A DNA stretch of 64,000 nt from Bifidobacterium gallicum DSM 20093 = LMG 11596 (GTDB lineage Bacteria; Actinomycetota; Actinomycetes; Actinomycetales; Bifidobacteriaceae), in NCBI RefSeq assembly GCF_000741205.1, contig NZ_JGYW01000009.1:1-64000 (forward strand), written 5' to 3'. The notes under the pieces were generated by a model. The model searched no databases. It was not told the origin of the DNA and saw only the letters and a program-made list of their open reading frames with translations. The position numbers and the translations under genes are program-made. Of this stretch, positions 1 through 64,000 are shown in pieces (position 1 is the stretch's first letter; every line of letters begins with the position of its first letter).

Positions 1-1348
1 CGTGCCGGTGTCGTCGCTGGGAATGCTCCTGAGCGAGCTGTTCCCGGACTTGGGTTTTGCTGATACGTCGCCATCCATCCTTGCGTGAACGTCGCGCGAG
101 TATGTTGCGGCTGGCGATAATGTCGGCTTGCCCGGTTCTTCCACAGCACACGCAGTGGAAGACGCTTTGTTTGGTGCGGTTGCGTTTGTCCACGCACCCG
201 CACGAGGGGCAGGTCTGTGAGGTGTAGGCGGGGTTCACCTTGGTGATGGTGATGCCTTCGCGTTCCTTGAGTGCCTTGAGTTTCTGGTTGACGGCGTTGC
301 GTCCGGCGCGGGATACGAGACGGTTCATGTCCTTACCGAGTTTAGGCGAGCGGAAGTCGAGGTCTTCGACCACGAGTTCACGTACCTGTTCGTCGGCTAT
401 GAGGTTGAGGACGCGGTTGGTTTCGTTGGTCACGTAGTTACGTATGCGTCGGTTGAGGTTGCGGTAGCGTTTCGACCGGGATGGTTTGATACCGGATGCC
501 TGTAGCGCCTTCGTGAGGTTAACGAGTTCTTCGTCGCGTTTTTTGAGCCATGCGTAGAGTTTCAAGCCGTGTAACCGGCCTTCGGATGTGGCGAACAGTG
601 AACACATGCCCCAATCCAGTCCGAGCACGTCACCGTCGTCGCGGGGATTGGTTTCGGGTCGGGTGGTGAGCAGGTGCGGGACAAGCTTACCGTTTCCAGT
701 GACTTGCAGTTGCAGATGGTTCGCAAGCGTCTCCATACCATTGGCGAGCCGTTCCTCCATGCGCGGGTCAGTATTCAGGGGGATACGGACGGGGTGTCCT
801 TTTTCGAGCGTACTGATTCGCGCCCAGTAGCGGAACCGGGTGGCGGTATGTGGCTGTTCGATGACGGCGATTTTCCCGTCCAACGACATGGTACGGCAAT
901 GCGCCGGGTCGGGCAGTCGCATGACATGACGGACGCGCTTCATAATCCGACGCGCAAGCCAATGGGCTCCATCGTCTCCGGGTTCGTACCATGCGTGCTT
1001 GAGGTTGATGCGGAACAACTCGATTTTTACCGGTTCGTCGAGCGTGCTGTCGCGCACGATACTGCGGAACCTGTTCTCGGCCAGTTCCATCCACGATACC
1101 AACATGCCACGGTACTGGCGGGACACGGAATCCCACTGCCGCTGTGACAGCCCGCCATCCAGCGGCTTCGTGTCAATCCAGCGCGGAAGCTTGCCGGTGG
1201 TATGCCATTCGCGTTGCCACATGGCGGCGACGGTCTTCAACCCGTCTTGCCAGACGGGAAGCATTGCGACGATGGCGTTCACCTTGGTTTTGGTCGCCCA
1301 TTGCGAGGTGTGGTAGGCAGAGTATATGGTGCCGGGTTTGCTACTCAT
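1..1348 (-). CDS. tnpB: IS607-type TnpB RNA-guided nuclease (3' end cut by window edge)
   Basis: The frame is open from the ATG at 1348 to the window edge, at least 449 codons. It shows the RuvC-like catalytic triad of TnpB: Asp in GLDWGMC near residue 245, Glu in VVEDLDF near 328 and Asp in GQADIIASRN near 408. A CPSCG...CVCCG zinc-finger pair lies between the last two. TnpB family members are RNA-guided DNA nucleases that use an omega RNA from the element's right end; that end lies outside the window. The start overlaps the tnpA stop by 8 bp (ATGAGTAG), which implies translational coupling. All key residues are present, so the nuclease is probably active. The alternative label is accessory transposase OrfB; the family call is firm. 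Confidence 0.9.
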   Translation of the reverse strand, partial: MSSKPGTIYSAYHTSQWATKTKVNAIVAMLPVWQDGLKTVAAMWQREWHTTGKLPRWIDTKPLDGGLSQRQWDSVSRQYRGMLVSWMELAENRFRSIVRDSTLDEPVKIELFRINLKHAWYEPGDDGAHWLARRIMKRVRHVMRLPDPAHCRTMSLDGKIAVIEQPHTATRFRYWARISTLEKGHPVRIPLNTDPRMEERLANGMETLANHLQLQVTGNGKLVPHLLTTRPETNPRDDGDVLGLDWGMCSLFATSEGRLHGLKLYAWLKKRDEELVNLTKALQASGIKPSRSKRYRNLNRRIRNYVTNETNRVLNLIADEQVRELVVEDLDFRSPKLGKDMNRLVSRAGRNAVNQKLKALKEREGITITKVNPAYTSQTCPSCGCVDKRNRTKQSVFHCVCCGRTGQADIIASRNILARRSRKDGWRRISKTQVREQLAQEHSQRRHRH

Positions 1349-1940
1349 GGTTCACCTCGCCGTTGCGTTCCGCTTCGGCCTGTTCAACCACCCGCGTCAT
1401 CTTCTTGGCGTGTTCACTACGGCGCTGTCCATATAGGCGGGCGCAGAACGAATAGATGATGGCAATGAGGTCGGCCACGAGGTCGGCACGGTCGTTGTCG
1501 TTCTCGTTGACAACGACGATGCGCCGCCCCCGCTGTTCGAGAAACAGCCTGAACCAGTTGAAACCGAACCGGGTGAGCCTGCCCTTGTGTTCGACAATCA
1601 GCGTGCCCCAGTCGTCGCGCTTGAGCAACGCGGTGAGCTTGCGGCGCTTGTCGTTCACGCCGGAACCGACTTCCGCAACGGACACGGCGACGCGGTAGCC
1701 GTTCTTCACCGCCCACCGCTCCACACGCTCCTGCTGTGCGGGAAGCCGGGTGTGCCGCTTGGAACCGTCTGAGACGCGGGAGTACACTGCCGCATCCATG
1801 AGCATGTTCTCTTCCGGGTCGGGGATGATGATGTGACCCACCTCGTCCTGATACGCACCCTTGATTTTCCCCGCCTTGTAACGGTTCCAAGCCGCACGGT
1901 ACTGAATACCGTGCTTGCGTGCGTACTCCGAAAGATTCAT
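1341..1940 (-). CDS. tnpA: IS607 family serine recombinase TnpA
   Basis: 199 residues, normal for IS607 transposases. The N-terminus (about residues 1-45, MNLSEYARKHGI...) is a MerR-like helix-turn-helix. The resolvase catalytic domain follows with the nucleophile Ser in AVYSRVSDG (about residue 57). The downstream blocks GSGVNDKRRKL and IVEHKGRLTRFG are typical of the family. It moves the element through serine recombination and a circular intermediate with little target specificity. tnpB follows with an 8-bp overlap. A TATACT box lies just upstream of the start (near 1949-1954) and could serve as the -10 for the pair. A second, divergent IS607 pair occurs at 51122-52976. Confidence 0.92.
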   Translation of the reverse strand: MNLSEYARKHGIQYRAAWNRYKAGKIKGAYQDEVGHIIIPDPEENMLMDAAVYSRVSDGSKRHTRLPAQQERVERWAVKNGYRVAVSVAEVGSGVNDKRRKLTALLKRDDWGTLIVEHKGRLTRFGFNWFRLFLEQRGRRIVVVNENDNDRADLVADLIAIIYSFCARLYGQRRSEHAKKMTRVVEQAEAERNGEVNHE

Positions 1941-1998
1941 ACTCTTTAGTATATCACAGAATACTAGATTCTGCCAGAATAAGAAGAACTAGTTACAC

Positions 1999-2030
1999 GA
2001 CCCCGTACTTGTTCACGAGCACGGGGTCTT
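1999..2030 (-). terminator. Hairpin downstream of dapF
   Basis: GACCCCGT at 1999-2006 pairs with ACGGGGTC at 2021-2028 around a 14-nt loop. It lies 35 bp past the dapF stop. The T-rich side (TTTGGTTTG) is on the plus strand, so as a minus-strand terminator it has no clear U-tract. Termination of dapF is the likeliest role, but the polarity is uncertain. Confidence 0.45.
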
Positions 2031-2063
2031 TGGTTTGTTGAATCAGCTCAGATAATTCACGAT

Positions 2064-2960
2064 TCAGTGCATCAACGTGACGGTGGCTACGAGTTCGGCG
2101 TTGCCGGTCAACTGCACATCATTGTCGGTTACGGCCACGTCAAGGATGCCACCGGCAACGGTGATGCGCCAATGGTTGATGCCTGTGCGTGCGCGCAATG
2201 TGATGGCCGTGGCACACAATCCCGTGCCGCACGACAACGTTTCACCACAGCCGCGTTCGTAGACGCGCATCGTGGCTTCGCCCTGGTCAGCACGCTCGTC
2301 CATGTCGTCGATGCGCACAAACTCCACGTTCTGACCGTGGTCCAGTTGCGGTTCAACTTTTGGCGCGTGCGTCAAATCAAGGTCGTCGATGACGGGCAAT
2401 GTGGATTGTGCGTCTTCAATGACCGCGACCACATGCGGGTTGCCCATATCGACAAATGTGCCTGGCGCCTGGCCTGGTTGGCCCGGGATGCTGACCGTAT
2501 ATGCGTACAGTTCGCCCATCGACCAGCCACCCATGTCAACACGGAACACATGCTGGCCCAATCCGGGCTGTGCACCCAGCGAACTCAGCATTTTGACACC
2601 GGCTCGTGTGCCCAGCATGAACGGCTGATCTGCATCGGCCAAACCTTCATGTTGGGCGAACAGTGCCGTCGCGCGCGTGCCGTTGCCGCACATTTCAGCC
2701 AGTGAACCGTCGGCGTTGCGGTAATCCATGAACCATTGCACGCCTTTGGCGCCGCATTCGTCGGCGACTTCAGTGGACACCTGGTCCACAAACTGCGGTT
2801 TCGTCACACGAATCAAGCCATCGGCACCCAGGCCGAAATGGCGGTCACACAACTCACGCACTTCACGCGGTGTCGGGTTCACGGAACCATCGGCATCACA
2901 ATAAATCAGAAAATCATTGCCCGTTCCATGGGCTTTAATCATGGTATTCGGCTTAGTCAT
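2064..2960 (-). CDS. dapF: Diaminopimelate epimerase
   Basis: 298 residues, close to the family norm of 270-300. It converts LL- to meso-diaminopimelate, the cytoplasmic step that feeds lysine and peptidoglycan precursors, with a two-base Cys mechanism and no cofactor. Both catalytic cysteines are visible: MCGNGTRA and CGETLSCGTGLCA. The substrate block KAHGTGNDF is near the N-terminus. The ATG at 2960 is used; an internal Met (MIKAHGTGND) six codons in is an alternative. murI is encoded on the opposite strand 237 bp away, so two cell-wall precursor genes are divergently arranged. Identification is firm. Confidence 0.95.
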   Translation of the reverse strand: MTKPNTMIKAHGTGNDFLIYCDADGSVNPTPREVRELCDRHFGLGADGLIRVTKPQFVDQVSTEVADECGAKGVQWFMDYRNADGSLAEMCGNGTRATALFAQHEGLADADQPFMLGTRAGVKMLSSLGAQPGLGQHVFRVDMGGWSMGELYAYTVSIPGQPGQAPGTFVDMGNPHVVAVIEDAQSTLPVIDDLDLTHAPKVEPQLDHGQNVEFVRIDDMDERADQGEATMRVYERGCGETLSCGTGLCATAITLRARTGINHWRITVAGGILDVAVTDNDVQLTGNAELVATVTLMH

Positions 2961-3197
2961 GCCGCCGATTGTACGCGGCGGACTTGAGGATTGCCACCCA
3001 TATGCACAGCGCTCAACCAGGCGTTGGCGGTTATAACGTCAACGGCTATAGGGCGAATCGGTATGCTTGCCACCATGGTTCTTCGCGCTCTGCGCATGCG
3101 TAGCCCGCAATCTGTTCGGTGGTGGCGCGAGTATGGTGGGACAGCAATGCGGTGGCAACGCGCTTGCCGCAGATGTGCGAGCGTTCAGGAGGTTCGT

Positions 3198-3974
3198 ATG
3201 GCATCGTCAGCTCCCATCGGCGTGTTCGACTCTGGGTTGGGTGGACTGTCTGTTGTCCGTCAAATCCGCGAAGACCTGCCCAACGAACACGTGTTGTATT
3301 TTGGGGATTCAGCCCATGCGCCATATGGCGTCAAAACACCCGATGAAGTGCGTGAACTGTCGTTCGGCATTGTCGACAATTTTGTGCGCCAGGGAGCCAA
3401 AGCCATTGTCATCGCTTGCAATACGGCCACGTCGGCGGCTGTCAACGAGTTGCGCGACACGTATGATGTGCCGATCATTGGCATGGAGCCCGCGTTGAAA
3501 GTCGCAGTGGACCGCGGCCAAGGGCAACGGCAGAACATTATTGTGGCAGCCACCGAATTGACATTGCGTGAACGCAAGTTTGAGCAGCTTATGCAACGAT
3601 TTGAAGCCGACCATACGATTCATCGGCTGCCCTGCCCCGATCTCGTGGAAATCGTGGAGCATGGCCAACTTGACGATACCGCGCTCGTTGATGCCACATT
3701 GCGGCGGTATTTGCACGATTACGACTTGGACACGATTGATGCGATTGTGCTGGGCTGCACGCATTTTGTGTTCTACCGTGACGCATTCCAGCGCATCGTG
3801 CCCGAGCATACGGCAATCATTGACGGCAATGCGGGCACGGCCCATCATCTGCGTGTCGTCTTGGAATCATTGGGGGCGTTGGCACCGGAAGACCAGCAAG
3901 GCGGCGTCAGTGTGACGAACTCGGACACGTCGGCACAGATGGCGAATCTTGCGCACAAACTGTTGGCACGCTGA
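3198..3974 (+). CDS. murI: Glutamate racemase
   Basis: The start is the ATG at 3198, preceded by CAGGAGG at 3186-3192; the longer open frame from 2991 lacks conserved sequence. The protein has 258 residues. It makes D-glutamate for peptidoglycan in the cytoplasm. The N-terminal block [13 protein letters not shown] carries the substrate-binding Asp-Ser. The two catalytic cysteines are in ACNTATSAA and LGCTHF, the expected acid/base pair. Size and motif order match the Asp/Glu racemase family. It reads toward the patatin-like gene 66 bp downstream, which has its own strong Shine-Dalgarno; co-transcription is possible but not shown. Confidence 0.95.
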
Positions 3975-4040
3975 GCGTATTGATTCATTGACAGATTACT
4001 GGATGGAACGGCGTGATAAAGATAAAACAGGAGGACCACG

Positions 4041-4886
4041 ATGGCCACACAAACCGCGATCATTGACGTTGGGGGTGGATTCCGCGCGATTTACAGCTGC
4101 GGCGTTGAAGACTACCTGATGGCCCATGGCATTGAATTCGACCATGCGTATGGCGTCTCGGCAGGCAGTGCGAATCTGGCTTCGTTCGTGGCACGCCAGC
4201 CTGGCCGCTCCTACAAGTTCTATTCGGAATACGCGTCACGGCGTGAGTATGCGAGCGCGCATGAGTTGATCCGGCATCGCAATTTTGTCAATCTTGACTA
4301 TGTCTATAGCACGTTGAGTAATCATGATGGCGAATACCCGTTGGATTATGAAGCGTTCGCGAACAATCCGACGCAATTCACTGTGGTGGCATGCAATGCC
4401 GAGGATGGCAGCACGAAGTATTTCACGAAAGATGATGTGAGCTTCGACAATTTCGACATTTTCAAAGCCAGTTCGGCCGTGCCTGTGGCGTGCCGGCCGT
4501 ATGTGATTGATGGTGTGCCTTATTACGATGGCGGCATTGCCGACCCCGTGCCCGTGCAGCGCGCGTTGGATGATGGCGCCGACAAAATCGTGGTGTTGCT
4601 CACGCGTCTGCCTGAACCGCGTGAGGCGAGCGCCGATGAAGTGTCAGCGCGCATCCTGTCACGCTTCAACCCGGTGGCAGGTGAACGCTTGGCCAAGCGT
4701 TACCAGGTCTATAACGATGAAGTGGCGTTCGCGCGTGAACTCGAGCAAGAAGGCCGTGCCATCGTGATTGAACCGCACGACATCCATGGGCTGTCCACGT
4801 TGCACCGTTCGTTTGAAAACAGTGAAGCCATGTATCGTGAAGGCTTCGCGGATGGTGCGAAAGTCGAAGCATTCCTGGCCAAATAA
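4041..4886 (+). CDS. Patatin-like phospholipase family protein
   Basis: 281 residues beginning at the ATG at 4041 with AGGAGG ten bases upstream. The fold signature is complete: a glycine-rich oxyanion loop (DVGGGFRAIYSCGV), the nucleophile Ser in GVSAGS (about residue 41) and the catalytic Asp in YDGGIADPVP (about residue 163). It has no signal peptide or membrane segment, so it should be cytoplasmic. Such proteins hydrolyse acyl esters of phospholipids or other lipids; the substrate cannot be inferred. The stop lies at the left edge of a rearranged region, and an unrelated antisense fragment begins directly after it. Confidence 0.85.
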   Translation: MATQTAIIDVGGGFRAIYSCGVEDYLMAHGIEFDHAYGVSAGSANLASFVARQPGRSYKFYSEYASRREYASAHELIRHRNFVNLDYVYSTLSNHDGEYPLDYEAFANNPTQFTVVACNAEDGSTKYFTKDDVSFDNFDIFKASSAVPVACRPYVIDGVPYYDGGIADPVPVQRALDDGADKIVVLLTRLPEPREASADEVSARILSRFNPVAGERLAKRYQVYNDEVAFARELEQEGRAIVIEPHDIHGLSTLHRSFENSEAMYREGFADGAKVEAFLAK

Positions 4887-5339
4887 GCATGACAGTGCAC
4901 TCTCCGCAAGCCCTGCGGCGAGCATGATGATGGCTTTGCTGGGTTCCGTGATGCCGTCGAGGGTTTTCAGGGCGTTCTTTGCTGCCTGCTGCATGACGCT
5001 GTCGTTGCTGCGCCAGCTGAGCGCGTCCTTGACGCGCTGGGCGCTGGGGTGGGTGCCGGTTTTGCAGCTGAGCCAATGCTTCCAGTCGTCGAGCATGTTG
5101 TAGTGCAGGAGCAGGTCGGCCTGTTCGGCTTGTTCCGTGTCGGTGAGCAGGAAGTTGTATTTGTCGGCGATTTCGTGGGCCGCGTAGGCGATGCGCTTGT
5201 GTCGCTGGTGTTGACGCTGGGTTTCCACGTTGAAGGCGTCGTCTTGGCTGAGGATGGCTTCTACGACGCGGTCCGCTTTCGCCGCTTCGCGTTCGAGTTG
5301 TTCGAGCGCCCGCATGCGTGTTTCTCGGATGGCGGGGTA
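4887..5339 (-). pseudogene. Unrecognised gene fragment beside the orphan CRISPR array
   Basis: The minus strand is open through this interval and has a protein-like, helical, charged composition (ATG at 5315; RALEQLEREAAKADRVV, then HYNMLDDWKHWLSCKTG and LKTLDGITEPSKAIIMLAAG). There is no ribosome binding site at 5315, and the frame continues upstream into the CRISPR repeats. Downstream it runs antisense into the patatin gene. I read it as an internal piece of a larger gene, cut by the array on its 5' side and by a rearrangement near 4887. I do not recognise the family. Confidence 0.45.
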
Positions 5340-5673
5340 GGAATCATCCCCGCGTGTGCGGGGCTACCTGCACGGTTCGGGTTTCCGCTACCTGTGGTTG
5401 GAATCATCCCCGCGTGTGCGGGGCTACCGTCCGCGCCGCACATGACCGCCGCGTGGCCGGCGGAATCATCCCCGCGTGTGCGGGGCTACCTTCACGGGCT
5501 CGGCGGGCTGCACGAAGCGTTTGGAATCATCCCCGCGTGTGCGGGGCTACCTCACCCGTCGCGGTGCGCAGGCTGAACGTGGCAGAATCATCCCCGCGTG
5601 TGCGGGGCTACCCTGAAATCGTCAAGATAACAGTTGATTGGCGCGGAATCATCCCCGCGTGTGCGGGGCTACC
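5340..5673 (-). CRISPR. Orphan type I-E-like CRISPR array, 6 repeats
   Basis: Six copies of a 28-nt core start at 5341, 5401, 5463, 5524, 5585 and 5646, with five spacers of about 32-34 nt. Read on the minus strand, each repeat starts GGTAGCCCCGC, has loop ACAC and ends GCGGGGATGATTC. The 6-bp stem CCCCGC/GCGGGG is the same as in the main array at 16198-17997; the loop and 5' flank differ. The copies are otherwise identical. No cas gene or AT-rich leader adjoins it: on the leader side (right, if minus-strand orientation is correct) a truncated tnpB begins within about 20 bp. It therefore looks like a decapitated array. Processing by the Cas6e at 19626 is plausible because the stem is conserved. 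Confidence 0.95.
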
Positions 5674-5689
5674 TCACGGGGGTCGCTGC

Positions 5690-6362
5690 TACTCGTGTAA
5701 GCACGCTGATGACCTGCGCGACCATCGACGGAAACGGCATCGTGGACGAAACCGGCGCATACGACCTGCCCCATCCCGAATACGGCAGGAAAGCGCACCT
5801 CGAACTTGCCCGACTGCAACGACGCATGGCCAAGGAACGACGCCCGAAAGGCAAGAAACCCTCCAACAGGTACCTGAAGAACAAGCGTCGCGCCGCTGAA
5901 ATCCAACGCCGTGTCCAACGCCAACGGCAGGACACGGCGAACAAGTGGGCGCGCCACATTGTGCAGGACCATGACAATATCGCCATCGAGGACTTCAAAC
6001 CGAAGTTCCTGTCGAAAACGACCATGGCAAGGAAAGCCGCCGACGGTGCGATAGCTGCTACCAAGCAGGCGCTTGAATGGCAAGCGCTCAAACACGGCCG
6101 CATCCTTCGACCCGTCAATCCATCCGACACCACGAAACGTTGCGCGCATTGCGGCGCGATAGCCAAACACCGCATCCCCTTAAAGGAACGCACGTTCCGT
6201 TGCGATTCATGCCGCATGTCGCGCGCGAGGGACAAGAACTCCGCGCTGAACATGCTTTGCAGGGCTGGTTTCATCCCTGACGGCGTGGACGGGGTAAACC
6301 CACGCTGGGACGCTGTTCCCACTGGCACCCGCCCGTCAAACCGTGGAATCCCCCGCCTTTAG
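5690..6362 (+). pseudogene. tnpB: 5'-truncated IS200/IS605 TnpB
   Basis: The coding part begins abruptly about 17 bp after the orphan array, at VSTLMTCATIDG, and runs to the TAG at 6360-6362. The middle and end of TnpB are present: a lysine/arginine-rich bridge (RRMAKERRPKGKKPSNRY), the RuvC Glu in IAIEDFKP, a zinc finger CAHCG...CDSC and the final Asp in RDKNSALN. The first RuvC Asp and the whole N-terminal recognition lobe are missing, so the protein cannot be an active nuclease. No tnpA is nearby. It differs clearly from both IS607 tnpB genes in the window. Its right end survives at 6350-6377. Confidence 0.88.
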
Positions 6363-6377
6363 GCGTGGGGAGGATTC
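6350..6377 (+). mobile_element. IS200/IS605 right-end hairpin (omega RNA 3' scaffold)
   Basis: CCCCCGCC (6350-6357) and GGCGTGGGG (6362-6370) form an 8-bp stem with one bulged T and a TTTA loop. The tnpB stop codon TAG lies inside it. Subterminal hairpins overlapping the tnpB 3' end are typical of IS200/IS605 right ends, and the same sequence forms the omega RNA scaffold. The element boundary is probably just after AGGATTCAAA (about 6380), where sequence of a disrupted ABC permease resumes. Confidence 0.7.
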
Positions 6378-6493
6378 AAACCGATGGGAATCGACAATCC
6401 CACACTGACGGCCGAGATCCAAATCGTGACCCACAGGCCTTGCAACAGGCGCGGGAACACACCGGGTTGCAACAGGATTTCAACGTCGTGCAT
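6378..6493 (-). pseudogene. 5' fragment of an amino-acid ABC transporter permease
   Basis: The ATG at 6493 opens a frame reading MHDVEILLQPGVFPRLLQG then LWVTIWISAVSVGLSIPIG. This is the N-terminus and first membrane segment of the second permease of a polar amino-acid (His/Glu/Gln type) ABC importer. It ends at the right end of the IS200/IS605 remnant after about 37 codons. The start overlaps the stop of the preceding permease by 14 bp, as in intact operons. The rest of the gene, and any ATPase gene, is absent from the window. Confidence 0.7.
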
Positions 6494-6827
6494 AGTCGAA
6501 CTTCCTTTCCAACCAGGTGCCCATCAGCGAGACGGGCAGCAGGATGACCAGATAGGCCACAATCAGCATGAACAATGATTCGTAAGTGTTGTATGTCACG
6601 TCCATCAAGTCTTTGGCCATATACATCACGTCGGCGAGCGCGATGGCCGAGACAACCGAGGATTGCTTGATCAGGAAGATCACGTTGGCCACGACACCTG
6701 GGGTTGCCATGCCGGCGGCTTGGGGCAATGTGACGTGCGTGAATGCTTGGAATTGTGACAAGCCAAGCACGTAGGCGTTCTCATGCTGGATGGCGGGTAC
6801 GGCCTCGAATCCGGCGCGCAACGCGCG
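6480..6827 (-). pseudogene. 3' fragment of an amino-acid ABC transporter permease
   Basis: About 115 codons are recognisable, from TRALRAGFEAVPAIQ to WLERKFDYARR. The segment holds the EAA-type loop (LGLSQFQAFTHVTLPQAAG) that contacts the ATPase, and two membrane helices. The frame stays open upstream to 7103, but that part is antisense to the aldehyde dehydrogenase gene and is not permease-like. The first half of the gene is therefore lost. It belonged to the same operon as the fragment at 6378-6493. Confidence 0.8.
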
Positions 6828-7002
6828 TGTTGTAGTGTCTCGGTGGATGGGCTGTGCATAGCCGGAGAGAAGCTGCGTGTCGCGTGCATGGTTGTGCCTG
6901 TAGCTGACCGCAGTCGTTTTTCCAGCATCGTTGAAGCCCACCGAAGTAGACCGGCTAGCATGGACGCACATGCGTCGTTGTTCAGATTCAAAGGGGATGC
7001 CT

Positions 7003-8451
7003 ATGAGCACATCACAATCTTCCGGTTCGGCTACTCCCACGCAGACCGTGCCCACATTCTCCTCGCTTGAGGATGTGCAAAACCAGGCCAAGGCGATGCG
7101 CACCTATTTTGTGACGGGTGCCACACGTGATGTGGCACATCGCAAAAGCGCGTTGCGCGACATGAAAGCATGGCTGAAAGCCAATGAAACTGATGTGCTC
7201 AAAGCGTTGCATGCCGATTTGGGCAAAGCCGCATATGAAAGCTATATCACCGAACTAGGTCTCGTGTATACGGAAATTGACACGATGCTCAAGCATGTGA
7301 GCGAATGGTCGAAGCCGCATAGCGAACCTTCCCCGCTGACCGTGTTCCCGGCCACGTCGAGCGTCGTGCCGAGCCCGTATGGTGTGGTGCTCGTGCTGAG
7401 CCCTTGGAATTATCCGGTGCAGTTGACGCTCGTACCGATGGTTGATGCGATTGCGGCCGGCAATTGTGTGGCGTTCAAACCGGCACGAGAAGCGCCGGCG
7501 AGCGCAGCCATCATGTTGCGCATGGTTGCGGAAGTGTTCGACCCGCAGTTCGTATGTGGTATTCCAGGTTCCGCGCATGCCAATGAGTGGATTGGGCAGA
7601 CGGCTTGGGATTACATCATGTTCACGGGCTCACCCAAGGTGGGCAAGATCATCATGTCGAACGCCGCGCAGTTCTTGACTCCGGTCACGTTGGAACTTGG
7701 TGGCAAGAGCCCATGCATTGTGGAGCAGGATGCCAAGCTGGACTTGGCCGCCAAGCGTATCGCTTGGGGCAAAGGCATCAATTCGGGCCAGACTTGTGTG
7801 GCACCTGATTACATTGTGGCGCACGAGTCGGTGGCTGATGAGCTTGCGATGCTGATTGGCAAGCATTGGACGGCGTTCTATGGCGATAATGCGTTGGAAT
7901 CACCGATTTGGCCGCATATGATTTCGAGCAAACATTATGAGCGTGTCATGGGGTTGATTGAGCAGCATAATCCGCATGCCAAAGTCGAGTATGGCGGCCA
8001 TGGTGACGCGTCCACGCTCAAGATCCAGCCCACGATCATGACGGGTGTGACGATGGACGATCCGGTGATGGGTGAGGAAATCTTCGGTCCTGTGCTGCCG
8101 ATTTTGACGTATAAGAACTTGGATGATGCGTTCGACATGATTCGCACGTTGCCGCATCCGCTGGCCTGCTACGTGTTCACCGAGTCGAAGCAGACGAAAC
8201 AGCGTGTGATCAACGAACTCGAGTTTGGTGGCGCCACCATCAACGACGTGTGTTTGCATCTGTCGAATGAGCATATGGGCTTTGGTGGCGTAGGCAACTC
8301 GGGTATGGGCGCTTACCATGGCAAGGTCGGCTTCGACACGTTTACGCATTACAAGTCCACACTCGACCATGGCACGTGGGCTGATCCTGACGTGCGTTAT
8401 CCTCCGTTCACGGCCGACAAGAAGCGTTTGGCGCGCAAGCTCATGGGCTGA
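7003..8451 (+). CDS. NAD(P)-dependent aldehyde dehydrogenase
   Basis: The start is ATG 7003 with AAGGGGA upstream; the open frame from 6931 adds an unconserved leader. 482 residues, the usual ALDH length. Visible motifs are the Rossmann segment with SPWNYP, the general base Glu in TLELGGKSP, the catalytic Cys in NSGQTCVAPDY, and GEEIFGPVLP near the C-terminus. It oxidises aldehydes to acids in the cytoplasm. The short form without a membrane tail resembles class-3/YwdH-type enzymes. It is followed by two terminators and converges on an APC permease gene. The physiological aldehyde cannot be assigned. Confidence 0.9.
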   Translation: MSTSQSSGSATPTQTVPTFSSLEDVQNQAKAMRTYFVTGATRDVAHRKSALRDMKAWLKANETDVLKALHADLGKAAYESYITELGLVYTEIDTMLKHVSEWSKPHSEPSPLTVFPATSSVVPSPYGVVLVLSPWNYPVQLTLVPMVDAIAAGNCVAFKPAREAPASAAIMLRMVAEVFDPQFVCGIPGSAHANEWIGQTAWDYIMFTGSPKVGKIIMSNAAQFLTPVTLELGGKSPCIVEQDAKLDLAAKRIAWGKGINSGQTCVAPDYIVAHESVADELAMLIGKHWTAFYGDNALESPIWPHMISSKHYERVMGLIEQHNPHAKVEYGGHGDASTLKIQPTIMTGVTMDDPVMGEEIFGPVLPILTYKNLDDAFDMIRTLPHPLACYVFTESKQTKQRVINELEFGGATINDVCLHLSNEHMGFGGVGNSGMGAYHGKVGFDTFTHYKSTLDHGTWADPDVRYPPFTADKKRLARKLMG

Positions 8452-8458
8452 ACCGCTT

Positions 8459-8504
8459 AAAGCCCCGGCTTCGGTGATCTCAACCACCGCAACCGGGGCT
8501 TTCT
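8459..8504 (+). terminator. Bidirectional terminator after the ALDH gene
   Basis: AAAGCCCCGG (8459-8468) pairs perfectly with CCGGGGCTTT (8493-8502), seven bases past the ALDH stop. The A and T runs on either side allow function in both directions. Confidence 0.85.
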
Positions 8505-8522
8505 CATGCGCACCATATAGCC

Positions 8523-8557
8523 AAGGCGCTCGTCAACCAGTGGTTGGCGGGCGCCTT
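8523..8557 (-). terminator. Terminator of the APC permease gene
   Basis: AAGGCGC (8523-8529) pairs with GCGCCTT (8551-8557), with an inner CAACCA/TGGTTG stem. It lies 25 bp past the minus-strand permease stop at 8582. Confidence 0.75.
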
Positions 8558-8581
8558 GTTTGTGGTGTTGGAACGATACGC

Positions 8582-10030
8582 TTAGGCGCGCAGGTCCACG
8601 CTATGATGCAGCTTCTTCGTCCAGACGAAATAGAACGCGATACCGATCACGAGCCAAATGACGCCGATGATCCATACGAGCGCACCAAGGGAAATAAAAA
8701 TGATGAGCGTGATAATCGCGCCGATAATCGGGAACACGTAGTTGAACCAGATTTTCTTGGCGCCCGTCAGCGTGCCGCGACCTTTGATGCCCAAACCCCA
8801 GAGCACGGCCAAGTTGAGCATGCAGTAGGAGCCGAGCGCGCCGAAGTTCGAAATCTTCGCGCCCGTATCCATGCCGAGCGGCAGAATCGCGAACAGTAAC
8901 ACGAGTGAGACGAGCACACAGAACACGGTGGCAGCAATCGGCACGGACGTCTTCTTGCTGACCTTCTTCAACCGTGCGGGCAACGCGCCATCGCAAGCCA
9001 TCGTGAACAGCAGACGCGAGATGGCCGTCAGACCCGACAGGGACGTGAACAAGCCGAGCGCGAGCGCGTTGGCGACGGCACACAGGATGCCAAGCCAGTT
9101 GCCGGCGAGTGCGGCGACCTGGTAGAACCCGTTGTTCGGATTGCCAGCCATGACGTTGCCGGACGGGTCCATGCACACGGTAACCCAGCTCATCAGCATG
9201 TAAAGCACGCCGAGCGCAAGCACGATGATCAGCATGGCCTTGGGCGGGGCTTTGCGCGGCTTCTTGACCTCGTCATCCAACGTGACGATCGAACCGAAGC
9301 CCACGTACGACAGTGCGCACAGTGACACGGCGCTCATCATCGCGTTGAGGTTGAACGTCTTGGGATCGTAGAACGCGTCACCACTGAAATGGGCGACCTG
9401 CGGGTTGCGAATCACGTAGGCGATACCGAAACCGATAAACAGGGCGAGCACAATGAGCTCGCAGACGAGCGCGATTTTGTCTATGAGCACGGTGGCACCC
9501 ATGCCGCGCAACGCGACGACCGTGATGAACGCTAAGAAAATCAGGCACCATACCCACACGGGCACATGCGGCACATACTCATGGATGGCTTCGCCGGCCA
9601 TGATCAGCATCACGGCGGGCGTGACGAGGTACTGCAGGATCATGAGCCAGCCCACAGCGAAGCCGATCGGCGTGTTCATCTCATGCGAGGCGTAGACGTA
9701 AATCGAGCCTGATGAGGGGAACAACGGCACCATTTGGCCGAATGACAGCGCCGTGAACAGCATGGCGACCATGGCGATCAGATACGCCAATGCCGGCATG
9801 CCATGCGACGTGTTGTTCACCGAGGCGAGAATTGAGAACGGTGCGATCGGCACCATGAAAATCATGCCGAAAATGACAAGATCAAACGTGTTCAGCGTAC
9901 GTTTGAGGCCACCGTTGTCGGGCAATGGTTTGCCATCGGGTCCGGTTTGCACCGCCCCCTTTGACGAACCTGGTGTTGCCGCGACGCCCGTGGCGGCAGC
10001 GTTTTGGGGCTGCGCACTGTTGGCAGACAT
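8582..10030 (-). CDS. APC-family amino acid permease
   Basis: 482 residues with about twelve hydrophobic helices after a roughly 40-residue polar N-terminus rich in Ala, Gly and Pro. The first helix carries FGMIFMVPIAPFSILAS, and PLFPSSGSIYVYASHE follows, both typical of the amino acid/polyamine/organocation superfamily. It should import an amino acid or polyamine across the cytoplasmic membrane in symport with protons. The start ATG at 10030 has AAGGAGC eight bases upstream. It converges with the aldehyde dehydrogenase gene; a link in amine catabolism is conceivable but not supported by operon structure. The substrate is unknown. Confidence 0.9.
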   Translation of the reverse strand: MSANSAQPQNAAATGVAATPGSSKGAVQTGPDGKPLPDNGGLKRTLNTFDLVIFGMIFMVPIAPFSILASVNNTSHGMPALAYLIAMVAMLFTALSFGQMVPLFPSSGSIYVYASHEMNTPIGFAVGWLMILQYLVTPAVMLIMAGEAIHEYVPHVPVWVWCLIFLAFITVVALRGMGATVLIDKIALVCELIVLALFIGFGIAYVIRNPQVAHFSGDAFYDPKTFNLNAMMSAVSLCALSYVGFGSIVTLDDEVKKPRKAPPKAMLIIVLALGVLYMLMSWVTVCMDPSGNVMAGNPNNGFYQVAALAGNWLGILCAVANALALGLFTSLSGLTAISRLLFTMACDGALPARLKKVSKKTSVPIAATVFCVLVSLVLLFAILPLGMDTGAKISNFGALGSYCMLNLAVLWGLGIKGRGTLTGAKKIWFNYVFPIIGAIITLIIFISLGALVWIIGVIWLVIGIAFYFVWTKKLHHSVDLRA

Positions 10031-10183
10031 CGTGTTTGCTCCTTATGTTCCAACCAATTGATTTGGTTTCCACACTAGGAGCACACCCTCAGGGAATCCT
10101 TGATTTTGCTGGCAACGAATCAACGGGGGGCATGCCACGCGCCCTCACGCCGTCGTTGCCAGCGCCGATGTCATTGCAACGGT

Positions 10184-10828
10184 TCAGTCCACGATGTGCG
10201 CGAGGTTGGAGGCGGCCACGTAGCGTCGCTGCCATTCGAAGCATTGGTAAGTTTGCGTGGCGTCCGACAGCGCACGGTGCGCTTCGGTATCGGCCACGCC
10301 ATAGCGCACGATCAGGTCGCTCAGACGATGCCGTTCGGATGGGAACAGCCAGCGGTCAATCATCATCGTATCCAACGGGTCGGGTCCCAGCATGGCGCGC
10401 GTGATTTCCGCTGTTGTCGTCATCGCTGCCGGGTTGACGGCTTTGGCGTTGAATGGTGTGGCCAACGCTGCATCAAGCAGCATCGCCTCTTTGAGCAGGA
10501 ATGACAGGTCGAAACGGATGTTGTGGCCGATCAGTCGGTCGCCGTCCACCCAATCGACGAACGCGGGAATCGCTTCGTCAATCATTGGCGCATCCTCAAC
10601 CATCGCATCGCTGATGCCGGTCAATGCCGTGATGCGTGAAGGAATATGTTTGCCCGGGTTGATCAGCATCGAGAACCGGTCGGCGATACGGCCGTCGCGC
10701 ACACGCACGGCACCGATTTCCGTGATTGTTTCCTGACGAGGAGCCAACCCCGTCGTTTCAATATCCAATGAAATATAGTCCAACGGCATATGTATGGGGT
10801 TGTGTCGCGTCCTGATCACCATTGTCAT
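10184..10828 (-). CDS. DnaQ-like 3'-5' exonuclease (DEDDh family)
   Basis: The start ATG at 10828 was chosen because AGGAAAG lies five bases upstream; a later Met at 10789 is the main alternative. 214 residues. The DEDDh catalytic set is complete: DIETTG (Exo I), HNIRFDLSFL (Exo II) and HRALSDA (Exo III His and Asp). The protein carries only the exonuclease domain, so it could be a proofreading subunit of DNA polymerase III, an RNase T/oligoribonuclease-like enzyme or a repair nuclease. The window does not decide between these. It stands alone. Confidence 0.88.
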   Translation of the reverse strand: MTMVIRTRHNPIHMPLDYISLDIETTGLAPRQETITEIGAVRVRDGRIADRFSMLINPGKHIPSRITALTGISDAMVEDAPMIDEAIPAFVDWVDGDRLIGHNIRFDLSFLLKEAMLLDAALATPFNAKAVNPAAMTTTAEITRAMLGPDPLDTMMIDRWLFPSERHRLSDLIVRYGVADTEAHRALSDATQTYQCFEWQRRYVAASNLAHIVD

Positions 10829-11064
10829 GTTCGCTTTCCTGCGGCTGCATGCCACACATCTCTCCCCGCCTCGTCATTGTTGGGCACGGCCCGACTTCCA
10901 ACAGCGGTGTTCTTCATTCCTGTTCGAGAGTATATCGGGCTTGGAACTGTCTCAACCCCCAGCGCCCACGCTTGAACAAAAACTCCAATAATTCTTACAA
11001 TTGCTTCACTACGAGGTGAAGTCGGGGGGATGAATGACGTTTGGTTGCCCATGTCAACGCGGCG

Positions 11065-11095
11065 CTGCCGTGACGACGTGAGGACGTGGCGGCAG
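11065..11095 (-). terminator. Hairpin after the GNAT gene
   Basis: CTGCCG (11065-11070) and CGGCAG (11090-11095), with an inner ACG/CGT pair, form a GC-rich hairpin 40 bp beyond the GNAT stop. There is no clear U-tract. The rest of 10829-11134 holds no convincing gene. Confidence 0.4.
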
Positions 11096-11134
11096 GGAGG
11101 CTTACCTGACGCCAGCGCGAACCCAATGCAGACG

Positions 11135-11791
11135 TCAACGCTCTTCGTCGTCGATGTAGGCCGTGGTTTCCCCGATGGCGGCCGCCAATGATTCGCGTGT
11201 GGCGGCGAACGCTTCAGGATGCTGTTCGATCATCTGTTTGCATTCGTCATCCTGCTGATGGCCAGGCAATACGAGACGCATCTGGTACCATGCGGCGTTG
11301 CCGTGGCATGACGAGCTGAGGCCTTCATCGAAAAAACCGAATTGGGCGTAATAATCCTTGAGCCGTTCCTTGCACGTGAGTACCACGCCTTTGCGCCCGT
11401 TGAGCGCCGAGTCGAGGATCACGCGACGCATCAGATATCCGGCACAGCCGTGATGTTGGTATACGGGCGCCGTGTCCACGCCAAGAATGACTTGCCAATC
11501 CCCCGATTCCTCATGCACTTGCGGATCGCTGAACATGCCATCATGCAGATCACGGTCAGACGTCACAGGACCATTGATGAAGCTCATGAGTGTGCCTTCT
11601 TCGACTTGCGCCGGAAACGTTTCGGCGATGGCATCCTCATCAGTGTTGATCATGAGCCAAAAATGATCGGGATACTGTTCAATGCGCGCTGCGAGCCGTT
11701 CAATGTCGGCCGCTTCTTGCGGTGGGAAACATGCGGTTTCCATTGTCGCGAGCGCATCGAGATCATCCATGGTCGCATGTCGAATGAGCAT
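11135..11791 (-). CDS. GNAT family N-acetyltransferase
   Basis: 218 residues. The N-terminus MLIRHATMDDLDALATMETACFPP is the usual beta1-alpha1 opening of GNAT enzymes. The acetyl-CoA loop is present as VDTAPVYQHHGCAGYLM, a variant of Q-x-x-G-x-G/A. DYYAQFGFFDEGLSSS fits motif B and the aromatic turn. The C-terminal 40 residues are an acidic helix-rich extension (DDECKQMIEQHPEAFAATRE). It should acetylate an amine in the cytoplasm; the substrate is not predictable. It is transcribed divergently from the CHAP hydrolase gene. Confidence 0.85.
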   Translation of the reverse strand: MLIRHATMDDLDALATMETACFPPQEAADIERLAARIEQYPDHFWLMINTDEDAIAETFPAQVEEGTLMSFINGPVTSDRDLHDGMFSDPQVHEESGDWQVILGVDTAPVYQHHGCAGYLMRRVILDSALNGRKGVVLTCKERLKDYYAQFGFFDEGLSSSCHGNAAWYQMRLVLPGHQQDDECKQMIEQHPEAFAATRESLAAAIGETTAYIDDEER

Positions 11792-12196
11792 ATCTCAATA
11801 CTCTTCTCTTACAGGGTTACGCCGCCAATGTGCTGATGCACCACGATCAGGCACGTCGGTCAACGATTCATACAACCCAGACACTGTAGAAGACATCGCC
11901 GACAGCCGCCCCCTTCACCTCTCTTGGGGCGCAACGTTGGCGCTACGCTGTCGCCAGGACGGCAGACATGGACAGGTTTGTTTTGCATCTTGGACAACAA
12001 CGTTCGGATTTTGTGAAGACTTTGGACACGGGTATTGCTTTGAGCAAATTCTTCCTAGAATGGAAAACCAAGCAAGCAAGACGGCAAGGGCCTACGTCAG
12101 TCCCTTGTTTAGTAGACGGAACTAGACATAACAAAGTCGTATGCAGCATTGTCACGTGCTTTGGGGATGTATGACTTTGGGGAGGGTAACGGTTCT
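11792..12196. other. Divergent intergenic region before the CHAP gene
   Basis: This 405-bp stretch separates the divergent GNAT and CHAP genes and should hold both promoters. A short stem, CAAGGG...CCCTTG, lies near 12085-12109, followed by TTTAG. A cell-wall hydrolase leader riboswitch was considered (see rejected items) but no such motif is visible. No gene is seen. Confidence 0.4.
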
Positions 12197-13768
12197 ATGA
12201 CGTTCATACCGGCACATCAGCCAGCGCGACGCAGCCAGCGTTCACGCATCATGATTTGCACCGGCACCGTCGCAACCACGGCAGCACTGCTGGCAGGCGG
12301 TTTGACGGCCGCCCCCGCCAACGCGCTCTCCGACCCGGGAGCCGCCCATGATTTGTTCATCGAGGCGCCGCAGGTGCCGTATGCTCCTGTTGAGCACGGA
12401 TTCATACCCAAAGATGGGCAGAACGCCAATGCTATTCGCCATGATTTCCTGGCGGCCACGCTGATTCGTGAACATGCGCAGATGCCATCCTTGGACGACT
12501 GGGATGAATACGAGGACGCCAAGCTGGCCGACGAAGCATTCGTCATCACCCAGGCGCAAAACCGTCGCGCCGAAGAGCAGGCGCGCAAAGACGCCGAGGA
12601 ACGCGCACGCATCAAGTCTGAGGAAGAGAAGAAACAGCAGGAAGACGCCAAAATCAAGGAGCAAGCGCAGCAGCAGGCCGTGACCAAGGCCAAGGCCGAG
12701 GTCATCGCCAAAGCCAAAGCGGAGGCGCTTGAGGCTGCGAAGAAGGCGACGTCAGCAGCAGCGTCACAGGCATCCGAGGATACGAAGAGCCACGCGGCGA
12801 CGTCGGGAAATAATAAGACCGAAACGCCTCAGCAGGATGCCGCAACACAAGATTCGGGCGCGACCGCGGCCGGCACCACGGCGCCAACGCAAACGGACAA
12901 GGACGTAAGCAAGGAAGCCCAAGCCCAGGGTGAAGCCAAGGGCAAGGCCATCGGCACGTGCATTTCCGAGCATCTGGAGAAGGTCAACAAGGCTGAGCAA
13001 GAGAAGGCTGAGAAGGAAAAGAAGCAGGCTGAAGAGGAGGAAGCCAACCGTGTGGAGGCGCCGAAGAGCGCCGGTTGGGCTGACGGCTTGACGAACAGGA
13101 TCGACATGGACGCGCTGTCTGTGGACGTGGAAGCGGAGAAAAAGAAGCAGGAAAAAGCCAACGCCGACCCTGCCGAACAGGCGCGCAACGATGTTGAGGA
13201 AGCCGTGAAACTGTGTTCGGCGCAAGTCAACGCGACCATGCGATTCGACAGCGTGTTTGGCAAGCAGAACACGTCCGGCACGCTTACGGGCACCACGGGA
13301 ACCTCGCTGTTCAACTCGGGAACATCCCAAGGATTCGACCAGGACGAATGGTTGAAGATGCTGGCCGCACTGCCGGAAGGCGACCGTTCGATGGTCTCCA
13401 AGCCCAAGAGCACGGGAGACACGGGCGTGAACAGCTACGCGTTCGGTAACTGCACGTCGTACGCGTATGAACGCCGCAAGGCGCTGAACATGCCGATCGG
13501 CAGCCACTTCGGCAACGGCGGCCAGTGGGCGAACAGCGCGCGCAAACTCGGCTACTCGGTGTCGAACCTGCCCACCTACGGCGCCGTGGCTGTGTTTGGT
13601 CCCGGTCAGGTGGGCGCGGACGGCTACTACGGTCACGTGGCCGTCGTGGAGCAAGTCAGGCAGGACGGCAGCGTGCTGATCAGCGAAATGAACGTGAAGG
13701 GACTCAACGTGGTCTCCACGCGCGTACTGACGCCAGCGCAGGCCGCGTCGATTGAATACATCCACTAA
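12197..13768 (+). CDS. Secreted CHAP-domain peptidoglycan hydrolase with coiled coil
   Basis: The start is ATG 12197 with GGGGAGGG 11 bases upstream; the frame from 12149 lacks a ribosome site. 523 residues. A signal peptide covers about 1-43: RRSQRSR, a hydrophobic core, then APANA before LSDPG. Residues about 110-330 are rich in Ala, Glu, Lys and Gln, with heptad-like stretches typical of long coiled coils. The C-terminal 110 residues are a CHAP amidase/endopeptidase domain with catalytic Cys in FGNCTSYAYERR and His in YGHVAVVE. It probably cleaves peptidoglycan cross-bridges outside the cell during growth or division; the coiled coil may dock it to the divisome. It ends in a strong terminator. 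Confidence 0.9.
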   Translation: MTFIPAHQPARRSQRSRIMICTGTVATTAALLAGGLTAAPANALSDPGAAHDLFIEAPQVPYAPVEHGFIPKDGQNANAIRHDFLAATLIREHAQMPSLDDWDEYEDAKLADEAFVITQAQNRRAEEQARKDAEERARIKSEEEKKQQEDAKIKEQAQQQAVTKAKAEVIAKAKAEALEAAKKATSAAASQASEDTKSHAATSGNNKTETPQQDAATQDSGATAAGTTAPTQTDKDVSKEAQAQGEAKGKAIGTCISEHLEKVNKAEQEKAEKEKKQAEEEEANRVEAPKSAGWADGLTNRIDMDALSVDVEAEKKKQEKANADPAEQARNDVEEAVKLCSAQVNATMRFDSVFGKQNTSGTLTGTTGTSLFNSGTSQGFDQDEWLKMLAALPEGDRSMVSKPKSTGDTGVNSYAFGNCTSYAYERRKALNMPIGSHFGNGGQWANSARKLGYSVSNLPTYGAVAVFGPGQVGADGYYGHVAVVEQVRQDGSVLISEMNVKGLNVVSTRVLTPAQAASIEYIH

Positions 13769-13846
13769 ATATCAACACGGGTCGCGGCCGCGAGCTTGGC
13801 GCAAGCGGCCGGAATGATAGACGTCAATAGCGCAGAAGAAGAAGGG

Positions 13847-13886
13847 ACGGGTGTCCGGTTAAAGCAGACCGGACACCCGTTTTTTA
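13847..13886 (+). terminator. Strong terminator of the CHAP gene
   Basis: ACGGGTGTCCGG (13847-13858) pairs perfectly with CCGGACACCCGT (13869-13880) and is followed by TTTTTATT. Confidence 0.92.
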
Positions 13887-13955
13887 TTGGGCTGCAGTGG
13901 GTTGGGCTGCAGTGTGGTGGGCTGAGTTGCGCTACTGCTGTGTTGCGCGGAACTT

Positions 13956-16181
13956 TCAACCCTCTTGAGTCTCCTCGGTCTCCTCCTGCGCATCTGCCGG
14001 CGCGGGGGCCGCGAAATTGGCGGACGTTGCGTAAGGCAGATGCATGAACTCGGGCACCTTGTACCACTTGACTGGATACCCGGCGCCATGCGCGCAGAAC
14101 ACCGAATCGGGCGTGTGATCAAGATCGGACTCAGGCTCGTAGGCAGCCTGTTCGATGATTTCCTGGGCGTTATGGCAGGGCCTGTAGCCGTTGAACACGA
14201 GCGTGAGATGGCCGCGGCCGTGCGTGTATTGCATCACGTCCATCGCGTAGTCACGCAAGCCGGCGGCAGGAGCCGTGCCACGCACGCAAACCATGCCGTC
14301 GGCCGCAGCGGACGAATCGGACGGCGAGGATGCTGCAGCAGTCCCCTCCCCCATGTCCAAATCCGCGGCGCCAAATGAACCGCCCATGCGCTGCACGTCG
14401 GCCATCGCACGACCCACGTTCTCTTGCGGCACTTCAATCTCAAAGCGGTACCACGGCTCGAGCAGCACGCACGCGCCACGCGCCTTGAGTTCCATCAGAC
14501 CCTGCCGAATCGCACGATACGTGGCCTGACGAAAATCACCACCCTCCGTGTGCTTCAAGTGCGCACGACCCGCCACCAGCGTGAACTTGACATTCGTCAG
14601 TGGAGCACCCGTCAGCACGCCCAGATGCTCACGCTCCACACAATACGACAGAATCAGACGCTGCCAATTGCGGTCGAGTTCGTCCTCGGGAACCGCGCTG
14701 GCGACGGCAATACCGGGACTGGAAGGAGCTTGCGCAACGACTGGGGCGGCCGGAGCGGATGAACCGTCGGCTGACTCGCTCCCGAGCGGCTCGAGCAGGA
14801 TATGCGCCTCGGCATAGTGGCGCAACGGCTCAAAATGGCCCATGCCCTCCTGCGGTTCGGCAATCGTCTCCTTGTAGAGGATGGAACCGGGACCGAACGA
14901 CACGTCCAGATGAAAGCGCGTGCGCAGCAACTGCTCCACCACTTCCAGCTGCACGGCGCCCATGAGCTGCACATGGATTTCCTCAAGCTGCGGCTGCCAA
15001 AGCACGTGCAGCATCGGATCCTCGTCACCGAGCGTACGCAAGGCCGTCAGGCAACGGTGCACGTCCTCGTCACCCGGCAGCAGCGTGTACGACAGCACAG
15101 GCTGCAGCATCGGCGGCAAAGCCGGAGGTTCAAAACCGAGCCCCTGTCCCGGGAACGTAGCCGTCAGACCCGTCACGGCCGCCACCTGACCGGCGCCCAC
15201 ACGCTCAACCGTCGTGTATTTGGCGCCCGAGTAAGCACGCACTTGGTCGACTTTCTCACGCACAGGCTCGCCGTGCACGTTACGCAAGTCAAGCATGGTC
15301 TTGGCCGACAGCTCACCGCCCGTAATTTTCAGCCATGTCAACCGTGCTCCCGACGCGTCATGAGAGATGCGGATCACGCGCGCGCCGAACTCGGCTGGGT
15401 AGACAGGCTCGCGCACGAGCTGGCTGAACGCATGCATAAACTCGTCAATGCCCTCAAGCCGCAGCGCGGAGCCGAAAAACACAGGAAACATCGTGCGGTC
15501 GGCAATCATCGACTGCAGCGTGGGTAGCGAAATTGAGCCCGCGTCCATATATTCGTCCATCGCCTGCTCGCTCAACACGGCCGCGTCCTCAAGGGTCGGG
15601 CTGGGTTCGGCGTTGAGCAGGGCCTGGCCGTCGACCAAGGCGTCACCAAAGCGGGAACGCAGCTGAGTAAGCAGTGCGTCACGGTCCGCACCCGGCATAT
15701 CAATTTTGTTGACGAAAATGAACGTCGGAACGTCGTAACGCTTGAGCAGCCGCCACAACGTTTCCGTATGGCCCTGAATACCGTCCGTCGCGCTGACAAC
15801 GAGCACTGCATAGTCAAGCGCCGTCAACGCGCGCTCCATTTCCGCCGAGAAATCCGTGTGGCCGGGAGTGTCGAGCAATGTCACTTGCAGCGGGTCGTCT
15901 TGGAAAGGATCGTGCGGATGTTGCGGTGCGGAGGGGTCGGTTTGGGCTTTATTATTGTGTATTTCTGTGGTAGCCGCAGTGCCATCCAATTGCAACACAG
16001 CCGGCTCCGTAAAAATCGTGATACCGCGCTCGCGCTCAATCGCGTCGGTGTCCAGGAACGCGTCCCCATGGTCCACGCGTCCAAGCTTGCGCACGGCTCC
16101 CGCACGATACAGCAACGCTTCGGATAGCGTGGTCTTGCCCGCATCCACATGAGCTACGATGCCTGCTACTAGATGACGCAT
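13956..16181 (-). CDS. Tet(M)/Tet(W)-like ribosomal protection GTPase
   Basis: 741 residues, about 100 longer than Tet(M). The GTPase motifs are complete: G1 AHVDAGKTT, G3 DTPGHTDFS and G4 FVNKIDMPG. EF-G-like domains follow, and the C-terminal block MQYTHGRGHLTLVFNGYRPC matches ribosomal protection proteins. The extra length is low-complexity Ala/Ser/Pro loops (SADGSSAPAAPVVAQAP; AAASSPSDSSAAADG) and an acidic tail. The domain-IV tip reads KHTEGGDFR, unlike the YSPVST tip that contacts the drug site in Tet(M), so tetracycline resistance cannot be assumed. The start codon lies only 16 bp from the last CRISPR repeat, with no room for its own promoter and no good ribosome site. Transcription from the array is likely. 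Confidence 0.82.
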   Translation of the reverse strand: MRHLVAGIVAHVDAGKTTLSEALLYRAGAVRKLGRVDHGDAFLDTDAIERERGITIFTEPAVLQLDGTAATTEIHNNKAQTDPSAPQHPHDPFQDDPLQVTLLDTPGHTDFSAEMERALTALDYAVLVVSATDGIQGHTETLWRLLKRYDVPTFIFVNKIDMPGADRDALLTQLRSRFGDALVDGQALLNAEPSPTLEDAAVLSEQAMDEYMDAGSISLPTLQSMIADRTMFPVFFGSALRLEGIDEFMHAFSQLVREPVYPAEFGARVIRISHDASGARLTWLKITGGELSAKTMLDLRNVHGEPVREKVDQVRAYSGAKYTTVERVGAGQVAAVTGLTATFPGQGLGFEPPALPPMLQPVLSYTLLPGDEDVHRCLTALRTLGDEDPMLHVLWQPQLEEIHVQLMGAVQLEVVEQLLRTRFHLDVSFGPGSILYKETIAEPQEGMGHFEPLRHYAEAHILLEPLGSESADGSSAPAAPVVAQAPSSPGIAVASAVPEDELDRNWQRLILSYCVEREHLGVLTGAPLTNVKFTLVAGRAHLKHTEGGDFRQATYRAIRQGLMELKARGACVLLEPWYRFEIEVPQENVGRAMADVQRMGGSFGAADLDMGEGTAAASSPSDSSAAADGMVCVRGTAPAAGLRDYAMDVMQYTHGRGHLTLVFNGYRPCHNAQEIIEQAAYEPESDLDHTPDSVFCAHGAGYPVKWYKVPEFMHLPYATSANFAAPAPADAQEETEETQEG

Positions 16182-16197
16182 AGGTGTACTTTAACAA

Positions 16198-17997
16198 GGA
16201 TCATCCCCGCGCTTGCGGGGAGCACTTCCGCTTCTTGCCATTGGAAAGCGAAGTCTTTGGGATCATCCCCGCGCTTGCGGGGAGCACCGACACCACAGAA
16301 GCTGAGGGTTCACCCGATTAGGATCATCCCCGCGCTTGCGGGGAGCACCTGGTTCACGCTGTCGGTGACTTCGTACACCTGGGATCATCCCCGCGCTTGC
16401 GGGGAGCACACAGAGCATACCCCCCAAGCGCGTGGATCGCGAGGATCATCCCCGCGCTTGCGGGGAGCACGGCCGCGAATTGTGCCGGCTCCGTCATCGG
16501 CTGGGATCATCCCCGCGCTTGCGGGGAGCACCGGATGCTCACATCGAGCCACGACGCGGCTCCGGGATCATCCCCGCGCTTGCGGGGAGCACGAGTATGG
16601 CCTGCACGCCATTGATGCCGAACTGGGATCATCCCCGCGCTTGCGGGGAGCACGTCGATGTAGGTGGCCTTGGCGGTGATTCTCAGGGGATCATCCCCGC
16701 GCTTGCGGGGAGCACCGTGAACCACTGATCGAGGTCGAAGGCCACGCAGGATCATCCCCGCGCTTGCGGGGAGCACCATGAGTACGATGGCGAGCACGTC
16801 TCTCACGTGGGATCATCCCCGCGCTTGCGGGGAGCACGTTTGACTTATGCGCAACATTCCGCGGTTTTGGGGATCATCCCCGCGCTTGCGGGGAGCACCG
16901 ATGTCCACGTGCACATTGCGGTCACGTCCCGGGGATCATCCCCGCGCTTGCGGGGAGCACACGAAAAAACAGCGTAGTTTTGCGCATGAAACAGGATCAT
17001 CCCCGCGCTTGCGGGGAGCACTTGCCTGAAAATATTGGCGCGACCAAACCTGAGGGATCATCCCCGCGCTTGCGGGGAGCACTGGGGCTACGTCGAACGC
17101 GATGAGCCACCGGCGGGATCATCCCCGCGCTTGCGGGGAGCACCGAGTGTGCGCTGCCAGACGCGGCGGGTCTTGGGGATCATCCCCGCGCTTGCGGGGA
17201 GCACGCGAAAAAGCATTATCTGGAGGACTGCGACGCGGGATCATCCCCGCGCTTGCGGGGAGCACGGCACCAGCGTCCACGCGCAGTTCGAGCGCATGGG
17301 ATCATCCCCGCGCTTGCGGGGAGCACCCTACGGCGTGCAGTTGCGCGACGAGCGTCGTGGGATCATCCCCGCGCTTGCGGGGAGCACTACGACGCGACGG
17401 ACCATCCCAGCAGTACAGGAGGATCATCCCCGCGCTTGCGGGGAGCACGCGGGTGGAGCGAAGCGAGCAAGACGTGCACGAGGATCATCCCCGCGCTTGC
17501 GGGGAGCACCCGTGCACAGTCGCGCCTACAGGGCTCTGGCTGGGATCATCCCCGCGCTTGCGGGGAGCACGAGGATGAGCCTGGGCTGGGCACGATCGGC
17601 GTGGGATCATCCCCGCGCTTGCGGGGAGCACGAATGCAAGCTGACACTATTTTCAGCCCCCTGAGGATCATCCCCGCGCTTGCGGGGAGCACCTATGATG
17701 GGGACACGCCGGACGTGTGGCTGTCGGATCATCCCCGCGCTTGCGGGGAGCACGTTCCCATGAACAAGCGCGCCGGACTGCCCCGGGGATCATCCCCGCG
17801 CTTGCGGGGAGCACGGAAGGCATCTACGTCGACGGCGCGGCCGTCGAGGATCATCCCCGCGCTTGCGGGGAGCACAGTGCACACTCCTGGGACATCGTGG
17901 GGCAGCGGGGATCATCCCCGCGCTTGCGGGGAGCACGTGAGGCCTCTCAGGGGGATGAAGCTGACACTAGGATCATCCCCGCGCTTGCGGGGAGCAC
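16198..17997 (-). CRISPR. Main type I-E CRISPR array, 30 repeats
   Basis: There are thirty 28-nt repeats at starts 16198, 16260, 16321 and on to 17970, at a 61-bp (sometimes 62-bp) period, with 29 spacers of 33-34 nt. On the minus strand each repeat starts GTGCTCCCCGC, has loop AAGC and ends GCGGGGATGATCC, a classic Cas6e hairpin. The orientation follows from the cas operon and leader on the right; newest spacers are near 17969. The base after the repeat (position 29) is C in 19, T in 9 and G in 1 of the 29 internal units. Such a skew is expected if this base is copied from the PAM, as in E. coli. Spacers 24 (17632-17664) and 29 (17937-17969) share AAGCTGACACTA. Confidence 0.98.
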
Positions 17998-18134
17998 CCT
18001 AAAAAATCCCAGTGGTTCCAACCATACCACATCCTGCTGATCATCGTTTTCCTTTAGTCTGTATATGATGCACGCAAACTCATGCGGCATAGGCAGAAAT
18101 CAAAATAGAATGGAAAACCCCCAGCAACGCAACA
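17998..18134 (-). promoter_or_regulatory. CRISPR leader
   Basis: This 137-bp non-coding stretch lies between the cas2 stop and the first repeat and is clearly richer in A/T than its surroundings near the array (GATTTTTTAGG directly precedes the repeat). Position and composition identify the leader that holds the array promoter and directs new spacer insertion. A TATACA box is seen on the minus strand near 18061-18066, but no convincing -35 partner was found. Confidence 0.75.
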
Positions 18135-18497
18135 TCACCGCCCTCCAAACTTGCGAGCGCGATGATAACGTGACGCTTTGCTCCATCCATCTTTACGGGA
18201 TCCGGAGAAACTGTTGTCACGGTTTTCCAAAGGGCGCCGCACCAAAGTAAGCCCATCCTCATCTTCAGGAGTCCAAGAACTGCGTAGAGTTCGGAACGCG
18301 AGGTGCTGTTCATTGCGGGCGCTGTATACCATGATGGCGCGTCCTTCCCGAACGAGTTCTTCAATGCGTTCCCAGAGTTTGTCTCGCACGCGGGCGCTGA
18401 CGTGTCCTACAAATACTCCTGGAGATATTTCCAGCAGCCAGCGTGTCAAGTCTCCGCGTAGTCCTGGAGGGCAGGCTGTCAGCACTATCACGACCAT
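18135..18497 (-). CDS. cas2: CRISPR-associated endoribonuclease Cas2 (type I-E)
   Basis: 120 residues. The N-terminus MVVIVLTACPPGLRGDLTRWLL is characteristic of the type I-E Cas2 family, with the ferredoxin-like fold. With Cas1 it forms the integrase that inserts new spacers. The C-terminus (about 95-120) is a basic tail, GSRKDGWSKASRYHRARK. It overlaps cas1 by 10 bp and has GGAGGAACC before its ATG. It is the last cas gene; the leader follows. Confidence 0.95.
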   Translation of the reverse strand: MVVIVLTACPPGLRGDLTRWLLEISPGVFVGHVSARVRDKLWERIEELVREGRAIMVYSARNEQHLAFRTLRSSWTPEDEDGLTLVRRPLENRDNSFSGSRKDGWSKASRYHRARKFGGR

Positions 18498-19588
18498 GGT
18501 TCCTCCATTTCCTCGTCATACACTGGCTCGGGCAGTTCAATAGGTTCAGGAATGTTCGCAAACGGTTCCCCTATTTCTAGGATTCCCTCTATCTCGTCGC
18601 TATCATCAATATCTCCGTACGATCGTCCAGCTTCAACCGTCCCTTCTTTGCCGTCCCAAAGATAGAGATTGTTTCCTTCATTCTCGGCGTCAGCGGCATC
18701 AAATAAATGATGAATATCCTTGACCATGCGGGGCATGATGGAGAGGTCATACATGGCATCTCGCATCGCTCGTCTCACCGCACCGCCAATATCATCCACT
18801 TCTGTTGCTGCTGTTTTGAATGCTACTGGAATGGATAATTCAGCTTTGTATAAATCCGCCATGTCATATACAAATGACAGTTCATGTCCCGTGTGCACGA
18901 ACCCGAGTCCCGGAGAGCATCCCAGTGCAACAATCACGGCGTGAGCGATTCCGTACAAGCAAATATTGGCTGCGGACAACGCTTGGTTGATTCGGTCTGA
19001 ATCCGCAAAATCTTCGGGTCTGTAATCTCGCCGTTCCCAACGAACCCCTGTTTGTTTGGACCAGTGCCGGTAGACGCGCCGCACGCGCGCCCCTTCCCTG
19101 CCGCGCAACTGTTGCATGGTCAGGTTCGACACATCTTCATGGGGAAAGCGCATCGCATACATAGCTCTCGCGACGCTGAGCCGTTTCCTCATATTGGTGA
19201 CGAGCTGTGCTTGCTTCTGGAGAAGGTTCGAAGAATGGGTCAAAGGTTTCCCGGAACAATATGTGCGTACTCCGCGCTCCCCTACCCAAATCACTGTGGC
19301 ACCATTGTCACCAATCACCATCATCGCCTGGTGGGTGACGCTGGTTCCAGGCCCTAGCATGAGCACGCTCAACGCCGCGGCAGGGATGTGTCGTACGCCG
19401 CGGTCATCCGTTACTGTAATCGCGTTGTTGTCTCGGTTGACGACGCAATGTTCGAAGTATAGGAACGTCAGCCGGTCTTCACAACGGACCAGCTCACCGA
19501 GCTCCGGTTTGGGGGTTCCGGCCCCTTTGTTCGGATTTGATCTGGGCTTCCCCGGTTCCGGGCTCGGCTGTGCTGGTTCATCGTTCAT
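18488..19588 (-). CDS. cas1: CRISPR-associated integrase Cas1 (type I-E)
   Basis: 366 residues, longer than the usual 300-310. The core runs from ELVRCEDRLTFLYFEHCVVNRDNNAITV through the catalytic helical domain (GFVHTGHELSFVYDMADLYK, which holds the metal-binding His and Asp). The first 30 residues are Pro/Lys-rich. The last 60 are strongly acidic (DDSDEIEGILEIGEP...DEEMEEPWS), an extension typical of some actinobacterial I-E Cas1 proteins. With Cas2 it acquires spacers. The ATG at 19588 has AAGGAAAA before it; the cas6e stop lies 37 bp upstream. Confidence 0.96.
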   Translation of the reverse strand: MNDEPAQPSPEPGKPRSNPNKGAGTPKPELGELVRCEDRLTFLYFEHCVVNRDNNAITVTDDRGVRHIPAAALSVLMLGPGTSVTHQAMMVIGDNGATVIWVGERGVRTYCSGKPLTHSSNLLQKQAQLVTNMRKRLSVARAMYAMRFPHEDVSNLTMQQLRGREGARVRRVYRHWSKQTGVRWERRDYRPEDFADSDRINQALSAANICLYGIAHAVIVALGCSPGLGFVHTGHELSFVYDMADLYKAELSIPVAFKTAATEVDDIGGAVRRAMRDAMYDLSIMPRMVKDIHHLFDAADAENEGNNLYLWDGKEGTVEAGRSYGDIDDSDEIEGILEIGEPFANIPEPIELPEPVYDEEMEEPWS

Positions 19589-19625
19589 GGGTTTTCCTTG
19601 ATTGTTATTTATTTCTGTGATTGCT

Positions 19626-20363
19626 TCATGGCGTCATGATTGGCGCCAATGTCATCAATCCGCAGCCAAACCCTTTCGCTTTGCCGATGCCGAAGCACAG
19701 CGCATGGCGTAGGGATTGAGGATCCTCTACCTGCAGGGTTCCTTCAAAAACAGCTGTGGATAAGGTGACTTGGTTCTTGCGGTCACGGAACTTGTGACGC
19801 TGCCGGTCAATCACTCGTACCGAGGACAGCAGCAGTGGATCCTTCACCTGTTCGTCAAAACCCGAGACAGGATCACGTTCAGGCAACGAGAATCCATTAG
19901 CTGCAGCGCGACGTTCAAACCAATCAATTTGTTGACGCACGGTGACATACGCCTGCCTGGAACCTTTCATCTTGTCAAATGTGGCCAGGCTGTTGTGGAG
20001 ATTGAGGTCCGTCGCCGCGTTGCGCACGGGATTGGCGCAGACGCGGTAATGCCACTGTTGTCCTTGTGCCAAGCGATCAAGGAACGGAGTGTAATCCTTC
20101 GTTTCCCATTCGGCGTACCCCGGCCAACCCGCTTGCTCCACAATATGGAGCAAGTCAGGTTGTGATGGACTGACCACATACAGCCAGACGCTATGGTCCT
20201 GCCGGTTATGGTCCAACCTCCACAAGATGCGCCCTTCATCGGTGGCCCGTGGCGCGTGCGGCGGGAAACTGGCTTCCACAGCCGCATGGAGTTTGTAGGG
20301 AGAAGCCGCCAATTGTCGAGCCCCGATACGCGCCATATTCAATGCGATTCGAGAAAGATACAT
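19626..20363 (-). CDS. cas6e: Cas6e (CasE) crRNA endoribonuclease
   Basis: 245 residues, within the family range. MYLSRIALNMARIGARQLAASPYKLHAAVEASFP is the typical opening, with the catalytic His of Cas6e in the KLHAAVE region. The C-terminus has the glycine-rich loop GIGKAKGFGCGLMTLAP. It cleaves each repeat at the base of the CCCCGC/GCGGGG stem, leaving an 8-nt 5' handle (ATGATCCY here), and stays bound to the crRNA in Cascade. It starts with CAAGGAG upstream, 16 bp after cas5e. Confidence 0.96.
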   Translation of the reverse strand: MYLSRIALNMARIGARQLAASPYKLHAAVEASFPPHAPRATDEGRILWRLDHNRQDHSVWLYVVSPSQPDLLHIVEQAGWPGYAEWETKDYTPFLDRLAQGQQWHYRVCANPVRNAATDLNLHNSLATFDKMKGSRQAYVTVRQQIDWFERRAAANGFSLPERDPVSGFDEQVKDPLLLSSVRVIDRQRHKFRDRKNQVTLSTAVFEGTLQVEDPQSLRHALCFGIGKAKGFGCGLMTLAPIMTP

Positions 20364-20379
20364 GGTCTTGTCTCCTTGC

Positions 20380-21132
20380 TCACATAAGGCTCATCGGGTC
20401 AGCTGCCCCGGTAAACTCTGGCGGACGGTTATCGGTTTGGCGCGCGGACGGCTCTGTGGCAGAGTCTTGCGTTGGGCAATCCACAAAATAGCGGCGTACC
20501 GGACGTTGCGCATACCGGCGATGCTTCTGACTGAAGCTCAACGGCATATCGGACTGCTGTCCCGTGGTTTCGCCATTTTCAACGGCATCCACCACAACCT
20601 GCAGCCGCTTGGAATCATGAACTTTTTTGCGGTACCAAGGCGACGCAATCCAAGGTTCCTTGTCCAGAGCCTCTTCCACATTGGCATAATCCTTGACCCC
20701 GAGGGACACTGGACTTGCCGGTGGACACGACCTGCGGCCCAGGAACAATGGCCACTGGGGATTGCGCAGCGCAGCATCTAACGACTCCAGCAACGAGCGT
20801 TCCCCCTCGATGGCCACAAGGAATTTGGCGTCTGCCAGATAGTAACGGTGAGTCAAAGGCATTGTGAGGGAGAATTCACCACTCTTCTTACGTGCGATGC
20901 TTTTTTCAGTCTGGAAGTCTCGCATGATTCTCCCAGGCTGGTCGGAACGCACCCCGAACCGTAAACCAAGCAGGTCTTCAATGGAATCCTCTCTGCGGCG
21001 ACCCTGAGCCGATGCCAGCAAGCCTATGACAGCACTTTTGGTCGGTTCAGTCCTCGTCTCTCTACGATTGAATCGCGACGAGTCACCCCAGGATTGCATC
21101 GGTCCTGCAAGGCGCAAGATCAATACACTCAT
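20380..21132 (-). CDS. cas5e: Cas5e (CasD) Cascade subunit
   Basis: The start ATG at 21132 (MSVLILRLAGPMQSWGDSSRFNRRETRTEPTKS) was chosen over the open frame from 21216, because homology begins there and AAGGAG lies upstream. 250 residues. It is the RAMP protein that caps the crRNA 5' handle in type I-E Cascade; LAGPMQSWG and the RRxTxxxPTKSAVIGLLASA block are the family hallmarks. The stop of cas7e lies 4 bp before its start, so translation is coupled. Confidence 0.96.
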   Translation of the reverse strand: MSVLILRLAGPMQSWGDSSRFNRRETRTEPTKSAVIGLLASAQGRRREDSIEDLLGLRFGVRSDQPGRIMRDFQTEKSIARKKSGEFSLTMPLTHRYYLADAKFLVAIEGERSLLESLDAALRNPQWPLFLGRRSCPPASPVSLGVKDYANVEEALDKEPWIASPWYRKKVHDSKRLQVVVDAVENGETTGQQSDMPLSFSQKHRRYAQRPVRRYFVDCPTQDSATEPSARQTDNRPPEFTGAADPMSLM

Positions 21133-21136
21133 GTTC

Positions 21137-22282
21137 TCACTGCTCCTTGGCGGCCAGTTCTTGCTGGAGCACCGTATCCAAGGACTCGACCATGACAGGT
21201 AGCGTGACATGCTCACTCAAGGAATCCAACAATTCCACGGGTTGACCTGCCACAATATTCCATGCGGCAATTGGAGTCTCACCATAGGTGTCTTGGATAT
21301 CCTGCAACTTGCGACCCAACCGTTCCGCGGCCACACGGGAAATGGACTTGTCTCGTTCAGCATGCACAGGACGTTCGAAGGCCTCAACAGGATTGATGGG
21401 CTGCGAATTACGCACAACCACCAGAGCTGCCGTGGGTAGCGTACGGTTGGCAAATGTGTTCTGCTTGCCGGTCGGCATTGACCTGAGGAACGCGTTGACG
21501 AACGCGTCCACAGCCTTGACAGTCATATCGGCACTCTGCAGCTGCTCATACAACGAATCCACAGCAACCGTGGCATAGCGATACAGTGTTGAGGAATTGA
21601 ATCCAACCGTATCCAGCATGGCCGCTCCCGCATTATCATCGGCAGCGTCATCATCAATAGCAGTGAAGTAATCATATTCCGGAGTCACTTCATCCACCGA
21701 AATCGCATGAGCAACTTGAGCTGAAGCATCCGTGTTCAATTCGGGAGCATCAGCCAACATGCGTCCGAACAGTGCGATATCCACAGCTTGCGGCCCGTGG
21801 AACACTGCCGACACCTGGCCTTTCATTTCTTTAGAAGGTTTGTCCAAATCTTCATCGGCATCAATCCAAGCAATAGCGAGATCAGCCAACTTATCAATTT
21901 CCCTGTTGGCAATGAAAATCAGGTATTGCGTGAGATCTGCACCTTCCATGGATCCCTTGCGCTTCGACTTCTCGACTTTTGCACCAGTAGCAGTCAACGC
22001 CGCGGTGGCAGCCTTGTGGACTGTTTCCACATCAATATCAGGCCGCTTGGCGACAATGCTCTGTTCAATCTGAGCTAACGCATTCTTGGTACGGATACCC
22101 AACTGATCGGCATCGAGCATCTCCGGGAACGCTTCACGCATGGCACGCTTCCACGCTTGGCTTGATACGCGGGCACGCAACACTCCGCCATAGATTGCAG
22201 TCTTCGGATTACCCGTGTCATCCCGATTGATGTTGCTTGGAGGCACATTCTGGATGGCATAAATTTCAACAATAGTGGTCAT
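21137..22282 (-). CDS. cas7e: Cas7e (CasC/Cse4) Cascade backbone
   Basis: 381 residues, the normal size. The N-terminal block VEIYAIQNVPPSNINRDDTG then PKTAIYGGVLRARVSSQAWKRA is diagnostic of Cse4/CasC. Six copies coat the spacer RNA, one per 6 nt, and their thumbs flip out every sixth base. The start has AAGGAG nine bases upstream. A 70-bp gap separates it from cse2 and holds a perfect stem-loop at 22312-22338, which may adjust mRNA stability for this high-copy subunit. Confidence 0.97.
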   Translation of the reverse strand: MTTIVEIYAIQNVPPSNINRDDTGNPKTAIYGGVLRARVSSQAWKRAMREAFPEMLDADQLGIRTKNALAQIEQSIVAKRPDIDVETVHKAATAALTATGAKVEKSKRKGSMEGADLTQYLIFIANREIDKLADLAIAWIDADEDLDKPSKEMKGQVSAVFHGPQAVDIALFGRMLADAPELNTDASAQVAHAISVDEVTPEYDYFTAIDDDAADDNAGAAMLDTVGFNSSTLYRYATVAVDSLYEQLQSADMTVKAVDAFVNAFLRSMPTGKQNTFANRTLPTAALVVVRNSQPINPVEAFERPVHAERDKSISRVAAERLGRKLQDIQDTYGETPIAAWNIVAGQPVELLDSLSEHVTLPVMVESLDTVLQQELAAKEQ

Positions 22283-22311
22283 GACGACTCCTTAAACAAT
22301 ATCGATAACGT

Positions 22312-22338
22312 ATTGATTGCAAATCAGCGGCAATCAAT
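22312..22338 (-). promoter_or_regulatory. Intercistronic stem-loop upstream of cas7e
   Basis: ATTGATTGC (22312-22320) and GCAATCAAT (22330-22338) are perfect complements with a 9-nt loop. It is in the only sizeable gap of the cse1-cas2 operon, between cse2 and cas7e. There is no U-tract, so processing or 5'-end protection of the cas7e message is more likely than termination. Confidence 0.55.
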
Positions 22339-22352
22339 CTTGTATTGGGTTC

Positions 22353-22991
22353 TTATTTGTTGGATGATTCAGCATTCCGCTGGGATTGGCGATAGTGGTA
22401 ATCCATGCTCCAACGCTGGAACACGGCACCCCGGGAGTCCGGGAACTGCATCAGATACAAATCCCGGGCCAGACGCCCATAATCCAGAGCGATTGGGTGC
22501 TCTGTACTACGCATAAGCATGATGAGTGCGCGAAGATACCAAGCGGTGCCTTCAAAGGTGGGCGCGTTCTCTGCAGCATTCAATCTGCGGACCACACCTT
22601 TATCCTCATCGGAGCCTTCAGCGATGAACTGACAGGCTTTACCGAATGAAATCGGATAATATTCGCCCTCTTCTTTGCGTAACTGCGCCACACCATAATC
22701 TTTGGACTGCTGGTGTACGGCATACAATCCGAGTGCTGTGGTGATAGCTTTGACCAAGCGGGAGTCATGCTCGGGGTCTCCCAGCATGTCTTCCGGCCAT
22801 GCATCAAAGATTACCGCGCCAGCAGCCAGCCAGTCCGTATGTGCCGGATCTGCGCATTTGCGAAGATTCGCCAGAACGGCACGGACATCAGCGCTGGCAC
22901 CTCCATTGCCGACATACTCTTGCTGCATGTTGCGCACGAGACGGTTCACGTATGTTTGCACGCCACGTGCTTTGTCACTGCGTTGGAGCAT
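22353..22991 (-). CDS. cse2: Cse2 (CasB) Cascade small subunit
   Basis: The ATG at 22991 (MLQRSDKARGVQTYVN) has GGAAGGGG six bases upstream; an ATG at 23024 has a weaker site. 212 residues, all-helical in character as expected. Two copies form the belly of type I-E Cascade and stabilise the R-loop. WPEDMLGDPEHDSRLVKAITTALGLYAVHQQS and KACQFIAEGSDEDKGVVRRLNA match the CasB family. The gene overlaps the end of cse1 by 17 bp. Confidence 0.94.
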   Translation of the reverse strand: MLQRSDKARGVQTYVNRLVRNMQQEYVGNGGASADVRAVLANLRKCADPAHTDWLAAGAVIFDAWPEDMLGDPEHDSRLVKAITTALGLYAVHQQSKDYGVAQLRKEEGEYYPISFGKACQFIAEGSDEDKGVVRRLNAAENAPTFEGTAWYLRALIMLMRSTEHPIALDYGRLARDLYLMQFPDSRGAVFQRWSMDYHYRQSQRNAESSNK

Positions 22992-24675
22992 CTTCTTCCC
23001 CTTCCGTTGGTATGGAATGTTCACTCAGCGACCCCAAGTTCTCCTTCAGTCGGTATTTCAGGGTCAACATGGCCTGCCCCGCGTCCACGCGACGCCCGTT
23101 CTCCTCATGGAATGAGAAGGACTGAGTCGGCGACTGATCCAGATAATCTTGCGCAAGTCGCAAGAGCAACCTATGGATTTCATCCTTCCAAGACTTGCAG
23201 TACGCCAGCGCATCATCATCAGATCGATATTGGGCCAATCGTTCGCGAAACACTCCGTCAAGTGCCGCATAAGCCTCTTCAGCAATCTGCATCCGGGTAT
23301 CAGTACGCCTGTTTTTGCTGTCACTATCTGCGCCGCTGGCAACTTCAAGACGGAACGCGAAGGTACCTAGATCTTTCACCGACTGTTCAGTGGCAGCGAC
23401 CACATCCAGCACTCTGCCGATAATGTCACCACCGCTGCGTAGCATCTCACTACTTAATTCCAGAGAATCATCGTATGACGCTTCAAACACTGAACTTTGC
23501 GTGCCATAGGTCATGCCTTGGGCAATGATGCCTATAGTTTGCAATAGATGCTTCTCGCGCAATTCAGGAATCTCGTCAAAGAGTCGGTCCAACCAACGTA
23601 GCACTCCAGGACGTGCCGAATTTTCCGAATCGGCGACCAGCAGCGGCCCCAATGAACGCCACAATGCCTTGCCTGCTTCGAAGGTCCGAGGCATTACCAC
23701 AGGTGCATTGCCCTCACCCTTCTTTGGTTTGGACACTCTCCAAGAGGTATGCATTTCTGCAATTTGTGTGTATGCAGGACGGATAATATCGCCATAACAA
23801 ATCACAAGGCCAATAACCTGCGTACCGGCTTCATTGCATACCAATCGGATACGCCGTGACTGCACAGTCAACGCATCGACCATGCCACGGAAGCCATCTC
23901 GAACCACAAGGTCATGTTCCGGCGGGGTGTCAAGTTCCCAAGGAGCACGATCATAGGTGGATTCAGACAGTTCTGAAGTCAAAGGGTTAGATATGACCCA
24001 GTTCAACATAATTGTTTCGAACAGGTTAGATCCTTCTGCCCACACGCTACCGATATTGCCAAGCCACCCTACCGATGGCACTCCTTGCGGCGCAAAGGCT
24101 TTTCCCTTGTTAATTGCAGAAAACCCTTCCACGGGGCTCTTGATGCCTGCAGTATCGTAAGCCATGATCGTAAGCAGCTGTCGTGCTGCCTCAGCGAAAT
24201 CCAGCCCTTCCAGCGTTTCTGGATTGCGCAACGAGAACAATCCCGTACCTTTAGGCACGTCCAGAATCATTGTCTCCACACCGTCATATGCCTTTTTGCC
24301 GACATATTCCAAATCCGGCACTTGGTAGAACGGTGTCTTGCTATCGAACAACTCGAATTTAGCTTCATACTTGTTCAAGTATGCGTTGATGATCTCCAGA
24401 TCGAATTCGCCAAGATCCCAGAATTCTTGCCACAATGCATAGCATTCCGATGGAGCCACATCGATTTGCTCCATTTCATAAGCGCGCATCCAGATTGCTT
24501 CAAACAATCGATACAGCACAGCTTTTTGCAATGGATTATCAGTAACAATCGCAACGATATGCGACGCCTGCTCAAACGACTCACGCAAGCTTACAACAGC
24601 GCGAGTCGCATCATCATAGACCACAGGAATCCAAGGATCATTCACCAAATTGAATTGAGGTTGGATAGCCTTCAT
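22975..24675 (-). CDS. cse1: Cse1 (CasA/Cas8e) Cascade large subunit
   Basis: 566 residues, the normal size. It opens with FNLVNDPWIPVVYDD, the signature of CasA, and ends in a helical bundle. It recognises the PAM and recruits Cas3. It is the first gene of the cse1-cse2-cas7e-cas5e-cas6e-cas1-cas2 operon, with AGGGAGG upstream of the ATG. A near-consensus promoter (TTGCGA-N17-TATAGT) and a perfect inverted repeat lie in the 107 bp between this gene and cas3. The same promoter is matched by the spacer of the small RNA at 27910-27996. Confidence 0.96.
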   Translation of the reverse strand: MKAIQPQFNLVNDPWIPVVYDDATRAVVSLRESFEQASHIVAIVTDNPLQKAVLYRLFEAIWMRAYEMEQIDVAPSECYALWQEFWDLGEFDLEIINAYLNKYEAKFELFDSKTPFYQVPDLEYVGKKAYDGVETMILDVPKGTGLFSLRNPETLEGLDFAEAARQLLTIMAYDTAGIKSPVEGFSAINKGKAFAPQGVPSVGWLGNIGSVWAEGSNLFETIMLNWVISNPLTSELSESTYDRAPWELDTPPEHDLVVRDGFRGMVDALTVQSRRIRLVCNEAGTQVIGLVICYGDIIRPAYTQIAEMHTSWRVSKPKKGEGNAPVVMPRTFEAGKALWRSLGPLLVADSENSARPGVLRWLDRLFDEIPELREKHLLQTIGIIAQGMTYGTQSSVFEASYDDSLELSSEMLRSGGDIIGRVLDVVAATEQSVKDLGTFAFRLEVASGADSDSKNRRTDTRMQIAEEAYAALDGVFRERLAQYRSDDDALAYCKSWKDEIHRLLLRLAQDYLDQSPTQSFSFHEENGRRVDAGQAMLTLKYRLKENLGSLSEHSIPTEGEEDAPTQ

Positions 24676-24704
24676 CGCCCTACACCTCCCTTCTATTTAC
24701 AGAA

Positions 24705-24736
24705 ATGGATATGCAGCTTCAGCGCTGCATATCCAT
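24705..24736 (-). promoter_or_regulatory. Perfect inverted repeat at the Cascade promoter start site
   Basis: ATGGATATGCAGC (24705-24717) and GCTGCATATCCAT (24724-24736) are perfect 13-bp arms around TTCAGC. The repeat begins one base past the -10 box, so it spans the predicted transcription start and the first 25 nt of the leader. It could be an operator for a dimeric repressor or a 5'-end hairpin of the cas mRNA. Confidence 0.75.
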
Positions 24737-24737
24737 G

Positions 24738-24766
24738 ACTATAACAGAAGAATGATAAGTTCGCAA
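24738..24766 (-). promoter_or_regulatory. Promoter of the Cascade-cas1-cas2 operon
   Basis: On the minus strand TTGCGA (24766-24761) and TATAGT (24743-24738) are separated by exactly 17 bp, a near-ideal sigma-70-type promoter facing cse1. No promoter of comparable quality is seen elsewhere in the cas region. Confidence 0.8.
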
Positions 24767-24783
24767 CTGATAGTAGTTAATAT
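24765..24783 (+). promoter_or_regulatory. Predicted Cascade autorepression site (PAM and protospacer)
   Basis: The plus strand reads AAC (24765-24767) followed by TGATAGTAGTTAATAT (24768-24783). It matches spacer positions 1-5, 7-11 and 13-16 of the crRNA-like RNA at 27910-27996. Positions 6 and 12 mismatch, exactly the bases that type I-E Cascade flips out and does not read; matching stops at 17. The PAM bases AA are shared with the -35 box of the cse1 promoter. AAC agrees with the C/T preference at repeat position 29 in the arrays. Confidence 0.72.
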
Positions 24784-27700
24784 CATGACTGTGGGTTGCG
24801 AATATGCTTCAGACCGGTTTCCGATCCATACTGCAGGCGTTCTCCCAGAACAATTCCCTCATACATGTCCAGACCACCGGCAGGCTGCAATATGAGGGGC
24901 AATACGCCTTCAAGCATTGGGGATTCTTGCCATGCCATGGCATAGTGGCCTCCAGTGCGTTCCAAATCCTCAATAATCGCCTCGATGCAATCACCATCGT
25001 TCTTGGGATGGGTCAGTGACAGCGGCAATCGAATCATTTGCCCTAACATGGCGTCCACAATGCGACTATTGGGTATCGTGTCAGCTGGAACTACAGGGCC
25101 TAATCCGCCATCTTCGTCCAGCACATGCAGCACCCCATCCTCGTCTTGCACCAACAACATCACTTCCAACGATTCCTGAGCATCACGAACAGCCTGCATG
25201 CCGCGCTCTTCACCTTGCCGGTCCAGCAAACCAGCGCGACCGAAAAAATCAACCAGCGTTTCCTTGGAAGCCAGCATCGTATCCAATTGTTTCAGGCAAT
25301 AGTCAGTTGCCCTTTTCTGCTTACTTTCATCATGTTCATCCCGAACCTGAACTGCTTTCTCATATGAGGCATGCCATTGTTCGGGGATACGCTCACATGC
25401 ATCCGCCCCATACGCTTCGCGCACCACAACAGCAATATCCTCCGGCAGTAATTGCTCAGAACAAGCCTGTTCATCAGTGATATCCAGCACTGTGAGCGCT
25501 TCCATCAGCGACGCCTTCTCATATACATGGGATACGCCGTTGTCAAATGTCGGGGTTTGCCATGATGTAACGCCACGCACATAACATTCGGGGATGGCCA
25601 CACGCGGGGGTCGTTGTGATCGCTCATGGCGGTGCATGCGCCCTACGCGCTGCATAATCAGGTCCACAGGAGCAATGTCACTAATCATGAGGTCCACATC
25701 AATATCCAAGGATTGCTCCAGCACCTGTGTACCGACAACAATCAGACAGTGGGGGCGCTTGCCGTTTTCCAATGTGGCCGCGTTTCCCAGCATGTGCAAG
25801 AGTTGCTCTTCTTTGGAACGTCGGTCATCGTCGGTAAATCGCGCGTGCAAAAGCATCACCTCATCCGCTGCATACTGATCTTGCAATGCTTCATACACTT
25901 TCTGTGCCCTACCGACCGTGTCACACACCACTGCGGCGCAGCCGCCCTCACGCAACTTATCTTGCAACAAGGCGCACAATTCTTCGATATCGTCGCCCAT
26001 AGCGTTGAATCGCACGGTTTGCGACCTGCCACTTGGAGCCACAGCGGCATGATGGATATGCATCCCGTCCGTGTAACTGATCAGAGGGTATGCTATCCGG
26101 GAATCTGTTTCTTCGGTCTCAGACCCACCCATGGATTCCGGGGGGTGTTGCCGTTTCTTACGCCCCCGTATAGAACCGGTACGCAATTGTGCATGATTCA
26201 TTTGGTATTCCCATGCATGCTCGGCTTTACGCCCGCGCATATAAGCATCAAGGTATGCCTCACGCAATGCCGGTGGTAGCGTTGCCGATAAAAGAACTAC
26301 CGGTACTTGCAAACCGCCCAGCCAAGTGAGCACACATTCCAGATATTGCTGCATGTATCGGTCATAGGCATGGCATTCATCGACAACGACTATTTTGTTG
26401 GCTAAGGCGAGGTCTCGCAACGCCACATGTTTCATTTGCAATGCACCCATAAGCACGTGGTCTACTGTGCAAATCAGGAAGTTGGCCAGCGGGCCTTTCT
26501 TGCGGCCCCATAGCCAGTCAGCCACCATGGTGTTGCTCTTCCGTGGTGCAGTTTCGTCATACACGGATGCCATTGATTTTGATTGAGCAATGAGACCCCG
26601 AAATTCACGATTACGTGTCGCCTTGCCATGCGACAGCCACACGGATTTATCAGTATCAGAGGGCAATGCATCCAACCAGGAGTGCACACGCGTGAACATC
26701 GGATCCGTGGTGGCCATTGTCGGCAATGCGACGCAGACACCTCCCGCTTGTGTTTTTGCGGCGAGTATTTCGGCAGCCATCAGAGCGGCTTCTGTTTTGC
26801 CCTCACCCATAGGCGCTTCGACAATCATGATGCCTGGCTGCTCCACAGCATTGCACAGCTCAACAACCTTTTTTTGCATGGGACGCATTTGCGCCTGCTG
26901 AGGCATATTGAATCGTTGCTGGAACCAGTGCTGCACCGCTTGTGCATTATCGAGATCTTCAAGCGCTGACGCTTGCCATGCTGGAGTCAGCTTTGCCGTG
27001 CTCCATCCGCGCTCCCCACGCTCACGCAGTTCTCGAAATTCACTAGGCGCCGACTTCTCCGCTGAAGCGCGCGCGGGGAAGAGAGGAAACATTCCCGCGT
27101 CACTATTACTGGCAATCCAATCGGCCATGATGACCATACCTGTGATAATCAAGGCGACATGGGATCCGAGCTCTAGTGTTCGAAGCCGCTGCATATCGGC
27201 ATCTGTCAATCCGCTGATTTGGATTGCGAATGCAATTAGCTCCCGTTGTACTTCCTGCCATAGGGAATACGCATCACTACTTCCCATTTCCGCATTTCTT
27301 TTGTAAGCATCACGAAGTTTGCCGGTTTCAGCCGGACGGCCATGATGGCCACCAACAACACTCGCATAAGAGCGAGCGCCCCGCTGCGTAAATCCATAAG
27401 TATCTGTGAGATACCGCTCAAGAATGAGTTCACCTGCAATGGTGTGATAGGGTTCAACCCCTTCCAGATAAGGACTGAATGGCAATCCCGCTTGTTCAGG
27501 TTTCCAAGCCATGGACTTCACACCATCCACATCACCAGATATATGAATGGAACGATTTTGGAAAATTGGCGTGGCTTTGCCGATATCATGCACAGCAGCC
27601 AGAAATATCACCACTTTGCGCGCCAAATCATAATCATTGTTGAAATTACGGGTGATTGTTCGTTTCGTATGCTCAGGCAGCCATTGATACCACAATCGAT

Positions 27701-27842
27701 CCGCCACAAACCCCGCGTCATGCATATGCACATACAATGGCGACCATTGTTCGCCCGTTTGCCTATCAGTTTTTCCCCATATGGAGCGCGCAGCCTCAGA
27801 AAGGTCGATTGAGCCTTGTAATTTCTTGAATGGCTCTACCAT
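24783..27842 (-). CDS. cas3: Cas3 nuclease-helicase (type I-E)
   Basis: The start is ATG 27842 with ACGAGG six bases upstream; a GTG two codons earlier is also open. 1,019 residues. The N-terminal HD nuclease domain is complete (HAxxVADRLW; VHDIGKATPIFQNR; VGGHHGRP). The SF2 helicase follows: Walker A PMGEGKTEAAL, DECHAYD, SATLPP and QRVGRMHRHE. Cas3 is recruited by Cascade-bound R-loops and degrades target DNA. It is transcribed in the same direction as the Cascade operon but apparently from its own promoter, since a strong promoter lies between cas3 and cse1. The predicted RNA gene terminates 70 bp upstream of its start. Confidence 0.97.
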   Translation of the reverse strand: MVEPFKKLQGSIDLSEAARSIWGKTDRQTGEQWSPLYVHMHDAGFVADRLWYQWLPEHTKRTITRNFNNDYDLARKVVIFLAAVHDIGKATPIFQNRSIHISGDVDGVKSMAWKPEQAGLPFSPYLEGVEPYHTIAGELILERYLTDTYGFTQRGARSYASVVGGHHGRPAETGKLRDAYKRNAEMGSSDAYSLWQEVQRELIAFAIQISGLTDADMQRLRTLELGSHVALIITGMVIMADWIASNSDAGMFPLFPARASAEKSAPSEFRELRERGERGWSTAKLTPAWQASALEDLDNAQAVQHWFQQRFNMPQQAQMRPMQKKVVELCNAVEQPGIMIVEAPMGEGKTEAALMAAEILAAKTQAGGVCVALPTMATTDPMFTRVHSWLDALPSDTDKSVWLSHGKATRNREFRGLIAQSKSMASVYDETAPRKSNTMVADWLWGRKKGPLANFLICTVDHVLMGALQMKHVALRDLALANKIVVVDECHAYDRYMQQYLECVLTWLGGLQVPVVLLSATLPPALREAYLDAYMRGRKAEHAWEYQMNHAQLRTGSIRGRKKRQHPPESMGGSETEETDSRIAYPLISYTDGMHIHHAAVAPSGRSQTVRFNAMGDDIEELCALLQDKLREGGCAAVVCDTVGRAQKVYEALQDQYAADEVMLLHARFTDDDRRSKEEQLLHMLGNAATLENGKRPHCLIVVGTQVLEQSLDIDVDLMISDIAPVDLIMQRVGRMHRHERSQRPPRVAIPECYVRGVTSWQTPTFDNGVSHVYEKASLMEALTVLDITDEQACSEQLLPEDIAVVVREAYGADACERIPEQWHASYEKAVQVRDEHDESKQKRATDYCLKQLDTMLASKETLVDFFGRAGLLDRQGEERGMQAVRDAQESLEVMLLVQDEDGVLHVLDEDGGLGPVVPADTIPNSRIVDAMLGQMIRLPLSLTHPKNDGDCIEAIIEDLERTGGHYAMAWQESPMLEGVLPLILQPAGGLDMYEGIVLGERLQYGSETGLKHIRNPQS

Positions 27843-27909
27843 TGGCACCTCGTTTCCCCCGCTTCAATACCTCTTCTATATTGCTGCGTTGAAATCCACC
27901 CTACACCAT

Positions 27910-27996
27910 AAAAAAAATCGGGCCACCATTAGGAAGCCCGATATCCCCTGGAAATCAGGGGAACACGCATATATCAACTAATATCACGGATCATCC
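27910..27996 (-). ncRNA. CreR-like crRNA mimic predicted to guide Cascade to its own promoter
   Basis: Reading the minus strand, GGATGATCC (27996-27988) equals the last nine bases of the CRISPR repeat and so keeps the crRNA 5' handle. A 20-nt spacer (27986-27967) follows. A second pseudo-repeat starts GTGTTCCCC at 27966 (repeat: GTGCTCCCC) and folds as CCCCTG-ATTTC-CAGGGG, then GATATC. It runs straight into an intrinsic terminator, ATCGGGC/GCCCGAT (27942-27936 with 27923-27917) plus eight U. A candidate promoter TTGTCA (28023-28018)-N17-TATTGG (28000-27995) overlaps the first pseudo-repeat, so transcription may start close to the handle. The spacer matches the cse1 promoter (see 24765-24783). 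CreR RNAs guide Cascade to repress cas genes in other type I systems; CreA of CreTA toxin pairs is the alternative. No expression data are available. Confidence 0.72.
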
Positions 27997-28168
27997 AATA
28001 CTCACAAAACCATGATTTGACAATCGGGTTTCACTGATTGGAACAACATATATGCACAGTTCACTGTATCTTACTTTTCTTCAAATCTTCCCATGTTCGC
28101 TTCCCTGAGTGAAAGCAATCCATGCTCTACCCTCTATAACCATCTATATATAGACACAAGGAGGAACG

Positions 28169-28309
28169 ATGAGCAGCAGCACGGTATCAGCTAGCGTCGC
28201 ACCGGTAACAAAGAATGTAGCAAAACAACATAATCCGCAAAAAGGGACTAACTCCTCACTCATGCAGTGCAGCACAATAACACAGTATTCGTCAGCCCAT
28301 TGTCATTGA
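28169..28309 (+). CDS. Small ORF with strong ribosome site near the crRNA-like gene
   Basis: 46 codons from ATG 28169, preceded by AAGGAGG at ideal spacing and by an A/T-rich TATAAC/TATATATAG stretch. The peptide is Ser/Thr-rich (MSSSTVSASVAPVTKNVAKQ) with three AGC codons directly after the start. It overlaps the PIN fragment in another frame. It may be the leftover start of a decayed gene. A role as a guarded toxin partner of the crRNA-like RNA was considered, but the RNA's spacer shows no match to its promoter. Confidence 0.35.
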   Translation: MSSSTVSASVAPVTKNVAKQHNPQKGTNSSLMQCSTITQYSSAHCH

Positions 28310-28584
28310 AAGATTTGTACTATATTGGCGCCAAACGATTTGGGCGTGACGCTATGCGCATGGCAATCCAGTCCATTGTGACAATCTGCACGGTAACTGA
28401 TTGTTCTTCTATTGACTGCATCAATGCCGCTGATTCCAACGAGCCGGACTTTGAAGATGATCTCATTCGTGCAACTGCGGAACGCTTGAACGTTGATATC
28501 ATCATCACTCGTGATGAAACAGCATTCAGCCATAGCCTCGTCCGTTCGATGAATGCTGAACGATATTTGGAATTATTCACATAA
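28267..28584 (+). pseudogene. PIN-domain (VapC-like) fragment lacking its N-terminus
   Basis: 105 codons open from a GTG at 28267, directly after an in-frame TAA. SPLSLKDLYYIGAKRFG and SNEPDFEDDLIRATAERLNVD then IIITRDETAF match the middle and end of PIN toxins, including the acidic ED and the RDxxxF end of the active site. The N-terminal D-x-N that supplies the first catalytic Asp is absent and cannot be recovered upstream in frame. It resembles the fragment at 50549-50947 (SLKDxYYIxAKRxG; SNExDFEDxLxRAxAExL). Confidence 0.65.
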
Positions 28585-28655
28585 TTAATACTTGTGTGTT
28601 CTTCTGCGCTACCATATTGCTATATATTGATTGCTCTATATCGCATCCCAACACC

Positions 28656-28695
28656 AAAGCGGTCCGCACCTCCTCTCAGAGATACGGACCGCTTT
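28656..28695 (-). terminator. Terminator downstream of ileS
   Basis: AAAGCGGTCCG (28656-28666) pairs perfectly with CGGACCGCTTT (28685-28695), about 90 bp beyond the ileS stop. A and T runs flank it, so it may also end transcripts from the PIN fragment. Confidence 0.85.
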
Positions 28696-28783
28696 GCTAT
28701 TGCCGCGCTATTGCGTTGCTATTGCCGCGCCTGCACCGCGTGCACTGAAGCCACCTTCAGTCACACCGGTTACAGTTCCAGCA

Positions 28784-31700
28784 TCACACCTTCGCCACGC
28801 TCACCGCGAGCTCCTCGCCCGGCTGCACTTCAACCTGGTCGGCCAGCGTTTCAGCGGCAATCAGTTCGCGGAACTGCTCGACCTTGGCCACGTCGTCGGC
28901 TGGTACGGTCAGCGTTAGCGCAATGTGGTCGGACACGTCCAAATCGGCTTCCTTGCGCGCGTCCTGCACGGCGCGAATCACGTCTCGCGCGTATCCTTCA
29001 GCCAGCAAGTCGTCGTTCAAGTCAAGGTCGAGCACCACGAATCCGCCCGTCGGCATGATCGACGACGCCGTGTGCCCAGCGGCGGCGCTGTCGGTTTCCT
29101 CGATGCGCTTGGTCAGGTCGTACTCGTTGGGTTCGAGCACAATGGCCCCGTCAGGCGTATCGATTACGGGCGCGCCCGTCTGGGCGTCCGTATGCCAGTC
29201 GCCGCTCTTCGACGCCTTGATCACGAACTGCACCTTCTTGCCCAGGCGCGGGCCTGCGGCTCGTGCGTTGACCTTGAGTTCGTCAATGATCTTCAGTCCG
29301 TGCGCCGCAGCTTCGTCAACCGTCAGGAACTCAATGTCCTTGATGTTGAGTTCGCCCTTGAGCAGCTCGTCGTACCCCATCACAGCCGACGCATCCTCGG
29401 TCACCACAGTCATACGGGCCAGCGGCTGGCGTACACGCATCTTCGCCGCCTTACGCAGCGACAGCGCCGTCGACACCACTTCGCGCACCTTGTCCATCGC
29501 GGCTACGAGCGCACCGTTCTCGACGAGCACGCGGCCCAGTTCGGTATCCTCGCCGGTTTCCGGGTCGGTCAGGTACGGCCACTCGCCCAGGTGCACGGAC
29601 TCTTCGCCCGTCAAGCCGCGCCACACGGCTTCGGCTTCCATCGGGGCCAGCGGAGCCAGCAGGCGCATGAAGCATTCGAGCACAGTGTAGAGCGTGTTGA
29701 ACGCGTTCTCGTCTTCGTTCCAGAAACGGTCACGCGAGTTGCGGATGTACCAGTTCGTCAGCACGTCAATGAACTCGGCCACCTCAGCACAGGCGTCCGC
29801 GATCGCGAACGCGTCCAAGTCGGCCGTCACTTGCGCAATCATCTTGCGTGTGCGGGCCAGCAGGTAACGGTCCATGGCCGGCAGTCCCGGCACTTCATCC
29901 GCACTCAGCTTGCGCGCGTCATACCCTTGGCCACCGTTCGCCGCGTTGGCATACAGCGTGAAGAAGTAGTACGTGCTCCACACGGGCAGCATGATCGAGC
30001 GCACGGTGTCGCGGATGCCGTCTTCCGTCACGATCAGGTTACCGCCGCGCAGAATCGGCGAGCTCATCAGGAACCAGCGCATCGCGTCCGAACCGTACTT
30101 GTCGAACACGCCGTTCACGTCCGGATAGTTGCGCAAGTGCTTGCTCATCTTCTGGCCGTCGTTGCCGAGCACAATGCCGTGGCAGATCACGTTCTTGAAC
30201 GCCGGCTTATCAAACAGGGCCGTCGCCATCACGTGCAGCAGGTAGAACCAGCCGCGCGTCTGGCCAATGTATTCGACAACAAAGTCGCTTGGGAAGTGCT
30301 CTTCGAAGTACTGCTTGTTTTCGAACGGATAGTGGAACTGCGCGAACGGCATCGAACCTGATTCGAACCAGCAGTCGAGCACGTCCGTGATGCGTCGCAT
30401 TGTCGACTTGCCGGTCGGGTCATCTGGGTTCGGTCGCGTCAGCTCGTCAATGAACGGCCGGTGCATGTTGATATTGCCGTCATGGTCGCGCGGGTAGTCA
30501 CCAAAGTCCGCTTTGAGTTCATCCAGCGACCCGTACACGTCCACGCGCGGGTAGTTCGGATCGTCCGACACCCACACGGGAATCGGGCTTCCCCAGAACC
30601 GGTTACGGGAGATCGACCAGTCACGTGCGTTCGAGAGCCACTTGCCGAACTGTCCGTCCTTCACGTTCTCAGGAATCCAGTTAATCTGCTGGTTCAGTTC
30701 AATCAGACGAGGTTTTATTTTTGTGACCGAAACAAACCAACTCGACACGGGCTTATAGATCAATGGGGTGCCGCAACGCCAGCAATGCGGGTAAGAGTGC
30801 ACGTAGCTCTTTTCCTGGAACAGCAACGCACGCTGGTCTTCCGGCATGGCGGCGAGCGGACCATCACCCGCACGCAGGTTGCGCAAGATCGGCAGGTTCG
30901 CGTCGAACACGCTCATGCCCGCATAGTCAGGCACTTGGGCTGTGAACTTGCAACCCTGGTCGAGCACGTCCAGGGCCTTGATGTCGTGGGCCGTCAACGT
31001 GTTCATATCGTCTTCACCGTAAGGAGCCTGGTGCACAATGCCCGTACCCTCAGCCGTGTCGACGTAATCAGCCGTGAAAATCTGGTAGGCGTTCGGACCT
31101 GGCACGCCACCTTCAGCGCGCGCCTCGTCACCAGCGAAGTACGGGAACACGGGGTAATAACGCCAACCGACCATGTCGCGGCCCTTGAGCTCGCGCACAA
31201 TCGCATAGTCCTCGCCCAGTTCCTTGCCATACGAACCCAGCAGCGCCTTGGCCACATAGAACTTCTTGCCAGCGAACTTGCCTTCAGCCGGCTGCACTTC
31301 CACGTAATCGATGTCATCGCCGACCACGAGCGCGAAGTTCGTCGGGATTGTCCATGGCGTCGTCGTCCAGAACACGGCATAGGCGTCGTCTTCGTCCTGC
31401 AGCTTCACAGCCACCGACACGGTCGTGTCCTGACGGTCCTGATAAACGTCGGCGTCCATGCGCAGCTCATGGGCCGACAGTGGCGTCTGGTCCTTCGGGC
31501 AATACGGCAGCACACGGAATCCCTGGTAGGCCAAACCCTTCGTATAGAGCTGCTTGAACGCCCACATCACCGATTCCATATACGGCAGATCAAGCGTCTT
31601 GTAGCCGTGGTCAAAATCAACCCAACGGCCCTGACGATCCACATAGTCATGCCATTCGTTCACATACTTGAGCACGGACTTGCGGCTGGCCTCATTGAAC

Positions 31701-32152
31701 TTGTCAATGCCCATTTCCTCAATCTGTTCGACCGAGTCGATGCCAAGTTCCTTCTGCGCTTCCAATTCGGCGGGCAGACCATGCGTATCCCAACCGAAAA
31801 CGCGGTTGACCAAATGACCTTTCATCGTCTGGTAGCGCGGAATCACATCCTTGGCATAGCCCGTGAGCAAATGGCCGTAATGAGGCAGGCCGTTCGCAAA
31901 AGGCGGTCCGTCAAAGAACACGAACTCGTTGCTGCCGTTCTCCCCCGCAGGGTTTTCATCAAGCGAGCGCTGGAACGTGTCATTGGACTGCCAATAGGCC
32001 AGCACGTCCTCTTCGAGTTCGGGGAAGCTGGGGTTTGGTGCGACGCTGGCGCTTACGTTGCCTACTGCCGCTTTGGGATAGATGTGGTTGGTGTGTGTAT
32101 TGGCGCATTCAGGCTCGTTGGCCTGCTGTGATGGCTGTGATTCGCTCACCAT
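28784..32152 (-). CDS. ileS: Isoleucyl-tRNA synthetase
   Basis: 1,122 residues, the length of the long IleS type. It charges tRNA-Ile in the cytoplasm. The HIGH motif appears as GLPHYGHLLTGYAKD, the KMSKS loop as GNDGQKMSKHLRNYPD, and the editing domain and anticodon-binding C-terminus follow. The first 35 residues (MVSESQPSQQANEPEC...) are an unconserved leader before FPELEEDVLAYWQ. The ATG at 32152 has CACGAGGAGCC upstream, and this Shine-Dalgarno is part of the T-box sequestrator. Control by uncharged tRNA-Ile at translation is therefore likely. Confidence 0.97.
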   Translation of the reverse strand: MVSESQPSQQANEPECANTHTNHIYPKAAVGNVSASVAPNPSFPELEEDVLAYWQSNDTFQRSLDENPAGENGSNEFVFFDGPPFANGLPHYGHLLTGYAKDVIPRYQTMKGHLVNRVFGWDTHGLPAELEAQKELGIDSVEQIEEMGIDKFNEASRKSVLKYVNEWHDYVDRQGRWVDFDHGYKTLDLPYMESVMWAFKQLYTKGLAYQGFRVLPYCPKDQTPLSAHELRMDADVYQDRQDTTVSVAVKLQDEDDAYAVFWTTTPWTIPTNFALVVGDDIDYVEVQPAEGKFAGKKFYVAKALLGSYGKELGEDYAIVRELKGRDMVGWRYYPVFPYFAGDEARAEGGVPGPNAYQIFTADYVDTAEGTGIVHQAPYGEDDMNTLTAHDIKALDVLDQGCKFTAQVPDYAGMSVFDANLPILRNLRAGDGPLAAMPEDQRALLFQEKSYVHSYPHCWRCGTPLIYKPVSSWFVSVTKIKPRLIELNQQINWIPENVKDGQFGKWLSNARDWSISRNRFWGSPIPVWVSDDPNYPRVDVYGSLDELKADFGDYPRDHDGNINMHRPFIDELTRPNPDDPTGKSTMRRITDVLDCWFESGSMPFAQFHYPFENKQYFEEHFPSDFVVEYIGQTRGWFYLLHVMATALFDKPAFKNVICHGIVLGNDGQKMSKHLRNYPDVNGVFDKYGSDAMRWFLMSSPILRGGNLIVTEDGIRDTVRSIMLPVWSTYYFFTLYANAANGGQGYDARKLSADEVPGLPAMDRYLLARTRKMIAQVTADLDAFAIADACAEVAEFIDVLTNWYIRNSRDRFWNEDENAFNTLYTVLECFMRLLAPLAPMEAEAVWRGLTGEESVHLGEWPYLTDPETGEDTELGRVLVENGALVAAMDKVREVVSTALSLRKAAKMRVRQPLARMTVVTEDASAVMGYDELLKGELNIKDIEFLTVDEAAAHGLKIIDELKVNARAAGPRLGKKVQFVIKASKSGDWHTDAQTGAPVIDTPDGAIVLEPNEYDLTKRIEETDSAAAGHTASSIMPTGGFVVLDLDLNDDLLAEGYARDVIRAVQDARKEADLDVSDHIALTLTVPADDVAKVEQFRELIAAETLADQVEVQPGEELAVSVAKV

Positions 32153-32437
32153 GGCTCCTCGTGTAGTTAGGGACTAAACCATCACGAGGACGACAATCCT
32201 TTGAGCTTCATGCCCGTGTGGATTACCGCGGTACCACCTCGCTTGCCGGATTGTGCCGGTTCCACGTTTTGGGGCGTGTGAACGGGGTTGTCAATCCGAC
32301 CGCTTGCGTTAGGCTGTGTCGGGCCTTCCCGCCGGTTCTACTGGGTGCAATGCCGAGTTAGTAAAGTGGCTGCACTGTTCTTCCGGGAGCTCCCCGTTGA
32401 TGGCGGATCATCGCTCTTGTTTGCGTTGGCCAGTATA
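32153..32437 (-). promoter_or_regulatory. Translational Ile T-box riboswitch and promoter -10
   Basis: The minus strand contains the T-box core GAGGTGGTACCGCGG (near 32239-32253), which binds the tRNA acceptor end. The downstream CCTCGTG pairs with CACGAGG just before the ileS start, so the structure hides the ribosome site instead of forming a terminator, as known for actinobacterial ileS leaders. A candidate specifier ATC lies at 32401-32399, next to AACGGGGAGC. TATACT at 32437-32432 is a plausible -10 box for the leader. Confidence 0.88.
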
Positions 32438-32776
32438 GCAGCAGCCATCCCGTAACTGGAGCTACAACAATGCCCGCTGTCCATATAAAACGACGGGCAT
32501 TGCAATCCGGCATATGCGCGGTCTGCCTCATCATCATCCAGACGGACACACGCTAAGCGTTCACTGTGCGGCGTGGATTGCTGCGATGGGTCACAATGCC
32601 CTCCTTGCAGATGAAAGCCCGGACGTCATTACGTCACGGCGCTGCACACCCTACGTTTGGAGCGCAATAACCAACCAAGGCGATTCATCAAGCGGACGCA
32701 GTCATGTTCACAATGTGGCCTGTGCACCTGTGGCCCACTCGGCATTAAACCCTGTCCGCACCGCTATCGTCTCGCC
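32438..32776. other. Intergenic region without recognised features
   Basis: These 339 bp separate the ileS leader from the phosphatase stop. No convincing ORF, RNA gene or repeat is visible. Confidence 0.4.
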
Positions 32777-33628
32777 TTATTGCAAGTAGGTCGCCCTTAA
32801 GAACGCGATATCATCATCGGTGACACCCAATTGCTGCTGGGCATAGCCCAACAGGCCACCATACTGGTTGGCTTGCTGCATCATAGCGTCAAAATACGCG
32901 GGAGCGGCCACAAGGAATTGCGTGATGTCGGCTTCAACGTCCATCGGCATCACTTTGTCGACCATCTTGACCAATCTTGGCGTTTCCGTGTTCATATACA
33001 GGTTGGTTTGCAGATACTCGTCACGAATCGTCTGCTCGTCGACACCCAATACGGCCAGAATGAGTGCCGCGGCAATACCGGTACGGTCTTTGCCTTGCGT
33101 GCAATGGAACAGGTAAGACCCCGGACGGTCCACGAGCAGGCGCAGCCACTCGCTCCAGCAGGCGATGCCTTGTTTGGAGACGAGCAAATCGGTGTACATA
33201 TGGCAGATGAACGTGCCTGGATGCGCGATGACCCCGTTGAGTTGGGCGCCAAGTTCGCTCATTTCCTTGAATGAAGGCAGCTCGTAAATGTTCCAGGTTG
33301 ACAGCAACCGGTCAGGTTCGGCCTCACGTTCCTGCTTCGTGCGCAAATCCACGACGTTTTGCACGCCAATTTCACGCAATGCGAGCAAATCCTGGTCACT
33401 CGCATGATGCAAGTTCGCCGATCGCAGCAGCATGCCAGGTTTAACGTGATGCCCATCAGCAGTAGCGATGCCGCCCAAATCACGGCAGTTGGCAATATGG
33501 TCGAAGTCCAGATGCTTGGACATCACACGATACTGGCCATTGCCAATCGCGTTGAACGTGTCTGCGGAAAGGCCGTCTTTGGCTTGCTGCGCTGTGGCAT
33601 TGGGCGTTATGGGTTCATGGTCGGTCAC
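32777..33628 (-). CDS. Tyrosine/dual-specificity protein phosphatase
   Basis: 283 residues. FDHIANCRDLGGIATADGHHVKPGMLLRSANLH is the family opening. The P-loop FHCTQGKDRTG (about residues 188-198) carries the catalytic Cys and Arg of the Cx5R motif. The extra Lys-Asp in GKDRTG is typical of the atypical bacterial phosphatases related to MptpB/LipA, which can remove phosphate from phosphotyrosine and phosphoinositides. It has no signal peptide. It stands alone between ileS and small genes; its target is unknown. Confidence 0.88.
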   Translation of the reverse strand: MTDHEPITPNATAQQAKDGLSADTFNAIGNGQYRVMSKHLDFDHIANCRDLGGIATADGHHVKPGMLLRSANLHHASDQDLLALREIGVQNVVDLRTKQEREAEPDRLLSTWNIYELPSFKEMSELGAQLNGVIAHPGTFICHMYTDLLVSKQGIACWSEWLRLLVDRPGSYLFHCTQGKDRTGIAAALILAVLGVDEQTIRDEYLQTNLYMNTETPRLVKMVDKVMPMDVEADITQFLVAAPAYFDAMMQQANQYGGLLGYAQQQLGVTDDDIAFLRATYLQ

Positions 33629-33872
33629 TATGGGTCACTCCTTGCATCACTTGGGTTCGCCGAATATGTAAAGGTTTGAGGGCGGCAATCCCTCGCCTAT
33701 GGGCACGGGACAGATTCACATAGGAACAGGGCCGCGCTTGCCGGATGTTGACACAGCTCATATTTCATGCTGTGCCCATGCCGGCCTGCACGGCCCTGCT
33801 CATGTGCAATCTCACGTTGGCAATGGAGCTAGGTTGTAGCTCGTATGCGATTGCCAAACGCCAGTCGGCTGG

Positions 33873-34073
33873 TCAGCCGATGAACGATACGTCGTCGGTC
33901 CACTCCTGTTCGAGTGTTTCCGCTTCGGTCAGCTTGTCTTCAAGCTTCTTCTCGGACTCTGTCGGCTTGTCGGAAGGGGCTTTGCCTTTGCCTTCCGTTT
34001 CCTCAACGAGCTGCTCGAGTTCGTCCGTGGTCTTCTTGTCCATGTTGTCAAGATCTTCGTTTGCCATGATCAT
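33873..34073 (-). CDS. Small acidic hydrophilic protein, function unknown
   Basis: 66 residues from ATG 34073 (MIMANEDLDNMDKK); a second Met two codons on is equally possible, and GGAAAG lies upstream. The sequence is almost entirely charged or polar (KKTTDELEQLVEETEG; KPTESEKKLEDKLTEAETLEQ), predicting helix or disorder and no membrane segment. Nothing in it points to a known family. Another small charged gene lies 215 bp upstream on the same strand, separated by a hairpin, so the two are probably not one transcript. Confidence 0.6.
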   Translation of the reverse strand: MIMANEDLDNMDKKTTDELEQLVEETEGKGKAPSDKPTESEKKLEDKLTEAETLEQEWTDDVSFIG

Positions 34074-34198
34074 GCTTCTTTCCAATGGCATGTTCCGTTT
34101 CCCAAACACTTTGGGAAACTGATATTCGCCAGCTCACCGGCCGGCAGCGCATCACAAGCCTCGCCTATCTTCCGGCAAGACCGCAATGGTAGTGCAAT

Positions 34199-34232
34199 CC
34201 CCGAAAAACGGCGGTCATGCCATTTTCCGGGG
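34199..34232 (-). terminator. Terminator after the small gene at 34288
   Basis: On the minus strand CCCCGGAAAA and TTTTTCGGGG form a stem around a 14-nt loop. It lies about 55 bp beyond the stop at 34288 and upstream of the next small gene. Confidence 0.55.
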
Positions 34233-34287
34233 AATTGACGTGGTCAGTCACCACCAAGGCAGCGACTGGAGTTGAGCGCGTGAAGGC

Positions 34288-34512
34288 TCAGTGGGTCTGA
34301 TGAGTCTCCTCATGCTCGGCAACCAGGTGCTTGTCACCCTGCTCAGCGTGAGCGGTCTCCCAGCCTTCCTTGGCGCCCTTGACCTTGGCTTTGAGCTCTT
34401 CACCAGCGGACTGGAAAGAATCGCGAGCGGCAGCGACGCGCTCCTCGATCTTCTCGAAGCCTTCCTTGAGCTCTTCCTTCTTGGCTGCGGATTCCTTGTT
34501 CGGATCAGACAT
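34288..34512 (-). CDS. Small charged helical protein, function unknown
   Basis: 74 residues from ATG 34512, with GGAAAGAGG upstream. The pattern EELKEGFEKIEERVAAARDSF then QSAGEELKAKVKGAKEGWE is a strong amphipathic helix, followed by a His/Glu-rich tail (HAEQGDKHLVAEHEETHQTH) that could bind metal. It recalls small stress-induced hydrophilic proteins, but no family is recognised. It has its own ribosome site and terminator. Confidence 0.65.
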   Translation of the reverse strand: MSDPNKESAAKKEELKEGFEKIEERVAAARDSFQSAGEELKAKVKGAKEGWETAHAEQGDKHLVAEHEETHQTH

Positions 34513-34650
34513 GATTGCCTCTTTCCTTATTCCATACGGATTGCATTGATTCCATTACAACATGCCCGCTCTGATTGTTCCCTGAGAGGAACGGGAACAA
34601 AAGCCAGAACTTTTCACCATGTCATCTGGGCACTCGGGGGCGCGCCGCGC

Positions 34651-36732
34651 TTACTCGAGTTCTACCGAACCCGTGTAGAGCTGGTAGTACTCGCCCTTTT
34701 GGGCAATGAGTTCATCATGCGAACCGCGCTCAATGATGTTGCCATGGTCAAGCACCATGATCACATCCGAATTGCGCACAGTCGACAAGCGGTGCGCGAT
34801 CACGAACACGGTACGACCTTTCATCAGGTTATCCATGCCCTGCTGCACCACGGCTTCCGTACGCGTATCAATCGAACTTGTCGCTTCATCGAGAATCAGC
34901 GCAGGCGGGTCAGCCACGGCGGCACGCGCAATCGAAATCAACTGGCGTTGGCCTTGTGACAAGCCCGAACCGTCACCCGATAGCACCGTGTTATAGCCTT
35001 CTGGCAGCATGCGGATGAATGAATCGGCGTTCGTCAGCTTGGCCGCCGCGATGCATTCCTCATCAGTGGCATCCAGCTTGCCGTAACGGATATTGTCCAT
35101 CACGGTGCCCGTGAACAGGTTCACATCCTGCAGCACAATGCCCAGTGAACGGCGCAAATCAGGCTTGCGGATGCCCTTGACGGCAATGCCGTCATAGAGA
35201 ATCATGCCCTGCTGGATGTCGTAGAACCGGTTGATCAGGTTCGTGATTGTCGTCTTGCCGGCACCCGTGGCGCCCACGAGCGCGATCTTTTGGCCGGGCT
35301 TGGCGAACCAGGTGATGTCGTGCAACACGACCTTGTTCGGCGTGTATCCGAACACCACATCGGTGAATCGCACGTCGCCACGCAGCAACGTCAACCTGCC
35401 GTCAGGCGACGTGATGGCTTGCTCACGCGCCTTGCGCGCCACTTCAGCGGCCTTCGGGCTGAGTTTCTTGGCGGCTTCGATCGAACGCTGACCATTGTCG
35501 GACGCTTCACGCTTCCACGCCCAGTGTCCGGTCACACGGTCCGTTTCGGTCATCGTGCGACCGTCTTCGGCCAGTTCCACGTTGACGAGCGTGACGGTGC
35601 CTTCGTCAGTTTCCGGCTCAGCATCCATCAGCGCGAAAATGCGCGAGGCGCCGGCCAAAGCCATCATGACCATGTTGAACTGCTGCGAGACCTGGCCGAT
35701 TGGGTTGACGAACGAACGCGACAAGGTCAGCAGTGAAATGATCGTGCCGATCGAGAACGTGGCGAAGCCGCCCAAACCGAAGTTCACCCAGCCGTTGATG
35801 CCCGCCAGGCCGCCGAAAATGGCCGACAACACATAGAGCAGGTAGCCGAGGTTACCCACCACAGGCATTGTCACGTTGCCATACGTGTTGGCTTTGGCCG
35901 ACGCCGCGTACAGCTGGTCGTTACGCTCGTCGAACTCGGCTTGCATCGCGTCCTCATGGTTGAACACCTTCACGACCTTCTGGCCGTTCACAGCTTCCTC
36001 AACGAACGCATTCACACGGCCCAGCTCCTGCTGTTGGCGCACAAAGTAGCGTCCCGAACGGCTCACGAGGTACCGGATGATCACCACAAGACCGGCTGTG
36101 AACACGAGCACGAACAGCGTGTAGGGCACGCTGAGCCACAGCATCGCGATCAGGGCGGCCAACGCCGAAATCGCCGAGCTGAACATCTGCGGGAACGACT
36201 GGCTGATTGCCTGGCGCAATGTGTCCGTATCGTTCGTGTACCGGCTCATGATGTCGCCATGTTCATGCGTGTCGAAGTAGCTGATCGGCAACGTCTGCAT
36301 GTGGGTGAACATGTCGTCACGCACAGCTTTCAACGTGCCCTGCTCAATGCCGACGAGCAGGAACGAGAACAGCCACTGGCAGAGCGTGCCCACGGCGTAC
36401 AGGCACGCCATCAGCACGAGGATCTGCACGAGCGGCGTCCAGTTGGGATCCTTGACACCCACAATCGGCAGAATGTACTGGTCAATCAACGTCTGCAAGA
36501 ACAGTGCCGACGCAGCCTGCGCGGCCGCCGACGCGATAATGCACACGACCACAATGAACACGCGGAACTTGTAGCGCATGATGTATTTGAACAGGCGTTT
36601 CGTCGTGCCCTTCGCGGCTTTCTGCGGGCCGCGTGGCATCTTCAACTCGGGTTCTGTGCCCGGCTTGCGCGCGTCGTCGTTGAGTACGACGTCGTCGCTG
36701 ACTTCCGTCATCGCTGCGGTTGCTGCGCTCAT
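34651..36732 (-). CDS. ABC exporter half-transporter with consensus ATPase site residues
   Basis: 693 residues: a six-helix membrane domain (about 50-340) followed by one ATPase domain. Walker A is VGATGAGKTT, signature LSQGQRQ, Walker B ILDEATSSIDTRTE and the switch His is intact (IAHRLST). This is the canonical partner of a heterodimeric exporter of the LmrCD/TM287-288 type, which exports drugs or lipids. An unusual linker of about 85 residues (MTETDRVTGHWAWKREASDN) is inserted before the ATPase domain. Its ATG shares one base with the upstream gene's stop (TGATG) and has GGAGGTGA before it. Confidence 0.93.
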   Translation of the reverse strand: MSAATAAMTEVSDDVVLNDDARKPGTEPELKMPRGPQKAAKGTTKRLFKYIMRYKFRVFIVVVCIIASAAAQAASALFLQTLIDQYILPIVGVKDPNWTPLVQILVLMACLYAVGTLCQWLFSFLLVGIEQGTLKAVRDDMFTHMQTLPISYFDTHEHGDIMSRYTNDTDTLRQAISQSFPQMFSSAISALAALIAMLWLSVPYTLFVLVFTAGLVVIIRYLVSRSGRYFVRQQQELGRVNAFVEEAVNGQKVVKVFNHEDAMQAEFDERNDQLYAASAKANTYGNVTMPVVGNLGYLLYVLSAIFGGLAGINGWVNFGLGGFATFSIGTIISLLTLSRSFVNPIGQVSQQFNMVMMALAGASRIFALMDAEPETDEGTVTLVNVELAEDGRTMTETDRVTGHWAWKREASDNGQRSIEAAKKLSPKAAEVARKAREQAITSPDGRLTLLRGDVRFTDVVFGYTPNKVVLHDITWFAKPGQKIALVGATGAGKTTITNLINRFYDIQQGMILYDGIAVKGIRKPDLRRSLGIVLQDVNLFTGTVMDNIRYGKLDATDEECIAAAKLTNADSFIRMLPEGYNTVLSGDGSGLSQGQRQLISIARAAVADPPALILDEATSSIDTRTEAVVQQGMDNLMKGRTVFVIAHRLSTVRNSDVIMVLDHGNIIERGSHDELIAQKGEYYQLYTGSVELE

Positions 36733-38921
36733 CAGGCTTCACCTCCTTGACGTTCGTCAGACGCATCATCAGTGGCGGCATCACCTTGGGCCGTCTCATT
36801 ACGCATGGTGCGTTCATGGATTTCGTCATAGTCACACGGCACGAGCGGCGTGTTCGGCAGGTCGTTGGACCCGCGTTTGTCGGCCATGAGCTGCGCTTGG
36901 GCCGTCACCTCGTCCTCCAGCAGCGTCACGGCTTGCGCACTACCCTGCTGTTCGGCCTCGTCAAGCTTGCTTTGCAAGATATTGACTTCTCGCTGCTCGG
37001 CTTCGGTTTCCTGCTCGTGGTAATCGTTCGCCTCACTATCAAGGTCTTGCGCGGCATGCTGTTGGGTCTGCGACTCGTAAATGCTGCGGTATTCGTCGCA
37101 TGTCTTGAGCAGTTCATCATGCGTACCCTTATCCAAGATGCGACCCTCATGCATCACAATGATCATGTCGGATTCCTCCACGGAAGCCAACCGCTGCGCG
37201 ATGATGATCTTCGTCGTGTCGGGAATCTCATGCATGAACGCGTTGCGGATCGACTTGTCGGTCTTCGTATCCACAGCGCTTGTCGAATCGTCAAGGATCA
37301 GGATCTTCGGACGTTTGAGCAATGCGCGTGCGATGCACAGACGCTGGCGCTGGCCGCCAGAAACGTTGGTGCCGCCCTGTTCAATGAACGTGTCGTACTT
37401 GTCAGGGAATTCCTCGATGAAACCGTCAGCACATGCCAGTTCGCAGGCGTGGCGCAGTTCTTCATCAGTGGCGCTTGGGTTGCCCCAGCGCAGGTTTTCG
37501 GCGATCGTGCCGGCAAACAGCACATTCTTTTGCAGTACCATGGCGACTTCGTCACGCAGCGCCTCAAGCTCGTACTGCCTCGTGTCGAGACCACCAACTT
37601 TGAGGCTACCGGCTGTTACGTCGTATAGTCGAGGAATCAATTGAACAAGGCTCGACTTAGCCGAACCGGTGCCGCCAACGATGCCCACGGTCATACCCGA
37701 GCGGATCGAAAGATTGATGTCGTCAAGCACGGGCTTCTCGGACGTGTCGGAATAACGGAACGAAACATGGTCGAACTCGATCGAACCATCCTTGACGGCA
37801 GTGACGGGAGAATCCTGCTCGGTGACGGTCGAAACCTCATTCATGACCTCGCAGATACGGCTGGCGGACGCGCGCGAGATGATGACCATGACGAAAATCA
37901 TCGACAACATCATCATCGCCATCATGATCTGCAGAGCATACGTCGTCAATGCTGTCAAATCGCCGGTCGTCAAACCGATGGCCGGATTGTTGCCCGACGC
38001 GATGATTTCTTTGGCGCCAAACCAAGCGATCAAAATCATCGACACATACATGCACAGTGAGAACAACGGATTGTTCAAACTCAGCATCTTCTCGGCCTTC
38101 GTGAAGTCCTTGTAGATGCGCATCGAAATGCGGCCGAACTTGCGGTCCTCATACTGTTCGCGAGTGAACGACTTGACGACGCGCACACCCTGCAAATTCT
38201 CGTCGACGACGTTGTTGAGCTCGTCGTACGTGTGGAACACGCGCTCGAAAATCGGGTGGACGAGAGCGGCCATGCCGACCAAGCCGATGCCGAGTACAGG
38301 AATGCAGGCGAGGAACACCATCGAAATGCTCGGGCTGATGTTGAACGAGAAAATCCACGCTACAATCAGCATGACAGGAGCGCGCATGCCGATGCGGATC
38401 AGCATCTGGTAAGCGTTCTGCACGTTCGTGACGTCAGTCGTCAAACGCGTGATGATCGAACCCGTGGAGAACCGGTCGATGTTCGTGAAGCTGAAGCCTT
38501 GCACTTTCTCAAACAGGTCGTGACGCAAATTGCGTGCGAAACCCGACGAGCCGATGGCTGCGAACTTGCCGGAAAGGAAGCCGCAGGTCAGTGAAATGGC
38601 GGCCAGCACAATCAGGATGCCACCATACTGCCAGACCACATTCATCTTGCCGGGCGTGATGCCGTGATCAATCAAACCGGCGATGACGGTCGGAATCACA
38701 ATCTCAATGACGCCTTCGAAAATGACAAAGAACGGGGACAGCAAACTCGCTCGCTTGTACTGGCGCAACGACTTGAGCAGCGTGGCGATGACGTGCTTAG
38801 GTTCCATATGAGGCTGTGCGGGGCGCTGTGCAGCCGGCTGCCTGGACGACTGACCGGCGGGAGGACCGGACGGCGATGCGGATGAGCGCGACGCGGGTGC
38901 TGATTTGACAGCTGCGGTCAT
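36732..38921 (-). CDS. ABC exporter half-transporter with degenerate ATPase site
   Basis: 729 residues with the same layout as its neighbour. Walker A GGTGSAKSS and signature VSGGQRQRLCIARAL are normal. The catalytic Glu after Walker B is Asp (ILDDSTSAVDTKTD), and the switch His is Gln (IIAQRLAS). These two changes define the inactive site of heterodimeric exporters and support pairing with the gene at 34651. An acidic C-terminal tail of about 100 residues follows the ATPase. The start overlaps marR by 4 bp (ATGA), so the three genes form a coupled operon. Confidence 0.93.
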   Translation of the reverse strand: MTAAVKSAPASRSSASPSGPPAGQSSRQPAAQRPAQPHMEPKHVIATLLKSLRQYKRASLLSPFFVIFEGVIEIVIPTVIAGLIDHGITPGKMNVVWQYGGILIVLAAISLTCGFLSGKFAAIGSSGFARNLRHDLFEKVQGFSFTNIDRFSTGSIITRLTTDVTNVQNAYQMLIRIGMRAPVMLIVAWIFSFNISPSISMVFLACIPVLGIGLVGMAALVHPIFERVFHTYDELNNVVDENLQGVRVVKSFTREQYEDRKFGRISMRIYKDFTKAEKMLSLNNPLFSLCMYVSMILIAWFGAKEIIASGNNPAIGLTTGDLTALTTYALQIMMAMMMLSMIFVMVIISRASASRICEVMNEVSTVTEQDSPVTAVKDGSIEFDHVSFRYSDTSEKPVLDDINLSIRSGMTVGIVGGTGSAKSSLVQLIPRLYDVTAGSLKVGGLDTRQYELEALRDEVAMVLQKNVLFAGTIAENLRWGNPSATDEELRHACELACADGFIEEFPDKYDTFIEQGGTNVSGGQRQRLCIARALLKRPKILILDDSTSAVDTKTDKSIRNAFMHEIPDTTKIIIAQRLASVEESDMIIVMHEGRILDKGTHDELLKTCDEYRSIYESQTQQHAAQDLDSEANDYHEQETEAEQREVNILQSKLDEAEQQGSAQAVTLLEDEVTAQAQLMADKRGSNDLPNTPLVPCDYDEIHERTMRNETAQGDAATDDASDERQGGEA

Positions 38922-39508
38922 GAACGTATTCCTTTCTGTGAATCGGGGGTTGATTGGACGTTGGAAAGTTTGTCAAGTGTGTTGGGACGTGTTGAAGAAT
39001 CTGGAGGCGGCGGACCGGGAGAAGATTGGGTTGTGCAGGCAGGCCTTGAACTGGTGCCATCACGCAGCAGATTGCTGTTGGTGAGATTGTCTTTCATGCG
39101 TTGCAAGTCGTCGTGGATGCGCTTGCGGTCGGCCGGGTTGAAGCCTTGCAGCATCACCTGTTCCATGCGCGCCGCGTTGTCTTCGAGTTGTTCGCCGATG
39201 GCACGGGCCTTATCAGTGAGCACGATTTTGCGCAAGCGAGCGTCATGCTCGACGCTGCGGCGTTCAATGAAGCCTTTCTTTTCCATCAGCGTGAGCACGC
39301 GCGAATCGGTCGAACGCGTGATTGAAAACACGCGGTCGAGCTCGTGCTGGTAGACGTCATGGTCCTGGTTATGTAGCAGATAAATGATCAGCTGAATGTT
39401 CGGGGCACTCAAGCGCTGCACCTCGTCGGGCATCATGGCATTGAGCGTGCGCACAATGAGGTTGTGCAACGAGCGGATATCCATGCCCAAATGCCATGTG
39501 TCACACAT
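38918..39508 (-). CDS. MarR family transcriptional regulator
   Basis: 196 residues. The winged helix is clear: LSAPNIQLIIYLLHNQDHDVYQHELDRVFSITRSTDSRVLTLMEKKGFIERR with the wing SVEHDARLRKIVLT. The last 50 residues are Ser/Pro-rich and probably disordered. It is first in an operon with two ABC exporter genes and most likely represses it until a drug or metabolite binds. A 17-bp palindrome covers its own start codon (39494-39510), a natural site for autoregulation. AGGGAGG lies four bases before the ATG. Confidence 0.92.
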   Translation of the reverse strand: MCDTWHLGMDIRSLHNLIVRTLNAMMPDEVQRLSAPNIQLIIYLLHNQDHDVYQHELDRVFSITRSTDSRVLTLMEKKGFIERRSVEHDARLRKIVLTDKARAIGEQLEDNAARMEQVMLQGFNPADRKRIHDDLQRMKDNLTNSNLLRDGTSSRPACTTQSSPGPPPPDSSTRPNTLDKLSNVQSTPDSQKGIRS

Positions 39509-39510
39509 GG
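39494..39510 (-). promoter_or_regulatory. Palindrome over the marR start codon (candidate MarR operator)
   Basis: CCATGTG-TCA-CACATGG is a perfect 7+3+7 palindrome that includes the ATG (39506-39508) and codons 1-5. Binding here would block both promoter clearance and, in RNA, a hairpin could mask the start codon. Confidence 0.6.
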
Positions 39511-39585
39511 TGCCTCCCTATGCTCTCCCTATTCGGTGTGCGCTGCCGCGCTGCCTCATCCCGTTATGCGCCGTATCTGTTGGAC

Positions 39586-39657
39586 CTTGCTGGAACCGGT
39601 GATCCTGCTGGATCCGGTGACCCTGCTGGACCCGGTGATCTTGCTGGAACCGGCGGA
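39586..39657 (+). repeat. Four 18-bp tandem repeats
   Basis: Four units related to CTTGCTGGAACCGGTGAT run head to tail, followed by decayed copies to about 39680. One frame would read Gly-Asp/Thr-x-Ala-Gly, but no ribosome site or gene context supports translation. The surrounding 39511-39935 holds no convincing gene; it should contain the marR promoter. Confidence 0.7.
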
Positions 39658-39935
39658 ACCGGCAGATCCGGCGATGCCGACGAACCCGCAAATCCGATGG
39701 AACTCGCGAACCCGCAGCATTACTGCGTGCGCCTTCTCTCTTGCGCGTAACGGTTGTGCATTCTATGAACAACAACATACAACAGTTGCATGTTGCAACA
39801 ATTATGTTGCGCGGTGGGCTGCAAACTGCAACGAAACGCCGAAAACCCACCAATACCCCCGTTTTGGGCCGGGTGTTGATGGGTTTGGCAGAGTATGCGG
39901 GACTACGCAGGGCTACGCAGGACCACATACATAAG

Positions 39936-39967
39936 AAAGCCGCCGCTCCACATGGAACGGCGGCTTT
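39936..39967. terminator. Bidirectional hairpin downstream of the FMN reductase gene
   Basis: AAAGCCGCCG (39936-39945) pairs with CGGCGGCTTT (39958-39967). It is 85 bp past the minus-strand stop at 40052. Confidence 0.8.
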
Positions 39968-40051
39968 ACGCAACAAACCGCGCTCAGGCGATTTGTTGAG
40001 TGGCTACTTCCGCGGTAAGAATGGGAAGAGTGGGAAGCATGGAGAATAGAC

Positions 40052-40600
40052 TCACTTCTGCTCGTTCATCTCGATGAACTTCAGGAAATCGGTGGCCTGC
40101 ATGCGCACAGCTTCCACATCAGCCTCGTCGAAGACCCAGTCGCCCGTCTTGAATGCCTCTTCAGGAACGGACAGACCAACCTCGACCGGGAACACGCGCA
40201 TGCCGTTGTCCTCGAGCAAATCGCCGAGCTGGATACGGCCGAAGATGCCCTTGAAACCGCCGACGCCCGTGATGGCGACAGGCTTCTGGTTGATGGCTTC
40301 CTGACGGGTACCCGTGGTCAGCCAGTCGAACAGGTTCTTCACAGCAACCGGAATGTTGTGCTTGTATTCTGAGATGAAGACCCACACGGCGTCAGCGTTC
40401 TTGAACTTGTCGAGGATGGCCAGAGCGGCGTCGGGATCAGGGAAGTTCTCATCTTCGTTGAGCAGCGGCAGATCCTTGTAATCCACCTCGATGATTTCAG
40501 CGCGGTCGCCGAGCGCTTCGATGGCCTTGCGAGCCAGCTTCGACTCGAACGAATCGCCATCCAGCGAGCTTTCCACAAATGCAATGTTTGGTGTTGCCAT
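40052..40600 (-). CDS. NAD(P)H-dependent FMN reductase / flavodoxin-fold oxidoreductase
   Basis: The ATG at 40600 has GGAGGTC upstream; the open frame to 40729 has no conserved sequence. 182 residues. It starts with a beta strand and the phosphate loop IAFVESSLDGDSFESKLA. The flavin-contact motif FISEYKHNIPVAVKNLFDWL and the second loop ITGVGGFKGIFGRIQLGDLL are those of the NADPH-dependent FMN reductase family (azoreductase/chromate reductase group). It likely reduces quinones, azo dyes or free flavin in the cytoplasm. It stands alone. Confidence 0.9.
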   Translation of the reverse strand: MATPNIAFVESSLDGDSFESKLARKAIEALGDRAEIIEVDYKDLPLLNEDENFPDPDAALAILDKFKNADAVWVFISEYKHNIPVAVKNLFDWLTTGTRQEAINQKPVAITGVGGFKGIFGRIQLGDLLEDNGMRVFPVEVGLSVPEEAFKTGDWVFDEADVEAVRMQATDFLKFIEMNEQK

Positions 40601-41244
40601 GATTGACCTCCAAATAAGACCACTTCCGCACCTTGCCGTATTCGGGCGCCGTATAGCGGTCCGTGAGCTTACGAGTGAAGTGGATAAGTGAACAGTGTTA
40701 TTGAGTCCATATTCGAACACCACCCACACTGCCGACCCATCAAATTGCCGCCGGTGAAAGAAAACCTCTAGAATGCCACAGCGCTGGCGTGAATGACCTA
40801 GAAACCATGTCGTTGCGCCGCACGCATAGCTTCAGCAATTTCTCAGCATTTCTCAATCAATGGTATTGCACAGCCGCTGTTCGGGGGCATCTGGAGGCAA
40901 TCTGTACGCTCCCCCAGCTTGCTGCACTCTCGCTCCGCATCAACTTCACCACCTTCACCCAGCATTTTCCAAGCTACTACCATGCACCTTTACCGACACG
41001 CAGAAAGGATATGCAGGCACCTCAGGAAAACAATGGCGGAGGTAAGGATTTCAAAGCAAATTACCTCATGCTCGTTTACCACCTTTTGGTAAGCAAAAAG
41101 CCACACTCTACGCTGTCGCGAGATGCGCCAATGAAGTTTGGCAATACGTAGCCCTTGCTGTTCGTAGTTTTTGAGCTACTAACCATACCTGTGGTCAAAG
41201 TCATTGATCTGACAGGCATCCGAGATGCATCATCGCATACACAC
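40601..41244. other. Intergenic region, no convincing gene
   Basis: About 640 bp. A frame of 46 codons from ATG 41011 has a fair AGAAAGG upstream (MQAPQENNGGGKDFKANYLM), but nothing else supports it. A partial palindrome, TTACCACCTTTTGGTAA, lies near 41077-41093. Confidence 0.35.
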
Positions 41245-41278
41245 AAAAGGCCCCGGCCGCTCAACCTCGCGACCGGGA
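41245..41278 (-). terminator. Terminator of the glutamate-cysteine ligase gene
   Basis: On the minus strand GTCCCGG and CCGGGGCC form a stem followed by TTTTGTG, 55 bp past the stop at 41333. Confidence 0.65.
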
Positions 41279-41332
41279 CGATTGCTCCTATGGTATTCGC
41301 ACGTTCACAGATTCACATGCCCATTCGCACGC

Positions 41333-42613
41333 TCACTTCTGGAACACATCCGGATACTTCGCATCCCCCGGCACTGCAGCCAGTGTGCCGCCGGCTTCGG
41401 TCACGCCGAGCAGATCCGCCCATTCGTCAAGGCTGCGGTCGTAGGGCCGCGCATTGCCGCCGCGCGCTTGCAGCGTAGCTTTGGCTTCGAACACATCTTC
41501 CTCACGCAGACCGTCGAGCAGCGCCACGAGGCGTTCGCGCCTGGCCTCGTCATAGAACATGCCGCCCACAATCTGCGTGAGCCGTTCAGCGCGCTCCACC
41601 GGCAACGAATCCCAGTGGCGGATTTCAATGAAGTTTTTCAAGCGCACATCGTTGAAATGCGTCGACAAAATATGGTTGATCTCATAGTCGTTGAGTTCAC
41701 GGTCGGGATACACGTCGCCCGCATTCTGGTGGAACGCCGCATATTCGAGTTCCCCGTCCGCTTCCGGGGTATGCGTCAGGTCCGCAAACATCAGCGGCGT
41801 GCACAGCACATCGTTCGCATAGGTTTCCCAGTCAAAACGCGGGTCATACAATCCTGGCGACACGTTCGTGCGCTGGAAGTCCAGGTAATCCCACATGCGT
41901 TGGCGCATGAGCGGCCATGGGTTCTCCGCGCCTTCAAAATAAGGCGAGTTGCGGAACATCCACGACAAAATCGGCGCCACGGCCGTGGCCAGCCGCATCT
42001 TGATAATCGAATCACGCTCATCCACGTAGTCAAGGCTGACTTGCGTGGACGACGACGCGCGCATCATCGCAGGCCCGAACTGCCCCACACGGCCCAGGTA
42101 TTCGGTCATCGCCGCATAGCGTGGCTTCGGGTTCACGGGAATGTCAAGCGCCCGCGACACGGGTTGATATCCGTAATTGACCATGCGGAATCCCAGTTCC
42201 TCCGCAATTGGATCCAGTTCTTCGCGGAACTCACGATACAGCGGCGTCAGTTCCGCCGGCTCGTTCAGCACACCGATTGACGTTTCCAACTGTCCGCCAG
42301 GTTCGAGCGTCACGGACACACGGTCACGGCCCAGCCCCACGAGCTGCCCATCATCCGTGCGCACCTCTTTGGCTGCGTCATAGTAAGGCCGCAACCGTTC
42401 AAGCAGCGCTTGCACGCCGCGTTCTTCAAAGTAGGTCACAGCAGTATCGTCGGCATTATGCACGGGCAGATGCTCGATTTCCACGCCGAATCCTCCCGTG
42501 CCGCGCTGCGTGCAGCCGCGTTCAAAAAACGCAAGCAAGCTGGCCATATGTTTGGGATTGGGTTTGGCAAGCATATGGGCATACGATGGCAGCGGTGGCA
42601 GAGGTCGTGACAT
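41333..42613 (-). CDS. Glutamate-cysteine ligase family protein (GCS2, GshA/EgtA-like)
   Basis: 426 residues. GGFGVEIEHLPVH near the N-terminus holds the metal-binding Glu residues, VSVTLEPGGQLETSI is the family core and MMRASSSTQVSLDY follows. The family condenses glutamate with cysteine using ATP, the first step to glutathione or, in actinobacteria, a source of gamma-glutamylcysteine (EgtA in ergothioneine synthesis). No gshB or egt genes lie next to it, so the final thiol is not known. The start ATG at 42613 has AAGGAA upstream. Confidence 0.88.
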   Translation of the reverse strand: MSRPLPPLPSYAHMLAKPNPKHMASLLAFFERGCTQRGTGGFGVEIEHLPVHNADDTAVTYFEERGVQALLERLRPYYDAAKEVRTDDGQLVGLGRDRVSVTLEPGGQLETSIGVLNEPAELTPLYREFREELDPIAEELGFRMVNYGYQPVSRALDIPVNPKPRYAAMTEYLGRVGQFGPAMMRASSSTQVSLDYVDERDSIIKMRLATAVAPILSWMFRNSPYFEGAENPWPLMRQRMWDYLDFQRTNVSPGLYDPRFDWETYANDVLCTPLMFADLTHTPEADGELEYAAFHQNAGDVYPDRELNDYEINHILSTHFNDVRLKNFIEIRHWDSLPVERAERLTQIVGGMFYDEARRERLVALLDGLREEDVFEAKATLQARGGNARPYDRSLDEWADLLGVTEAGGTLAAVPGDAKYPDVFQK

Positions 42614-42849
42614 GGCTGGTTCCTTTCCTCACCTTCACATGAATTTTCCCACTAGCGTATGTACTACGTTCGACGGCACCAATAGTTAGACAATTGCACT
42701 ATTCGTGTGCAAAATTATTGGACACTCCCACAACGACAAGCCCGCCCGAAACCCCTCCGATCCACCATTTCCGCTTTAGCCGTCCCATCTGCAGGACCAC
42801 GCATGAGCACGCCCTATCTCAGGAGACTCACGTCAGTCCCCCATTACGC

Positions 42850-42881
42850 CGGTAGGCTGACGCATTTGCGTCAGCCTACCG
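42850..42881 (-). terminator. Long perfect hairpin after the activase gene
   Basis: CGGTAGGCTGACGC (42850-42863) and GCGTCAGCCTACCG (42868-42881) are perfect 14-bp arms with loop ATTT, about 95 bp beyond the stop at 42976. No U-tract follows on the minus strand; CCATTATTT follows on the plus strand. The rest of 42614-42975 has no gene. Confidence 0.65.
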
Positions 42882-42975
42882 CCATTATTTACGCGAACTT
42901 CCGCACTCTCCGCATCACACTGAGCCTGCAGGTTCGCGCACCACTCCCCGGGCGCCCGTTTACTTGCCTGTCCGT

Positions 42976-45900
42976 TTACTTGCTCGCGCGCTCCTTGTGT
43001 GCCTTCTTCGCGGCCGCAATCATGAGCTTGATGCGGTTAAGCTGGTTGGCTTCCGACGCGCCCGGATCGTAATCGATCGACACGATGTTGGCTTGCGGAT
43101 GCAAACGGCGGATTTTGCCGAACATGCCGCGTCCCGTCACATGGTTGGGCAGGCATGCGAACGGCTGCGCGCAAATCACGTTCGGGCAGCCTGATTCGAT
43201 GAGTTCAAGGATTTCGGCTGTCAGCAGCCATCCCTCACCGGCCTGCACGCCGATTGACGTCACCTCAGCCGCCTTGCGCACGAGCTCTTCCATCGGCATA
43301 TCGTTCGTGAACTTGCCGTTCGACGTGTCAATCGCCTTGCGGATCGGCCCCATATACAGGTCGATGGCCTTGCGCATCGCCGCATAGAGCGTGGGGTTGC
43401 CGCCCGTGCCGAGATGTTCCTCATTCCAGTCGCGAATATATGGTCGCGTCGTCATGAATTCCACGATGCCTGGCACCACGGCTTCACAATCCTGCGATTC
43501 GATCACGTCGACCACATGGTTGTTGGCGTCCGGCTGGTACTTGACGAGAATCTCGCCGACCACGCCCACGCGCACCTTGCGTGGCACATCCTTGAGCGGC
43601 AGCGAGTCGAAACTGCGCACGATTGCTTTGGCGAGTTTGGCATAGGGCAGGTAGCCGATGCCGTACACGCGTTTGGCCGTGGCCGAGTATCCGTGATGCT
43701 CGAGTGTTTCGCGCACGATCGTGTTCCAGCGTTCATACAGCCGGTTGGCCGCTCCTGGTGTCTGCTCGTAGGGCCGCACGCGGTACAGGCACTTCATCAG
43801 CAAGTCGCCGAGAATCAGTGATTTGGCCACGCGGTGCAGCAACGGCACGGTTGGCATGAATCCCGGGTTATCTTCCAACCCTTGAGTCGAGATGGCCAGC
43901 ACGGGAATCTGCGGGTACCCGGCATCGATCAGCGCCTTGCGGATCAGGCCGAAGTAGTTCGTGGCTCGGCACATGCCGCCCGTTTGTGTAATCACAAGCG
44001 CTGTGGTATCGGGATCGTACTTGCCGCTTTCAATGGCCGCGATTAGCTGGCCGACGACCATGATCGCCGGATAACACGCGTCATTGTTGACGTATTTGAG
44101 TCCCGTTTCCACGTCCGAATGTTCGGCGACGCGCAGCACGTCCATTTTGTATCCGCTCGCGCGCACTGCCGACTCGACGAACTCGAAGTGGATCGGGCTC
44201 ATCTGCGGCGCCACAATCGTGTGCGTCTTCTTCATGCCCTTTTCAAACTTCGCGCGCTTCGCATAGTTCGACAGCGTCGCCTGGTTGCGTTTCTTCGGTT
44301 TCGCAGCATTCTTGCGCTGTCCCATCACGGCATCGAGCATGGCTTGCCGTCCGGCTGTTGGAGCCTGTGTGCCCGTCTTGCGGAACTGCATCTCGGTTTG
44401 CGTCGGTTCTTGTTGTATTTCCGTGGCGACTTCGCCGGTGGCGTTCCCACCTGTCGCAGGTGCGGAAATCATACTGGAACCACCAGCGTTACGCTCGCGT
44501 TCCTCCACAGCGGCCTTGAGCGAACGCAACCGAATTTTTGCGGCGCCAAGGTTCGACACTTCGTCAATCTTGAGCAGTGTATAAACGTCGGCCTTGTCGG
44601 CGAGAATTTCAGCGACCTGGTCGGTCGTGATTGCGTCGAGGCCGCAGCCGAACGAGTTGAGTTGCACCATTTCCAAACCTGGGTAGGACGCCACGAAATT
44701 GGCGGCCGTGTACAAGCGCGAATGGTAAGCCCACTGGTTCGTGACGCGCAGTGGCATCTTCGTGAGCGTACGGTCACCCACGTGGCGGAAGCCCGCGGAA
44801 TCCTTGACGCGAGGGTCGGCCTCCCCTTCGGCAAGGAATGCCGAAAGATTGAGCTTGTCCGACGGGTCGAGACCGCAGATCGAGTCTTCCGACAACACCA
44901 CCATGCCAAGGCTGCAGATTGTTTCAGGAATACCGTGGTTGACTTCCGGATCGACGTGGTAGGGGCGACCGGCCAGCACGATGCCGCGGCAGTCGTGTTC
45001 CTTCATGTAAGCCAGCGCACGCAAGCCTTCCATTTGCACGTCGTGTTTGAACACTTTGTCTTCAGCGTAAGCGGCGTCGACGGCCGCTTGTGCTTCTTCG
45101 AGCGTGACGTTGGCCCAGCTGAACTCGTCAACGATACGTTGGGCCATGAGCTCATGGTTGGCGAGGTTGAAGTAGGGGCGCATGTAACGCACGGACTCGT
45201 CACGCAACTCAGGCATGTTGGCGCCGATGACGACCGGATAATTGGCCACAACCGGGCAGTTGTAGTGGTTGTCGTCGTGGTCGACGAGATGTTCCTCGTA
45301 GCTCACGCACGGGTAGAAAATCGTGGTGATGCCTTTGTTGAGCAACCATTTGACGTGGCCGTGCACGAGTTTGGCCGGATAACAAATGTTTTCGGAGGCG
45401 ATGGATTCAATACCCGTTTCGAACAGTTCATGGCTGGAACGGCCCGACACCACGACTTTGAAACCGAGGTTGGTCAGCAGCGTGAACCAGAACGGGTAGT
45501 TCTCGTACATATTGAGCACGCGTGGGATGCCGATTTCGCCGCGCGTGGCTTTTTTGTCGGTCAGACGGCGGTAGGCGAACGCGCGCTTGTATTTGTAATC
45601 AAACAGGTTGGGCCGGTCGCTGCGCTTACGTTTGGCGTCGCCGCCGCGTTCGCAACGGTTGCCCGTGACGTAACGTGAACCGTCCTGGAACGTCGTGATT
45701 GTGAGTTTGCAATGGTTTTGGCACAGTTTGCAAATGTCACGTTCTGAACTCATTGACAGGGTATCGAGTTCTTCACCATGCACGAGGTTTGATGCCGTGT
45801 GTTCCACAACTTCACCCGTGGCCGGATCAGTGATCGTGATGCGGCGTTCGTTGACGGCATCATGATCGACGCCTTGCGAATCGGTGTCGTCGGCCACATC

Positions 45901-47793
45901 GTCGTAGTGCATGCGGGCTGTGAGGGCTGCACCATACGCACCCATGAGGCCCGCGATGTTCGGGCGTGTGACGTTGCGTTCAGTCAATAGTTCGAAAGCG
46001 CGCAACACGGCGTCGTTGAGGAACGTGCCGCCTTGCACGACGACCGTGTCGCCGAGTTCGCCCGAGTCGCGCAGTTTGATGACTTTGTAGAGCGCGTTGC
46101 GCACGACTGAATAGCATAGGCCTGCAGCGATGTCTTCAATCGATGCGCCTTCTTTTTGCGCTTGTTTGACCGACGAGTTCATGAACACGGTGCAGCGTGA
46201 ACCCAAGTCCACGGGATGCGTGGAGTTCAACGCGGCTTGCGTGAATTCCTCAATCGTCAAACCCATCGATAACGCGAAAGTTTGCAGGAATGAACCGCAG
46301 CCCGACGAGCAGGCTTCGTTGACGGCAATCGAGTCAATGACGCCATCGTTGACGGCCAGGTATTTCATGTCTTGTCCGCCGATGTCGATGACGGCGGTGA
46401 CGCCGGGGCTGACCATTTCAGCACCGCGATAATGCGCCATGGTTTCCACAACGCCTTCGTCCAAATGCAAGCCGGTTGTGATCAGACCTTCCCCGTAGCC
46501 TGTGGCGCAGGAGCGTGCGATCCAAGCAGTGTCGGGCAGTTCGTTTTGGATGTGGCGCACAATGTCAACAGCCGCGGTCAATGGCGAGCCGTCATTGGTT
46601 GCGTAACTGGACCAGACAATTTCACGGTCGTCATTAACGAGCGTGGCTTTGATTGTGGTCGAGCCGGCGTCAATGCCAAGGAAATGCGGACCTGTAGCAC
46701 CTTCAAGCGTGTTGACATGCACATGTTCACGATGATGCCGTTCGTCGAATGCCGCACGGTCCTGAGGCGTGGGGAACAGTGGCGGCATCGTTTGCGTGTT
46801 GATCGGCTGGGCGCTCACGTCGTCCAGCTTGGCGATAATCTGCTCGATTGGTTGCGTTTCGAAATGCTGGCCTTCTTCAAGCATGTCGGGGTCGCCCACA
46901 ATCAGCGCGGCGCCATAGGCGACGTACAGATGCGCGTCGGTCGGCGTCACGAACTCATCCACTTTGCCGTCGAGCGCACGGTGGAACGCTTCGCGCAGTT
47001 CCGACATGAAGAACAACGGGCCACCCAGGAACACGACGGTGCCATGGATCGGACGTCCTGAAGCCAAGCCAGCGATGGTCTGCGTGGCGACGGCCGTGAA
47101 AATCGAAGCGGCCAAATCAGGTTTGGCAGCGCCGTCGTTGATCAGTGGCTGCAAATCGGTTTTGGCGAACACACCGCATCGGGATGCGATCGGATAGAGC
47201 GTGTTGTATTGCTTGGCCATGTCATTAAGGCCTGCCGCATCGGTGTCAAGCAGCGTGCTCATCTGGTCGATGAACGCACCCGTGCCACCTGCGCATGAAC
47301 CGTTCATGCGCTGTTCAGGCGTGGGCTTCAAATACGTGATTTTTGCGTCTTCACCGCCAAGCTCAATGATCACGTCGGCTTGCGGATATTCCACATCAAT
47401 CGCACAGGTTTCAGCCATGACTTCCTGCACGAACGGCACATGCAACGAATCAGCCAGCGCCAAACCGCCCGACCCAGTGATTGCCAAGCGCACGGGTTCG
47501 TTGCCCTTGCCGAGTTCTTGCAACCGCTGCTGAATGTCCACGAGCAATCCTTGCATCGTGGCGCGCACGTTCGCATGATGGCGGCGATAATCGCTGAATA
47601 GTGTGGAGTCCAACGCGTCGGATTCGTCCAACACCACGGCTTTGACCGTGGTTGAACCGATGTCAAGACCAATACGGATGCCGGGGTGTGCGCTGGGTTG
47701 ACCGGCTGCCACTTGCACCTGTGCTAGCGGCTGTTCACTCTGGCCGCTTGGTTCTGCCGGTGACATAGTCGTCTGTGCCATGTTGCTGACCAC
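42976..47793 (-). CDS. Acyl-CoA dehydratase activase fusion (HgdC-like ATPase with HgdA/B-like region)
   Basis: 1,605 residues from GTG 47793, which has GAGGAG eight bases upstream (ATG 47781 is the alternative). Two BadF/HgdC-type ATPase domains lie in tandem: IGLDIGSTTVKAVVLDE and FLGIDAGSTTIKATLVND, each followed by a Cys motif (GSCAGGTGAFIDQM; CSSGCGSFLQTFALSMG) that would bridge a 4Fe-4S cluster. A CKLCQNHCKLTI...CERGG segment follows. The second half resembles the 2-hydroxyacyl-CoA dehydratase subunits (DUF2229 and related). In separate form such activases inject an electron into the dehydratase at the cost of ATP. Here all parts are on one chain. The substrate is unknown; oxygen sensitivity is expected. 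Confidence 0.85.
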   Translation of the reverse strand: MVSNMAQTTMSPAEPSGQSEQPLAQVQVAAGQPSAHPGIRIGLDIGSTTVKAVVLDESDALDSTLFSDYRRHHANVRATMQGLLVDIQQRLQELGKGNEPVRLAITGSGGLALADSLHVPFVQEVMAETCAIDVEYPQADVIIELGGEDAKITYLKPTPEQRMNGSCAGGTGAFIDQMSTLLDTDAAGLNDMAKQYNTLYPIASRCGVFAKTDLQPLINDGAAKPDLAASIFTAVATQTIAGLASGRPIHGTVVFLGGPLFFMSELREAFHRALDGKVDEFVTPTDAHLYVAYGAALIVGDPDMLEEGQHFETQPIEQIIAKLDDVSAQPINTQTMPPLFPTPQDRAAFDERHHREHVHVNTLEGATGPHFLGIDAGSTTIKATLVNDDREIVWSSYATNDGSPLTAAVDIVRHIQNELPDTAWIARSCATGYGEGLITTGLHLDEGVVETMAHYRGAEMVSPGVTAVIDIGGQDMKYLAVNDGVIDSIAVNEACSSGCGSFLQTFALSMGLTIEEFTQAALNSTHPVDLGSRCTVFMNSSVKQAQKEGASIEDIAAGLCYSVVRNALYKVIKLRDSGELGDTVVVQGGTFLNDAVLRAFELLTERNVTRPNIAGLMGAYGAALTARMHYDDVADDTDSQGVDHDAVNERRITITDPATGEVVEHTASNLVHGEELDTLSMSSERDICKLCQNHCKLTITTFQDGSRYVTGNRCERGGDAKRKRSDRPNLFDYKYKRAFAYRRLTDKKATRGEIGIPRVLNMYENYPFWFTLLTNLGFKVVVSGRSSHELFETGIESIASENICYPAKLVHGHVKWLLNKGITTIFYPCVSYEEHLVDHDDNHYNCPVVANYPVVIGANMPELRDESVRYMRPYFNLANHELMAQRIVDEFSWANVTLEEAQAAVDAAYAEDKVFKHDVQMEGLRALAYMKEHDCRGIVLAGRPYHVDPEVNHGIPETICSLGMVVLSEDSICGLDPSDKLNLSAFLAEGEADPRVKDSAGFRHVGDRTLTKMPLRVTNQWAYHSRLYTAANFVASYPGLEMVQLNSFGCGLDAITTDQVAEILADKADVYTLLKIDEVSNLGAAKIRLRSLKAAVEERERNAGGSSMISAPATGGNATGEVATEIQQEPTQTEMQFRKTGTQAPTAGRQAMLDAVMGQRKNAAKPKKRNQATLSNYAKRAKFEKGMKKTHTIVAPQMSPIHFEFVESAVRASGYKMDVLRVAEHSDVETGLKYVNNDACYPAIMVVGQLIAAIESGKYDPDTTALVITQTGGMCRATNYFGLIRKALIDAGYPQIPVLAISTQGLEDNPGFMPTVPLLHRVAKSLILGDLLMKCLYRVRPYEQTPGAANRLYERWNTIVRETLEHHGYSATAKRVYGIGYLPYAKLAKAIVRSFDSLPLKDVPRKVRVGVVGEILVKYQPDANNHVVDVIESQDCEAVVPGIVEFMTTRPYIRDWNEEHLGTGGNPTLYAAMRKAIDLYMGPIRKAIDTSNGKFTNDMPMEELVRKAAEVTSIGVQAGEGWLLTAEILELIESGCPNVICAQPFACLPNHVTGRGMFGKIRRLHPQANIVSIDYDPGASEANQLNRIKLMIAAAKKAHKERASK

Positions 47794-48242
47794 GCGCTGC
47801 ACTCCTCTTCCCTCTTCACCCCCGCAAACTTCCGATTCGCATCGGGCAGGGTACTGAAAGAACCACTTTACTGGATATAGCGCCCAACACAAGACCTTAT
47901 ATCACCGTGCAATGGCGATAAATGTCACTATTTGAAGCACAACATGAGGGTATGGGGGTGACATGTCGCGAGCAGCGAAATGCGTTGTTTCTATTCGAAT
48001 CGCGCATCTGACCCACGGTTGGAGGGTATAACAGCAATGGCAACCATTTGGCGCTTCCTTGAGATGTTTGACATGCCGCGCATTCATGGACCATGCACCC
48101 AACCTCCAGCAAATTCCAACATTCGCAATCGTATAGTGCCAACAACGGTGCATGACAGCGGGGGGGCTGCCATGCACCGCTCTTCCCGCCGAGCCCTCTC
48201 CCCCGTTCATATGAGGTTGGGCGGGAACAAGGAAAGGAAGCT
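47794..48242. other. Divergent intergenic region
   Basis: These 449 bp separate the divergent activase gene and the first paralogue. A TATATC/TATATA-like stretch lies near 47874-47905. No gene or RNA is recognised. Confidence 0.35.
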
Positions 48243-48800
48243 ATGGCTGTGGTGACATTCACTGAAGCTGATTACACGCGTTTTCGCGCCATGCTGCGCT
48301 TCTTTGTGCAGCAGGCGGATGCCGATGAACAACAAGGACACGTGGACCAACCCGCCGTGTATCCCGATGACAACGGTGAGTTTTGCAAGCATTACGATGT
48401 GCAGCCCGACCTGTTCATGTATCCGGGCAACCTCAACTATGGCGTGCATCTGAGCTTGCGCGGCAAGTTCGGCACGTCAGCTTCCACATACATGAACATT
48501 TGGGACACGTGGATTGTGATTGAACCAGTCTTCACGGGTGAAGGCAAAGACCGTCGCGTCACGGCCTTGCGTACCGGGTTGAAAGCAGATGCCGGATTCG
48601 CAACCACAGAAGAATTGCCGTCGCCTGACGAATTGACGTTCACGTTGGACCAACTTGATTTGAACGGCGCGATGGAACAACTGCCGAACGAGCACGTCAA
48701 GCAGATGCTTGACCTTGACTGGCAGCTATTGCGACTGCATTTGCAGCACAAGATTGAACGGCGCAAAGAAGAGCAGCTGAACGAAGCCGACCGTTTCTAA
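48243..48800 (+). CDS. Member A of a tandem three-gene family, function unknown
   Basis: 185 residues from ATG 48243, with AAGGAAAGG upstream. The N-terminal block FTEADYTRFRAMLRFFVQQAD is shared with the two downstream genes (DYxxFRxxLxFFxxQAD). All three also have an F-x-K-H/R-Y block followed by YPxxxxYxxxF/L and a beta-rich middle. Member A has a longer, basic C-terminal helix (LLRLHLQHKIERRKEEQLNEADRF). There is no signal peptide or membrane helix. I do not recognise the family; the all-soluble alpha-beta-alpha layout suggests a small cytoplasmic binding or chaperone-like domain. Confidence 0.8.
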   Translation: MAVVTFTEADYTRFRAMLRFFVQQADADEQQGHVDQPAVYPDDNGEFCKHYDVQPDLFMYPGNLNYGVHLSLRGKFGTSASTYMNIWDTWIVIEPVFTGEGKDRRVTALRTGLKADAGFATTEELPSPDELTFTLDQLDLNGAMEQLPNEHVKQMLDLDWQLLRLHLQHKIERRKEEQLNEADRF

Positions 48801-48907
48801 CAGCTTCTACCAGCACATCACTCGTATGCCGCCGCCATATGTGAGGGGGCGGCATGGAACACCGGCACGACAAGCCGGCATCAGAAAAATAAAGGAAAGG
48901 AACCCCC

Positions 48908-49408
48908 ATGGCACAGGACAAGCCCACCACCGAAGATTACGGACGTTTCCGCGAGATGCTCGCGTTCTTCACCACCCAAGCAGACAAGAACGCGGATCTG
49001 GGTCGTGTGGAGCAGCCGGCCGACGACGCGAAGGAACTGCTGCAAGTGGAGCAGGCCAACGCTGAATTCTTCAAGCATTACGGCATCAAACGCGAACTCG
49101 TGAAGTATCCGAACGAGATGAACTACCACATCACGTTCGGCACTGACGAGCATTTCGGCACGCCGGAAAGCACGTATCTGAACGTGGCCGATACGCGCGT
49201 CATGCTGGTTCCTTCTTTTGAAAACGGCCATATCACGGGCTTCCAGTCCACGATTGTGGCGGAAAACGGCGATAAGCCGGCCACGTCGCGTTACGCCACC
49301 GTGCATGACCTCAAGCTTGACGCCGAGGGTGAGCCGGACGCAGCGCTCAAAGAACTGTTCGACCATCAGGAAGAGCTGCTGGCCACCGTGCGCGAGCTGC
49401 AGGCCTGA
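48908..49408 (+). CDS. Member B of the tandem family, function unknown
   Basis: 166 residues from ATG 48908, with AAAGGAACC upstream. It shares DYGRFREMLAFFTTQADKNAD, AEFFKHYGIKRELVKYPNEMNYHITFGTD and PSFENGHITGFQSTIVAE with member C at about half of aligned positions, and less with member A. The C-terminus is DAALKELFDHQEELLATVREL. The gap to member A is 107 bp and a strong terminator follows at 49493, so A and B may be one transcript. Confidence 0.85.
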   Translation: MAQDKPTTEDYGRFREMLAFFTTQADKNADLGRVEQPADDAKELLQVEQANAEFFKHYGIKRELVKYPNEMNYHITFGTDEHFGTPESTYLNVADTRVMLVPSFENGHITGFQSTIVAENGDKPATSRYATVHDLKLDAEGEPDAALKELFDHQEELLATVRELQA

Positions 49409-49492
49409 ACCGAGCCATATCCGCTAAATCAAAGCGTTTTTTCGAGTAAGGCGCCGCAGGGCGCTGCCGGCGATCTGGAACACCGGTACACA

Positions 49493-49527
49493 ACATCCCA
49501 CAAGTCTCCCCTCTTGTGGGATGTTTT
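49493..49527 (+). terminator. Strong terminator after members A and B
   Basis: ACATCCCACAAG (49493-49504) pairs perfectly with CTTGTGGGATGT (49513-49524), followed by TTTTAT. Confidence 0.92.
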
Positions 49528-49911
49528 TATGCGCCGTAAGGGGTGGAAGATCTGGGATGCAGGCGAAGTGGGCTGCGAGGACTGGGACCGGTGCTCTGAC
49601 ACGATGCTATGCAGGGTGCGCCGTCAGCGAATGTCGTGAACATGGTCAGGATTCCCCCAACCGGGCGTTCCTCGTCAAACGCCATGAGGCAGTAGGGATT
49701 ATTCCCGCGTCGATACCCTCGTGAGAGCTGTGCGCAATTGGACAAATACCCTCGATGCATGGTTCTTTGGGCGGGCTTTCAGCACACTTTGAACATCGCG
49801 GATTTGACTCGTAATCAACAGGTTCGGCAATCTACCGGGCCCTAGGACATGATTGAACCGGCATCCAGCCGGCAACGCCGCTCGATGCGACGCAGGAAAG
49901 GATTGGCAGAC
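49528..49911. other. Intergenic region with a possible acetyltransferase relic
   Basis: A minus-strand stretch near 49610-49750 reads SRGYRRGNNPYCLMAFDEERPVGG then ILTMF, reminiscent of a GNAT core strand (PYxLxAFDxxRPVGGIL), but it is short and open at both ends. The promoter of member C should lie here. Confidence 0.3.
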
Positions 49912-50448
49912 ATGGCATTCGCAACACCAACTGCAACTGATTACGAGAACTTCCGCACACTGCTGGCATTCTTCGTCAAGCAGGCCGATTTCAACGAGCG
50001 CATGGATCACGTTGATGGCCCGAACAGCAACGACACGGTGCAGGCCGACATTGATGCCGCTCACGCCGAGTTCTTCAAGCGTTATGGCATCAGTGAAGAC
50101 ATCATCCACTACCCGAACGGTCTGGAATACCACATCCTGTTCGGCACCGACACGTTCAGCGAACCTGAAGAGAACGTTGCCCAGGGCACTGCCACCACCA
50201 CCGAGATCGACATTCCTCAGACCCCGATCGCTCTGACTCCGTCGTTCGACGACAACAAGCAGATCACGGCGTTCACCTCGCAGATTGTTGAAGAGGACCA
50301 GCGCACGGGCGACTTCAAGGACATTGATCCATTCACCGCAACCGTTGCCGACCTTGACCTCGAAGGCAAGGGCGAGCCGACCGAAGCTCTGAAGAGCCTG
50401 CTGGACCACCAGGAGAAGCTGTTCGAGACCTGGAAGGCCAACCACTGA
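49912..50448 (+). CDS. Member C of the tandem family, function unknown
   Basis: 178 residues from ATG 49912 with AGGAAAGGA upstream; an in-frame ATG at 49849 adds a basic unconserved leader. Shared blocks: TDYENFRTLLAFFVKQADFNE, AEFFKRYGISEDIIHYPNGLEYHILFGTD and PSFDDNKQITAFTSQIVEE. It has an extra acidic loop (EPEENVAQGTATTTEIDIP) compared with member B. The C-terminus SLLDHQEKLFETWKANH matches member B's DHQEELL. It is separated from B by a terminator, so it has its own transcript. Confidence 0.85.
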   Translation: MAFATPTATDYENFRTLLAFFVKQADFNERMDHVDGPNSNDTVQADIDAAHAEFFKRYGISEDIIHYPNGLEYHILFGTDTFSEPEENVAQGTATTTEIDIPQTPIALTPSFDDNKQITAFTSQIVEEDQRTGDFKDIDPFTATVADLDLEGKGEPTEALKSLLDHQEKLFETWKANH

Positions 50449-50548
50449 TTGTGAAGTTGTTTGGTCAATATGACTGAATAACGCTTCTACCCATCGCAGG
50501 TGCCCCGATTCCTTGCATACAGGAGTCGCACCTGCGTATTGCAGACCA

Positions 50549-50947
50549 ATGTTCACGGTATTTCAGCACTGGCTTCAGGTAAGACATATTCATGACGAAT
50601 GCATGGAGCTGCTGCGCACCTGCGTGAACAGTGATGTTGAAATGATGATCGCCGTGTCCTCACTGAAAGACACTTATTACATTCTCGCGAAACGATACGG
50701 AGAGAGTTTTGCGCGACAGACCGTCGCCGAGTTGCTTGATTTATTTGATGCGCAACCACTACTCGTTGCCTATGCGCGCACAGCGGCTGTCAGTAATGAA
50801 TCCGACTTTGAAGATGGTCTCGTACGCGCTCTGGCAGAATCATTGCGCTGTGATGCGATTGTGACCCGAGACGCAACAGCTTTCCAGAACTCTGCCATTG
50901 CTCACTGTGCTCCGCTAGCTTTTGTAGAGCATCTGAACAATTTATGA
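50549..50947 (+). pseudogene. PIN-domain (VapC-like) fragment lacking its N-terminus
   Basis: The frame is open from a TTG at 50513; ATG 50549 is the first Met with family-like sequence (HIHDECMELLRTC). SSLKDTYYILAKRYG, SNESDFEDGLVRALAESLRCD and AIVTRDATAF are the PIN middle and C-terminus. The first strand with the catalytic D-x-N is missing and no partner antitoxin gene is seen. It is the second copy of the fragment at 28267-28584. Confidence 0.65.
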
Positions 50948-51121
50948 CGATCGACACAAGATGCAATACACGTGATTCCCGAGTCTCCACTGGAGATGAG
51001 GGCAGACGTATTTGCTACGAGTCATTGAGGGATGGGAAGGAACGGGGAAGGACAGAAGGGGTTGCAACCAGCTGACTTCCTGATTTGTTTTCTACTGTTT
51101 TCTTATGCTATCATATGTTGC

Positions 51122-51721
51122 ATGAAAGTACGTGATTGGGCGGGGTTGGAGCATTTCAACCCGCAGACGGTGTGGAAGTGGTGTCGCGAGGGCACGATGC
51201 CGGACCGTGTGACGGTGGAGCGTTCCCCGTCCGGCGCGTACATGATTTACGACCCGAAATACGAAACCGCCTCGAGGGTTCCCGTGGATTCGGGGTCGTT
51301 GCGGACGGTGTGCTATGCGCGGGTATCGTGCGCCGACCAGAAGGCGGATTTGCAGCGTCAGGCCGACCGTCTCAAGGCGTTCGCCATCGGCATGGGCGTT
51401 GAACATCCCGAAGTGGTCATGGAAACCGGGTCGGGGATGAATGACAAGCGGCGCAAGCTCAACCGCTTGCTGGCCGACCCGACCGTTGGCACGATAATCG
51501 TGGAGCATCGTGACCGGCTCGCCCGCATGAACGCCGGACTGGTCGAATCCGCGTTGAAGGCGCAGGGGCGTCGCGTCATCGTCGTGGACGACACGGAACT
51601 GGACGACGACTTGGTGCGCGACATGACTGAAGCGCTGACCTCGTTCTGTGCGCGCCTGTACGGGCGTCGTGCCGCGAAACACAAGGCGCAGGCCGCGTTG
51701 AAGGCGGCGCATGATGCTTAA
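51122..51721 (+). CDS. tnpA: IS607 family serine recombinase TnpA
   Basis: 199 residues from ATG 51122; the frame from 51032 lacks homology. The helix-turn-helix (MKVRDWAGLEHFNPQTVWKWCREG) is followed by the resolvase domain with nucleophile Ser in CYARVSCADQKADLQRQ, plus SGMNDKRRKL and IVEHRDRLAR. It shares only the core motifs with the TnpA at 1341-1940, so the two elements are distinct lineages. It ends overlapping tnpB (ATGATGCTTAA). Confidence 0.93.
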   Translation: MKVRDWAGLEHFNPQTVWKWCREGTMPDRVTVERSPSGAYMIYDPKYETASRVPVDSGSLRTVCYARVSCADQKADLQRQADRLKAFAIGMGVEHPEVVMETGSGMNDKRRKLNRLLADPTVGTIIVEHRDRLARMNAGLVESALKAQGRRVIVVDDTELDDDLVRDMTEALTSFCARLYGRRAAKHKAQAALKAAHDA

Positions 51722-52976
51722 GGGAATCAAGGTCAGGCTCGACCCTACGCCAAGTCAGGAGCGGATGTTGCTGTCGCATGCGGGTGCGGCGCGGTTCGCC
51801 TACAATTTCATGCTCGGCATGGTCAAAGCGGCCATCGCGGGCCGTGTCGGCTGGTTCGTCTGGTCGAAGGCGCAACTGCGGCGCGTCTGGAACTCGTGGA
51901 AGCCGGAGGTTGCGCCGTGGTCGGCCGGGAACTCGAAGGAAGCGTACTCGTATGGCGTTGAATGCCTCGCCAATGCGTTGAAGAACTGGGCGGACTCGAA
52001 AAACGGCAAGCGCAAGGGCCGCAAGGTAGGGTTCCCGAAGTACCGGACACGTTCCAGGCACATGAAGTTCGCGTACACCACCGGCAGCTTCGGGCTTATC
52101 AAGGGCGACCCGAAGGCGCTGAAGCTGCCGAGGATTGGCCGCGTCCACTGCTTCGAGGACATGGAGAAGCGCGTCGGCGACGGCAGGGTGTTGCGCATGA
52201 CCGTCTCGTACTGTGCGGGAGCATGGTATGCGTCGCTGACTGTCGAATACCCCGACCCCGTGGTTGCGAAGAAGACTGACGGCGGGACGGTCGGCATCGA
52301 CCTTGGCATCAAGACCCTCGCCACCTGCTCGGACGGCACCGTCATCGACAACCCGAAACACTACAAGCGCAACGAACGCAAGCTGCGCAAGGCCAGCAAA
52401 CGGCTCTCCCGCCGCGTGCAGGGGTCGAACCGCTGGAAGAAAGCGCTGCTCGCTGTGCAGAAAGCCCAAGCGAAGACAGCCGCACAGCGGCAGGACGCCA
52501 TCAACCATGCGACGACGATGATTGCCACAACGTATGACACCATCGTCATCGAGGACCTGAACGTGGCGGGCATGAAACGCAACCGCCATCTCGCCAAGGC
52601 CATCTCCGATGCCGCGTTCGGAGAGTTCCGACGCCAGCTCGCCTACAAATGCCTCAACAGCGGGGCTACGCTCATCGTGGCCGACCGCTGGTACCCATCC
52701 TCGAAAACATGCAGCAGGTGCGGGACGGTGAAAGCCAAACTGTCCCTCGCGGACCGCGTGTTTGTCTGCGACAACCTGTCATGCGACTACGCCCGTGAGG
52801 GCGTGGACCGTGACTGGAACGCCGCCGTCAATCTTGAACACTACGTCGCCCCGAGTGCCGTGGGAGACGCTAAACGCGCGCGGAGGAACCGTAAGACGAC
52901 CAGCCCACAGCAGGCTGGCAACGCAGGACCCGTTGAAACGCGAACCAAGCAGAACAGCCTCATGGCTGTTTCGTGA
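51711..52976 (+). CDS. tnpB: IS607-type TnpB RNA-guided nuclease, intact
   Basis: 421 residues from ATG 51711 (51714 also possible). The N-terminus MLKGIKVRLDPTPSQERMLLSHAGAARFAYN is canonical. The RuvC triad is complete: Asp in GIDLGIKTL (about 197), Glu in VIEDLNVAGM (about 280) and Asp in GVDRDWNAAVN (about 367), with the zinc finger CSRCG...CDNLSC. It should be an active omega-RNA-guided nuclease that favours retention of the element. The guide would be the sequence directly beyond the right-end hairpin. Confidence 0.94.
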   Translation: MMLKGIKVRLDPTPSQERMLLSHAGAARFAYNFMLGMVKAAIAGRVGWFVWSKAQLRRVWNSWKPEVAPWSAGNSKEAYSYGVECLANALKNWADSKNGKRKGRKVGFPKYRTRSRHMKFAYTTGSFGLIKGDPKALKLPRIGRVHCFEDMEKRVGDGRVLRMTVSYCAGAWYASLTVEYPDPVVAKKTDGGTVGIDLGIKTLATCSDGTVIDNPKHYKRNERKLRKASKRLSRRVQGSNRWKKALLAVQKAQAKTAAQRQDAINHATTMIATTYDTIVIEDLNVAGMKRNRHLAKAISDAAFGEFRRQLAYKCLNSGATLIVADRWYPSSKTCSRCGTVKAKLSLADRVFVCDNLSCDYAREGVDRDWNAAVNLEHYVAPSAVGDAKRARRNRKTTSPQQAGNAGPVETRTKQNSLMAVS

Positions 52977-52986
52977 GTCTTGGAGC

Positions 52987-53009
52987 CTCCCCGCCGCAAG
53001 GCGAGGGAG
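52987..53009 (+). ncRNA. Right-end hairpin, 3' part of the predicted omega RNA
   Basis: CTCCCCGCC and GGCGAGGGAG fold around GCAA just after the tnpB stop. The layout (CCCCGCC-N4-GGCG-x-GGG) resembles the IS200/IS605 right end at 6350-6370. The omega RNA would include the 3' part of tnpB and this hairpin. Confidence 0.55.
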
Positions 53010-53193
53010 TGCAACCGGCCTTGGAATCGTCGAACAAACGAAAACAAAGCCAGTCGCAACGGAGCAAGGAAGGGATAGGAAAAGACAAGAAGAAGCAAGA
53101 AGAGGTAGCCCGCAACAGCCACTTCTTCCTAAAACGTTGCGCTAGGATAGGCATATTTACGACGGTTGACACCATATACGCAAATAGGGGGCA

Positions 53194-54198
53194 ATGATGA
53201 GCAACCATGAAGAATTCGGCAACTCGCATGACGATGGTCAGGAGATGCCCACCACACGCATTGACATCACTGAGTTCGACTCGTTCTCGCAACCCTCGGA
53301 CCCCGCACAACCATTGCCTCCGGCTATTGCGCCCACTCCCGCGGCTGCAGCGCATGCCGATGGGACTTCTTCTTCGCGAGCTGCACAGCCGCGCAAACGT
53401 TGGCCTGTGGTCGTGAGCATTGTGGCCGTGTGTGCACTGATCCTTGGCGGCATTGGTGGATTCGTATATGCGAACAACCATACGAAAGCGTTGAACCGTT
53501 GCCGCGCTTCCGTGGCCGCGTTCAGCGAGCAACGCAAGCAGTTGCTCGACACGATGGACCAGACCCCCAAACTTCAGCAGTTGATCCAGCAAGTACTTGG
53601 TGTGGATGAGATTCTTGATGCGGCAGCCAAAGCCGCCAACGCAGCCGAAGGCACAGTGGATCAGCAAGGGTGTGCCACGAATGCCACGATTACGCAGCTC
53701 AACCTGGTCGCCGACACATTGGATAGCGCCACCGATTCATTGCAATCATCGTTGGCAACAATGAAGAAGCCAATCTCCGATTCCACTGCTGAGGGATTGC
53801 TGGACTGGCTCGGACTGTCGGGAAATGCGAATGGTTCTGATTCCAATACGAACGGTTCGGACCAATCGAAGGATTCCAATAGCGATAGTGGCAACAGCGG
53901 AAACAATGAAAATAACGAGAATAACGAGAGCCAAGTAAACCGCGACAAGCAGCAGTTGTCTGAGTCGATTGAGCAGGGACGGTCGTTGCTGGAACGACTG
54001 CGCAGCTCCTATGAGGATTCGGCAGCCGCGCAACGATTTTCCGACGGCCTGCAGGCTGCGCTGGACACGGCCGAGCAGCTCGTCAACGAGTCAGGCGTGA
54101 AAGATTCACGCCTCTACAAAGCCGCCAAAGTCACGCTCGACGAAATCATCAAAGCCGTCAACGACTGGATCGACCAACAAGCCGCCAAAGCGCAGTGA
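53194..54198 (+). CDS. Single-pass membrane protein with extracellular helical region
   Basis: 334 residues (ATG 53194 or 53197). Residues 1-68 are polar and Pro/Ala-rich and should be cytoplasmic. WPVVVSIVAVCALILGGIGGFVYA (about 70-93) is the only membrane helix. The outer part has two helical repeats (CRASVAAFSEQRKQLLDTMDQT; DKQQLSESIEQGRSLLERLRSS) separated by an Asn/Ser/Gly linker (GSDSNTNGSDQSKDSNSD). The repeats resemble FIVAR-like surface modules. A cell-envelope role is likely; no catalytic motif is seen. It follows the IS607 element and ends in a terminator. Confidence 0.75.
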   Translation: MMSNHEEFGNSHDDGQEMPTTRIDITEFDSFSQPSDPAQPLPPAIAPTPAAAAHADGTSSSRAAQPRKRWPVVVSIVAVCALILGGIGGFVYANNHTKALNRCRASVAAFSEQRKQLLDTMDQTPKLQQLIQQVLGVDEILDAAAKAANAAEGTVDQQGCATNATITQLNLVADTLDSATDSLQSSLATMKKPISDSTAEGLLDWLGLSGNANGSDSNTNGSDQSKDSNSDSGNSGNNENNENNESQVNRDKQQLSESIEQGRSLLERLRSSYEDSAAAQRFSDGLQAALDTAEQLVNESGVKDSRLYKAAKVTLDEIIKAVNDWIDQQAAKAQ

Positions 54199-54248
54199 CG
54201 TCGGCAATCACAGACCGAGCCTTTCGACAAACCTGACACCCCACCAAA

Positions 54249-54286
54249 AAGAGTGGCGCTCACCAGACCCTGTGAACGCCACCCTT
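54249..54286 (+). terminator. Terminator of the membrane protein gene
   Basis: AAGAGTGGCG and CGCCACCCTT form a stem about 50 bp past the stop, followed by AATTATT. The region 54287-54495 has no gene; it carries CATCAAA three times in tandem near 54437-54460. Confidence 0.65.
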
Positions 54287-54495
54287 AATTATTGCCATAC
54301 GCTACGTCGCGAGGATGTCAACGCACGAACACTGCATACGGTTCCGCCAATGTGGCACGGATGATGATGGAGTTCTACAAAACAGCACAATATGATGCAT
54401 TGTGTAAAGCAGGAATCTATTTTGCATCGCAATACGCTTCATCAAACATCAAACATCAAACATATATAGGCGCACTTATATTCAGCAAGCAGCAA

Positions 54496-55185
54496 TCAGC
54501 TGGCGTCGCCTTCGCCGGCGGAGCGTTCTTTGCCGTAGATTTCGGGGATAAAACGCTCTTGGTCGTGCAGTTTGGGCCAGATGACGGGTGTGTCTTGCTC
54601 GAACGAGGCGGCAACGTCGAGGATGCGCTGATTGCGGGAGCCTCGGAACTGTAGCAGCGAATCATGCTCGGACTTGATATAACGGCCATCGACCAGAATG
54701 TCAATCTCATGCAGCAGGTCGAGCTTGTCCTGTGTCTCCCCTTCGCGCATGAGTTCTTCCCACGTGTAACCGGTCCAACACCAAATATCTTTGGTGTGAT
54801 CGAAACGCTCGCGAATCTTGCGGGCCAGCGGCAGCAGCACACCCGTATTCAGTAACGGTTCGCCGCCCAGGAATGTGATGCCCTGCACAAACGGTTGAGC
54901 GAGATCGTCCATGATCTGCGCCTCAAGCTTGTCGTTGTATTCGTGACCAGCCTGGAAATCCCAAATCGAAGCGTTATAGCAGCCCTCACAGTGGAACGGG
55001 CAGCCAGACACATACAAGGAAACGCGGATACCTTCACCGTCAGTCATCAAGAACCGCTTATAGTCAGCCACCATGTTGTGGCTCATACGGTTGGTCCACT
55101 GCCCAGCACGCGGGTTGTTTGCCAGCCTGGTGGGGATGAACGGTCCGCGGCTGGTTTCTGAAGCGGCAAAATCATGGGTTGGCAT
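54496..55185 (-). CDS. nrdG: Anaerobic ribonucleotide reductase activating protein
   Basis: 229 residues. The radical-SAM cluster motif is CPFHCEGC (CxxxCxxC), preceded by GEGIRVSLYVSG and followed by ITFLGGEPLL. It uses S-adenosylmethionine and a 4Fe-4S cluster to form the glycyl radical on NrdD. The first 33 residues before MSHNMVADYKRF are less conserved, so a later start is possible. It lies downstream of nrdD with a hairpin between them and is probably expressed from the NrdR-controlled promoter by read-through. Confidence 0.95.
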   Translation of the reverse strand: MPTHDFAASETSRGPFIPTRLANNPRAGQWTNRMSHNMVADYKRFLMTDGEGIRVSLYVSGCPFHCEGCYNASIWDFQAGHEYNDKLEAQIMDDLAQPFVQGITFLGGEPLLNTGVLLPLARKIRERFDHTKDIWCWTGYTWEELMREGETQDKLDLLHEIDILVDGRYIKSEHDSLLQFRGSRNQRILDVAASFEQDTPVIWPKLHDQERFIPEIYGKERSAGEGDAS

Positions 55186-55256
55186 GGAGTTCCTTGGTAG
55201 TTAATGCGTGCAATTCGTGGATGGTACGGGTTTCTATACGATAGCGAACCCATGAC

Positions 55257-55290
55257 AAAGGCCCGTGGCGCCGAAGCGCTCACCGGGCCT
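55257..55290 (-). terminator. Attenuating hairpin between nrdD and nrdG
   Basis: On the minus strand AGGCCCG and CGGGCCT form a stem followed by TTGTC. It lies between the two genes and could reduce nrdG expression relative to nrdD. Confidence 0.65.
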
Positions 55291-55318
55291 GTAGAGTGTC
55301 AATGCGACGAGCGTGGGG

Positions 55319-57715
55319 TTACTTGGTTTCCTCGAACCATTCGCGCGAGGTGCCGTTGCTCAACGTCACGCGACCGGTCTCACCAGCCATGTGCTTGACG
55401 CGATGCGCAATCTCTTCATGGCGGCCATGCACCATCGGACGCTGCACCGGGTTGCCCAGGTAACCGCACGTGCGCTTCGTCACGTTGCACAGGTCAGGAT
55501 CGCTGTTGCCGCACTCGGGGCACTTGAACCCTTCTTCAGTAGGTTCAAAGTCGCCTTCGAAACCGCAGACGAAGCAGTGATCAATTGGCGTATTCGTGCC
55601 CAAGTAGCCGATGCCAATGTTGTAGGCGTAATCCCACACTGCTTCCAGGGCCTTCGGGTTGGCCTGCAGGCATGGGAATTCGCAGTAGTTGATGAAACCG
55701 CCCGAAGCCAAGTATGGGAAGTCCTTCTCATAATCGAGCTTCTCCATGGGGGTGGGTTGCAGCCATACGGGGTAATGGAACGAGTTCGTGTAGAAGTCGT
55801 GGTCGGTCACGCCCTCAACCTCACCAAACTTCTCGCGGTCCATGCGGTTGAAACGATCGGTCAGTGATTCGGCGGGCGTGGAGTACACCGAATAGTGGTA
55901 GCCCTCTTCCTTGCACCACTGCTTGCACAGCTCGTTCATACGACGCACGATTGAAAGCGCGAACTCCTTGCCCTGCGGATCCCAGCCGTGATCACGCATC
56001 CAATCCTTGCCAAAGAACATGGCCGTGGTCTCATACAAACCGATATAACCGAGCGACACAGTGGCACGCTCGTTGCGGAAGAGCTGGTCAACAGTATCAT
56101 TCGCTTCCAAACGGCCGAACGCACCATAACGGAACAGCGTCGGAGCGTTGAGCGGCGTCGCCTGCTTGCAACGCATGATGCGGAACTGCAACGCCTGGTG
56201 CGCAATGTCCATGCGCTCTTCGAACAGCTTCCAGAAGCGGTCAACGTTGCCATGCGATTCCAACGCGATACGTGGCACATTGACCGTGACAACACCCAGA
56301 TTCATGCGACCGTCTTCAACATCTTCGCCTGTTTCGGGGTCAATCCAACCCTGCAGGAACGAACGGCAGCCCATCGGAGCTTTGAACGAACCCGTGATCT
56401 TCACGATGTTGTCGTAGAACACTACATCCGGGTACATGCGCTTCGTAGAGCATTCGAGAGCCAGCTGCTTCAAATCGTAGTTGGGATCCTCAGGATCGGC
56501 ATTCACACCATGCTTGATCGTGAACACCAGCTTGGGGAAAATGGCCGTGTGGCGGTCCTTGCCCAAACCGCGAATGCGGTTGAGCAGAATCGCACGCTGA
56601 ATCTCGCGAGCAAACCACGAAGTACCCAAGCCAAGGCCCACCGTCACGAACGGGGTTTGGCCGTTGGACACGCGGTTCGAGTTGATCTGGTATTCCATCG
56701 TCTGCATGGCATCGTAAATGGCCTTGCGCGTCATAATCTTGGCGTAGACCTCACGCAACTGGTCCAGTTCAGAAAGGTTCTCATCAAACGGAGTATCTTC
56801 GGGCAGCGGCTCGCGGTTCTCGAAATGCAGCCATTCGGGCTCCTGCTGCTTGAGACCCTGCACCATGGCTTGCGCAACCTCAATAGGAGTGGAATCAGGA
56901 ATCATGGCCTGGGCCATGTTGAGGTTCTTCGCATAGTCACGCTTGGCATATTCTTCAAGCATTTCATCAGCACGATTGACCGTCTGACCACCGTACTGGG
57001 CGCCTGCAATATCCTTGATGATCTGCGTAATCTGCGTGGCCGCCGTACCAATGGACTTCGGCGAGTCCATCATCGCGTTGCCCAGTGCAAAACCGTGACG
57101 CAGCATGTCACCAAAATCAGGCAGCGAGCAGTTGCTCATCGCGGTAAACGGCGAATAGTCAGCGTCATGGAAATGGATGTCACCCTTGAGATGGGCGTTG
57201 GCCACAGAATCGGGCAGCATTGCGAAAGCCGAAGCCTTCGACACGGCGCCGGCCAGCAAATCACGCTGCGTGGCATACACATTCGAATCCTTGTTGGCGT
57301 TCTCGCGCACCAGCGACTCGTCCTTGTTCACGAGACGCTTCACGGCTTCGTTGATATCGGTAGCCTTGGCACGCTCAATGTCTTTGTTCAGACGGTAATT
57401 CGTGTAGGTGCGGGCCACGTCATAGAGATGATCCTCAATGAGCGCGTGCTCAACAAGGTTCTGGATATCTTCAATCTTTGCAGGACCGTTGTAACGTGCC
57501 TTGATTTCACCTTCGACCTGCTTGGCGATATCGCGGATCATGCCCTCCTCCTGGGGGCCGACCTCCTTGTCCAAATCATCAAAAGCCGACTTGACCGCAA
57601 CGACGATGTTGATGGGGTCGAAGTCGACGATACGACCATCGCGCTTCTCAACGAGCACTTTCGAAGATGCCTGGACCTTCGAAATCGTGGGTGCGTTCAG
57701 CGTCTGAGTATCCAT
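55319..57715 (-). CDS. nrdD: Anaerobic ribonucleoside-triphosphate reductase (class III)
   Basis: 798 residues from ATG 57715 (GAAAGGAATCAGGA upstream); the longer frame to 57796 is not conserved. An ATP-cone (VEKRDGRIVDFDPINIVVAVKSAF) at the N-terminus gives allosteric control. The C-terminus has the zinc site CFVCGF...CPECGN and the glycyl-radical loop RTCGYLGN. It reduces ribonucleoside triphosphates under strict anaerobiosis. nrdG supplies the radical. Two NrdR boxes lie about 100-145 bp upstream. Confidence 0.97.
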   Translation of the reverse strand: MDTQTLNAPTISKVQASSKVLVEKRDGRIVDFDPINIVVAVKSAFDDLDKEVGPQEEGMIRDIAKQVEGEIKARYNGPAKIEDIQNLVEHALIEDHLYDVARTYTNYRLNKDIERAKATDINEAVKRLVNKDESLVRENANKDSNVYATQRDLLAGAVSKASAFAMLPDSVANAHLKGDIHFHDADYSPFTAMSNCSLPDFGDMLRHGFALGNAMMDSPKSIGTAATQITQIIKDIAGAQYGGQTVNRADEMLEEYAKRDYAKNLNMAQAMIPDSTPIEVAQAMVQGLKQQEPEWLHFENREPLPEDTPFDENLSELDQLREVYAKIMTRKAIYDAMQTMEYQINSNRVSNGQTPFVTVGLGLGTSWFAREIQRAILLNRIRGLGKDRHTAIFPKLVFTIKHGVNADPEDPNYDLKQLALECSTKRMYPDVVFYDNIVKITGSFKAPMGCRSFLQGWIDPETGEDVEDGRMNLGVVTVNVPRIALESHGNVDRFWKLFEERMDIAHQALQFRIMRCKQATPLNAPTLFRYGAFGRLEANDTVDQLFRNERATVSLGYIGLYETTAMFFGKDWMRDHGWDPQGKEFALSIVRRMNELCKQWCKEEGYHYSVYSTPAESLTDRFNRMDREKFGEVEGVTDHDFYTNSFHYPVWLQPTPMEKLDYEKDFPYLASGGFINYCEFPCLQANPKALEAVWDYAYNIGIGYLGTNTPIDHCFVCGFEGDFEPTEEGFKCPECGNSDPDLCNVTKRTCGYLGNPVQRPMVHGRHEEIAHRVKHMAGETGRVTLSNGTSREWFEETK

Positions 57716-57812
57716 TCCTGATTCCTTTCTGCGGGCGTTGCAACCCGAGTCGGTGATGCCCGTAAAGCTCCTCACAGCCTTGCGAACAGTCAGCACTCTA
57801 CCTCTTCCCCAA

Positions 57813-57859
57813 CCCCTATATCTAGTTCACCACGCCGCCCTAATGACTAGATATGGTGG
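57813..57859 (-). promoter_or_regulatory. Tandem NrdR boxes upstream of nrdD
   Basis: CCCCTATATCTAGTTC (57813-57828) and TGACTAGATATGGTGG (57844-57859; minus strand CCACCATATCTAGTCA) fit the NrdR box pattern ACACwATATxTwGTGT. Their 31-bp spacing, three helical turns, is the normal arrangement. NrdR with dATP/ATP would repress nrdD-nrdG. Confidence 0.75.
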
Positions 57860-58067
57860 TTTTTGGCATCTTTCCGCCAAAATTACATCGGTGTGATTTA
57901 TCTTACTCAGCATGCTGTTCGCCTGCCGCCCAAGTCCATGAGATGCGGTGTGTCTGGCTCAATGATTGAGATATGCGATAACCCCCTTGTCGACACGCCG
58001 AACTGTTGTGCGACACTCCGGAGCACGCTGTTGCATGAAGTCCATTTGTTGATGGATTCTAGGCAGT

Positions 58068-59408
58068 ATGAGTTGGAACACCGCCTATGGAATGAACCCG
58101 ACTGCAGGCGCAGCACAGGGCTTCGGGCAGCCGTTTGCCGGTACGCCTGAAGCTCCGGCCGCCGCCGTCCAAGAACCTCCCGCCCTAGCCCGCGACACCA
58201 CGGCCGAGAATCCGTGGCCCGTGAGCCTGCTGAGCCAGAAGTACCACACTGCTGTGGAACGCTGGCCCGCCGTATGGGTCGAAGGCCAGATCATTGAAAT
58301 CAATACACGCCGCGCGTCATCGGTGTACATCACGTTGCGCGACAGCACACAGGATGTGTCACTGTCGGTCAACGGGTTTGGCATGTTCGCGCAAATGGCG
58401 CGCAACTTCAAACAAGGCGACCGTGTGGTCATCCACGGCAAAGCTGATTTGTGGGTCAAACAAACCCGCCTGAGCTTGCGCGGCGACGACATTCGGCGCA
58501 TCGGCGCAGGCGACCTCAAGGAACGCATTGAAGAACTGCGCCGCAAACTCAAGGGCGAAGGTCTGTTCGACCAAGATCGCAAAGTCGCGTTGCCCGAGTT
58601 CCCGCGCACGATCGGCTTGATTTGCGCGCCTCAAGCTCGCGCCGAGGGCGATGTGATCACGAATGTGAACCTTCGCTGGCCCACTGTGAATTTCCACATT
58701 GTGCATACGCATGTGCAGGGAGCCCAATGCCCACCCGAAGTCATTGACGCCATCCGTCAGCTTGATGCCGATCCGGAAGTCGACGTGATCATTGTGGCGC
58801 GTGGCGGCGGCAGCTTCGAAGACCTGATCGGTTTTTCCGATGAAGGCGTAGTGCGTGCCACAGCGGAATGCGTAACGCCTATTGTCAGCGCCATCGGCCA
58901 CGAAGACGATTGGACGCTCATCGATTTGGCAGCCGATTTGCGCGCATCGACACCCACCGATGCCGCCAAACGCGTCGTACCGGATGTGCGCGAGCAGACG
59001 CAACTGGTCAGCTCGGCCATGGCCCAAATGACGATGCGCCTTACGGCCCGACTTGACAATGAAACACGTCTGGTTGAAGGCTATGTAAACCGGCCCAGCC
59101 TGACGCGTCCACAAACCATTCTCGAACCCCATGAGCGCTTCCTCGATGAAGCCACGCGGCGCATGCGCATTGCATTGACGCGTCTGGCCGATGAGGAACA
59201 GCTCGTCGTGGAACGCAATGAAGCCACGTTGCGAGCGCTGAGCCCGCAATCCACGCTTGACCGCGGTTATGCCGTGGTGATGACGGCCGATGGCCATGTT
59301 GTTGATAGCGCTAGCCATGTCACGCAGGGTGATGAATTGACGATTACACTCAAGCGCGGTGCTGTCGTCGCTCAAGCGCAAACCGTTGTTACTGAGGAAA
59401 GGAATTGA
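58068..59408 (+). CDS. xseA: Exodeoxyribonuclease VII large subunit
   Basis: 446 residues. The OB-fold nucleic-acid domain WVEGQIIEINTRRASSVYITLRD is near the N-terminus after a 60-residue Ala/Pro leader. The catalytic region contains DVIIVARGGGSFEDLIGF and ISAIGHEDDWTLIDLAADLRASTPTDAA, the family hallmarks. With XseB it degrades single-stranded DNA to oligonucleotides from both ends. The ribosome site is weak (AGGCAGT). The stop overlaps xseB by one base. Confidence 0.95.
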   Translation: MSWNTAYGMNPTAGAAQGFGQPFAGTPEAPAAAVQEPPALARDTTAENPWPVSLLSQKYHTAVERWPAVWVEGQIIEINTRRASSVYITLRDSTQDVSLSVNGFGMFAQMARNFKQGDRVVIHGKADLWVKQTRLSLRGDDIRRIGAGDLKERIEELRRKLKGEGLFDQDRKVALPEFPRTIGLICAPQARAEGDVITNVNLRWPTVNFHIVHTHVQGAQCPPEVIDAIRQLDADPEVDVIIVARGGGSFEDLIGFSDEGVVRATAECVTPIVSAIGHEDDWTLIDLAADLRASTPTDAAKRVVPDVREQTQLVSSAMAQMTMRLTARLDNETRLVEGYVNRPSLTRPQTILEPHERFLDEATRRMRIALTRLADEEQLVVERNEATLRALSPQSTLDRGYAVVMTADGHVVDSASHVTQGDELTITLKRGAVVAQAQTVVTEERN

Positions 59409-59764
59409 TGATGTCTGCCAAGAAAGAAACTGTGGAGATTGAAGTGGAAGCTACGGCTGAGCCTGTCGCTGAGACGGCTGGCGCCGAGGAGCCTCAAGTG
59501 GCTTCGAGTTTGACTGAACAGGAGCGTGCTGATATTGCGGCGATGACGTATGAGCAGGCTCGTGATCAGCTGATTCAGGCTGTGCAGGCGCTTGAGACGG
59601 GTGGTTTGAGTCTTGAGCAGTCTATGCGTCAGTGGGAGATTGGTGAGGCGTTGGCTGAGCGTGCGCAAACGTTGCTGGGTCAGGTGCGTGCCAAGCTTGA
59701 TGCGGCGCAGCAGCGTCAAGCGCAAACTGCGCAAATGGCTGGTACGCAGTCCAATCTTGAATAA
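59408..59764 (+). CDS. xseB: Exodeoxyribonuclease VII small subunit
   Basis: 118 residues from ATG 59408 (TGATG overlap with xseA; GAGGAAAGG six bases upstream). The conserved part is MTYEQARDQLIQAVQALETGGLSLEQSMRQWEIGEALAERAQTLLGQ, a two-helix hairpin. The first 40 residues are acidic and not conserved. Several copies bind each XseA. Confidence 0.95.
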   Translation: MMSAKKETVEIEVEATAEPVAETAGAEEPQVASSLTEQERADIAAMTYEQARDQLIQAVQALETGGLSLEQSMRQWEIGEALAERAQTLLGQVRAKLDAAQQRQAQTAQMAGTQSNLE

Positions 59765-59907
59765 GGGTAATTGGGTATCGGGTTGGCTCTTCGTGTCCGT
59801 GTCTGTTCAGTAACGGTCATGAAGAGCCGGTACATCGGCATTGCGCCCCACGTTGGTGAACCATCATTGAATCATTGCATTGCTGAATCGCTGAATCATT
59901 GAATCGT

Positions 59908-59947
59908 TGTGGCCATGGGTAAGGCATTGATCTTGCGCATGGCCACA
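59908..59947 (+). terminator. Inverted repeat downstream of xseB
   Basis: TGTGGCCATG and CATGGCCACA are perfect 10-bp arms. No U-tract follows. The preceding 59863-59907 repeats GAATCATTG/GAATCGTTG several times. Confidence 0.5.
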
Positions 59948-60028
59948 ATGCTGTGTGACCATGCGCGATGCTCATGCCGCCAAGAGGCAGGTTGCTAGTG
60001 GCATGATGCTGGTTTGACGCGCATCAGA

Positions 60029-61099
60029 TTACTGCGCTTGGACCATGTTGGAACAGTCCAGGGTGGCGAGCAGCGCTTTGTGGCTGGCTTGTGGGATGCG
60101 TACGGTTTGCACTTGCCCGACGCGCACTCCTTCTTCCACAAGGATGTGGTCGGGCGCGTTCAAGGCTGGTATCACGCGTATATTAGCTGGCCACGTGAAT
60201 GCGAATCCGTGGCCGGAGACGATGGCTGCATCGTGGAACCGTGTGCCGAGGATTTCCCGGAATGCGCCGTGGTCGTTGGTGGCGTTGAAGTCGCCGAGTA
60301 GCACGAATTGATGGTCGGTGTTCGTGCGCAATGCGGCCAGTTGCATCAGCGAATCATGCCATGCTTGCATATGTTGCCAGTCGCTCCATGTCATCGGCTC
60401 TGTGGTGACGGATACGAAGCGCAACTGCCGGTCGCAGGCTTGTACGGTACCTGCCGGCATTTTGGATGAGGTGCTGTTGATTTGTGAATCCGCTGGTATC
60501 GAGAGCGGGGCTGCTGCCCAGATACCGCTGCCTGACCCATTGCGGCTGGCGGCGTGGATTGAGTATGGCAGTTCATGGTCAATGCCGGCTGTGTTGAGTG
60601 CGTCAACCAATGCTGGCGTGGTATGTTGCAATGCCAACAATTCCACGTGCTGGTCGCGTACGGTGTCCACAATTGCCGTGGCATCGGCATGGCCATCGTT
60701 GGCGTCGAGTGTCATCACACGCATCACGGCGTCTTGCGTGTTACGCAACGGTTGGGCTACGGCATCACGGGCCTTTTGCGACAATGCTTGCGAGTCATTG
60801 CTGTGGAAGAATGGCGTTTGCCAATACACTTGCGCCGCGATGCATACGATAGCCGCGAATGCCACGACCCATCGTCGTCCGATGCAGGCGAGCACGCAGC
60901 CGATAATCGCGATGACGGCCACCCATGGAGAATAGGCCAATACGACCGCGATACCGAGATACGCTTGCATGTCTTCAGGCAGCAACCGCAACACGCACGC
61001 TACAGCGGCGATCAATGTCAGCACACCGGAAAGCATGCGTGCAATCGCATGATGTTTCATCAACCACCGTTCCAATCCGTTATGCGTACTCACCGGCAT
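60029..61099 (-). CDS. Membrane-anchored endonuclease/exonuclease/phosphatase family protein
   Basis: 356 residues if started at ATG 61099; ATG 61060 (GGAACGGTGG upstream) is an alternative. Three membrane helices fill the first 90 residues (MLSGVLTLIAAVACVLRLL; VVLAYSPWVAVIAIIGCVLACIG; WVVAFAAIVCIAAQVYW). The rest is an EEP domain facing out: MTLDANDG, LLALQHT, LLGDFNATNDHGAFREIL and PDHILVEEG. The usual E in the LxLQE motif is replaced (LALQHT). It probably hydrolyses phosphodiesters or phospholipids at the envelope, if active. Confidence 0.82.
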   Translation of the reverse strand: MPVSTHNGLERWLMKHHAIARMLSGVLTLIAAVACVLRLLPEDMQAYLGIAVVLAYSPWVAVIAIIGCVLACIGRRWVVAFAAIVCIAAQVYWQTPFFHSNDSQALSQKARDAVAQPLRNTQDAVMRVMTLDANDGHADATAIVDTVRDQHVELLALQHTTPALVDALNTAGIDHELPYSIHAASRNGSGSGIWAAAPLSIPADSQINSTSSKMPAGTVQACDRQLRFVSVTTEPMTWSDWQHMQAWHDSLMQLAALRTNTDHQFVLLGDFNATNDHGAFREILGTRFHDAAIVSGHGFAFTWPANIRVIPALNAPDHILVEEGVRVGQVQTVRIPQASHKALLATLDCSNMVQAQ

Positions 61100-61276
61100 T
61101 CGTGTGCAACGCTGTGCGCCACACAAGAATGCAAGCGTCCAGCATACTCAGGTCACCTGCATCACCCCAGCCCACCTATGGCGCCACCTGTTCACGCGCC
61201 CGCGCTCATATATGCGTGGATTCCTAACGACATGCTGCCGCAAGCACCGTGCAGCATGGTATAATCGGTCTCTGTT

Positions 61277-61352
61277 GCCCTGGTAGCTCAGTGGATAGAG
61301 CACCGCTCTCCTAAAGCGGGTGTCGTCGGTTCGAATCCGATCTGGGGCACCA
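61277..61352 (+). tRNA. tRNA-Arg (anticodon CCT)
   Basis: The cloverleaf is complete: acceptor GCCCTGG/CTGGGGC, D-arm with TAGCTCAGTGGATAGAGCA, anticodon arm CGCTCTCCTAAAGCG with anticodon CCT, T-loop GGTTCGAATCC, and an encoded CCA end. It reads AGG codons. Confidence 0.97.
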
Positions 61353-61356
61353 ACGG

Positions 61357-61405
61357 CAAGAGGCCATGTTCATCACACACGACGAAATGGCCTCTTGTCT
61401 GTTTT
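61357..61405 (+). terminator. Terminator after tRNA-Arg
   Basis: CAAGAGGCCAT (61357-61367) pairs perfectly with ATGGCCTCTTG (61387-61397), followed by TCTGTTTT. Confidence 0.88.
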
Positions 61406-61523
61406 CGGCTTCTGTGCACCTGAACGAACTGCTTGCAATAACGGCTCCTGCTATGTATGCGGCTTCATCGTCCAGATCAAGTCAGCAAGCAAAGCAATTG
61501 GGAGTAAACACGCGCAGAAAACG

Positions 61524-61803
61524 TATCGTGTTTGTACCACGGTGGTACGAACGCGCTATATGATAGGCGGATTCGTACTGTCTTTGTACCACGGTGGTAC
61601 AACGGCGATACGGATTTTGACGCTTTTGTATCGTGTTTGTACCACGGTGGTACAAACGCGACACATTCTGGCGAAAATCCGTATTGTGTTCGTACCACGG
61701 TGGTACAAACGCGCTACATATTGGAGCAATCCGTATCAGTTTTGTACCACGGTGGTACGAACGCGGTACACCTTGAGCGCGCCACGTTTTGTACCATTGC
61801 AGC
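61524..61803. repeat. Five-copy palindrome array with 52.5-bp pitch
   Basis: The palindrome GTACCACGGTGGTAC occurs identically at 61534, 61586, 61639, 61692 and 61744. Extended arms (GTTTG...CAAAC) and an upstream GTATCGTG plus downstream GCG are partly conserved; the roughly 20 bp between units differ. The mean period is 52.5 bp, five turns of B-DNA, so all copies face one side of the helix. A decayed half copy (TTTTGTACCAT) is at 61787-61797. There is no CRISPR-type spacer length or leader. The array lies between tRNA-Arg and the DUF4391-like gene. Confidence 0.92.
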
Positions 61804-61848
61804 ACAGCAGCACAGCGGCACTGCAGCACAGCACATGAGGAGGGATCC

Positions 61849-62631
61849 ATGACTCAGGAGTTCAGCACATGCGGTTCGCTGACGATTACGGATTTGGGGC
61901 TGCCTGCCGCAGCGGCGGCGCCTGAGCAGAAGGGCCGGCTGCCCAAGGCCATGTTCGCTGGCAAGAATCCGGCGGAGCTGCCCAAACGCGTCTACCAGCA
62001 GCTCGCCCAGCATGTGGCATCCATCCATCTGCTCGGCATATTGACCGACCGCACCGCCAATACGCAACCAGTCCCCCATGTGCCAGAAGTGCTCGTATTG
62101 GGCTTGAAGCTCGCAGCAGACATCGACCACATCCCCGATGGCGTCATTGAGCTCATCGCATCCCAACGCAAAGGCGGCATCGTGTTCGCCTGCGTCCGCG
62201 AAGTCGACACCGACTCCCCCGCGCCAGCCGCCTCAGCCGCATCCGACCCCACCGCATCCCCGGAACCCCTCGCCCCCGGCGAATACGTGAGCTACGCCGT
62301 GCGCCGCGGATTTTCGGCGCATGCGGGTCACACGCCGACCTATGAGGTGTTCGCCACCGACTGGATGCCCGTGGAAGATCCGCTGCAGCTCGCGCCGCAG
62401 GGCGAGACGATGGCGCAGTTGTGGGACAATCTGTGCGCGCAGATCATGCTGGGCCAAGACACTACAGACAATCTGCATGCCGACCTGTTGCGCTTGCGTC
62501 GCAAAACGCAATTGCAAGCCGAGCTGGCCAAGGTCACTGCCGACCATGCGCGCGCCAAGACGACCGACAAACGCAACGCACTGTTCACCAAAAAGGCCCA
62601 GTTGACGCGCGAACTTGAGCAACTCGGCTAA
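61849..62631 (+). CDS. DUF4391-like protein
   Basis: 260 residues from ATG 61849 with GGAGGG six bases upstream. LPKAMFAGKNPAELPKRVYQQLAQHV, ASQRKGGIVFACVREV, VFATDWMPVEDPLQLAPQG and the C-terminal coiled helix LRLRRKTQLQAELAKVTADHARAKT then ALFTKKAQLTREL follow the order of DUF4391 proteins. The biochemical role of that family is unknown; members often lie beside SNF2-type helicase and methylase genes, but none is seen here. An Ala/Pro/Ser loop (PAPAASAASDPTASPEPLAPG) interrupts the middle. The palindrome array lies directly upstream and may control it. Confidence 0.68.
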   Translation: MTQEFSTCGSLTITDLGLPAAAAAPEQKGRLPKAMFAGKNPAELPKRVYQQLAQHVASIHLLGILTDRTANTQPVPHVPEVLVLGLKLAADIDHIPDGVIELIASQRKGGIVFACVREVDTDSPAPAASAASDPTASPEPLAPGEYVSYAVRRGFSAHAGHTPTYEVFATDWMPVEDPLQLAPQGETMAQLWDNLCAQIMLGQDTTDNLHADLLRLRRKTQLQAELAKVTADHARAKTTDKRNALFTKKAQLTRELEQLG

Positions 62632-62709
62632 CAGCCTAGCCACCCGAGCCCGCAGCCGTCCCGCAGCCCCCGCTCAGCTCACCCGTCCGCTCAGCTCGCG
62701 TCTCGGCGC

Positions 62710-64000
62710 TCAGCTCTTCGTAATCGTCTGATACGTCGGCGTATTGCTGTAATCGAAGTGCACGTTATGGATATCCTTGCCCGACACAGCCGAAATGTTC
62801 GACACCCACAACGGAATCGCCGGCAAATCACGCAGCAGGATCTCTTGCGCATGGTCGAAGTCCTTGCGCCGCAACTGCTCCTCAGGCTGGCGCAAGGCGG
62901 CTGCGAGCGCCGCGTCGAATTCGGCCGACTTGTAGTCACCATCGTTGGAACCTTTGCCGTCGGCGGAAGCGGTGGTGTAGAGAGGCGAAAAATAATTTTC
63001 TGCGCTCGGGTAGTCGAGTGTCCAGCCGGCTCGGAAACCCGTGTTGATGGTGCGGTCGGAAATCCGGTCGCGCAGGTCGGAGAACGTGGCGTACGGCTCG
63101 CCTTGGGCTGCGATGCCGAGCGTGTTGGAAATTTCGTTGCTTACTGCTTCCACCCACTCACGGTGGTCGCCGTCCGAATTGTAGGCGATTTTGAACGTGG
63201 CTGTTTCAGGCCATGGTGAGATTTTGTTCGCCTCGGCCCACAGCGCTTTGGCTTTGGACGGGTTGTATTTCAGGTCCCACGCGCCCGGCAGTTCTTTGGC
63301 GTATTCGGGGACGAGCGGTGACGTGAAGTCGGTGGCCGGCATGCGCGTGCCGTTGAACAGTTTGTCGCAGATCAGCGGCCGGTTGATGGCCATCGAAATG
63401 GCTTGCCTGCGCAGGTCTCCTTCTTTGTCGAGTCCGAAATGGGCGAGCCGTTCGGGAATGATGAACGACTGGAAGGCCGAGCCGGGCTGCGAGTATGACG
63501 TGAGTGTCGGATCCTCTTTGAACGAGCGGATTTCGGACTGCGGCACGTTGTCGAGCAGGTCGAGGTTGCCCGACATCACGTCGGCGTAAGCCGAGTCCAT
63601 GCTCGTGTAAATTCGGTAGTCAATTCCGGCGTTTTGCGCTTTCCGGGAGCCGATATACTGCTCGTTGCGTTTGAGCAGGATGTTTTCGTTGTGGTTCCAT
63701 TCGTCGAACGTGTAGGGTCCGTTGCCGATCGGGTGCTGGCTGAATTTCGTCATGTCGTCGTAGGCCACGCTGGGTAGCGGATAGAACGCGACGTGCCCAA
63801 GTTCGGCAGGGAACACGGCGTCGGGCTGGTTCAGTGTCACGACGAGCGTGTGTTCGTCGGGGGTTTGCACGCCTGACAGTCGCGCGTTCGCGTCGACGTG
63901 CGGATCTTGCAGTTCGTCGTAGCCTTTGATCAGTGACATGAAACTTGCGCCGAGCTGTCCGTTGCGTACGTTCGCACAGTAACTCCAGGCGCGTGCGAAC
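62710..64000 (-). CDS. Peptide-type ABC transporter substrate-binding protein (5' end outside window)
   Basis: At least 430 residues are in the window; the frame continues past ATG 63939 to the right edge (WSYCANVRNGQLGASFMSLIKGYDEL). It is the SBP family 5 fold (OppA/DppA type): VQTPDEHTLVVTLNQPDAVFPAEL, HPIGNGPYTFDEW, ILLKRNEQYIG, LRRQAISMAINRPLICDKLFNG and IPLWVSNISAVSGKDIHNV. It would capture oligopeptides outside the cell for an ABC importer. The signal peptide and transporter genes are beyond the window. Confidence 0.92.
   Translation of the reverse strand, partial: FARAWSYCANVRNGQLGASFMSLIKGYDELQDPHVDANARLSGVQTPDEHTLVVTLNQPDAVFPAELGHVAFYPLPSVAYDDMTKFSQHPIGNGPYTFDEWNHNENILLKRNEQYIGSRKAQNAGIDYRIYTSMDSAYADVMSGNLDLLDNVPQSEIRSFKEDPTLTSYSQPGSAFQSFIIPERLAHFGLDKEGDLRRQAISMAINRPLICDKLFNGTRMPATDFTSPLVPEYAKELPGAWDLKYNPSKAKALWAEANKISPWPETATFKIAYNSDGDHREWVEAVSNEISNTLGIAAQGEPYATFSDLRDRISDRTINTGFRAGWTLDYPSAENYFSPLYTTASADGKGSNDGDYKSAEFDAALAAALRQPEEQLRRKDFDHAQEILLRDLPAIPLWVSNISAVSGKDIHNVHFDYSNTPTYQTITKS

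What the first reader, a model, noticed from the sequence alone, without database searches (positions are those of the whole stretch)
27910..27996. Unannotated mini-CRISPR RNA that appears to aim Cascade at its own promoter (CreR-like autoregulator)
Seen: a pseudo-repeat end identical to the repeat's last nine bases (GGATGATCC), a 20-nt spacer, a second pseudo-repeat opening GTGTTCCCC with a 6-bp CCCCTG/CAGGGG stem, and a perfect terminator with eight U, all on one strand between cas3 and the PIN fragment. The spacer's first 16 bases match 24768-24783 as TGATAxTAGTTxATAT. The only two mismatches, 6 and 12, are the positions type I-E Cascade does not read. An AAC PAM precedes the target. Known: CreR RNAs in other CRISPR types limit cas expression with short partial matches that allow binding but not cleavage. 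Inference: Cascade loaded with this RNA represses cse1-cas2, so cas levels follow crRNA supply and rise when Cascade is inhibited.
Basis: partly seen in the sequence, partly recalled or inferred. Interest (0 to 1): 0.96.

Follow-up and report, generated by a model that had tools for sequence, protein, structure and literature searches.

The report
RNA guide aimed at cas promoter
A bacterium of the genus Bifidobacterium carries a tiny one-spacer CRISPR RNA gene whose guide fits the promoter of its own CRISPR defence genes, and many relatives keep the same kind of match with different letters, so it is very likely a self-regulator of an already described kind (CreR).

Summary
On the minus strand at 27996-27910 lie a repeat end (GGATGATCC), a 20-nt spacer, a degenerate repeat with a Cas6e-type stem, and a terminator. 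The spacer's first 16 bases match 24768-24783 except at positions 6 and 12, after an AAC PAM that overlaps a predicted -35 box of cse1. No other such site exists in the 2.0-Mb genome.

The decisive test was comparative. Of 121 type I-E loci scanned, 58 have such a mini-CRISPR beside cas3/cse1 (45 distinct). Of the 43 kept, 39 match their own cas3 or cse1 promoter region at 11 or more of 16 positions. Positions 1-5 and 7-11 match at 0.74-1.00, position 6 at 0.41, position 12 at 0.31; 34 of 39 have an AAN PAM. Foreign guides rarely match. The pattern persists in pairs that cannot form a hairpin. Guide and target also changed together twice among close relatives.

This is how Cascade reads DNA, so a CreR-type autorepressor is strongly supported; transcription and repression are untested. 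Type I-E CreR is already published: a new member of a known kind.

The parts
27988..27996 (-). 5' half-repeat GGATGATCC, source of the crRNA 5' handle (ATGATCC plus G at 27987)
   Evidence: identical to the end of the array repeat
27967..27986 (-). 20-nt guide (spacer) of the CreR-like RNA
   Evidence: matches the cse1 promoter at 14 of 14 read positions
27943..27966 (-). 3' degenerate repeat with Cas6e-type stem-loop
   Evidence: 7-bp stem in the fold; one change in the first nine bases of the repeat
27910..27942 (-). intrinsic terminator, hairpin plus U8
   Evidence: sequence and fold; not reported by the scan
24768..24783 (+). protospacer-like target, mismatched only at 6 and 12
24765..24767 (+). 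PAM AAC, overlapping the predicted -35 box read on the minus strand
   Evidence: AAC is the published PAM of B. pseudocatenulatum type I-E
24738..24766 (-). predicted cse1 promoter TTGCGA-17-TATAGT
   Evidence: consensus match only
24783..27848 (-). cas3
   Evidence: Cas3_HD, DEAD, Helicase_C, Cas3_C
22975..24675 (-). cse1 (cas8e)
   Evidence: CRISPR_Cse1 E 2e-86
19626..23024 (-). cse2, cas7, cas5, cas6e
   Evidence: Pfam matches for all four
18488..19588 (-). cas1
   Evidence: Cas_Cas1 E 7e-18
16198..17997 (-). CRISPR array, 30 repeats of 28 nt

Best explanation
A CreR-type autorepressor of a type I-E system. Shown by sequence: the mini-CRISPR, its terminator, the seed match plus AAC PAM at the cse1 promoter, and co-variation of guide and promoter in relatives. 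Inferred: a short RNA made from 27996-27910 is trimmed by Cas6e at its 3' stem and loaded into Cascade. The complex binds next to and over the -35 box of the cse1 promoter through about 14 base pairs and blocks RNA polymerase. The pairing and guide are too short for Cas3 cutting. Cascade supply thus limits itself, and expression rises when ordinary crRNAs compete for Cas proteins or an anti-CRISPR protein disables Cascade.
For: 14/14 read positions match, unique in the genome. Of 121 loci, 58 have a structural mini-CRISPR (45 distinct). With a finder using common repeat ends and at most 2 mismatches, 47 of 121 loci pass, against 1 of 242 shuffles and 0 of 119 coding controls. Targets chosen with all 16 positions weighted alike and no PAM rule: 39 of 43 reach 11 or more; match rates at positions 1-12 are 0.95 0.87 0.90 0.97 0.97 0.41 1.00 0.92 0.74 0.90 0.95 0.31; 34 of 39 are AAN. 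S14 of 12 or more: own promoters 28 of 43, sampled foreign promoters 18 of 1075, shuffled guides 1 of 645. In the 14 of these whose geometry allows no hairpin, position 6 matches in 3 and position 12 in 0 of 14, against 11-14 of 14 at each of positions 1-5 and 7-11. Compensatory changes: L064-L068, guide base 4 with a synonymous Tyr codon in the target; L183, guide base 17 with target base 17. Published work matches: CreA pairs at 1-5 and 7-11, with 6 and 12 dispensable and the PAM inside a promoter element; E. coli Cascade off-target sites match position 6 at 45%.
Against: No RNA or reporter data. The 5' half-repeat has no stem, so the 5' end cannot come from ordinary Cas6e cleavage, and no convincing promoter puts the start at the handle. 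None of the other 44 distinct mini-CRISPRs shares this guide, so co-variation is shown for relatives, not within this species. 63 of 121 loci showed no mini-CRISPR. In 4 of 43 (L065, L103, L136, L189) the best match is under 11 of 16, and 5 of 39 best sites lack AAN. L044, L103 and L136 have 32-nt spacers between good repeats and may be array pieces. With 4 mismatches allowed the finder also fires in 6 of 119 controls and 3 of 242 shuffles (53 of 121 observed), so a few of the looser elements are probably chance.
Confidence: 0.88

Rival explanations
1. The shared 16-mer is a pair of operators for a DNA-binding regulator, not a guide and its target.
For: The target has partly inverted ends (TGATA...TATCA) and both sites lie outside or at the edge of genes.
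Against: Across loci the match drops at 6 and 12, begins one base after a repeat handle on one side and after AAN (34 of 39) on the other, and its letters change freely between lineages. An operator would not be expected to do this.
Confidence: 0.03
2. Spacer and target form an RNA hairpin, such as an attenuator, rather than a guide and its DNA target.
For: In 20 of 32 good pairs guide and target are inverted and less than 600 nt apart, so one transcript could pair them.
Against: In 12 of 32 they are direct repeats (8) or lie further than 600 nt apart (4, this window included); there positions 6 and 12 match in 2 of 24 cells against 118 of 120 at positions 1-5 and 7-11.
Confidence: 0.02
3. A CreTA- or CrePA-like antitoxin RNA that represses a toxin, for example the neighbouring PIN gene, with the cse1 match secondary.
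For: A PIN_3 fragment lies just upstream; such modules exist.
Against: The PIN gene lacks the start of the domain; the only AAN-seed site in the own genome is the cse1 promoter. In relatives 32 of 45 guides have a good AAN site at the cas3 or cse1 promoter region, though other targets were not sought systematically there.
Confidence: 0.03
4. A decayed remnant of a CRISPR array that no longer makes a functional RNA.
For: Lost stem in the 5' repeat, single spacer.
Against: Intact 3' stem and own terminator, 14/14 match to the promoter at 5e-6 expected, and 20-21-nt guides in 28 of 32 good pairs, which random remnants would not be expected to have.
Confidence: 0.04

Closest known systems
CreR, cas-regulating RNA from mini-CRISPRs, types I-B, I-E and V-A (Liu et al. 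2023, doi 10.1016/j.chom.2023.08.005; paper not held, seen only through passages of three reviews)
   Same: Mini-CRISPR, partial match to a cas promoter, type I-E included
   Different: Whether the bifidobacterial loci were in that survey could not be checked; here no experiment, and the 5' repeat has lost its stem
CreA of CreTA modules, type I-B (PMC8501985, abstract and two sections read)
   Same: Pairing at 1-5 and 7-11, 6 and 12 free, PAM inside a promoter element, degenerate repeats
   Different: Represses a toxin RNA; archaeal I-B; here the target is the cas operon
Off-target Cascade binding in E. coli type I-E (PMC5904413, passages)
   Same: AAG PAM plus a short seed is enough to bind; an off-target site with partial pairing was tested for, and not associated with, primed adaptation; position 6 matched 45%
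   Different: Accidental sites; here the pairing is conserved and lies at cas promoters

Membership tests
CreR | crRNA-like gene with degenerate repeats outside the array, near cas genes | tested here: met
CreR | partial complementarity plus PAM at a cas promoter | tested here: met
   (the promoter itself is a consensus prediction)
CreR | guide-promoter pairing kept by co-variation in relatives | tested here: met
CreR | 8-nt 5' handle on a processed RNA bound to Cas proteins | not testable with these tools
   handle letters present; RNA not seen
CreR | represses cas expression; relieved by crRNA abundance or anti-CRISPR proteins | not testable with these tools
   needs reporter assays
CreTA / CrePA | guide aimed at a toxin promoter | tested here: not met
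   sole AAN-seed site in the genome is the cse1 promoter
Canonical CRISPR array | several intact repeats with spacers of about 32 nt | tested here: not met
   one 20-nt spacer, degenerate repeats

The most novel reading that the evidence does not exclude
CreR guides are a standing part of many actinobacterial type I-E loci, repeatedly moved, flipped and re-aimed between the cas3 and cse1 promoters. In part of the Bifidobacteriaceae the PAM is formed by the start of the -35 box (8 of 22 minus-strand targets meet a consensus rule), so the promoter cannot escape repression without damaging its own -35. The 20-21-nt guides, about two 6-nt units short, would build a dedicated short Cascade that can bind but not license cutting.
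Probability: 0.35. Interest if true: 0.65.

Novelty: new member of a known kind. Interest (0 to 1): 0.52.

Why it matters
It gives natural, evolution-tested evidence that Cascade acts as a promoter repressor in type I-E systems of Bifidobacterium and Coriobacteriia, and a catalogue of pairs showing which guide positions matter. It is also practical: editing or crRNA over-expression with these native systems would be expected to change cas expression through competition with CreR.

Tried and rejected
Operator, hairpin, toxin-guard and array-remnant readings were considered (see rivals). Rfam had no match up to E = 1 in 24600-28400. The promoter scan found no good CreR promoter. The array searched against phages for an own PAM gave one weak 69% hit, not useful. 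The first genome-contig scan found nothing; the alignment query worked. The strict seed rule was replaced by a count over 16 positions, because it missed pairs with one seed mismatch (L036, L034).

Rows dropped. One search scanned 121 of the 132 loci with Cse1; the rest had no cas3 hit beside cse1. One search used 43 of 45 distinct mini-CRISPRs; L035 and L057 fell out by repeat mismatches and spacer length. The 32 good pairs leave out 13 of 45: L035, L044, L053, L057, L065, L067, L068, L086, L103, L136, L180, L186, L189. L065, L067 and L068 are clear relatives of L064 whose true site scored 10 or was tied or beaten; L053 has an AAG site that scored lower on S14; L035's likely CreR was missed by the later finder. 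L050 has a likely pair seen by eye that no finder counted. The 121 loci include the same genome under two handles in several cases; distinct mini-CRISPRs were counted once. Foreign-promoter controls (25 sampled loci per guide) include near-copies, which raises the control. A wish to say that the PAM usually forms the -35 box was cut back: 8 of 22.

Full report
What is there. The window holds a type I-E locus on the minus strand: cas3, cse1, cse2, cas7, cas5, cas6e and cas1 by Pfam, cas2 by eye only (the one ORF tested for it, 18080-18364, had no match), and an array of 30 identical 28-nt repeats. Upstream of cas3, on the same strand, lies the reported element at 27996-27910. Its letters are as described, and the RNA folds into the Cas6e-type stem and the terminator.

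The target. The 20-nt guide matches + strand 24768-24783 at 14 of the 14 positions that Cascade reads, failing only at 6 and 12, with AAC in front. It is unique in the 2.0-Mb genome. The site lies between cas3 and cse1, directly upstream of a promoter-like TTGCGA-17-TATAGT. The PAM, read on the other strand as GTT, supplies the first two bases of the -35 box. AAC is the PAM reported for type I-E of B. pseudocatenulatum from 15 protospacer hits; the same paper notes variability, with AAC or GAAG (PMC7284854, passages). So the PAM is probably a normal one, and what limits the outcome would be the short pairing or the short guide.

Relatives. 33 of 112 genomes of the genus have Cse1, and 50 of 189 of the family. 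I scanned 121 loci with cas3 next to cse1. 58 hold a handle, a spacer of 14-39 nt and a repeat start with a stem, outside the detected array; 45 are distinct. With common repeat ends and at most two mismatches, 47 of 121 pass, against 1 of 242 dinucleotide shuffles and 0 of 119 control stretches; with four, 53 of 121 against 3 of 242 and 6 of 119.

Do guides fit their own promoters? For 43 of the 45, I took the best 16-nt match in the cas3 and cse1 promoter regions, weighting all positions alike and ignoring the PAM. 39 of 43 reach 11 or more. Among these, positions 1-5 and 7-11 match at 0.74-1.00, position 6 at 0.41 and position 12 at 0.31; 34 of 39 are preceded by AAN. Taking one row per seed cluster (27), positions 6 and 12 match at 0.37 and 0.30, with AAN in 24. 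Scored on the 14 read positions, own promoters reach 12 or more in 28 of 43, sampled foreign promoters in 18 of 1075, shuffled guides in 1 of 645.

Geometry check. Because many guides and targets are inverted and close, they might merely be hairpins. Of the 39, 14 are direct repeats or over 600 nt apart; in these, position 6 matches in 3 of 14 and position 12 in 0 of 14, against 11-14 of 14 at each of positions 1-5 and 7-11. Three of the 14 (L058, L068, L086) or so carry weaker or doubtful sites, two of them without AAN. In the stricter set of 32 pairs, positions 6 and 12 match in 21 of 64 cells against 306 of 320 for 1-5 and 7-11; this set was chosen on read positions and AAN, so it illustrates the pattern rather than tests it. 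PAMs there are AAC 23, AAT 8, AAG 1, and guides are 20 nt (15), 21 nt (13) or 31-33 nt (4). The free positions are near chance, so they drift rather than being selected to mismatch.

Compensatory changes. In five related genomes (L064-L068) the guide starts TCTGT in three and TCTAT in two, and the target, inside the 3' end of cas3, changes with it through a synonymous Tyr codon, while position 6 stays mismatched in all five. L065 and L066 are sisters (97/93). In the L078/L092/L181/L183 group the guide is constant over its first 16 bases and the target varies at 6, 12 and 15; L183 differs at guide base 17 and its target carries the same change.

Layouts. Among 32 pairs, 17 have the RNA gene between cas3 and cse1 aimed at the cse1 promoter region, 10 upstream of cas3 aimed at the cas3 promoter region, 3 (this window, L064, L066) upstream of cas3 aimed at cse1, and 2 on the opposite strand. 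On a Cse1 tree of 43 rows, 12 of them labelled none or weak, the labels need 16 changes against 22.8 when shuffled, so the element has probably moved or been re-aimed several times; several branches are long and their places unsure. In 8 of 22 minus-strand targets the PAM forms the start of a -35-like hexamer followed, 17 nt on, by a -10-like one.

How it most likely works. Cascade carrying this RNA binds at the cse1 promoter and keeps RNA polymerase off. Published work fits: unit-length crRNAs supplied by transcription work in E. coli without Cas6e (PMC4499155, abstract); guides shortened to 24 nt repress without interference or priming in a type I-B system (PMC10989794, abstract); and CreA pairs at 1-5 and 7-11 with 6 and 12 free. 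Not shown here: the RNA, its 5' end, Cascade loading, repression, or response to crRNA or anti-CRISPR levels.

What is known. CreR RNAs of types I-B, I-E and V-A are published (Liu et al. 2023, known to me through passages of reviews). A 2026 review of CRISPR in bifidobacteria had no occurrence of the terms CreR, mini-CRISPR or autoregulat- in its main text. A search with CreR, Bifidobacterium, Gardnerella and CRISPR (any three) listed 12 of 78 papers, none holding CreR; the other CreR searches listed reviews and CreTA work. Whether the original survey included these loci is open. The finding is therefore a well-supported new member of a known kind.

Noticed in passing
24697-24744: Inverted repeat (21-nt arms, 6-nt loop) between the predicted -10 box and the cse1 start codon; possible mRNA structure or operator.
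   Followed up: no
28267-28584: PIN_3 domain fragment lacking the start of the domain, divergent from the CreR-like gene.
   Followed up: partly
L074, L076, L077, L079, L081, L084, L088, L089: In Coriobacteriia the CreR-like gene lies just downstream of its own target, so it may repress its own promoter as well as cse1.
   Followed up: no
L034, upstream of cas3: A second array with another repeat (GGAAGAAGCTAATTTCC..., spacing 64) lies beside the type I-E locus.
   Followed up: no
window 16198-17997: The repeat equals that listed for B. gallicum DSM 20093 (PMC4521832, passages), but L034 and L044 share it too; species not settled.
   Followed up: partly
L050, upstream of cas3: By eye: handle GAGTGATCC A, guide GGGTTTATGTGG against AAG GGGTTAATGTGT at the cas3 promoter, again failing at 6 and 12.
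   Followed up: no
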